Source: an uncultured eubacterium 1-6 (GTDB lineage: Bacteria > Bacillota > Clostridia > Lachnospirales > Lachnospiraceae). From it: 32,857 bases of DNA. Where the stretch lies: positions 226,343 through 259,199 of the forward strand of contig CAIFEZ010000001.1 in assembly GCA_903789595.1 (NCBI GenBank), written 5' to 3'. Position numbers and translations under genes: made by a program. The notes beneath the pieces are model-generated. The model made no database searches, was not told the DNA's origin, and saw only the letters and a program-made list of their open reading frames with translations. How positions within the stretch are numbered: the stretch's first letter is position 1; the number at the start of each line of letters is the position of its first letter. Positions 1 to 32,857 of this stretch are shown piece after piece.

Positions 1-76
1 CTTATTATGGACAGAAGGAAGAGTAATACAGCTGCTTCCTTATTATGGACAGAAGAAAGTGCAATACAGGTGCTTC
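1..76. repeat. 38-bp direct tandem repeat, two copies
   Basis: Two adjacent 38-base units (1-38 and 39-76) both start with CTTATTATGGACAGAAG and end with TGCTTC. They differ at four positions. The array may continue to the left of the window, so the copy number is unknown. It lies directly upstream of the FGGY kinase gene. No function is evident; it could be a duplicated leader or regulatory segment. Confidence 0.75.
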
Positions 77-112
77 ATAAGTAAATAATGAAGGCGTGTG
101 AAAGGAGTAGAG

Positions 113-1717
113 ATGGGGGCAAAAGAACAGATTGAAACCGGAGAGACTGCGCTTGGGATTGAGTTCGGTTCAACAAGAATCAAGGCGGTTCTGATTGATT
201 TTGATGGCAATGTTCTCGGTACCGGCGTGTATGACTGGGAGAATCAATTGCGGAACGGCATCTGGACTTACGGTTACGAGGAGATTGACCGGGGGCTTCG
301 GGGGTGCTACACATCGCTTCGGGAAAATGTCAGTCAGAACTATGGCGTGACGATTCACAGGCTCGGAGCACTGGGAATCAGCGCGATGATGCACGGATAT
401 ATCGCCCTGGACAGGGAGGATCATACGATTGCGCCTTTCCAGACCTGGCGAAATACGAATACGCAGGCAGCAGCGGATGAGATGACCGAACGGTTTGATT
501 TTAATATCCCGCTTCGCTGGACATCCGCGCATCTGTATCAGTGCGTTCTGGATCATGAGGCACATCTGGATAAGGTGGATTTTGTCACGACGCTTTCTTC
601 GTATATGCACTATCGGCTGACCGGAAGGAAGGTGATCGGTGTCGGGGATGCCTCCGGAATCTTCCCGATTGACACCTCGAAGATGGACTATGACGCCCAT
701 ATGATGGATCTGTTCGACGGACTGCTTGCCAAACAGGGCTATTCCTTCCGGGCAGAGGAACTCTTTCCCAAGGTTCTCTGTGCGGGAGCGGATGCGGGAT
801 TCCTGACCGCGGAGGGAGCGGCCCTTCTGGATGAGAGTGGAAATCTGGAGCCGGGCGTTCCGATGGCGCCGCCGGAGGGGGATGCGGGAACCGGAATGGT
901 ATCCACAAATTCCGTCGCTCCGGGGACCGGCAACATTTCAGCCGGAACCAGCACGTTCGCGATGATCGTGCTGAAGAAGGGACAGACACTGAAAAAGCTT
1001 CACCGGGAGATCGACATGGTCACGACGCCCGACGGCGCTCCCTGCGCGATGTCTCACGCGAATAACGGCACGACAGATCTGAACGCCTGGGTGGGTATCT
1101 TCCGTGAGTTCTGTGAGCTGATGGAAATAAAGGCGGATATGGGGGATCTTTATCAGAAGCTCTACACTCATTCGCTCAAGGGAGATCCGGACTGCGGCGG
1201 ACTTCTGGCGTATGGATATTATTCCGGTGAGAACGTAACGATGCTCAATGAGGGACGCCCGCTTTACGCCAGAATGCCGGACAGCCGGTTTAATCTGGCC
1301 AATCTGATGCGCGCGAATCTGTATACTTCTCTGGCAGCGGTTAAGCTTGGAATGGATATTCTGACGAAAGAAGAGGATGTGCATATCGACCGCATTACCG
1401 GTCACGGCGGGCTGTTTAAGACAGAGGGAGTGGCACAGAAGTATCTCGCTGCCGCCATCCATGTTCCGGTAACGGTTATGAAGACCGCGAGCGAAGGCGG
1501 CCCCTGGGGAATGGCTGTTCTGGCAGCATACCGGATCAACGGTGTGAAGGAATATGATTCTCTCGGCGACTATCTGACGGAGAAGATTTTTGCCGGACAG
1601 GAGGGGATTACCATCGATCCGGATCCGGCTGACGAGAAAGGATACGAGGCCTTTACGGAGCATTATCGCGCGGGAATTCCGGTGGAGAAGGCCGCGATCG
1701 ATCATCTTCACTGGTGA
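113..1717 (+). CDS. FGGY-family carbohydrate kinase
   Basis: Predicted cytoplasmic kinase that phosphorylates a sugar or polyol with ATP. The N-terminus has the phosphate-binding segment GIEFGSTRIKAVLID, an early MMHGYIALD/WRNTNT region typical of the substrate-binding part of FGGY kinases, and a C-terminal adenosine-binding motif (GHGGLFKTEGV, then ASEGGPWGMAVLAAY). At 534 aa it has the normal length for xylulokinase and ribulokinase relatives. I chose the ATG at 113 because AAAGGAG at 101-107 lies five bases before it; an in-frame GTG at 98 has no such site. The substrate cannot be told from sequence: xylulose, ribulose or a related sugar are possible. Upstream partner genes, if any, are outside the window. 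Confidence 0.85.
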   Translation: MGAKEQIETGETALGIEFGSTRIKAVLIDFDGNVLGTGVYDWENQLRNGIWTYGYEEIDRGLRGCYTSLRENVSQNYGVTIHRLGALGISAMMHGYIALDREDHTIAPFQTWRNTNTQAAADEMTERFDFNIPLRWTSAHLYQCVLDHEAHLDKVDFVTTLSSYMHYRLTGRKVIGVGDASGIFPIDTSKMDYDAHMMDLFDGLLAKQGYSFRAEELFPKVLCAGADAGFLTAEGAALLDESGNLEPGVPMAPPEGDAGTGMVSTNSVAPGTGNISAGTSTFAMIVLKKGQTLKKLHREIDMVTTPDGAPCAMSHANNGTTDLNAWVGIFREFCELMEIKADMGDLYQKLYTHSLKGDPDCGGLLAYGYYSGENVTMLNEGRPLYARMPDSRFNLANLMRANLYTSLAAVKLGMDILTKEEDVHIDRITGHGGLFKTEGVAQKYLAAAIHVPVTVMKTASEGGPWGMAVLAAYRINGVKEYDSLGDYLTEKIFAGQEGITIDPDPADEKGYEAFTEHYRAGIPVEKAAIDHLHW

Positions 1718-1735
1718 TTTTTTCACCATTTTCTT
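1712..1735 (+). terminator. weak intrinsic terminator after the sugar kinase
   Basis: TGGTGA (1712-1717) and TCACCA (1723-1728) form a six-base-pair stem with a five-T loop, followed by TTTTCTT. The stem includes the stop codon of the kinase gene. The stem is short, so termination may be partial. Confidence 0.4.
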
Positions 1736-1762
1736 GCACTTTTCATTGACGGATAGTATGAT
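1734..1762 (+). promoter_or_regulatory. sigma-A promoter for the diguanylate cyclase gene
   Basis: TTGCAC (1734-1739), a 17-base spacer and TATGAT (1757-1762) form a good sigma-A promoter, with a start expected near 1769. It lies just after the kinase gene, so the cyclase gene probably has its own transcript with a leader of about 55 bases. Confidence 0.6.
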
Positions 1763-1825
1763 TTAAAAAAACAGGTCAGCGGAATGAGGGGCGCAGGTAA
1801 GAACCCGGCAGATTAAACGGCAGCT

Positions 1826-3541
1826 ATGAGAAAACATTCGTCTATCCGTCCAAACGGCAATATCTTTCTGAGAAACGGCATTATCATTATACTGATTATT
1901 CTGGCTGAGCTGTGCATGATTTTCTTTGTCAGCACAAGGCTTTTGCTCAGCAAGAACTCGGAAATCATGTACAATATCATGCTTTCATCGGATAAGAATG
2001 TGCTGAAATCTTCGGTCGACAATGTGATCCGGGACATCAGCAGCACAGAAGAACTTCTGAAAAAGGAAGGAAAGTCGGGCGAAGAAGCCAAGAAAATTAT
2101 TCAGGAACGTCTGTACGCCAAGGTTCATTCGAATAAGTACGAGGACGGGAGATATATGTGGGTCAATGAGATCCTGGATTACAGCGGCGGCGATGGATAC
2201 GCGGTCCGACTGATACATCCGAATCTTCCGGATACCGAAGGAGAGAAGCTTTCGACCAACACCTCGGACAGGCACGGAAACAAGCCTTACCAGACCGAGC
2301 TCGATCTGGTAAACAGTTCCGGAGGAGGCTTTTACCGATATTATTTCAAGGAGCTGAACAGTGATAAAATAACCGAGAAGGTGACCTACTGCAGGCTGTA
2401 CAAGGAGTATAACTGGGTGATATGTGAGGGAGAGAACCTGAACAGTCTCGAGGAATACGAAGCCATGCAGCGGAAGGATCTCCTTCCATATCTGTTCCGC
2501 GCAAATCTGATCCTGATGGCGGTTGTGCTGATTATTACGATGGTGGCGGCGGGGCTGTTCAGCAGAAAATACAACCGCGTTCTTGTAGGAAAGAACCGGG
2601 AGCTCCGAACGATTGTGTACCGAGATGATCTGACGGGATTATACAACCGGGGAGGACTGATCTCTCATCTGGATGACTACCTCAGCTCAGATAAAACAAG
2701 AGAGCTTACGGGAGTCTTCATGGACCTGGATGATTTCAAGCTGATCAATGATCTGTATGGACATGTGGCAGGGGATGAGGCGTTGCGCCATCTGGCCGGC
2801 TATCTCGGCACAGCTTTTCCGGGATGTCTGATCGGAAGAACCGGAGGAGATGAGTTCTGCGTGATTCTGCGGAACCGGCCGCCGGAGGAATGTGAGAGAA
2901 TTATACTTCAGGCGATTAACGGGGAGAGAGCGTTTGCGTTCAGCGGACAGACGATCCGCTATACGATATCCGGCGGGTACGCGGATTATCCGTCACAGGC
3001 TTCGAATCGGGAAGATTTGATGAAGATGATGGACAGCGCACTATATGCTGCAAAAACGGCGGGAAAGCACGCAGCCATGCATTTTGAGCCGGAGATGATG
3101 AATATCAAGCGGGAACATCTGGGATTCAATGTGAGGAGCATGGTCGCAGGGCTTCCAGGCGCCGTTCTCATTTATCAGGCGGAAGGAGATGAGCGGATTC
3201 TTTTCGCTAATGATGATCTTGTCCGGCTGTTTGAGTGCGAAAGCCACAGGGAATTTCTGAAATACACGCACTCCAGCTTTCGTCACATCGTTCATCCGGA
3301 TGATTGTGAAAAGGTGGAGCAGTCTATCCGAGAGCAGATTGCGTACGAAAAGAATTCACAGGATCCGTCAAAATCGACCTATGATGACTATGTGGAGTAC
3401 CGGATTCTGACAAAAAAAGGCAAGGTAAAGAATGTAATGGACATCGGCCGCATGGTTCATGATGAGCATTTCGGCGATATTTTCTACGTTTTTCTTCAGG
3501 ATAAAGAGAAGCTGAAAAAACATGAAGGCAAACCTGTCTGA
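1826..3541 (+). CDS. membrane diguanylate cyclase with Cache-like sensor, GGDEF and C-terminal PAS-like domain
   Basis: Predicted to make cyclic di-GMP from two GTP in response to an external signal. Order of parts: transmembrane helix at about residues 15-38; extracytoplasmic sensor of about 180 residues resembling Cache domains (RYMWVNE...GGGFYRYYF pattern); second helix about 224-246; GGDEF domain about 262-425 with DDLTGLYNR and an intact GGDEF active site at 340-344; then about 140 residues resembling a PAS fold (residues about 435-565). The inhibitory I-site (RxxD five residues before GGDEF) is absent; FPGC stands there. A PAS-like domain after the GGDEF domain, rather than before it, is an unusual order. 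There is no EAL domain. No strong ribosome site precedes the ATG, so the exact start is less sure. Confidence 0.88.
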   Translation: MRKHSSIRPNGNIFLRNGIIIILIILAELCMIFFVSTRLLLSKNSEIMYNIMLSSDKNVLKSSVDNVIRDISSTEELLKKEGKSGEEAKKIIQERLYAKVHSNKYEDGRYMWVNEILDYSGGDGYAVRLIHPNLPDTEGEKLSTNTSDRHGNKPYQTELDLVNSSGGGFYRYYFKELNSDKITEKVTYCRLYKEYNWVICEGENLNSLEEYEAMQRKDLLPYLFRANLILMAVVLIITMVAAGLFSRKYNRVLVGKNRELRTIVYRDDLTGLYNRGGLISHLDDYLSSDKTRELTGVFMDLDDFKLINDLYGHVAGDEALRHLAGYLGTAFPGCLIGRTGGDEFCVILRNRPPEECERIILQAINGERAFAFSGQTIRYTISGGYADYPSQASNREDLMKMMDSALYAAKTAGKHAAMHFEPEMMNIKREHLGFNVRSMVAGLPGAVLIYQAEGDERILFANDDLVRLFECESHREFLKYTHSSFRHIVHPDDCEKVEQSIREQIAYEKNSQDPSKSTYDDYVEYRILTKKGKVKNVMDIGRMVHDEHFGDIFYVFLQDKEKLKKHEGKPV

Positions 3542-3604
3542 TCGTTCGATGGAAAAAATCGGAATCGTCTGAATGGTCTGAGCGTTCGGGAAAACCTCAG
3601 GAAA

Positions 3605-3618
3605 CGCCCGGCCGGGCG
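3605..3618. repeat. 14-bp GC palindrome
   Basis: CGCCCGGCCGGGCG is a perfect 14-base palindrome just downstream of the cyclase gene and 17 bases before a strong terminator. It might slow polymerase or bind a protein. No function can be assigned. Confidence 0.4.
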
Positions 3619-3635
3619 GAAGACAGGACACAGAA

Positions 3636-3699
3636 AAAGGGGCTGTCCTTTCAAACCGGAGCTTTACTCCGGCGCGAAGGGCAGCCCCTTTCTCTTTTT
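3636..3699 (+). terminator. strong intrinsic terminator, probably bidirectional
   Basis: AAAGGGGCTGTCCTT (3636-3650) pairs with AAGGGCAGCCCCTTT (3677-3691) with one wobble, and the loop holds a second stem, CCGGAG/CTCCGG. T-rich sequence (TTTCTCTTTTT) follows on the plus strand and an A-run precedes it, so it can also stop transcripts of the convergent SDR gene. It separates the cyclase gene from that gene. Confidence 0.85.
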
Positions 3700-3748
3700 C
3701 AAACTGCGTGAAGCACCGACCGCCGTGTGATCGAGTGCGGCGATCGTC

Positions 3749-3795
3749 GCGTATATGAGATCAAACCCGCGAAGCGCAGTTGATCTCATATACGC
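3749..3795. repeat. perfect 16-bp inverted repeat
   Basis: GCGTATATGAGATCAA (3749-3764) and TTGATCTCATATACGC (3780-3795) are exact reverse complements around a 15-base spacer that is itself partly symmetric (CGCGAAGCGC core). It lies 19 bases past the stop of the minus-strand SDR gene. It has no T-run on the minus strand and so is not a standard terminator. It may be an mRNA 3'-end stabilising hairpin, a repeat element or a protein site. Confidence 0.65.
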
Positions 3796-3813
3796 ATATA
3801 ACAAGTAGATTAC

Positions 3814-4791
3814 TTACAGGAAAAGTGTCATGATGTATGCCAGCACCTCGTCCGGGATCCATCCGGAGAAGATGCGGTCGAGGGTACAGAGAAGTCCAGG
3901 CGTGGACAGCGCATGATGATGCTGAACATCGAAGAGAGAGAGCCGAACCACACGGGAGGCATTTGATGCCAGAAAGAGCTTTTTCTGCTGTCCGGCAGCC
4001 TTCGCGATGAATTCCGTATCCTTGATCCAGTAGGGGCAGACGGCGGTGACGCTGATTCCGCTCTTCAGCAGCTCGATCCGAAGGGAGCGGCTGTATGAAT
4101 AAAGCAGAGACTTGGAGGCCGCGTAGCAGTTGAAGAACGGGATCGGCTGAAAACCAGCGACCGAGCAGACCTCAAGGATGCGGCTGCCGGCCTGCATATA
4201 AGGAATAACAGCAGCGGTGACGCTGATCGCGGCCTTGTCGTTTGTGTCGATCATCCGGCATTCTTCCTGCCTTCCGATCTCTGTCGAAGAGCCGTACTTT
4301 CCGTAGCCGGCGCAGTTCAGAAGCATGGAAACCGCAAAGGAAGAAGCGCCGCCGGCGGATAAGGATTCCTGTTTCAGGAGATCCTCGAGGGAATCCAGAT
4401 TTTCAGACACCGTCAGATCGAGACAGAGGATTTTCACCGGAAGATGGAGTTCGGATGCAAGAGCTTCCAGCCGATCCCTTCGTCTTGCAATCAGCCAGAA
4501 TTCTGTGACATCGTATTTTTCGGGGTGCTTATCTATGGTCAGAGCGTATTTCCAGCCGAGACCGCTGGAGGCTCCGGTGATTACCGCGACTTTTCGGGGA
4601 CCGGGAATCTGCGGGCCGCTGCCGGCAGCGGAAACAGCAGCCTCCTGTGAGGATTCCTTCCTTTTTTTATCATAACGGTATTTTTCTATAAAGAAGAGAA
4701 TCAGGGAGATCAGCAGGGTGGCAGTTACAACATTTCCTGAGATGCCGGCGATGGTCCGCCAGATTTTCCGGATGCAGGTAAAAATATTCAT
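3814..4791 (-). CDS. short-chain dehydrogenase/reductase with N-terminal membrane anchor
   Basis: Predicted NAD(P)-dependent oxidoreductase of the SDR family, 325 aa. A hydrophobic helix near the N-terminus (about residues 18-36) is followed by a charged linker and a Rossmann domain with the cofactor motif TGASSGLG, an NCAGYG segment equivalent to the NNAG motif, the catalytic serine in VCSVAG and the YxxxK pair in YAASK. The anchor would place the enzyme on the inner face of the membrane. I chose the ATG at 4791 because GGAGGA lies four bases before it, overlapping an in-frame upstream ATG at 4803 that has no ribosome site. Substrate unknown. The gene is alone on its strand, convergent with the cyclase gene; its 5' region runs into a repeat element. 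Confidence 0.85.
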   Translation of the reverse strand: MNIFTCIRKIWRTIAGISGNVVTATLLISLILFFIEKYRYDKKRKESSQEAAVSAAGSGPQIPGPRKVAVITGASSGLGWKYALTIDKHPEKYDVTEFWLIARRRDRLEALASELHLPVKILCLDLTVSENLDSLEDLLKQESLSAGGASSFAVSMLLNCAGYGKYGSSTEIGRQEECRMIDTNDKAAISVTAAVIPYMQAGSRILEVCSVAGFQPIPFFNCYAASKSLLYSYSRSLRIELLKSGISVTAVCPYWIKDTEFIAKAAGQQKKLFLASNASRVVRLSLFDVQHHHALSTPGLLCTLDRIFSGWIPDEVLAYIMTLFL

Positions 4792-4841
4792 AAAGTCCTC
4801 CATTTATGCTATCATTAGCGTGTGAATGTGTTTCAAAAAAG

Positions 4842-4900
4842 GTCTCTTACGCGCGCTTCGAGGCAGGCGGGCTGTTTGCGTTTTCGAAGAGCAGATACAT
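4842..4900 (+). repeat. partial copy (right end) of the interspersed palindromic repeat
   Basis: This segment matches the right-hand end of the 173-bp repeat described next: GTCTCTTACGCGCGCTTCG, a diverged loop, then TGCGTTTTCGAAGAGC and a decayed terminal repeat AGATACA. It lies seven bases before the left end of the full copy, so two elements, or one old and one newer, sit side by side. It lies within the 5' region of the minus-strand SDR gene. Confidence 0.7.
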
Positions 4901-4907
4901 TTCGTAA

Positions 4908-5081
4908 ACTGTATAAGCTGCGCGGCGCTCCGCACGTCGTGCTCTCGCGCCGCTACAGGCATTCGGATTTCGCGCTGACGCGCTTCATCCTCATACCTGT
5001 TGCCTTCGAAATCGCGTCCAGTCTCTTACGCGCGCTTCGCGTGCGACGAGCCTGTCTGCGTTTTCGAAGAGCTTATGCAGT
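4908..5081 (+). repeat. interspersed palindromic repeat, full copy A (174 bp)
   Basis: The ends are imperfect inverted repeats: ACTGTATAAGCT on the left (4908-4919) and AGCTTATGCAGT on the right (5070-5081), 11 of 12 complementary. The body is roughly 90% identical by eye to the copy at 24731-24903 and contains several nested stems. Single-base indels between copies break any shared reading frame, so it is not a gene. No clear target-site duplication is visible. It ends 25 bases before the start codon of the serine hydrolase gene. It resembles a miniature inverted-repeat element, but no transposase is nearby. Confidence 0.85.
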
Positions 5082-5105
5082 ACATTATACATCATCAGGA
5101 GGCAT

Positions 5106-6974
5106 ATGGCAGAATTTAGACTTTCATTTATTCAACTTCTTTTTCGGATACTGGCGAGACAGACGGGGCAGATCGGCAAGATCGATTTTGTGCCGCAGAA
5201 GCCGCATTTTGAGGGAACGCCCATCGAGCAGCCTTTTGAGCGGGCGACTCCGGAGTCGCAGGGGATTTCCTCGAATCATATCAGAGAGTATCTGATTTCT
5301 CTTCACGATGATCCGGAGGCGGAGATCCAGCAGGCAATGGTTATCCGGCATGGCAAGGTGATCTGTGAATGCAGCTTTGCGCCGTATCAGAGGGGCATGT
5401 GGCATGTAACGTATTCGATGTGCAAGACTTTTACGGGGATCGCGACCGGACTGGCTATTCACGAAGGCCTTCTGACGCTGAATGAGGGACTGGATGAGAT
5501 TTTTCCCTCGAATATCAAACTTCTGAGCCGTTTCAGCCGAAAGCGTGTTACAATTCGGGATCTTCTCCAGATGACGAGCGGTGTGGATTATTCTGAATCC
5601 GGCGCTCTGGAGAGCAGTGACTGGTGCACGAATTTCATGTCGGCGGGATTTAAGTCGGATCCGGGGACGAAGTTTGACTATAATTCGATGAATTCCTTTA
5701 TGCTTGCCGCGGCAATCCAGGTGAAGAGCGGGCAGACCATGTTCGATTTTCTGAAGGACCGGATCTTTGATCCGATGGGGATCCGTGAGATCTTCTGGGA
5801 AAAGAGTCCGATGGGATACACGAAGGGCGGATGGGGCTGTTTCATCCGGCCGGAGGACGCCTGTAAGCTTGGTCAGCTGCTGCTGAACAAGGGAGAATGG
5901 AACGGAAGACAGCTTGTGCCGAAGCACTGGGTGGAGGAGATGACGAGATCTCATGTGGACAATGGCAAGTTCGGCTACGGCTATCAGCTCTGGATGGAGG
6001 AACGGCCGGGCGGTTATGCCATGAACGGCCTGTTCGGACAGGATGTGATCTGTTATCCGGATCTGGACATGATCATCATGGTTAACGCGGGCAACCGGGA
6101 GCTGCTTCAGGAGGGAAATCTGACCGAGATCATGCGGAGATACTGGGGAGCTTCCTTTGTGGCTTCCGATAAGCCTCTTCCGGAGAATCCGTCAGCCCTG
6201 CACAAGCTGATGAGCACTGTCGCAGAGTACAGCGGAAATGACACGTTCGGCGGTTCCGGTGTCGGAAGCGCAATTCTCGCAGAGGCGGCGAAACAGAACC
6301 TGGCCGAGATACCGGTGTATCACAAGACGCGGAGGAGAAGAAAGGGATGGGGCCTCTGGTCAAAGAAGTCCACCGTGATGTCTCCTTCAGAGATGCTGGA
6401 TGTTCTGGACGCACACACCTATCTGATGGAGAAGGGAAGAGCAGGTATTTTCCCGCTGGTATGTCAGGTGACGCATAACAACTATACCGACGGAATCCGA
6501 AAGATCGGTTTCCAGAGGATTGAGGACACGATGGTCATCCTCCTGTATGAAGGAGAGGATGTTCATCACGTGAAGGTCGGATTCGAGAGGCCGGAGGTCA
6601 GCGAAATCGTCCTGCACGGAGAACCGTATTATATCGGGACGACCGGACGGATCGCGACAGATGAATATGACCGCGTGGTCCTGCTTCTGGAGATTGCCTT
6701 CCTGGAGGAAGCCTGCACACGGAAGATCAACCTCTATTTTGAGGGAGAGGATGTTCTGGTGCGCTTCTCGGAGACTCCCGGAGACGCGGTGATTGCGGAT
6801 GCCATCCGGTACTCCGGAGAGGATCCGGACTTTCTGAAGCTTCCGTTCATCCGTCAGCTTGTGGAGGAGGGAGGCAGGGATATCCTGGATGAATCCCTGC
6901 AGGCGGCAATTCATCCCAGAGATATCGGACATGTCATGTCGGTTCCGGATGAAAGCTCCTTAGAAGGAATCTGA
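5106..6974 (+). CDS. serine hydrolase of the beta-lactamase/class C fold with a large C-terminal extension
   Basis: Predicted serine hydrolase of 622 aa. The N-terminal part (about residues 45-345) has the class C beta-lactamase/penicillin-binding fold: nucleophile and base in S104-M-C-K107 (SxxK), Y192-N-S at the YxN position, and a late G-rich strand (YAMNGLFGQD) in place of KTG. These residues are shared by D-Ala-D-Ala peptidases, esterases and beta-lactamases, so activity cannot be named. The remaining ~270 residues contain a lysine/arginine-rich patch (RRRRKGW) and a mixed domain I do not recognise. No signal peptide is convincing, although residues 6-18 are hydrophobic. AGGAGG at 5097-5102 fixes the start. 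It is followed after 36 bases by the ABC gene, so the two may share a transcript. Confidence 0.8.
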   Translation: MAEFRLSFIQLLFRILARQTGQIGKIDFVPQKPHFEGTPIEQPFERATPESQGISSNHIREYLISLHDDPEAEIQQAMVIRHGKVICECSFAPYQRGMWHVTYSMCKTFTGIATGLAIHEGLLTLNEGLDEIFPSNIKLLSRFSRKRVTIRDLLQMTSGVDYSESGALESSDWCTNFMSAGFKSDPGTKFDYNSMNSFMLAAAIQVKSGQTMFDFLKDRIFDPMGIREIFWEKSPMGYTKGGWGCFIRPEDACKLGQLLLNKGEWNGRQLVPKHWVEEMTRSHVDNGKFGYGYQLWMEERPGGYAMNGLFGQDVICYPDLDMIIMVNAGNRELLQEGNLTEIMRRYWGASFVASDKPLPENPSALHKLMSTVAEYSGNDTFGGSGVGSAILAEAAKQNLAEIPVYHKTRRRRKGWGLWSKKSTVMSPSEMLDVLDAHTYLMEKGRAGIFPLVCQVTHNNYTDGIRKIGFQRIEDTMVILLYEGEDVHHVKVGFERPEVSEIVLHGEPYYIGTTGRIATDEYDRVVLLLEIAFLEEACTRKINLYFEGEDVLVRFSETPGDAVIADAIRYSGEDPDFLKLPFIRQLVEEGGRDILDESLQAAIHPRDIGHVMSVPDESSLEGI

Positions 6975-7010
6975 CAAAACAGAGCCGCAGCGTGAGGAAG
7001 GCGCATTGAG

Positions 7011-7913
7011 ATGCTTGAAGTATCACATGTCACAAAAAAATACGGACGTACGGCGGCATGCCGTGATGTAAGCTTTCACCTGGATCCCGGTACCGTCACG
7101 GTTCTCCTCGGACCAAATGGGGCAGGAAAGAGCACGATCATGAAATCCATCATCGGCTTTTTACGGTATTCCGGAACAATCTGGGTGAACGGTCTGGACA
7201 ACAGAAGCCTTGAGGCCAGAAGAATTCTCGGATACGTTCCTGAGCTGCCGTTTCTGTACCCGAACCTGACCGTAAGCGAGCACATGGAGTTTCTGGCAAG
7301 GGCTTACCGGCTGCAGAATTACAGTGAGAGAAGCGAGAAGCTTCTGAAACGCTTTGAACTGACTGGTCAGAAACGGAAGTTCGGCGACGAGCTGTCAAAG
7401 GGAATGCAGCAGAAGCTGAGTCTTTGTCTCGGACCGCTTCCGGATCCGCAGGTGATTCTGCTTGATGAGCCGATGATAGGTCTGGACCCGAAGGCCATCC
7501 GGGAGTTAAAGGCTATGATCGGGGAGATGCGCGCCTCAGGAAAAACACTTCTGGTCAGCACACACATCATTGACACGGTGGATATGCTGTGGGACCGGAC
7601 CGTTATCATGCAGGGCGGAACTGTCCGGGCCAATATCAGCCGCGGGGAACTGGAGGATGCGGGGCGGAGTCTGGAAGAGCTCTTCTTTGAAGTGACGGAG
7701 CAGGAGGCTTCTGACGCAGGAGATTTTCCAAAAGTCAGAAGCAGTGCAGGCGGCCGCGGCCGTAAAAAAGGCAGAAGGCGTGCAGATGACAGCAGCTGTA
7801 CAGAAAGCACTGATTGCGCTGAAAGCAGGAACTGTAATGACAGCAGAAGGTGTGCAGATGAAAGCAGTTGTACAGAAAGCAGTAATTGTGCAGACGGGAG
7901 AGTCCGAAGATGA
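7011..7913 (+). CDS. ABC transporter ATP-binding protein with cysteine-hexad C-terminal tail
   Basis: ATPase subunit of an ABC exporter, 300 aa. Walker A is GPNGAGKST (residues 34-42), the signature is LSKGMQQ, and Walker B is VILLDEP followed by the D-loop and a switch histidine in STHI. The catalytic part ends near residue 235. After a basic linker (GGRGRKKGRRR) comes a tail made of seven six-residue units in which a cysteine recurs every sixth position (units such as CTESTD, CAESRN, CNDSRR). The tail is encoded by 18-bp units at 7779-7904 and is not part of the ABC family. The stop codon overlaps the next start as ATGA, indicating coupled translation with the permease. Confidence 0.92.
   Translation: MLEVSHVTKKYGRTAACRDVSFHLDPGTVTVLLGPNGAGKSTIMKSIIGFLRYSGTIWVNGLDNRSLEARRILGYVPELPFLYPNLTVSEHMEFLARAYRLQNYSERSEKLLKRFELTGQKRKFGDELSKGMQQKLSLCLGPLPDPQVILLDEPMIGLDPKAIRELKAMIGEMRASGKTLLVSTHIIDTVDMLWDRTVIMQGGTVRANISRGELEDAGRSLEELFFEVTEQEASDAGDFPKVRSSAGGRGRKKGRRRADDSSCTESTDCAESRNCNDSRRCADESSCTESSNCADGRVRR
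7779..7904 (+). repeat. 18-bp coding minisatellite, seven units (72-bp higher-order repeat)
   Basis: Seven 18-base units encode the cysteine-hexad tail of the ABC ATPase. Four units also form a larger direct repeat of 72 bases: the segments beginning at 7771 and 7843 are closely similar (GCAGAAGG.GTGCAGATGA... in both). Because the unit is a multiple of three, copy-number change would lengthen or shorten the tail without a frameshift. Confidence 0.8.
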
Positions 7914-9580
7914 AGCTGTTCTGGTATTATGTCCGGCATTCCGCCGCGAATCAGATCCGGAAGATGATGAAGACGCGGGTTCTGCTCTTCCTGATTGTGT
8001 GTGCGGTCATTGGCATTGTGATCGGCACGGGAACCGGGGCATTTGTAAATACGGTGGATCCGGGAGGACAGCAGGTCACCGGGACTGCCGGGTATGAGCC
8101 TTCCGCAGGTAAGGATGAGCCGGTACTTCAGGAAGGCGCGCAGCTGTCATCCGATACTCTTGCGGTCCGTGTGACGTCTCTGGTCACCGGTCTGTTTCTG
8201 ATCGGTCTGTTCGCGTATGAGATCACTGGAGAGGGAAATTCAGGAAGCAGTCTTTTTCTTCCCGCGGATGTGAATCTGCTGTTCTGTGCGCCGCTGAGGC
8301 CGCAGACCATTCTCTTATTCCGGCTTATGAACCGTCTGCTTGGTCTGCTTTTCTTGTGTGTGTATATCTGGCTCTGGCTTCCGTCCGTGCTCTCCTTTTT
8401 TGCAGTGCCGGCGCTGGGGCGGGTGCTGCTTCTGGTTCAGCTGGTTCTCTGTTTTTCCACCGGAAAGCTTCTCCAGATGCTGTTTTATCTTCTGACCGCG
8501 TCAAAACCGGAAAGGCGGCGCGCGGTCCGGATCGTCACGGGGCTCTGTCTCGCCGCGGCCGGCGCGGGGTATCTTGTGTATTACCGGATGAGCCATGCTG
8601 CTCCGCTTGAAGCGGCGCTCCGGATGTTCACGGGTAAATGGAGCGACAGGATTCCGATCTGGGGGTGGCTGAAGGCAATGATGACAGATGCACTCATCGG
8701 ATCATATGCGGACGGCTTCCGGCATCTCGCGCTAATTCTTTTGTCTGACTGTATACTTTTCGTGATCGTGATGCACATCCGGGCGGATTTCTACGAGGAA
8801 GCGGTCTGCGGAAATGATGCCGTGTCAGAGAAGGAGCAGAGAGAAGAAGCGGAACAGACGGGCGAGATGGTCACACCTGTCAGACGAAGAGACAGGAGCG
8901 AGGCCGTTGTGCGCGACGGGATGAAGCGGGGCAGCGGGGCGGATGTCTTCTTTTACAAGACGATCTATAACCGATCCCGCTTTGCCCTCGGGGGATTTTT
9001 CACCAGGATGAGTCTGCTGTATCTGATCGCGGCCGCGGCGGCCAGTCTCATCTGCAGATTCGTTTTTTACAGAAACGGACTGCTTCCGGCTGTAATTGTT
9101 CTGTCGGTGCTCACCTTTTACCGGTCGCTGAAGAATCCTCCGTCTATGGACGCGAGAACCGCTTTCTTCCATATGATACCGGAGTCCGCGTGGAAAAAAC
9201 TGTTCTGCTCACTGATCGGCGGAATCGCGAATATTTTCCTGGACCTGATCCCCGGAATCGCGGTGATGACCGTTCTGAATCTGGCAAATCCGCTGACCGT
9301 CCTTGCTTGGCTGGTCTATATGCTGTCGGTCAGCTATTTTGCCACGGTGATCGCTGCATTTATCGAACTGTCGATTCCGCCGTCTGTCGGGAAAATCGTG
9401 AAGCAGATGCTGCAGGTGATCTTTATTTACTGCGGATATCTTCCGGATGCGGCACTGCTGGCTTTCGGATACGCCTACGGACATCTGGCGCTGTCTGCGG
9501 TGCTTGCCGCAGGTGTGAACCTCGCGGTCGGCATGCTGTTCTTTGCTTTTCTTCCGAGAATCATCGAAAGGGGAAACTGA
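7910..9580 (+). CDS. ABC exporter permease (putative ABC_export family)
   Basis: Multi-pass membrane protein of 556 aa, the partner of the preceding ATPase. Hydrophobic segments occur in two blocks, about residues 25-45, 90-110, 135-235 and 265-290, then again from about 360 to the end. They are separated by a charged cytoplasmic loop (KEQREEAEQ...RRRDRSEAVV). The segment FLPADVNLLFCAPLRPQTILL matches the family pattern I recall for putative ABC exporters of Firmicutes. I chose the ATG at 7910, overlapping the ATPase stop as ATGA, with GGGAG at 7896-7900; an in-frame TTG at 7886 is less likely. Substrate unknown. Confidence 0.8.
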   Translation: MKLFWYYVRHSAANQIRKMMKTRVLLFLIVCAVIGIVIGTGTGAFVNTVDPGGQQVTGTAGYEPSAGKDEPVLQEGAQLSSDTLAVRVTSLVTGLFLIGLFAYEITGEGNSGSSLFLPADVNLLFCAPLRPQTILLFRLMNRLLGLLFLCVYIWLWLPSVLSFFAVPALGRVLLLVQLVLCFSTGKLLQMLFYLLTASKPERRRAVRIVTGLCLAAAGAGYLVYYRMSHAAPLEAALRMFTGKWSDRIPIWGWLKAMMTDALIGSYADGFRHLALILLSDCILFVIVMHIRADFYEEAVCGNDAVSEKEQREEAEQTGEMVTPVRRRDRSEAVVRDGMKRGSGADVFFYKTIYNRSRFALGGFFTRMSLLYLIAAAAASLICRFVFYRNGLLPAVIVLSVLTFYRSLKNPPSMDARTAFFHMIPESAWKKLFCSLIGGIANIFLDLIPGIAVMTVLNLANPLTVLAWLVYMLSVSYFATVIAAFIELSIPPSVGKIVKQMLQVIFIYCGYLPDAALLAFGYAYGHLALSAVLAAGVNLAVGMLFFAFLPRIIERGN

Positions 9581-9636
9581 GACAGTGTGAAAAAACGCAG
9601 TGATATTTATTATTTTTTGAGGGAGAGATTGCAATC

Positions 9637-10611
9637 ATGAGAAAACGAAGTAAATTTCGGATGCTGTGTGTGCTTCTTGTACTGTCTGTATCCATGACCA
9701 TGGCGGGCTGTACGCAGTATAAGGGGCGGATGATGTTCGGTACGGGAGGAACGGCCGGAACGTACTACTCCTACGGAGGCGTTCTGGCGCAGTATATGAA
9801 GAACTACGCGAATGTCCGTGTTACGGCGGTTTCGACCGGCGGTTCCAAGGTGAATATTCAGAGCATCCAGGACGGCGATTTTCAGCTCGGTTTCACACAG
9901 TCAGACGTGATGTCGTACGGCTGGGACGGCACCCGCGCTTTTGAGAAGGACGGAGGAACACACTCCTTCCGTGTGCTCGGCGCGCTGTACGCAGAGACCG
10001 TTCAGCTGATCACGATGGATACGGATATCAATAGCATATCGGATTTGAAGGGAAAGAGCGTATCGATCGGCGAAGCCGGATCCGGCGTCTATTTTAACGC
10101 GATCGATGTGCTTGCCGGAGCGGGACTTACCATCGATGACATCAAGCCGCAGTACCAGTCTTTTGAGGACTCCAAGGAGTCCCTGAAGGACGGCAAGATT
10201 GACGCCGCCTTTATCGTCGCGGGAGCTCCTACCTCGGCGATTACAGAGCTCGCGACCACCAACGGCGTGAGCTTTGTGAACATTGACGGAGAGGTCCGGG
10301 ATTCCATCATGGCAAAATGCCCGTACTACGAATCCTACTCCATCCCCGCCGGCACCTATCCCGGTCAGAAAAAGGACATAGACACGATTACCGTGCTCGC
10401 AACCGTGATTGTGTCGGCATCCGCGGACGCGGATACGGTCTATGACCTGACAAAGGCGATTTTCTCCAACGCGAAGGAGATCGCGAAGGAGAATGCGAAA
10501 GGTGCGGAACTGAATCTTGACACGGCGACAAGCATTACCACAGTCCCGTATCATGAGGGCGCGGCAAGGTATTACAAAGAGCAGGGATACACGGTGAACA
10601 CGGAGGAATGA
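9637..10611 (+). CDS. TAXI-family TRAP transporter substrate-binding lipoprotein
   Basis: Extracytoplasmic solute receptor of 324 aa that captures a substrate for the TRAP permease encoded next. A basic N-terminus and hydrophobic stretch end in the lipobox MAGC, so the mature protein should begin at Cys25 and be lipid-anchored. Typical TAXI-family features follow: FGTGGTAGTYYSYGG near the mature start, then AVSTGGSKVN and QLGFTQSDV. TAXI systems usually carry carboxylates or amino acids such as glutamate; the substrate here is not determined. GAGGGAGAG at 9618-9626 precedes the ATG. It is followed after 61 bases by the permease gene. Confidence 0.92.
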   Translation: MRKRSKFRMLCVLLVLSVSMTMAGCTQYKGRMMFGTGGTAGTYYSYGGVLAQYMKNYANVRVTAVSTGGSKVNIQSIQDGDFQLGFTQSDVMSYGWDGTRAFEKDGGTHSFRVLGALYAETVQLITMDTDINSISDLKGKSVSIGEAGSGVYFNAIDVLAGAGLTIDDIKPQYQSFEDSKESLKDGKIDAAFIVAGAPTSAITELATTNGVSFVNIDGEVRDSIMAKCPYYESYSIPAGTYPGQKKDIDTITVLATVIVSASADADTVYDLTKAIFSNAKEIAKENAKGAELNLDTATSITTVPYHEGAARYYKEQGYTVNTEE

Positions 10612-10672
10612 GCAGAATGCCGTTCGGATGATTCAAAACCATCCGGACGATTCAAATGAGGAGGAAAGAAAA

Positions 10673-12658
10673 TTGAGTGATTCAAAAGAAAATAAAAAGC
10701 CGGAGACTTCCGGCCCGGCGGCGTCTGCCGAGGGCAGTCAGAGCGCGATGCAGGAAGACATCGATGCTCTGATGCGGAAGTACGACCGGGAATCCAACAC
10801 CAGGATATGGACCGGTAAGCCGAAAATCATGATCACCGTGATTCTGGCGGCGTTTTCCATCTGGTGCATCTATGTGACGCTGTTCGCAACCTTTCTGGAG
10901 GAGATTCGCCTGACCTCGTTTCTCGGGCTTGTCATCCTGATGGGATTTCTGATCTATCCTTCGAAGAAGGGGATTCAGAAGGCGAATTTTATGCCGATTG
11001 GAGATATCATTTTCATGATTGCCGGTGCCGCCGCGTTTTTCTATTTTACGTTTTCGGCGAATGCGATCATCAATCAGGGAACCCGGTTCCAGTGGTATCA
11101 GATTATCATCGGCATCGTGGGAATCGCGGCACTCGTGGAAATCACCAGAAGGTGTGTGGGACTTCCGATTCTGATCGTCGCGGCGATTTTTGTCATCTAT
11201 GCGCTGACCTACGGACTGACAAACCCCGACTTTTTCGGCCGGCTGAAATATCTGATCCGGAATCTGTTCTATACAAAGGAAGGAATTTTTTCCACGCCGG
11301 TCAACGTATGTTCGAAGTACATCGTCGTGTTCATTATCTTCGGCGCGTTTCTGGAGCGGACAGGAATTTCCAATTTCTTTATTGATCTGGCAAACTGCGT
11401 GGCCGGAAGATTTGCGGGAGGACCGGCAAAGGTTGCGGTCATTTCCTCGGCGCTCTGCGGCATGGTTTCCGGATCGTCGGTCGGCAACACGGTGACGACC
11501 GGTTCCGTGACAATTCCGATGATGAAGAAGACGGGCTACCGGCCGGAATTCGCAGGAGCGGTAGAAGCCGCGGCATCTACCGGAGGCCAGATTATGCCGC
11601 CGATCATGGGGGCCGCCGCGTTCCTGATGGCCGACTTTGTAGGCGTGCCGTATTCGGATATCATCGGCAGAGCTGTGCTTCCCGCTATTCTGTATTTTCT
11701 GGGAATTTTCATCTCGGTTCACCTGGAGGCGAAAAAACTGAACCTTCACGGCATTCCGAAGGAGCAGCTTCCGCACGCGGGCAAACTTATGAAAAAAATC
11801 TATCTGCTGCTTCCGCTGGTGATGCTTGTCATCTGGGTGTCCGGCAATTTCATGACAATGCAGCGGGCGGCTTCTCTGGCAATTGTGCTCTCCATTGTGG
11901 TCAGCCTGTTCGATAAGGACAACCGCATCACTCCGCGGAAAATCGTCGACGCACTGGAAGCCGGAGGAAGGAGCACTATCACAGTGGCGGCGGCCTGCGG
12001 CGTGGCAGGCATCATTTCCGGGTCGATTACGATGACGGGACTCGCAAATGATCTGATCAATGCGATCGTCGGCGTGGCCGGAAACCGGCTGATCGTCGCG
12101 CTTCTTCTGACGATGGTCTGCTGCATCATTCTGGGAATGGGCGTGCCTACCACGGCAAACTACTGTATTATGGCCGCGACGACCGCTCCGATTCTGATCC
12201 GGATGGGCGTGCCGATTCTCGCCGCACATTTCTTCGTCTTCTATTTCGGCATTGTGGCGGACATCACGCCTCCGGTTGCACTCGCCGCCTACGCGGGATC
12301 CGCGATCGCGAAGAGCAATCCTATGAAGACAGCGTTCAACGCCTCGAAGCTTGCAATTGCGGTATTTATCGTGCCCTATATGTTCTGTTACAACCCGGCC
12401 ATGCTGCTGATCGATACATCTGCACTGACCGTCGTCCGGATCGCGATTACCGCCGCGATCGGCATCTTCGGCATTGCTGCAGCTTTTGAAGGGTACTGCT
12501 TCGCCGAAATGAAGCCGCTGATGAGAGTGGTCATCGCGGCGGGCGGGCTTCTGCTGATCCATCCCGGCACGCTCACCGATGTGGCAGGGCTTTGTATCGT
12601 TGTGATTTGTCTGTTGATTCAGTATGGAAAGCGCAGGAGAGCTGTCGCGGGTTCGTGA
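10673..12658 (+). CDS. TRAP transporter permease, fused small and large subunits (4TM/12TM type)
   Basis: Ion-driven uptake permease of 661 aa that works with the TAXI lipoprotein upstream. A hydrophilic N-terminus of about 45 residues is followed by a short block of helices (DctQ-like) and then a long block of about twelve helices (DctM-like) in one chain, the usual form for TAXI systems. GSSVGNTVTTGSVTIP, STGGQIMPPIMGAAAF and GMGVPTTANYCIMAATTAP are typical transport-core motifs. I chose the TTG at 10673 because AGGAGG at 10659-10664 stands eight bases before it; the in-frame ATG at 10628 has no ribosome site. It probably forms an operon with the binding protein and the kinase-like gene. 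Confidence 0.92.
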   Translation: MSDSKENKKPETSGPAASAEGSQSAMQEDIDALMRKYDRESNTRIWTGKPKIMITVILAAFSIWCIYVTLFATFLEEIRLTSFLGLVILMGFLIYPSKKGIQKANFMPIGDIIFMIAGAAAFFYFTFSANAIINQGTRFQWYQIIIGIVGIAALVEITRRCVGLPILIVAAIFVIYALTYGLTNPDFFGRLKYLIRNLFYTKEGIFSTPVNVCSKYIVVFIIFGAFLERTGISNFFIDLANCVAGRFAGGPAKVAVISSALCGMVSGSSVGNTVTTGSVTIPMMKKTGYRPEFAGAVEAAASTGGQIMPPIMGAAAFLMADFVGVPYSDIIGRAVLPAILYFLGIFISVHLEAKKLNLHGIPKEQLPHAGKLMKKIYLLLPLVMLVIWVSGNFMTMQRAASLAIVLSIVVSLFDKDNRITPRKIVDALEAGGRSTITVAAACGVAGIISGSITMTGLANDLINAIVGVAGNRLIVALLLTMVCCIILGMGVPTTANYCIMAATTAPILIRMGVPILAAHFFVFYFGIVADITPPVALAAYAGSAIAKSNPMKTAFNASKLAIAVFIVPYMFCYNPAMLLIDTSALTVVRIAITAAIGIFGIAAAFEGYCFAEMKPLMRVVIAAGGLLLIHPGTLTDVAGLCIVVICLLIQYGKRRRAVAGS

Positions 12659-12693
12659 CGCCGGCAGATCCGAACCGCGCGGAAGGGAGAATT

Positions 12694-13293
12694 ATGTCAG
12701 ATTTAAGATATCCGGTCATCACCATCAGCCGTCAGTATGCTGCGTACGGACGTACCGTCGCGAAGGGACTGTCGGAGGAACTTGGAATTCCCTATTATGA
12801 TAAGGACGTGGTCCGCAAAACAGCTGAGCAGAGCGGTTTTTCGGAGGAAGATATCAAAAGAGAGGGAGAGGATCTCAGCCGGGCCGGCAAGTTTATGAAT
12901 GATCTTCTGAACAACGCAGCTTCTTACCCGAGTTCTCACGACCGGATCTTTGAAGCACAGAGAGAAGTCGTTCTGAAGCTGGCAGAGCATCCATGCATTA
13001 TTGTAGGACGATGCGCTGATTATATCCTGACAAGGGCAGGAATTCCGGCCTTCCGGATCTTCCTGTATGCGGATGAGGAGCACAGAATCCGGAGAGCCGC
13101 AGAGCTTTCGGAGAACAAGGGCCTGGACCCAAAGAAGGCAGCAGCCAGAAAGGAACAGCTCCGGGAGGTATACTACAAGACCTACACCGGGGTTGAGATG
13201 GGACGCGTTTCCAATTATAATATCTGTATCGATACGGGAGCGGTCGGCGTAGAGAGGTGCATTCAGATCCTCAGCGAGCTTGTAAGGAAGTAA
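12694..13293 (+). CDS. cytidylate kinase-like family protein
   Basis: Protein of 199 aa resembling the cytidylate-kinase-like family of Firmicutes, which have a P-loop kinase fold but no established substrate. The start ITISRQYAAYGRTVAKGLSEE corresponds to the family's phosphate loop, but the usual glycine-rich SGGR is replaced by AAYGR, so nucleotide binding may be altered or lost. GIPYYDKDVV, IIVGRCADYIL and FLYADEEHRIRR match the rest of the family. The ATG at 12694 follows AAGGGAGA. It starts 35 bases after the TRAP permease; genes of this family often sit next to transporters, but a link is not proven. Confidence 0.8.
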   Translation: MSDLRYPVITISRQYAAYGRTVAKGLSEELGIPYYDKDVVRKTAEQSGFSEEDIKREGEDLSRAGKFMNDLLNNAASYPSSHDRIFEAQREVVLKLAEHPCIIVGRCADYILTRAGIPAFRIFLYADEEHRIRRAAELSENKGLDPKKAAARKEQLREVYYKTYTGVEMGRVSNYNICIDTGAVGVERCIQILSELVRK

Positions 13294-13398
13294 GCTTTCA
13301 TGACGCGCTTTGCCCGCACTGCAGCATGAATAATGCAAGAGGGCATGCCGAACGGAATACTCCGGACCGAAGTCGATGATGACAGGAGGGAGACAGGT

Positions 13399-13689
13399 AT
13401 GAATTTTAAAATGAATGATGATTTTTTCAATGAATATGCAAATGAGTCTGACCGTGAGCATGCGAAGCTCGTATGTGACAGAGTGGAGGAGAGTGCGGCC
13501 ATCGTCCAGAAACTGAATAAATACAACCTCACGCTGCGCGATGTAGAGGTTCTGGAGCGGATGGCGAAGCATTTCGCGGCGCCGGATGCGGATTCCTTTA
13601 TTATTTTCTGCGAAGGCTTTGCAAGAGGACGGATGTACGAAAAGGACATGCAGGAGAGACAGGCACAGGACGAGAACAAAAATGAATGA
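13399..13689 (+). CDS. hypothetical protein, 96 aa
   Basis: Small soluble, mostly helical and acidic protein that I do not recognise. It has a segment KLNKYNLTLRDVEVLERMAKHF and a C-terminus rich in Glu, Gln and Lys. I chose the ATG at 13399 because GGAGGGAG lies just before it; an upstream in-frame ATG at 13333 has a poorer site. Its stop overlaps the next gene's start by eight bases, so the two are probably translated together and may work together. Confidence 0.7.
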   Translation: MNFKMNDDFFNEYANESDREHAKLVCDRVEESAAIVQKLNKYNLTLRDVEVLERMAKHFAAPDADSFIIFCEGFARGRMYEKDMQERQAQDENKNE

Positions 13690-14389
13690 CGGAATCGGTG
13701 AGAGCAGAAAACGGCAGCTTCGGAAGGAGATCCCGGCATTACAGGCCGAGATTCAGGCGCTCTACCGGAGCCTGGACAGGAAATTCAATCTGCATGCGGC
13801 GGACGTACCGATCACATTCGGATTTGATGAGACCAGGCTCGGCGCCTATACGCCGCCCGGGGGCGGACGGGAAGAAGGCTTTTACTTCTCTCTTCTGTTT
13901 GTGGGATTTCTGAGTGAGGATTCTCTGCACAGGGATGATAAGCTGGACCTGTATCGGCATGAGTATGCCCACTATATGCAGTTTCATATCGAGATCCCGC
14001 AGGAATATCAGTTTCAGAGCGGCCTTCACGGGAGCGCATGGAAGTACTGCTGTTCTCTGGTCGGAGCGGCTCCCAGCGAGTACTACCGGTTCGGAAAGGG
14101 TATGGAGAGGCATGATTACGAGAAGGCTCTGCGCAATCCGTGGAAAAATCCCCATGCGGCGCTTCTCGACATCGCGCATCGGAAAAGAGAGGCGGAGGAC
14201 AGCCGGAACCGCATGATTCGGTACCGGAAGGGAGATACTGTCGTTCATCCGAAGTTCGGAACCGGAACGGTGGAGGAGCTGGAGCAGATGACGGGGTCGG
14301 TGCGGCTGACCATCCGTTTTTCGGATGCGGTACGAAAAATTGATCAGAAGTGGCTTCTTCGGTCGAATTACAAAAAAAGAGGTTCGTGA
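13682..14389 (+). CDS. SprT-like HExxH metallopeptidase with C-terminal SH3/Tudor-like segment
   Basis: Protein of 235 aa. A helical N-terminus is followed by a zinc-peptidase core: H93-E-Y-A-H97 is an HExxH motif, and H116 in LHGSAWK fits the third zinc ligand seen as HGxxW/HGxxF in SprT-like proteins. The C-terminal ~50 residues (KGDTVVHPKFGTGTVEEL, then RFSDAVRKID) resemble the small barrel found at the C-terminus of UvrD/PcrA helicases and in CarD-like proteins, which contacts RNA polymerase or DNA. SprT relatives cut DNA-crosslinked proteins, so a role in protein-DNA repair is possible, but this is inference. It overlaps the 96-aa gene upstream; leuS has its own promoter downstream. Confidence 0.65.
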   Translation: MNDGIGESRKRQLRKEIPALQAEIQALYRSLDRKFNLHAADVPITFGFDETRLGAYTPPGGGREEGFYFSLLFVGFLSEDSLHRDDKLDLYRHEYAHYMQFHIEIPQEYQFQSGLHGSAWKYCCSLVGAAPSEYYRFGKGMERHDYEKALRNPWKNPHAALLDIAHRKREAEDSRNRMIRYRKGDTVVHPKFGTGTVEELEQMTGSVRLTIRFSDAVRKIDQKWLLRSNYKKRGS

Positions 14390-14407
14390 ACGGTTGCCGT
14401 TTTGGAG

Positions 14408-14437
14408 TTGACACAAAGGGAGATAATGGAACATAAT
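14408..14437 (+). promoter_or_regulatory. sigma-A promoter for leuS
   Basis: TTGACA (14408-14413), an 18-base spacer and CATAAT (14432-14437) form a near-consensus promoter. A start near 14444 would give a leader of about 65 bases, too short for a T-box. Confidence 0.75.
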
Positions 14438-14510
14438 AAAACGAATATGCATAGAACAGACGCGGCCGCGAGATCGGGCTGCGACATCTTAAGAGAAGAA
14501 GGTGCAGAAG

Positions 14511-16928
14511 ATGAAATACGATTTTACTACCGTTGAGCCGAAGTGGCAGAAGGCATGGGAGGAGAATGACGCTTTTAAGGCGGTTGATTTTTCCGAGAAG
14601 CCGAAGTGGTACGGACTGGTGGAGTTTCCGTATCCGTCAGGCGCGGGCATGCATGTCGGGCACATCAAGGCATATTCCAGCATTGAGGTCATTTCCCGAA
14701 AGAAGAGAATGCAGGGCTACAATGTTCTCTTTCCGATCGGATTTGATTCCTTCGGACTGCCGGCGGAGAACTACGCGATCAAGACAAATACGCATCCTCA
14801 CGACATCACGGAGAAGAATATCGCACATTTCTCCGATCAGCTTCGGAAGGTGGGCTTCTCTTTTGACTGGAGCCGTGTGATCGCCACTTCACATAAGGAT
14901 TATTATAAATGGACCCAGTGGATCTTTGAGAAATTATTCGAGCACGGACTGGTATTCCGCTCCAAGACGCTGGTAAACTACTGCCCGCACTGCAAGGTTG
15001 TTCTTTCCAATGAGGATTCGCAGGGCGGCAAATGTGACATCTGTCACAGTGAGGTCGTTCAGCTTCCGAAGGACGTGTGGTTCCTCCGGATCACCGATTA
15101 TGCCGACAAGCTTCTGGACGGACTGAATCATGTGGATTACCCGGATAGCATCAAGCAGCAGGAGATCGCCTGGATCGGAAAATCCACCGGCGCGTTTGTG
15201 AACTTCCGTCTTGCCGGAACCGATGAGAAGCTTGAAATTTATACGACGCGCTGTGATACTTTGTACGGCGTCACCTTCATGGTTGTTGCACCGGAGCATC
15301 CGGTTCTCGACAAGTACAAGGACAGAATCCGCAACTGGGATGCGGTGGAGCAGTACCGCAAAGAGAGCGCGAAGAAGACGGAGTTTGAGCGCACTCAGCT
15401 GGTAAAGGACAAGACGGGCGTGAAAATCGACGGCCTGATGGCGGTCAACCCGATTACCGGAAAGGAAATTCCGCTCTTCATCGCGGACTATGTCATGATG
15501 GGATACGGAACGGGAGCCATCATGGCCGTTCCCGCGCATGATCAGCGTGACTATGACTTCGCGAAGAAGTTCGGCATGGACATCGTTCAGGTCATCAAGG
15601 GAGGCGACATCTCAAAGGAAGCCTATACCGGAGACGGAGAGATGATCAATTCCGGTTTTTTGAACGGCTATACAAATAAGAAGGATTCCATCAAGGCGAT
15701 GCTGAAGCACATCGAAAAGGAGGGAATCGGACACAAGGGCGTTCAGTACAAGATGAAGGACTGGGCATTCAACCGTCAGAGATACTGGGGCGAGCCGATT
15801 CCGCTGATTCACTGTCCGAAGTGCGGTACCGTGACCGTGCCGGAGGAGGAGCTCCCGCTGGAGCTTCCGCCGGTCAAGAATTTTGAGCCCGGCACGGACG
15901 GACAGTCTCCGCTGGCCAAGATCGACAGCTTCGTGAACTGCACCTGTCCGAAGTGCGGCGGTCCCGCAAAACGCGAGACGGATACCATGCCGCAGTGGGC
16001 GGGATCTTCCTGGTATTTCCTCCGGTTCTGTGATCCGCACAATGACAAGGCATTTGCCGACCGGAAGAAGCTGGAATACTGGATGCCAGTCGATCAGTAC
16101 AACGGCGGCATGGAGCATGTGACGCGTCATCTGCTCTATTCCAGATTCTGGCACAGATTCCTGTACGATATCGGAGAGGTGAACACTCCGGAGCCGTACG
16201 CAAAGCGGACCTATCAGGGAATGATCCTCGGCGCGGACGGAGAGAAAATGTCCAAGTCCAAGGGAAATGTCATTGATCCGCTGGATATCGTGAAGCTTTA
16301 CGGCGCGGATACGCTGCGTACCTATGTCATGTTCATGGGAGACTACCAGAGCGCGGCTCCGTGGAGCGACGAGGCGGTGCGCGGCTGCAAGAGATTCCTG
16401 GACCGCGTGGCGGGACTTACGGATATCATGACGGCCGAGAAGGAGGATCCGAAGCTGGAGAACAGCCTTCACAAGACCATCCGCAAGGTGACGGAAGATA
16501 TCGACAATATGAAGTTCAACACCGCCATCGCCGCGATGATGTCGCTGATCAATGAGTTCTACAAGGCGGGAAGCATCACGAAGGATGACCTGATCACCTT
16601 CATCAAGCTGCTTTCGCCGTTTGCACCGCATATCACCGAGGAGATCTGGCAGTACATCGGAATGAACCCGGACGGAAAGACCTTCATAACCCTTTCTTCT
16701 TGGCCGGAGTACAGCGAGGAGAAGGCGAAGGATTCCGTCATCGAACTCGGCGTTCAGGTCAACGGAAAGGTTAGAGGAACCGTACAGCTCGCGGCGGATG
16801 TCAGCAAAGAGGATGCCCTTGCCGCGGCCAAGGCGGAGCCGAATGTGTCAAAATTCCTCGAGGGAGCTACCATTGTCAAGGAGGTATACGTTCCCGGCAG
16901 AATCATCAATTTTGTAATCCGTAAATAA
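14511..16928 (+). CDS. leuS: leucyl-tRNA synthetase
   Basis: Class I aminoacyl-tRNA synthetase that charges tRNA-Leu with leucine in the cytoplasm; 805 aa, the normal bacterial length. The HIGH motif appears as HVGH in FPYPSGAGMHVGHIKAYS, and KMSKS as GEKMSKSKGNVIDP. Two cysteine clusters are visible (CPHC...CDIC and CPKC...CTCPKC), consistent with zinc sites. The editing (CP1) domain holds TRCDTLYGVTF and the HDQRDYDFA segment used to remove mischarged amino acids. I chose the ATG at 14511 rather than the in-frame GTG at 14502 because AAGG at 14499-14502 is correctly spaced from it. No T-box is present. Confidence 0.97.
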   Translation: MKYDFTTVEPKWQKAWEENDAFKAVDFSEKPKWYGLVEFPYPSGAGMHVGHIKAYSSIEVISRKKRMQGYNVLFPIGFDSFGLPAENYAIKTNTHPHDITEKNIAHFSDQLRKVGFSFDWSRVIATSHKDYYKWTQWIFEKLFEHGLVFRSKTLVNYCPHCKVVLSNEDSQGGKCDICHSEVVQLPKDVWFLRITDYADKLLDGLNHVDYPDSIKQQEIAWIGKSTGAFVNFRLAGTDEKLEIYTTRCDTLYGVTFMVVAPEHPVLDKYKDRIRNWDAVEQYRKESAKKTEFERTQLVKDKTGVKIDGLMAVNPITGKEIPLFIADYVMMGYGTGAIMAVPAHDQRDYDFAKKFGMDIVQVIKGGDISKEAYTGDGEMINSGFLNGYTNKKDSIKAMLKHIEKEGIGHKGVQYKMKDWAFNRQRYWGEPIPLIHCPKCGTVTVPEEELPLELPPVKNFEPGTDGQSPLAKIDSFVNCTCPKCGGPAKRETDTMPQWAGSSWYFLRFCDPHNDKAFADRKKLEYWMPVDQYNGGMEHVTRHLLYSRFWHRFLYDIGEVNTPEPYAKRTYQGMILGADGEKMSKSKGNVIDPLDIVKLYGADTLRTYVMFMGDYQSAAPWSDEAVRGCKRFLDRVAGLTDIMTAEKEDPKLENSLHKTIRKVTEDIDNMKFNTAIAAMMSLINEFYKAGSITKDDLITFIKLLSPFAPHITEEIWQYIGMNPDGKTFITLSSWPEYSEEKAKDSVIELGVQVNGKVRGTVQLAADVSKEDALAAAKAEPNVSKFLEGATIVKEVYVPGRIINFVIRK

Positions 16929-17015
16929 CCGGAAGGCAGGATTTTGAAATCCCTGCCCGGTCAGATAAGCGGAACAGTACCGGGAACGGCAGCTATGAAG
17001 AACAGGACGGTTAAA

Positions 17016-17699
17016 ATGGCAAAGAAACAGCCGGATCTTTCTGAAATCGAACAGAAGAAAACGCTGGCGCTTGAGGTGATCCGCAGACTGAAGAACGAAT
17101 ATCCGGACGCTCACTGCACGCTGTCATATGAAGATGCCTGGCAGCTTCTGGTCAGCGTCCGGCTGTCGGCACAGTGCACGGACAAGCGGGTGGACATGAT
17201 CACGCCGAAGCTCTTCGAGAAGTTTCCATCGGTGGCATCCCTGGCGGCTGCCGAACCGGCGGAAATCGAGGAGATTGTAAGGCCCTGCGGTCTCGGCCCC
17301 AGCAAGGCGAGAGATATCTCTGGATGTATGCGGATGCTGCATGAGCAGTATCACGATCGTGTGCCGGACACCATGGAGGAGCTCCTGAAGCTCCCGGGTG
17401 TCGGCAGAAAGAGCGCCAATCTGGTGCTGGGAGACGTATTCGGAAAACCCGCCATTGTCACAGATACCCATTGTATCCGCCTGTGCAACCGGATCGGCCT
17501 TGTGGATAATATCAAGGAGCCCGCCAGGGTCGAGCGGGAACTTTGGAAGATCATACCGCCGGAGGAGGGCAGCGACCTCTGCCACCGGTTCGTCAATCAC
17601 GGACGGGAGGTCTGCGCTGCAAGACGGCCGAAATGCGAAAGCTGCTGTCTGAAGGATATCTGCCGGTACGGAAGTGCGGCGGATATGAGCACAGAGTGA
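17016..17699 (+). CDS. nth: endonuclease III (DNA glycosylase/AP lyase)
   Basis: Base-excision repair enzyme that removes oxidised pyrimidines and cuts the DNA backbone. The helix-hairpin-helix LPGVGRKSAN carries the catalytic lysine (K132), D150 in TDTHC is the catalytic aspartate, and the C-terminus has a 4Fe-4S site spaced C-x6-C-x2-C-x5-C (CAARRPKCESCCLKDIC). At 227 aa from the ATG at 17016 it is slightly longer than E. coli Nth. An ATG at 16995 and a TTG at 16944 are in-frame alternatives, and no start has a strong ribosome site. It follows leuS closely and may be read from the leuS promoter. Confidence 0.95.
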   Translation: MAKKQPDLSEIEQKKTLALEVIRRLKNEYPDAHCTLSYEDAWQLLVSVRLSAQCTDKRVDMITPKLFEKFPSVASLAAAEPAEIEEIVRPCGLGPSKARDISGCMRMLHEQYHDRVPDTMEELLKLPGVGRKSANLVLGDVFGKPAIVTDTHCIRLCNRIGLVDNIKEPARVERELWKIIPPEEGSDLCHRFVNHGREVCAARRPKCESCCLKDICRYGSAADMSTE

Positions 17700-17729
17700 G
17701 CCAAATTCGCAATCCTGCTTTTGACCGTA

Positions 17730-17750
17730 AGATACGTCTTTTTGACCACA
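17730..17750 (+). repeat. 21-base motif shared with 28959-28979
   Basis: These 21 bases (core GATACG then T-run then TTGACCACA) match the segment at 28959-28979 at 19 positions. TTTTGACC also occurs once more 20 bases to the left (17719-17726). Both copies lie between genes. It could be a -35 region with flanks or a protein-binding site. Confidence 0.45.
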
Positions 17751-17768
17751 AGTCAGCAACTGTAATTA

Positions 17769-17797
17769 TTGACTATCTCAACTGAAAGTGATAAAAA
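17769..17797 (+). promoter_or_regulatory. candidate sigma-A promoter of the ATP synthase operon
   Basis: TTGACT (17769-17774), a 17-base spacer and TAAAAA (17792-17797) form a plausible promoter. A second candidate uses TTGCCG (17848-17853) with the AT-rich ATATAT near 17872. A 10-base palindrome AGTGATCACT (17807-17816) lies just downstream of the first and might be an operator. The leader to atpB would be about 180 bases. Confidence 0.45.
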
Positions 17798-17885
17798 AAT
17801 AATAAAGTGATCACTTGCAATCAGAGCCATCTTGCTTGACTGTAAAATTGCCGGTGATCATTTTTATGCGCATATATAGGGCAAT

Positions 17886-17901
17886 GCCCCGTAAGCGGGG
17901 C
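17886..17901 (+). other. GC-rich hairpin in the leader of the ATP synthase operon
   Basis: GCCCCG and CGGGGC (17886-17891, 17896-17901) form a perfect stem with a TAAG loop, about 90 bases before atpB. There is no T-run, so it is not a standard terminator; it could influence mRNA stability or be part of a regulatory leader. Confidence 0.5.
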
Positions 17902-17987
17902 GCAACGACATGTATTCGCTGCGGAACGCCTTGCTGGGTTTACCCTGAATGCTTCAGCAGTAACACGTTAGAAAGAAGGTGGTGAGA

Positions 17988-18746
17988 ATGAGTATGGCAC
18001 AGAAGCTTGTGGAAGATCTTAAGGTCCAGGACGCATTTGTGATCCCTGTCTTCGGGGGCATCCATATTGCCGAATCCGTTGTGGTTTCCTGGGTCGTCAT
18101 GGGTATTCTTGTAGCACTGGCACTCTGGCTGACTCATGGAATGAAAGTTCGGAACCCGGGGAAGAAACAGGTTGCAGTTGAAGCGTTTGTAACCTGGCTT
18201 GAGAAGACGATCAAGGGTATGCTCGGTCCCGATGCGGGAGAGTATGCGGAATATCTGATGACGGTCATTATGTTCATCGGTCTTTCCAATATTATCGGAC
18301 TGCTTGGAATGAAGCCTCCGACGAAGGACCTGGATGTGACGGCCGCGCTTGCCATAATGAGCATTGTACTGATTGAGGCGGCAGGTATTAAACGGAAGGG
18401 CGTTCTGGGCTGGCTGAAGAGCTTCACCCAGCCGGTCGGAATCGTTACGCCGATCAACATTCTTGAGGTGTTTATCCGTCCGCTTTCCCTTTGCATGCGA
18501 CTCTTCGGCAACGTACTCGGATCATATGTTATCATGACACTGATCGAGAATCTGATTCCAGTAGGCGTTCCGCTTATCTTCAGCTTCTACTTTGATATCT
18601 TTGACGGAATGATTCAGGCATATGTATTTGTATTCCTTACCTCGCTGTTCATAGCCGAGGCGGCAGAGATCACTCCGGAAGAGCCGAAGAAGAAAAAAGT
18701 CAGAAAGAATAAGAACAAAAAGAAAGCTGTTGCCGTTGCCGCATAA
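17988..18746 (+). CDS. atpB: F-type ATP synthase subunit a, with lysine-rich tail
   Basis: Membrane subunit a of the F0 sector, 252 aa, which forms the proton half-channels beside the c-ring. The essential arginine is R171 in SLCMRLFGN, and the final helices contain the family pattern IFDGMIQAYVFVFLTSLFIAEA. After that, instead of ending, the protein adds a tail with about a dozen lysines (EEPKKKKVRKNKNKKKAV), expected on the cytoplasmic side. I chose the ATG at 17988, five bases after AGGTGG at 17977-17982; ATG at 17994 is a near alternative. First gene of the operon: no atpI or atpZ precedes it. Confidence 0.95.
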   Translation: MSMAQKLVEDLKVQDAFVIPVFGGIHIAESVVVSWVVMGILVALALWLTHGMKVRNPGKKQVAVEAFVTWLEKTIKGMLGPDAGEYAEYLMTVIMFIGLSNIIGLLGMKPPTKDLDVTAALAIMSIVLIEAAGIKRKGVLGWLKSFTQPVGIVTPINILEVFIRPLSLCMRLFGNVLGSYVIMTLIENLIPVGVPLIFSFYFDIFDGMIQAYVFVFLTSLFIAEAAEITPEEPKKKKVRKNKNKKKAVAVAA

Positions 18747-19008
18747 TCTCGCGTGTCATCTTGACAGAGAAGAAGATTGTGTATCCCGATGCCGGAGAAG
18801 AATAGAAATGTGCATCAAAGATGTCGGCACAGAAGGATTGCATATTGCAGACAATTTGGAATCAGCGGCAGATGGCCGTACGGTCAGCTGTTTATGAAAA
18901 GGTCAACTATGATATCGGATGAAATCCGTGTATGGGCTTCCGGATTTATTCCGAAGAAAAATGATGAATTTCCGGTTTGATGCCGGAAGATTACAGGAGG
19001 AAATAAAA
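18747..19008 (+). other. 262-bp spacer between atpB and atpE without a credible gene
   Basis: Unusually long gap inside an ATP synthase operon. A frame can be read across part of it, but it lacks a ribosome site and any family resemblance. TTGACA at 18761-18766 has only a poor -10 partner. A small stem, TTCCGG/CCGGAA, lies at 18970-18987 just before the strong AGGAGG of atpE; it could affect the high expression needed for subunit c or mark an mRNA processing site. Confidence 0.4.
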
Positions 19009-19221
19009 ATGACAGCACTTGGAGCAGGAATCGCAGCACTCGCTTGTATCGGCGCAGGACTTGGAATCGGTATCGCAACCGGACACGCAACAGACGCTAT
19101 CGCAAAGCAGCCGGAAGCCGACAACAAAATCATGAGAAACCTTCTTCTCGGATCCGCACTTGCAGAGGCAACGGCTATTTACGGTTTCGTACTGGGTCTG
19201 ATGATTCTGTTTGTAGCATAA
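19009..19221 (+). CDS. atpE: F-type ATP synthase subunit c
   Basis: Proteolipid of 70 aa, two helices joined by the polar loop KQPE (33-36), which assembles into the rotor ring. The ion-binding carboxylate is E53 in LAEATAIYG. The residues typical of sodium-binding rings are absent: the helix 1 glutamine position is isoleucine (GLGIGIATG) and the residue after E53 is alanine, not serine, so proton coupling is inferred. ACAGGAGG stands eight bases before the ATG, the strongest ribosome site in the operon, as expected for the subunit needed in most copies. Confidence 0.96.
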
Positions 19222-19307
19222 GCCATATCGGAAAGGCTTCGGTTATTCTGAATAAATTTCAGTGACAATGATTTCGTATCAGGGTACGGAACAACTTAGG
19301 AGAAGAC

Positions 19308-19793
19308 ATGTTACGTTTTGATTTAAATGTTTTATGGACGGTCATCGATCTTCTGATTCTGTATTTTCTTCTGAAAAAGTTCCTTTTCGGAAGAGTACAC
19401 AAGATCCTCGATCAGAGAGCAAAGGACATTGAGAAGTCCTACACGGACGCGGAGAACACGCAGAAGGATGCCGATGCTCTCAAGACAAAGTATGAGGAAA
19501 CGATCAAGAGCATTGATGATGAGAAAAAGAAAGCTGCCGACGAGGCCAGAGCGAAGGCCAACATGGAATACGACCGTATCGTAGATTCGGCCAAGGCAGA
19601 CGCTGACAAGATTATTAATGATGCCAGAGCCAAGGCAGCTGCAGAGACGACAGACCAGAAGCACAAAGCAGAGGAAGACATTGTCGAGATGGTTAAGGAT
19701 GCCGCTGCCAGAATCGCAGAGGCTGAGGACGACGACAAGATGTATGATGCTTTCTTGAAGAAGGTCTCAGCGAATAAAGATAAGAAAGACTGA
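19308..19793 (+). CDS. atpF: F-type ATP synthase subunit b
   Basis: Peripheral stalk subunit of 161 aa: one N-terminal transmembrane helix (about residues 5-25, VLWTVIDLLILYFLLKKFLF) followed by a long charged alpha-helix for the right-handed coiled coil. Its length is normal, so the delta N-terminal domain that is missing from this operon has not been fused here. AGGAGA precedes the ATG. It ends four bases before the start of the fused delta-alpha gene, so translation is probably coupled. Confidence 0.93.
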   Translation: MLRFDLNVLWTVIDLLILYFLLKKFLFGRVHKILDQRAKDIEKSYTDAENTQKDADALKTKYEETIKSIDDEKKKAADEARAKANMEYDRIVDSAKADADKIINDARAKAAAETTDQKHKAEEDIVEMVKDAAARIAEAEDDDKMYDAFLKKVSANKDKKD

Positions 19794-19797
19794 CACT

Positions 19798-21612
19798 ATG
19801 GGTGAGAACAAAACAATAAAGTTGGACGAGAACGGAAAGCTTCATGCGGTTCTTCGCTGCGTAACCGAGCCGAGCGGAGAGCAGAGACAGAAATTCATTC
19901 AGTTTCTGAAAAACAAGTATGAGCTTGAAGACACGGATCAGGTAAATCTTGAGATCGTTCAGGATCCGGATGTACACGGCGGTTTCATTCTCGACATCGG
20001 AAGCGACGAGTACGACTGGAGCACCCGCGGAAGAGAGAGACAGTTTGAGAACCAGATCAACGATGCCAGAGCAAAGGCTGCGAGAGAAAAGAGCCAGGAA
20101 GGCATCATGGAGATCATGCGTGCGGCCGTTGAGCAGTTCCATCTCGAGGCGGAACAGTCGGAAGTCGGTCATGTTCTGACGGCCGGCGATGGAATTGTAA
20201 CCATCACAGGTCTGGATCATGTGCAGTACGGTGAGATTCTGGTCTTCGAAAACGGCGTCAAGGGAATGGTACAGAACATCGGAGAGGACGGAATCGGCGC
20301 GATTCTGTTTGACGCGGAGGGCACCATCGGTGAGGGAACCCGTGTCACCGGTACCGGAAAGCGCGCGGGTATTGCCTGCGGCGACGGATATCTCGGCCGT
20401 GTCATCGATGCGCTGGGCAATCCCATCGACGGAGGAGCACCGGTAAAGGGTGATGAATACCGTGCGATCGAGCAGCCGGCGCCGGGAATCATCGACCGTC
20501 AGCCGGTTACGGTTCCGCTGGAGACCGGTATTCTGGCGATTGATTCCATGTTCCCGATTGGCCGCGGACAGCGTGAGCTGATCATCGGCGACCGGCAGAC
20601 AGGTAAGACATCCATCGCTATGGACGCTGTTCTGAACCAGAAGGGCAAGAACTGCTACTGCGTCTATGTCGCAATCGGACAGAAGGCATCTACGGTAGCC
20701 AGCATTGTAAATACACTGAAGAAAAATGACGCGATGTCCTATTCGATTGTTGTGGCATCTACCGCGGCAGATCCGGCACCGCTTCAGTACATTGCGCCTT
20801 ATGCCGCGACATCAATTGCCGAGTACTTCATGCACAGAGGCAAGGATGTTCTGATCATCTATGATGACCTGAGCAAGCATGCCGTTGCATACCGTACGCT
20901 GTCCCTGCTTCTCGGAAGATCTCCGGGACGTGAGGCATATCCGGGCGATGTATTCTATCTGCATTCCAGACTTCTCGAGAGATCCTCGAGGCTGTCGGAG
21001 AAGCTCGGCGGAGGATCCATCACCGCATTGCCGATCATTGAGACGCAGGACGGCGATGTTTCCGCGTACATTCCTACCAATGTCATTTCCATCACGGACG
21101 GACAGATTTTCCTGGAGTCCGATCTGTTCTTCGAGGGACAGAGACCGGCCGTCAACGTCGGACTTTCCGTATCCCGTGTAGGAGGAGCAGCGCAGACAAA
21201 GGCCATGAAGAAGGCAGCAGGTTCCCTGCGTATCGATCTGGCGCAGTTCCGCGAGATGCAGGTGTTCACCCAGTTCAGCTCTGATCTGGACGAGGCAACC
21301 CAGAATCAGCTGAAGCAGGGAAATGTCCTGATGGAGCTGCTGAAGCAGCCTCTCGGTCATCCGCTTTCGACGGCTGACCAGGTCATCACGCTCTGCGTTG
21401 CCGAGCACAAGAAGATGATCAATGTTCCGGTAAAGAACGTGAAATCCTACCAGAAGGAAATGCTTGCGTTCTTCGCCGACAGGTATTCGGACATTGTCGA
21501 GGAGATCAACAAGAAGGGACAGCTTCCGGACGAACTTTCCGAGAGAATCCTGACGGCAGCGGATGAGTTTGACGCGGCGTACGCAGAAGCACACAAGCCA
21601 AAGAACGCATAA
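19798..21612 (+). CDS. atpA: F-type ATP synthase alpha subunit fused to a delta (OSCP) C-terminal-like domain
   Basis: Protein of 604 aa, about 100 longer than normal alpha. Residues about 10-80 look like the C-terminal half of delta/OSCP: a short strand (LHAVLRCVTE), a helix (SGEQRQKFIQFLKNKYEL), a strand (VNLEIVQDPDVHGGFILDIG) and the closing DEYDWSTRGR, equivalent to the family's DGSVRGRL. From about residue 95 a normal alpha follows: EGIMEIMRAAVEQF as the N-terminal helix, Walker A GDRQTGKTS, and a typical C-terminus. No separate atpH exists between atpF and here, and the six-helix N-terminal half of delta is not seen anywhere in the operon. The frame is continuous and the junction shows no sign of a sequencing artefact. 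Start is four bases after atpF with only a weak ribosome site. Confidence 0.93.
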   Translation: MGENKTIKLDENGKLHAVLRCVTEPSGEQRQKFIQFLKNKYELEDTDQVNLEIVQDPDVHGGFILDIGSDEYDWSTRGRERQFENQINDARAKAAREKSQEGIMEIMRAAVEQFHLEAEQSEVGHVLTAGDGIVTITGLDHVQYGEILVFENGVKGMVQNIGEDGIGAILFDAEGTIGEGTRVTGTGKRAGIACGDGYLGRVIDALGNPIDGGAPVKGDEYRAIEQPAPGIIDRQPVTVPLETGILAIDSMFPIGRGQRELIIGDRQTGKTSIAMDAVLNQKGKNCYCVYVAIGQKASTVASIVNTLKKNDAMSYSIVVASTAADPAPLQYIAPYAATSIAEYFMHRGKDVLIIYDDLSKHAVAYRTLSLLLGRSPGREAYPGDVFYLHSRLLERSSRLSEKLGGGSITALPIIETQDGDVSAYIPTNVISITDGQIFLESDLFFEGQRPAVNVGLSVSRVGGAAQTKAMKKAAGSLRIDLAQFREMQVFTQFSSDLDEATQNQLKQGNVLMELLKQPLGHPLSTADQVITLCVAEHKKMINVPVKNVKSYQKEMLAFFADRYSDIVEEINKKGQLPDELSERILTAADEFDAAYAEAHKPKNA

Positions 21613-21641
21613 TCTCAGCCGAGAATTGAAGAAGGAAAAAT

Positions 21642-22631
21642 ATGTCAGCAACACGTGAAATCAAGGAAAGAATTGATAGCGTCAATAATACACTGAAGAT
21701 TACGAGCGCTATGTACATGATTTCTTCTACAAAAATGAACAACGCGCGTAAAGCACTGGCAAATACCGAACCGTATTTTTATGCGCTGCAGGATATGTTC
21801 GGACGGGTGCTCCGTCACCTTCCGGACGGCTACAGCCATCCGTATCTGGATGAGCGTGAGGTGGCTTCCAAGAGCGATCTCCGCCGGGCGATTATCTGCG
21901 TGACCGCAGATAAGGGACTTGCAGGCGCATACAACCACAATGTACTGAAGCTGACAGAGGAGAAGCTGAGACCCGCGAACAATGACATGCTTTATGTGGT
22001 CGGCGAGGTCGGCCGTCAGTATTTCGCGAATCACAACGTAAATGTAGACGGTGCTTTTCACTACACTGCCCAGAAACCGACCCTCTCCAGAGCACGTTCG
22101 ATTGCATACCGGATGCTGGATCTGTTCGAGCGCAAAGAGGTGGACGAGGTATATATTATCTACACCAGAATGAAGAACTCCATGGAAACCGAGACGGAGA
22201 TCCGACAGCTTTTGCCGCTGATCCGTCTGAACGAGGAGTTTTTCAGGCAGAACATGACGAAGCTCAGCGGAGTGTATCAGGAGACCTTTGACATGGAACC
22301 GGGACCGGATCTTCTTCTGAACAACATCATTCCCGACTTTATCAACGGTTACATATACAGTGCACTTGTGGAATCGTACTGTGCGGAGCACAGTTCCCGT
22401 ATGCAGGCGATGGACGCCGCAAATAAAAACGGCAGCGAACTGGTCCAGGAGCTGAGCATTCAGTACAACCGGGAGCGTCAGGCTCAGATCACACAGGAGA
22501 TTACGGAGGTCTGCGCAGGCGCGAAGGCGCGGGCGCTGCAGCAGAAGAAACATAAGAAGAAAAATATGCCGAAGTTTGAAAACCAGCAGGGAGAGGATCT
22601 CGATACTTTCCAGGCCGGCGCGCTTCATTAA
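21642..22631 (+). CDS. atpG: F-type ATP synthase gamma subunit with extended C-terminus
   Basis: Central rotor shaft subunit, 329 aa against about 285-290 usually. The N-terminal helix (SATREIKERIDSVNNTLKITSAMYMISSTKM) and the C-terminal helix (YNRERQAQITQEITEV) are typical. Where other gamma chains stop, this one continues for about 35 residues: a basic stretch (QQKKHKKKNMPKF) and an acidic end. In the folded enzyme the C-terminal helix points into the alpha3beta3 bore, so such an extension would sit near the top of F1 and needs room there. AGAAGGAAA precedes the ATG. Confidence 0.94.
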   Translation: MSATREIKERIDSVNNTLKITSAMYMISSTKMNNARKALANTEPYFYALQDMFGRVLRHLPDGYSHPYLDEREVASKSDLRRAIICVTADKGLAGAYNHNVLKLTEEKLRPANNDMLYVVGEVGRQYFANHNVNVDGAFHYTAQKPTLSRARSIAYRMLDLFERKEVDEVYIIYTRMKNSMETETEIRQLLPLIRLNEEFFRQNMTKLSGVYQETFDMEPGPDLLLNNIIPDFINGYIYSALVESYCAEHSSRMQAMDAANKNGSELVQELSIQYNRERQAQITQEITEVCAGAKARALQQKKHKKKNMPKFENQQGEDLDTFQAGALH

Positions 22632-22687
22632 GCTTGTAATGCCCTGCCTTTTCAGGCATGGGCGTTGACACAATAGAAAGGACATGA

Positions 22688-24079
<1,392 letters not shown>

Positions 24080-24169
24080 GAGAATCCGGCACATGCGTCA
24101 GCCGGCAGAAGGTCTCAGGAGATCTGAGCCGATGCCGTCGACGCGTCAGGAATAAGATCGAGGTGTAAC

Positions 24170-24586
24170 ATGGCAGAAGCCAAATATTATCTCAGAGTCA
24201 TCGCATCGGATAAAGCCTTTTTCGGCGGTTACGTCACAAGTCTCAAGGTTCCCACCATTGACGGGAGGGAAGGCTTCCTTGCGCATCATTCGCAGATAAT
24301 GCTTGCAATCGTGCCCGGGGAGATCGATTTTGTTACGGCAGACGGCAAAAAGGTAACGGCTGTCTGCGGCAACGGCTCCATGATCTTCGCCAATAACCGC
24401 GCGACGATCCTGGTGGATACCTGTGAGACCCCGGATGAGGTCGACAAGCATCGTGCCGAGGAGGCGCTGGAGCGTGCAAAGGAGCGTCTGCGTCAGAAGC
24501 AGAGCCTGCGTGAATACAAGATGACGCAGGCGTCTATTGCGCGTGCGCTTTCACGGCTGAAATTCAAGGACAAGTATATCAACTGA
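24170..24586 (+). CDS. atpC: F-type ATP synthase epsilon subunit
   Basis: Rotor subunit of 138 aa that links gamma to the c-ring and can inhibit ATP hydrolysis. The N-terminal beta-sandwich contains the family pattern TIDGREGFLAHHSQIMLAIVPGEI and NGSMIFANNRATILVDT; two C-terminal helices follow (DKHRAEEALERAKERLRQ and TQASIARALSRLKF). GAGGTG lies before the ATG. Last gene of the operon, closed by a strong terminator 60 bases later. Confidence 0.95.
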   Translation: MAEAKYYLRVIASDKAFFGGYVTSLKVPTIDGREGFLAHHSQIMLAIVPGEIDFVTADGKKVTAVCGNGSMIFANNRATILVDTCETPDEVDKHRAEEALERAKERLRQKQSLREYKMTQASIARALSRLKFKDKYIN

Positions 24587-24645
24587 TCATGGGATCAGGC
24601 CGGGAAACCGATGCGTCACCCGGAAAAGAAAATATGCGTGATACG

Positions 24646-24695
24646 GAGACCTCCCGCAGGGGCAGCAATGCTTTGCGGGAGGCCTCTTTATCTTT
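24646..24695 (+). terminator. intrinsic terminator of the ATP synthase operon
   Basis: GAGACCTCCCGCA (24646-24658) pairs with TGCGGGAGGCCTC (24674-24686) with one mismatch, and TTTATCTTT follows. It marks the end of the atp transcript. Confidence 0.85.
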
Positions 24696-24730
24696 CGGAA
24701 GCACTTATTTATACAATACGTGCGACATAA

Positions 24731-24903
24731 ACTGTATAAGCTGCGCGCCGCTCCGCACGTCGTGCTCTCGCGTCGCTACAGGTATTCGGATTCCGCGCAT
24801 CTGCGCTTCATCCTCATACCTGTTGCCTTCGAAATCGCAAAAGTCTCTTACGCACGCTTCGCGTGCGACGAGCCCTTCTGCGTTTTCGAAGAGCTGATAC
24901 AGT
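24731..24903 (+). repeat. interspersed palindromic repeat, full copy B (173 bp)
   Basis: Second full copy of the repeat at 4908-5081, same orientation. The ends are ACTGTATAAGCT (24731-24742) and AGCTGATACAGT (24892-24903), 11 of 12 complementary. The right half forms a long stem of its own: CTTCGAAATCGCA (24827-24839) pairs with TGCGTTTTCGAAG (24879-24891) with one mismatch, enclosing the perfect hairpin GCACGC-TTC-GCGTGC (24852-24866). Another stem, GCAC-GTC-GTGC, lies in the left half. It sits between the atp terminator and the malQ promoter. Confidence 0.85.
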
Positions 24904-24921
24904 AAAAAATGATCTAGCAGG

Positions 24922-24951
24922 TGTACAGCCGGCATGTATTTATATTATAAT
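24922..24951 (+). promoter_or_regulatory. sigma-A promoter for malQ
   Basis: TGTACA (24922-24927), an 18-base spacer and a consensus TATAAT (24946-24951). The start would be near 24958, giving a leader of about 30 bases. The -35 box begins 19 bases after the repeat element ends. Confidence 0.65.
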
Positions 24952-24987
24952 AGATGAATATGTGTACGGTGAAGGAGTATGAAAAAG

Positions 24988-26730
24988 ATGAAGCGGCAAT
25001 GTGGTATTTTGTTTCCTGTGTTTTCGGTACCGTCTGAATTCGGGATCGGCTGTTTCTCGAGAGAGGCGTATGATTTTGTGGATTTTCTGAAGAAATCCGG
25101 CCAGAGCTACTGGCAGGTTCTGCCCCTCGGCCCGACGGGCTTCGGAGATTCGCCTTATCAGCCGGTTTCGGCGTTTGCGGGGAATCAGAACTATGTGGAT
25201 CTGAGAACATTGATTGATGAGGGAATTTTAAGAGAAGATGAGGTCCGTTCCCTGGATTTCGGACATGATCAGGAGCGCGTGGATTACGGTGCGCTTTACA
25301 CAAATCGGAGCAGAGCACTTCGGATGGCGTATCCGGCATTCCGGGAGCATCTTCTCGCCTCGAAGGAGAGCGCGGCAGAGTGTGCAGTCACATCATACGG
25401 ATCGAATGCAGAACCGGAGAAGAGGTCCCCGGATGCAGCGGACGGCAGAAGCGCGGATACAGCAGGAAACGCGGCGAAAATCGCCTCAGACACGGCTGGC
25501 GCATCGGCATCGGAAGAAGCGCCAGAACGGGCATTGTCTGAGAAAAGCCTGTATGAACGGTATACGGAGTTCTGCGAGAAGGAATCCTACTGGCTGGAGG
25601 ATTATTGTCTGTACTGCGCGCTGAAGGAAAAATTCGATGGGAAGAGCTGGCTGGACTGGGACGAGGGTTACCGGAACCGGGAGAAAAAAATGCTCGACAG
25701 CGCGAGAGAAGAGCTCGCGGATGAGATCTCTTTCTTCTGTTTTGTGCAGTTTGCGTTTTTCTCGCAGTGGGAGAAGCTTCATCGCTACGCCCGGGAGAGG
25801 GGGATTGCGTTTATCGGCGATGTTCCTTTCTATGTATCGATGGACAGCGCGGACGCGTGGGCGCATCCGGAGGTATTTAAGTTCGACCGCAGCCGGAGGC
25901 CGGAATATATTGCCGGATGTCCGCCGGATGCTTTTTCCGAGACCGGACAGCTGTGGGGCAATCCCGTATATGACTGGGAGAGAGGCAGAAAAGACCACTA
26001 TTCCTGGTGGATCCGCCGAATCCGGGCAAACGCGGAGCTCTTTGACATTCTCCGGATCGATCATTTCCACGGATTTGCGAGCTATTATGAGATTCCATAC
26101 GGAGATGAGACAGCGGAAAACGGAATCATGAGAAAAGGACCGGGGATGGATTTCTTCCGTGAGATGAAGAAGGAACTCGGAGATATTCCACTGATTGCCG
26201 AGGATCTGGGCACCATAACAAGCGAGAATCAAAAGCTGCTGAAGGACAGCGGATATCCGGGAATGAAGGTGCTGCAGTACGCGTTTGACGGATCAGAGTC
26301 GAGCTGGTACCTGACCTACCGGCATCCGTTTCACTGCGTCGTCTACACCGGGACGCATGACAACACCACGGTCCTGGACTGGGTGGAGAATGCCTCAGAT
26401 CATGACCGGGATTTTGCCAGAAAATTTATTCATTCCGAGAATACAGACTACGGAACCTTTGTGTGGGATTTCATCCGCGAGGCATACCGCTCGCCGGCCG
26501 ACACCTGCATCGTTCCGCTCCAGGACTATCTCGTAAAGGGCCGCGAGGCGAGGATCAACACGCCGGGGTCGCAGGGATCAAACTGGCAGTGGAGACTTCC
26601 ACCGAATTACCTGTCTGATGCGCTGTCGGAAAGCATCCTGGGGCTCGCCCGTATCTACGGACGGCTGCCGAAGGCAGATCCGAAGAAAACTGCTGCAGAT
26701 GAAAAAGAATCCGGTGAATCTGATAATTGA
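24988..26730 (+). CDS. malQ: 4-alpha-glucanotransferase (amylomaltase, GH77) with low-complexity insert
   Basis: Transfers alpha-1,4-glucan segments between maltodextrins in the cytoplasm; acts in glycogen or maltodextrin metabolism. The GH77 motifs are intact: GDVPFYVSMDSADAW, GCPPDAFSETGQLWGNP, the nucleophile aspartate in LRIDHFHGF, the acid/base glutamate in IAEDLG, and THDNTT. The protein is 580 aa against about 500 usually; the excess is a segment rich in Ala, Ser, Asp and Glu at about residues 126-183 (25363-25537), in the region before YERYTEFCEKESYWL. The ATG at 24988 is chosen because GAAGGAG at 24971-24977 is too close to the ATG at 24979, and family members begin MKR. Confidence 0.95.
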   Translation: MKRQCGILFPVFSVPSEFGIGCFSREAYDFVDFLKKSGQSYWQVLPLGPTGFGDSPYQPVSAFAGNQNYVDLRTLIDEGILREDEVRSLDFGHDQERVDYGALYTNRSRALRMAYPAFREHLLASKESAAECAVTSYGSNAEPEKRSPDAADGRSADTAGNAAKIASDTAGASASEEAPERALSEKSLYERYTEFCEKESYWLEDYCLYCALKEKFDGKSWLDWDEGYRNREKKMLDSAREELADEISFFCFVQFAFFSQWEKLHRYARERGIAFIGDVPFYVSMDSADAWAHPEVFKFDRSRRPEYIAGCPPDAFSETGQLWGNPVYDWERGRKDHYSWWIRRIRANAELFDILRIDHFHGFASYYEIPYGDETAENGIMRKGPGMDFFREMKKELGDIPLIAEDLGTITSENQKLLKDSGYPGMKVLQYAFDGSESSWYLTYRHPFHCVVYTGTHDNTTVLDWVENASDHDRDFARKFIHSENTDYGTFVWDFIREAYRSPADTCIVPLQDYLVKGREARINTPGSQGSNWQWRLPPNYLSDALSESILGLARIYGRLPKADPKKTAADEKESGESDN

Positions 26731-26755
26731 TAAAGAAAGTTGAGGAATTGACGAT

Positions 26756-28258
26756 ATGTCAAATGTAAGCAACAGCAAATCCGACAGGGAGAAGTTCGGC
26801 TCCAGAATCGGTTTTATTCTGGTGTCAGCCGGGTGCGCGATCGGAATCGGGAATGTCTGGAAATTTCCGTATCTCTGCGGACAGTACGGGGGAGCGGCGT
26901 TTATTCTGATCTATCTGGTATTTCTCCTTCTCCTCGGAATCCCTGTCATGGTCTGTGAATTCGCGGTCGGCCGCGCCAGCCGGAAAAGCGCTGCGCGATG
27001 CTTTGAGGTGCTGGAGCGGAAGGGATCAAGGTTTCACTGGTTGAAATTTATCAGCATTATCGGCAGCTATATGCTGATGATGTATTATACGACGGTTGCG
27101 GGCTGGATGCTCTATTACTGCTGGCTTCACATCAGAGGCGCATTTGTCGGAGCGGATAATGCCAGAATCAAATCAGATTACGCCTCGATGCTTTCGAACG
27201 CACCGAACATGGCCTTCTGGACGATTCTTGTGTGTCTCATCGGCTTTGTGATCTGTTATTTTGGAATTCAGAACGGAGTGGAGAGGGTGACAAAGGTCAT
27301 GATGACCTGCCTGATGGTTCTGATGGTGGTGCTTGCCGTCCATTCCGTATTCCTGAAGGGAGCGGAAAAGGGAATTGCGTTTTATCTCGTCCCCGATTTC
27401 TGGAATATGGTCGAGCGGGGCGTCGGAAACGTTATCTTCGCGGCGATGAGCCAGGCGTTCTTTACCCTGTCCATCGGAATCGGCGCCATGCTGATCTTCG
27501 GTTCCTATCTGAACAAGGAGAGAAGCCTGACGGGTGAGGCTGTCACGATCACGGCGCTGGATACCTTTGTCGCGCTGATGGCGGGGTTCATCATCATACC
27601 TGCCTGCTTTGCCTACGGAATCGAGCCGGATGCCGGCCCGAGCCTCATTTTTCTTACCATACCGAATCTGTTCAGCCAGATGCCGGGCGGAAGAATCTGG
27701 GGAGCGCTGTTTTTTATCTTTCTGTCCTTTGCGGCGCTGACCACGGTCATCGCGGTATTCGAGAACATTATTGCCTTTGACATGGATCTGTTCGGCTGGA
27801 CGAGAAAAAAGAGCGTCATCATCAGCGCGGTTCTGGTGGTTCTGCTCAGTCTGCCGTGCGTATTCGGCTATAATATCTGGTCGTCCATTCATCCGCTGGG
27901 AGAGGGGACGCACATTCTGGATCTGGAGGATTTCATCGTGTCCAATAATCTGCTTCCGCTTGGCAGTCTTGCCTTTGTGCTCTTCTGCACACGCAGAGGC
28001 GGATGGGGATGGGACCGGTTTATACAGGAGGCGGATGCCGGAGAAGGCTGGAAGTTTCCGAAGAAGCTCAGGGCTTATATCACGTATGTCGTGCCCGTCA
28101 TCATCATCGTGATCTATCTGAAGGGTTATTATGACATGTTCTCGCCGATGGGGACGGCGGCACTCGCCGGCTGGATGTGCGTTGCGGTTCTGTTTCTGCT
28201 GTTTATCTTCTTCTGTGCGTTCTCGGGGAGGAAAAAGACAGAAAAGGCGGCACTCTGA
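26756..28258 (+). CDS. sodium-dependent symporter of the NSS/SNF family
   Basis: Membrane transporter of 500 aa related to LeuT and other neurotransmitter:sodium symporters, expected to take up an amino acid or similar solute with sodium. The first helix has the family motif GFILVSAGCAIGIGNVWKFPY with the unwound sodium-binding region, and about twelve helices follow. LeuT-like proteins of this bacterial type usually have eleven or twelve helices, so the length is normal. GAGGAATTGACGAT precedes the ATG. It follows malQ by 25 bases and may be co-transcribed, although no shared function is evident. Confidence 0.92.
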   Translation: MSNVSNSKSDREKFGSRIGFILVSAGCAIGIGNVWKFPYLCGQYGGAAFILIYLVFLLLLGIPVMVCEFAVGRASRKSAARCFEVLERKGSRFHWLKFISIIGSYMLMMYYTTVAGWMLYYCWLHIRGAFVGADNARIKSDYASMLSNAPNMAFWTILVCLIGFVICYFGIQNGVERVTKVMMTCLMVLMVVLAVHSVFLKGAEKGIAFYLVPDFWNMVERGVGNVIFAAMSQAFFTLSIGIGAMLIFGSYLNKERSLTGEAVTITALDTFVALMAGFIIIPACFAYGIEPDAGPSLIFLTIPNLFSQMPGGRIWGALFFIFLSFAALTTVIAVFENIIAFDMDLFGWTRKKSVIISAVLVVLLSLPCVFGYNIWSSIHPLGEGTHILDLEDFIVSNNLLPLGSLAFVLFCTRRGGWGWDRFIQEADAGEGWKFPKKLRAYITYVVPVIIIVIYLKGYYDMFSPMGTAALAGWMCVAVLFLLFIFFCAFSGRKKTEKAAL

Positions 28259-28263
28259 AAAGA

Positions 28264-28303
28264 ACGAAGAAGCAGCCGCCTGTAACGGCAGCTGCTTCTT
28301 CGT
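28264..28303 (+). terminator. hairpin after the NSS symporter gene, possible terminator
   Basis: ACGAAGAAGCAGC (28264-28276) and GCTGCTTCTTCGT (28291-28303) are perfect reverse complements, with GCCG/CGGC pairing inside. The stem is strong, but only GTGGTATTTC follows, so the T-run is weak. It may end the malQ-symporter transcript or protect its 3' end. Confidence 0.6.
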
Positions 28304-28415
28304 CGTGGTATTTCTTGATCCGGCTTTTCTCTTCCGCGTTCTCACAGGATTCCTAACGGGATACCCTTGACGTATGGAATGGCGGACATGTATCATGCGG
28401 CTGAACCTGGACCGG

Positions 28416-28763
28416 TCAGTCTTCTTCGTCAATGATTTTGAGTATGTCCAGAAGCTTCTGCTTTTTTTCATCGGGATATTTGGAGATGACCGAAAGAAGC
28501 TCGTTGTCCAGAGCCGTGGTGCGGTATTCGGGCTCGATCTTTCCAACAAGGGAGTCCAGGGTGATTCCGGTCAGCTTTGCGTAGTAGGAAAGCACACGAA
28601 GAGACATTGCCGTGCGGTTGTTCTCAACGTTGCTGATGTATCCGGGAGTTACGTGAAGCTCAGAGGCAACCTGATTCTGTGTCAGTCCGTTCTTTATCCG
28701 AAGCTCTTTCACTTTACGACCAAGATCTTCGAAGTCAAAAGCATTTTCGGTTTCCTTACTCAT
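28416..28763 (-). CDS. small XRE-type HTH transcriptional regulator
   Basis: DNA-binding protein of 115 aa. Residues about 14-68 form a Cro/C1-type helix-turn-helix (LGRKVKELRIKNGLTQNQVA, then VTPGYISNVENNRTAMSL). The C-terminal ~45 residues (LLSVISKYPDEKKQKLLDILKII) may mediate dimerisation. A clear GGAGGGA lies before the ATG on the minus strand. It is a single gene; the divergent GNAT gene lies 365 bases away. A palindrome at 28813-28827 in its own upstream region suggests autoregulation. Target genes are unknown. Confidence 0.9.
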   Translation of the reverse strand: MSKETENAFDFEDLGRKVKELRIKNGLTQNQVASELHVTPGYISNVENNRTAMSLRVLSYYAKLTGITLDSLVGKIEPEYRTTALDNELLSVISKYPDEKKQKLLDILKIIDEED

Positions 28764-28812
28764 AAAAAGTCCCTCCGTAAATTGATGCAGCTTATGCCCA
28801 GAGCAAACATTG

Positions 28813-28827
28813 TATATTTGAAATATA
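28813..28827. promoter_or_regulatory. candidate operator of the HTH regulator
   Basis: TATATTT-G-AAATATA is a perfect palindrome with seven-base arms, about 50 bases upstream of the HTH start codon and next to the TATATA sequences that could serve as its -10 box. Binding by the regulator itself is inferred from position only. Confidence 0.4.
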
Positions 28828-28958
28828 TAATGCGTTTTCGGGTTTTATAATAAAATACGATTCATATGTAAAAAAATGACGAACAATTCAGCGACCACCT
28901 AATTCTACCAGTGTTGTAGGAATAAATAAATATACTATTTTCATATAATATTGAAAAA

Positions 28959-28979
28959 AGATACGCTTTTTTGACCACA
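28959..28979 (+). repeat. 21-base motif shared with 17730-17750
   Basis: Matches the other copy at 19 of 21 bases (AGATACG, T-rich centre, TTGACCACA). Here it lies in the divergent region between the HTH and GNAT genes. TTGACC could be a -35 box, but no good -10 follows at the right distance. Confidence 0.45.
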
Positions 28980-29127
28980 TTATTGAAAAACGCAGGAAAC
29001 AGCATCGGGCGGCCGGATAAATTTATTACCTTTCAGAGGAGGATCCGGTCAGATTCTGAGATTTTGGGAAGAATTTCGGCTGTTTTTGCAGAGAAAAGTG
29101 ATCAGATCTTACAGAAGGGAGAATGCT

Positions 29128-29403
29128 ATGAATATCACGATCCGATTTGAGAACTACAGGAACCGGGCGGTTGCCTATGACGGAGACCGGGAGGTGGGCG
29201 AGTGCACATTCACGAGGTCCGACAGCCGTTGGGTGATCGAGCATACGGAGGTTGATCCTCTGTACAACGGCAGCGGGATTGCGGGTAAGCTTGTCGATGA
29301 AGTGGCGCGGAACGCGCGAGAGACCGGGGTGAAGATTCTTCCCCTCTGTTCCTACACCAGGAAGAGAATGCAGAAACCTGAGTATTCTGATCTTGTAGTC
29401 TGA
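29128..29403 (+). CDS. short GNAT-like N-acetyltransferase
   Basis: Protein of 91 aa matching the minimal GNAT domain (YjdJ/Acetyltransf_CG type). The pattern is VAYDGDREVGECTFTR, then WVIEHTEVDPLYNGSGIAGKLVDEVARNARETGVKILPLCSY, with the acetyl-CoA loop around NGSGIAGKL (the usual R/Q-G-x-G/A, here N-G-S-G). Such short members lack the first strands of full GNATs and their substrates are mostly unknown. AGAAGGGAG at 29112-29120 precedes the ATG. It lies just before the glycine riboswitch promoter and seems to be a single gene. Confidence 0.85.
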   Translation: MNITIRFENYRNRAVAYDGDREVGECTFTRSDSRWVIEHTEVDPLYNGSGIAGKLVDEVARNARETGVKILPLCSYTRKRMQKPEYSDLVV

Positions 29404-29432
29404 ACATTCTCAATAATTTATAAACAGGTTTG

Positions 29433-29461
29433 TTGACGGTATCAGGTATCCATGTTATAGT
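29433..29461 (+). promoter_or_regulatory. sigma-A promoter of the glycine riboswitch and symporter
   Basis: TTGACG (29433-29438), a 17-base spacer and TATAGT (29456-29461). The start is expected near 29468, about 20 bases before the first aptamer. Confidence 0.75.
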
Positions 29462-29487
29462 TTAACTTAAATTTAATACTTACGTAG

Positions 29488-29700
29488 ATGTTTTTAGGAA
29501 AAGCGGAATCCGGCGGATGCGTCATTTCAGTGATCTGTGCCGGAGGACCTGCCGAAGGAGTAAAACTCTCAGGTGTCGTGCGGACGAAGACTAAAAACGG
29601 AGTGGACTCTGGAGAAACCCTTGAAGGGTGCCGAAGGTGCAAAGTACCTGCGTGAGGCGGGTATGGAATCTCTCAGGCAAAAGGACAGAGTTGTTGAGGG
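29488..29700 (+). ncRNA. tandem glycine riboswitch (two aptamers)
   Basis: Aptamer 1 spans about 29490-29598: closing stem GTTTTTAG (29490-29497) with CTAAAAAC (29591-29598), and core GCCGAAGGAGTAAAACTCTC then AGGTGTC. Aptamer 2 spans about 29604-29691: ACTCTGGAGA, GCCGAAGGTGCAAAG, then TCTCTCAGGCAAAAGGACAG. These are the conserved core sequences of the glycine (gcvT-type) riboswitch. Two glycine-binding domains in series are usual. The first aptamer's 5' core (AGGAAAAG) is diverged from the common GGAGAG. The downstream gene is an AGCS-family symporter, which fits glycine or alanine transport. A terminator follows at 29806-29859. Confidence 0.9.
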
Positions 29701-29805
29701 TCAGACCGAACCATATGGGACGGTGTTTCAGTATGACTTCCAGTAATCAGTCCGGAAGTCTGTGCACAGATTACGATGCGTACCGTGGTTCTGCAATGCT
29801 TCAGC

Positions 29806-29859
29806 AAAAAGTGCTCCAATTCACAGTGCCGGTTTATCGGCTCGTGGTTGGAGCTTTTT
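29806..29859 (+). terminator. intrinsic terminator, likely expression platform of the glycine riboswitch
   Basis: GCTCCAA (29813-29819) pairs with TTGGAGC (29848-29854) around an inner GCCG/CGGC hairpin, with an A-run before and five T after. It sits between the aptamers and the symporter gene, so readthrough would be controlled here. Whether glycine turns expression on or off cannot be told without the antiterminator; for glycine importers a glycine OFF switch is plausible. Confidence 0.8.
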
Positions 29860-29947
29860 CTTCGCCGTCGAGGACGCGGCAGAGCGCATCTCCCATCGCT
29901 TCCTGATACGGATACGTGAGAAAAGTATTCTTCAAAGGAGATTGGAA

Positions 29948-31324
29948 ATGGACGCTCTCAACAGTATTGTGGCACTAATTGATGACAAGGTGTGGTTTCT
30001 TCTTCTGTTCGTGCTGGTAGGGACGGGAATCTATTTCTCGTTCCGCACCAGATTTATTCAGATACGTCATTTCGGGAGAGCATGGAACCGTGTATTCGGC
30101 AACTTCTCTCTGCACGGCGCTAAGGCCGGAAAGGACGGCATGAGCTCTTTCCAGGCGCTTGCGACCGCAATTGCGGCGCAGGTCGGAACGGGAAACATCG
30201 CCGGATGCGCTACGGCGCTTGTAGGCGGAGGACCCGGAGCAATTTTCTGGATGTGGCTGGCAGCCTTCTTTGGAATGGCTACGATTTACGCGGAGGCCTG
30301 CCTCGCTCAGGTCACAAGATCCCGCGATGATCAGGGCGGCGTGATCGGAGGACCGGTATATTATATCCGCAAGGCGTTCAAGAACGGGTTTGGAAAATTC
30401 CTTGCATCGTTCTTCGCTATTATGATCATTCTTGCGCTCGGAATCATGGGGAATATGGTACAGTCCAATTCCATCAGCGATGCGTTCCATACGGCTTTCG
30501 GCGCCAATAAACTGATCATGGGTATCATTGTCGCGGTTATTGCAGGCTTTATCTTTATCGGTGGAATCAGCCGCATCGCTTCCTTTACGGAAAAAATCGT
30601 TCCGATCATGGCGGCGCTCTATCTTGTCGGCGGTCTGATCATTTTGATTATCAACCACAGAAATCTGCTGCCCGCCCTGGGATCAATCTTTGTCGGAGCT
30701 TTTACCCCGCAGGCAGTTGTCGGAGCCGGAGCCGGGATTACGGTTCGCCAGGCGCTGAGACTCGGCGTAGCCCGCGGACTTTTCTCAAATGAGGCCGGCA
30801 TGGGCTCTACGCCTCACGCTCACGCCCAGGCGCAGGTTGAAAAACCGCAGGATCAGGGTGAGGTTGCCATGGTTGGCGTCTTCATTGATACCTTCGTCGT
30901 ACTGACCATGACAGCGCTCGTGATACTTTCCTCCGGTGTACTCGGCACGACGATTCCGTACGCGGGAGACATCACCGGCACACCGGTTGCGCAGGCCGCT
31001 TTCAGCACAGGATTCGGAGCATTCGGACCGAAGTTCGTAGCCATCTGCCTGTTCTTCTTTGCGTTCTCAACGATTATCGGATGGTTCTTCTTCGCACAGC
31101 AGAACATTAAGTACATGTTCGGATCCAAGGTGGTAAAGCCGTTCGCCGTTATCGTCGTCATCTTTATTCTGGTCGGCTCCGTCCTGAAGGTAGAACTGGT
31201 GTGGAATCTTTCGGATTTGTTTAACGGACTGATGGCTCTGCCGAACCTGATCGCGCTGATCGCGCTCTCCGGGGCGGTTGCGAAGATGGCACAGGGAAAG
31301 TCGATCACGCATAAGGATTTGTAA
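29948..31324 (+). CDS. alanine/glycine:cation symporter (AGCS family)
   Basis: Membrane transporter of 458 aa for sodium- or proton-coupled uptake of alanine or glycine. Family motifs are clear: ATAIAAQVGTGNIAGCATALVGGGPGAIFWMW, then RGLFSNEAGMGSTPHAHA and GWFFFAQQNIKYMFG, with about eleven helices. AAGGAG (29935-29940) precedes the ATG at 29948; upstream in-frame starts lie inside the riboswitch leader and are not used. The glycine riboswitch points to glycine as a regulating and probably transported ligand. Confidence 0.95.
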   Translation: MDALNSIVALIDDKVWFLLLFVLVGTGIYFSFRTRFIQIRHFGRAWNRVFGNFSLHGAKAGKDGMSSFQALATAIAAQVGTGNIAGCATALVGGGPGAIFWMWLAAFFGMATIYAEACLAQVTRSRDDQGGVIGGPVYYIRKAFKNGFGKFLASFFAIMIILALGIMGNMVQSNSISDAFHTAFGANKLIMGIIVAVIAGFIFIGGISRIASFTEKIVPIMAALYLVGGLIILIINHRNLLPALGSIFVGAFTPQAVVGAGAGITVRQALRLGVARGLFSNEAGMGSTPHAHAQAQVEKPQDQGEVAMVGVFIDTFVVLTMTALVILSSGVLGTTIPYAGDITGTPVAQAAFSTGFGAFGPKFVAICLFFFAFSTIIGWFFFAQQNIKYMFGSKVVKPFAVIVVIFILVGSVLKVELVWNLSDLFNGLMALPNLIALIALSGAVAKMAQGKSITHKDL

Positions 31325-31451
31325 ATACTTTTGAATCGCTTCATGCTCATATTTTCACAGAATGCCTGAAATCCTTGCCTGATCAGTTACGCGTGAACAG
31401 CAGCGCTCATATCGGCTGCCGTTGAAAAAATGTTAGAAGTCACACATTTAT

Positions 31452-31475
31452 CATCAAATTGATGTAAAATATACT
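31452..31475 (+). promoter_or_regulatory. candidate promoter with palindrome upstream of the 90-aa gene
   Basis: The perfect palindrome CATCAA-A-TTGATG (31452-31464) is followed by TATACT (31470-31475), a good -10 box; the -35 match (TTTATC, 31447-31452) is poor. The palindrome falls in the spacer, where a repressor could block transcription. The -10 box overlaps the edge of the third repeat copy, so that element would lie in the 5' leader of the gene. Confidence 0.35.
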
Positions 31476-31584
31476 TGTATAAGCTCTTCGAAAACGCAGA
31501 AAGGCCGCCTTTCGCGAAGCGTGCGTAAGAGACTTTTGCGATTTCGAAGGCAATCCGCCGCTTGCACTGCGGGTGCTGCTTATG
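31474..31584 (-). repeat. interspersed palindromic repeat, shortened copy C, inverse orientation
   Basis: Read on the minus strand, this matches the right half of copies A and B: the terminal repeat (ACTTGTATAAGCT on the plus strand, one extra T), then the long stem CTTCGAAAACGCA (31486-31498) with TGCGATTTCGAAG (31537-31549). The loop differs: AAAGGCCGCCTTT replaces part of the original sequence but is itself symmetric. Beyond TTCGAAGGCAA the match to the left half is lost; about 30 unrelated bases lead to GCTTATG, perhaps a remnant of the other end. It lies between the AGCS symporter and a small gene. Confidence 0.75.
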
Positions 31585-31648
31585 AAGCATGGCTGTCACG
31601 GAATCAATTTGCATGTAATGATCGGGAGTTATGATAAGGGGAATTTGT

Positions 31649-31921
31649 ATGAGACTGAGAAGCTGGAAGATGATACAAAAGGATCTGGTCGGGAGCGTAA
31701 GCGGAAGCCGGAAGTATGATGACGGGACGTATATTCATACTTCTCCGGTGATCTCTATGGCTTATGATGACGGCCTCTTCATGATGAGAACCGAGAATTC
31801 GATCTATGAGTGTGATGTTCAGGATTTTATCGGCACGGAGGTGGAGCTGAATCTGCTGATTGAGAATGCGGAGCATCATGACAGGCAGACCACGACGACA
31901 TTGGACGGATATCGCTATTGA
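31649..31921 (+). CDS. hypothetical protein, 90 aa
   Basis: Small soluble protein I do not recognise. It contains a beta-rich pattern (SVSGSRKYDDGTYIHTSPVISMAYDDGLFMMRTENSIYEC) and an acidic C-terminus. AAGGGGAA stands before the ATG at 31649. It seems to be a single gene with a repeat element in or near its leader. A stem ACGCGCA/TGCGCGT (31926-31932 and 31946-31952) lies just after the stop but lacks a T-run. Confidence 0.65.
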   Translation: MRLRSWKMIQKDLVGSVSGSRKYDDGTYIHTSPVISMAYDDGLFMMRTENSIYECDVQDFIGTEVELNLLIENAEHHDRQTTTTLDGYRY

Positions 31922-31925
31922 AGAG

Positions 31926-32033
31926 ACGCGCAACTGGAACGGAGGTGCGCGTACCTGCAGCGGTGAGACTGCTTAAAATCTGAATATGCGCGGGCAGTAA
32001 GCCGCATCCGCTTTACACTTCGTGCGAGCGGAT
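31926..32033 (+). other. two hairpins between the 90-aa gene and the PrsW gene
   Basis: The first stem is ACGCGCA/TGCGCGT (31926-31952). The second is ATCCGCT/AGCGGAT (32006-32012 and 32027-32033) with an inner CAC/GTG pair around a TTC loop. Neither has a T-run, so they are weak or factor-dependent terminators at most. Confidence 0.45.
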
Positions 32034-32079
32034 ACGGAGACGGATCGCAGGAGTTTCATATGGAATTCCCCCGGACGGA

Positions 32080-32088
32080 TGGTATAAT
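32080..32088 (+). promoter_or_regulatory. extended -10 promoter for the PrsW gene
   Basis: TGGTATAAT (32080-32088) is a consensus extended -10 element (TGn then TATAAT). The -35 region at 32060-32065 (ATGGAA) is poor, as is common with extended -10 promoters. Transcription would start near 32095. Confidence 0.65.
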
Positions 32089-32120
32089 GAGAGCAAATAC
32101 CATTTGGAAGGGGGAATTTT

Positions 32121-32843
32121 ATGTTTTTTTTGCTTCCCGGCATGTACGTCATTTTTCTATATCTCTTCCTTGCTGTTCTGCCTGCCCTGATTCTGCTGAT
32201 CTATGTGTATCGGCAGGACAAGGTTGAGAAGGAGCCGATCGGGCTGCTGATCCGTCTGGTCTTCATGGGTGTCGCCGCGGCGTTCCTGTCAATGCTGCTG
32301 GAAAGGATCGGCAGTTCCATTCTGGACCGGTCTTCCCTGGATCCGTCGGGACTTGCATACACTGCAGTCATGGCGTTTCTGGTCGTCGCCGTCGTTGAGG
32401 AGGGAACGAAATACGCGCTGATGGCTGCGGTTACCTGGAAAAGCCCCGCGTTTAACTACAGATTTGATGGGATTGTCTATTCGGTTTTTGCTTCACTCGG
32501 TTTTGCCGCAATGGAGAACATTATGTATGAACTGGGGTATGGACCGGGTGTGCTGGTCGGCCGGTCAGTTCTCGCAATTCCCGGTCACATGAGCTTCGGC
32601 GTGCTGTTCGGAACCTTTTACGGAAGAGCGAAGGTTCAGCAGGCGGAGGGCCATCACATACGCCAGGTTCTGTGTATTATTGTCGGCTATGTACTCGCCG
32701 TTTTTCTACATGGGATCTACGATACCTGTGCAATGCTCGGAACGGGAGCCTCGACACTCGTCTTCGGAATAGTGGTTGTCGTGATCTATCTGGTGTGCTT
32801 CCTGCTGGTACGCAGAGAATCCTCCCATGATGAATATGTATGA
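32121..32843 (+). CDS. PrsW-family intramembrane metalloprotease
   Basis: Multi-pass membrane protein of 240 aa. The conserved PrsW motifs are in order: E93-E94 in VVEEGTKYA, FDGIVY (115-120) followed by E132 in AAMENIMYE, H156 in IPGHMSFG, and H197/D201 in FLHGIYD. In Bacillus subtilis PrsW cleaves an anti-sigma factor to start a stress response; the target here is unknown and no sigma/anti-sigma pair is within the window. GGAAGGGGG precedes the ATG. The gene is complete and ends 14 bases before the window edge. Confidence 0.9.
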   Translation: MFFLLPGMYVIFLYLFLAVLPALILLIYVYRQDKVEKEPIGLLIRLVFMGVAAAFLSMLLERIGSSILDRSSLDPSGLAYTAVMAFLVVAVVEEGTKYALMAAVTWKSPAFNYRFDGIVYSVFASLGFAAMENIMYELGYGPGVLVGRSVLAIPGHMSFGVLFGTFYGRAKVQQAEGHHIRQVLCIIVGYVLAVFLHGIYDTCAMLGTGASTLVFGIVVVVIYLVCFLLVRRESSHDEYV

Positions 32844-32857
32844 TTACAGTGTCAATA

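Follow-up and report, generated by a model that had tools for sequence, protein, structure and literature searches.

The closest described relative of the enzyme reported here is man-made. Ueno et al. (PMC12229609; PDB 9jc1) deleted residues 2-104 of the delta subunit of Bacillus PS3 FoF1 and joined the remainder through a short linker to the N-terminus of alpha, reasoning that the delta N-domain lies on the three-fold axis and limits the enzyme to one peripheral stalk. Relative to gamma, the product had 2.2 times the a and 1.8 times the b of wild type, cryo-EM showed up to three stalks, and H+/ATP was 5.8 +/- 0.4 against 3.0 +/- 0.2. The proportion of particles with three stalks was extremely low on the grids, however, which the authors attribute to loss during preparation, and pump activity was lower than wild type. 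They also noted that Acidaminococcus fermentans has a natural delta-alpha fusion lacking the N-domain, with UniProt G4Q3K6 and A0A1I2C5T3 as further cases, and called a multi-stalk structure highly likely. In mycobacteria, delta is instead fused to b (for example, 7jg5 chain d), and the N-ATPases have no separate delta in their gene order beta-epsilon-a-c-b-alpha-gamma (PMC5709465).

We provide evidence that an alpha subunit of the PS3 design, carrying the delta/OSCP C-terminal domain on its N-terminus, is encoded by an uncultured member of the Lachnospiraceae and by many of its relatives, such that the natural motor may carry up to three stalks and channels instead of one. A sequence-only reading had proposed that this alpha subunit carries a delta C-domain, that the delta N-domain is missing, that no atpH exists, and that three delta-C domains are therefore present per enzyme. 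Our analyses support these core claims, the last provided that the fused chain is the only alpha. Its contention that these domains would face only two b chains is an assumption, given that the engineered enzyme binds up to three b2 stalks, and the delta-C/alpha fusion it did not know to be described had been both engineered and noted in Acidaminococcus in the 2025 paper.

A fused alpha subunit in the ATP synthase operon

The window, by which we mean the entire 32,857-nucleotide stretch analyzed, lies in a 3.66-Mb, 66-contig genome of 99.25% completeness. The nearest records in our genome scan, which may leave out records of the window's own genome, are Eubacterium sp. UBA4343 and a Lachnospiraceae MAG (97% identity over the fused protein). 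The operon reads a-c-b-(deltaC-alpha)-gamma-beta-epsilon on the + strand, and each subunit is matched by its Pfam family. Subunit a (atpB, 17979-18746; PF00119, E 5.9e-44) ends in a lysine-rich tail (EEPKKKKVRKNKNKKKAVAVAA). Subunit c (atpE, 19009-19221, with the ATG at 19009 chosen by us as the start) is matched by PF00137 at residues 34-96 of the longer frame 18919-19221 (E 1e-17). Subunit b (atpF, 19308-19793; PF00430, E 4.8e-15), the only PF00430 match in the genome, bears a C-terminal YDAFL motif. Downstream of the fusion gene lie gamma (atpG, 21642-22631; PF00231, E 1.5e-91), which has a charged C-terminal extension, beta (atpD, 22691-24079; TIGR01039, 801.7 bits against a cutoff of 462.85), and epsilon (atpC, 24170-24586; PF02823 and PF00401), which keeps the helical domain whose counterpart was removed from the engineered enzyme. 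Elsewhere in the window, at 9637-12658, is what appears from its sequence to be a TAXI-type substrate-binding protein followed by a fused TRAP transporter permease.

The fusion gene (19798-21612, +) encodes 604 residues. Residues 7-86 (19816-20055) match Pfam OSCP PF00213 from profile position 95 to 171 of 172, so that the match starts where the delta N-domain would end. The score is 27.6 bits (E 3.6e-6; curated cutoff, 22.3) for the whole protein and 31.7 bits (E 2.1e-7) for the first 95 residues alone. The motifs VHGGFILDIG and DWSTRGR lie at residues 59-68 and 73-79, respectively. A linker (residues 87-99; 20056-20094) separates the last helix of the delta C-domain from the N-terminal helix of alpha, and residues 100-596 (20095-21585) constitute an ordinary alpha subunit (TIGR00962, 727.7 bits; cutoff, 484.45). 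A scan of the whole genome gave no other PF00213 match. PF00006 gave five matches: this alpha and beta, a pair on another contig (C4:73635-78504) that we read as V/A-type A and B, and a weaker match that we read as Rho. None of the seven subunits reaches the cutoff of the alternate F1F0 models TIGR03305, 03306, 03321, 03322, 03323, 03324, and 03166 (alpha, 590.3 against 750.5; beta, 599.6 against 752; a, 118.6 against 302.1; b, 68.4 against 224.7; c, 48.3 against 130.85; gamma, 89.2 against 282.35; epsilon, 20.4 against 100.1), and the gene order differs from that of the N-ATPases. Unlike in the mycobacterial fusion, b is a separate open reading frame.

Structure prediction agrees with the profile evidence. 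An AlphaFold model of the fused protein (25-row alignment; mean pLDDT, 76.2) gives a strand at residues 15-21, a helix at 27-40, strands at 49-55, 63-67, and 70-73, a long helix at 76-97, and a helix at 100-112 that leads into the alpha barrel. The best Foldseek match of this model is 9jc1, whose chains rank first, second, and ninth. The N-domain modeled alone (112 residues; mean pLDDT, 71.2, with block means of 75-86 over the first 60) is predicted to fold as strand-helix-strand-strand-strand-helix. Its first 42 PDB matches are all chains of ATP synthase entries (best E, 1.9e-4; TM, 0.42-0.52 by query length); we take these to be delta, OSCP, or b-delta chains, as their molecule names confirm for part of them, and 9jc1 follows at ranks 43 and 44. 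7jg5 chain d is also a Foldseek match of this domain. A sequence profile of 25 fusions, comprising 24 natural relatives and the window, likewise finds 9jc1 first in the PDB (E 3.7e-10), aligned over delta-C, linker, and alpha helix, and then delta chains.

Distribution and history of the fusion

A scan of genome contigs with the whole fused alpha gave 53 loci with several architectures around alpha. Some have a separate delta and alpha (Blautia, Sellimonas, Clostridium asparagiforme, and others). Nine have a full delta fused to alpha in frames of 673 to 702 residues; one of these, locus L045, matches OSCP profile positions 24-172 (E 2.5e-19). Others are of the window type, with delta-C fused to alpha in frames of about 580 to 640 residues. 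In three loci (L070, at 4977-6569, L073, and L074), the alpha frame (530 to 531 residues, one cut by the contig end) keeps only a short helical remnant, with no delta in the operon and, for L070, no OSCP match. Finally, in one locus, L088 (4491-6824; the same place as in L169), b, delta-C, and alpha form a single 778-residue protein in which PF00430, PF00213, and the alpha domains all match; its OSCP match runs from profile position 54 to 171, the first part lying on the b tail. In three full-fusion operons (L045:3049-3075, L046:4690-4715, and L091:1200-1230), the TGA stop codon of b overlaps the GTG start of delta-alpha (GTGA), which suggests coupled translation of b and alpha.

Among 396 sampled genomes of the window's family (completeness of 90 or more), at least 76 have a fused frame: 49 of the delta-C type, 26 of the full-delta type, and 1 b-deltaC-alpha. 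The fused copy appears to be the only PF00213 match of the genome in 15 of 49, 10 of 26, and 1 of 1, respectively. In a second set of 33 genomes that hold our loci, the completeness of which is not known, 14 of 17 deltaC-alpha genomes show no other delta, all 6 full-fusion genomes have a second, separate delta, and the 3 remnant genomes each have one separate full delta elsewhere. In a phylum sample of 398 genomes, two genomes of other families also carry delta-C on alpha: L163 (4812-6638, +; OSCP E 3.6e-13), which keeps the motif GGFVVHSGDRLIDASVRGR, and L164 (3700-5535, -; E 1.3e-11). Catenisphaera adipataccumulans (Erysipelotrichaceae) carries a deltaC-alpha operon nested in the Lachnospiraceae clade together with a second, separate delta, which suggests horizontal transfer.

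We inferred a tree with IQ-TREE from 90 alpha cores out of 141 extracted, leaving out near-copies, partial frames, and some canonical rows. The Lachnospiraceae-type fusions fall in one 59-row clade (100/99.9) that also holds 7 separate-delta rows. The data do not reject the fused rows as a clade of their own (p-AU 0.508), so one fusion event there is possible, and the nested separate-delta rows (Blautia, Sellimonas, C. asparagiforme, and others) may be misplaced in the tree or may have split again. A single clade of all rows of this clade without the delta N-domain is rejected (p-AU 0.0013), and counting losses without regain gives 10 (9 to 12 over 200 bootstrap trees), although horizontal transfer and tree error could change this number. 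L163 and L164 form a separate pair (100/100), and joining them with the Lachnospiraceae fusions is rejected (p-AU 0.0098), indicating an independent origin, also without delta N. The AU tests ask for groups named before the tree is seen, whereas ours were named after a first tree. In the rows inspected, the delta N-domains of the full fusions and of the separate deltas of this clade share a gap of about seven columns against other deltas. The N-domain of the full fusions is about as conserved as the C-domain (mean identity, 0.43 and 0.47; separate deltas of the clade, 0.40 and 0.42; other deltas, 0.33 and 0.36) and so does not look decayed. Our reading is that fusion came first, with the N-domain still in use, followed by repeated loss of the N-domain.

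The C terminus of b offers a further line of evidence. In this clade, b ends in a short motif, typically YDxFL, and a narrow pattern finds it in 31 of 31 full-fusion rows, 32 of 35 deltaC-fusion rows, and 13 of 14 separate-delta rows of the clade but in 0 of the 3 delta-less rows, whose b ends earlier. The three deltaC rows that miss the pattern still end in a similar stretch (DEFLKFAE, RQFLEAAE), and the counts include near-copies (for example, L093 and L165 are one place, as are L091 and L166). Elsewhere the pattern finds 2 of 19 separate-delta rows, 0 of 2 in L163/L164, and 1 of 17 rows without an extracted alpha core; by eye, b there ends in other, similar helices. The delta-less rows form one clade, so this is one paired loss of delta-C and the b tail. 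It fits the contact of the b tail with delta-C that is kept in the engineered enzyme. The L088 chain could not be used to model this contact, because our alignments set b rows and delta-C rows on the same columns.

How many stalks the enzyme may hold

In our favored reading, to which we assign a probability of roughly 0.6, the covalent link to alpha replaces the hold of the delta N-domain, which in a normal enzyme sits on the three-fold axis, binds alpha N-termini, and allows one stalk. Each of the three alphas therefore presents its own anchor for the C-terminal ends of b, and the enzyme can bind more than one b2-a peripheral stalk, up to three; each extra a subunit would add H+ per turn. That more than one site is occupied in the living cell is an inference; we found no stoichiometry or H+/ATP measurement for a natural fused enzyme, and how many anchors are filled depends on the supply of a and b. 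Because full delta-alpha fusions keep a conserved N-domain, the axis may still be occupied in those relatives, and fusion alone does not imply many stalks. More tentatively still, b as part of the alpha chain in the L088 lineage would fix three b chains per enzyme. The L088 genome has no other PF00430 or PF00213 match, and the only ATG/GTG/TTG close to the junction of b and delta-C is a TTG without an evident SD site, so b is found there only as part of the fused chain, unless it is cut. L088 is, however, a single metagenome assembly, and a search of 60 relatives with its N-terminus showed no second case.

The strongest alternative, which we consider possible but less likely, is a single-stalk enzyme in which only one of three delta-C domains binds b2 because a and b are made at ordinary 1:2 ratios, the other two being idle. 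The window's operon has one a and one b gene in the usual order, and fused enzymes with a presumably occupied axis persist among the full delta-alpha relatives. Against this, the engineered enzyme held two stalks on average, and repeated loss of the N-domain after fusion fits release of the one-stalk limit, though it fits mere redundancy of the N-domain as well.

It is improbable that the cell also makes plain alpha, by an internal start or by cutting, such that one fused and two plain alphas assemble. The window has in-frame ATGs at residues 104 and 107 behind a weak AGGAAGG-like site (score of 4 in our scan), and ATG/GTG/TTG codons in this stretch have a match of five or more bases to the SD consensus more often than in the alpha core (18 of 141 against 54 of 1200), which speaks a little for this scenario. 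Across 62 fused loci, however, 13 have such a site, at varying positions, 12 have no ATG/GTG/TTG in the stretch at all, and the window's candidate ATGs are not conserved; cutting was not addressed by these data. That the N-terminal domain is a chance or decayed resemblance, or that delta is supplied from elsewhere, is very unlikely: although the whole-protein Pfam score is only 5.3 bits over the cutoff, a full-delta intermediate (E 2.5e-19) and L163 (E 3.6e-13) match OSCP, the predicted fold matches, five columns are invariant in 25 rows (among them G54, F55, and D65 of the aligned stretch), and no other delta was found in the genome.

Implications for the Lachnospiraceae

The engineered design was published as an approach that differs from nature, with three natural records noted. 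Here, the same step is seen in many genomes, with full delta-alpha intermediates, parallel losses of the N-domain, an independent origin, and a b-deltaC-alpha chain, which makes the question directly testable in named strains such as Eubacterium cellulosolvens, Shuttleworthella satelles, and C. adipataccumulans. Although the architecture itself was already known, our literature searches, which did not extend to subscription journals or bioRxiv, showed no paper on delta-alpha fusions in Lachnospiraceae. The c subunit of the window has no glutamine in TM1 and, with AEATAIY in TM2, lacks the serine after the carboxylate; as these appear to be the usual ligands of Na+-type rings, H+ is the likely ion. 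The genome has two RnfC-type matches over the cutoff, one about 1.4 kb beyond the pair read as V/A-type A and B and the other at C4:13358-14638, and no match to PF00346, the complex-I 49-kDa family that we take to cover Ech-type hydrogenases too. With extra a subunits, the enzyme would work at a lower proton-motive force with more H+ per ATP, and we infer that such a motor would suit a fermenter with a low proton-motive force.
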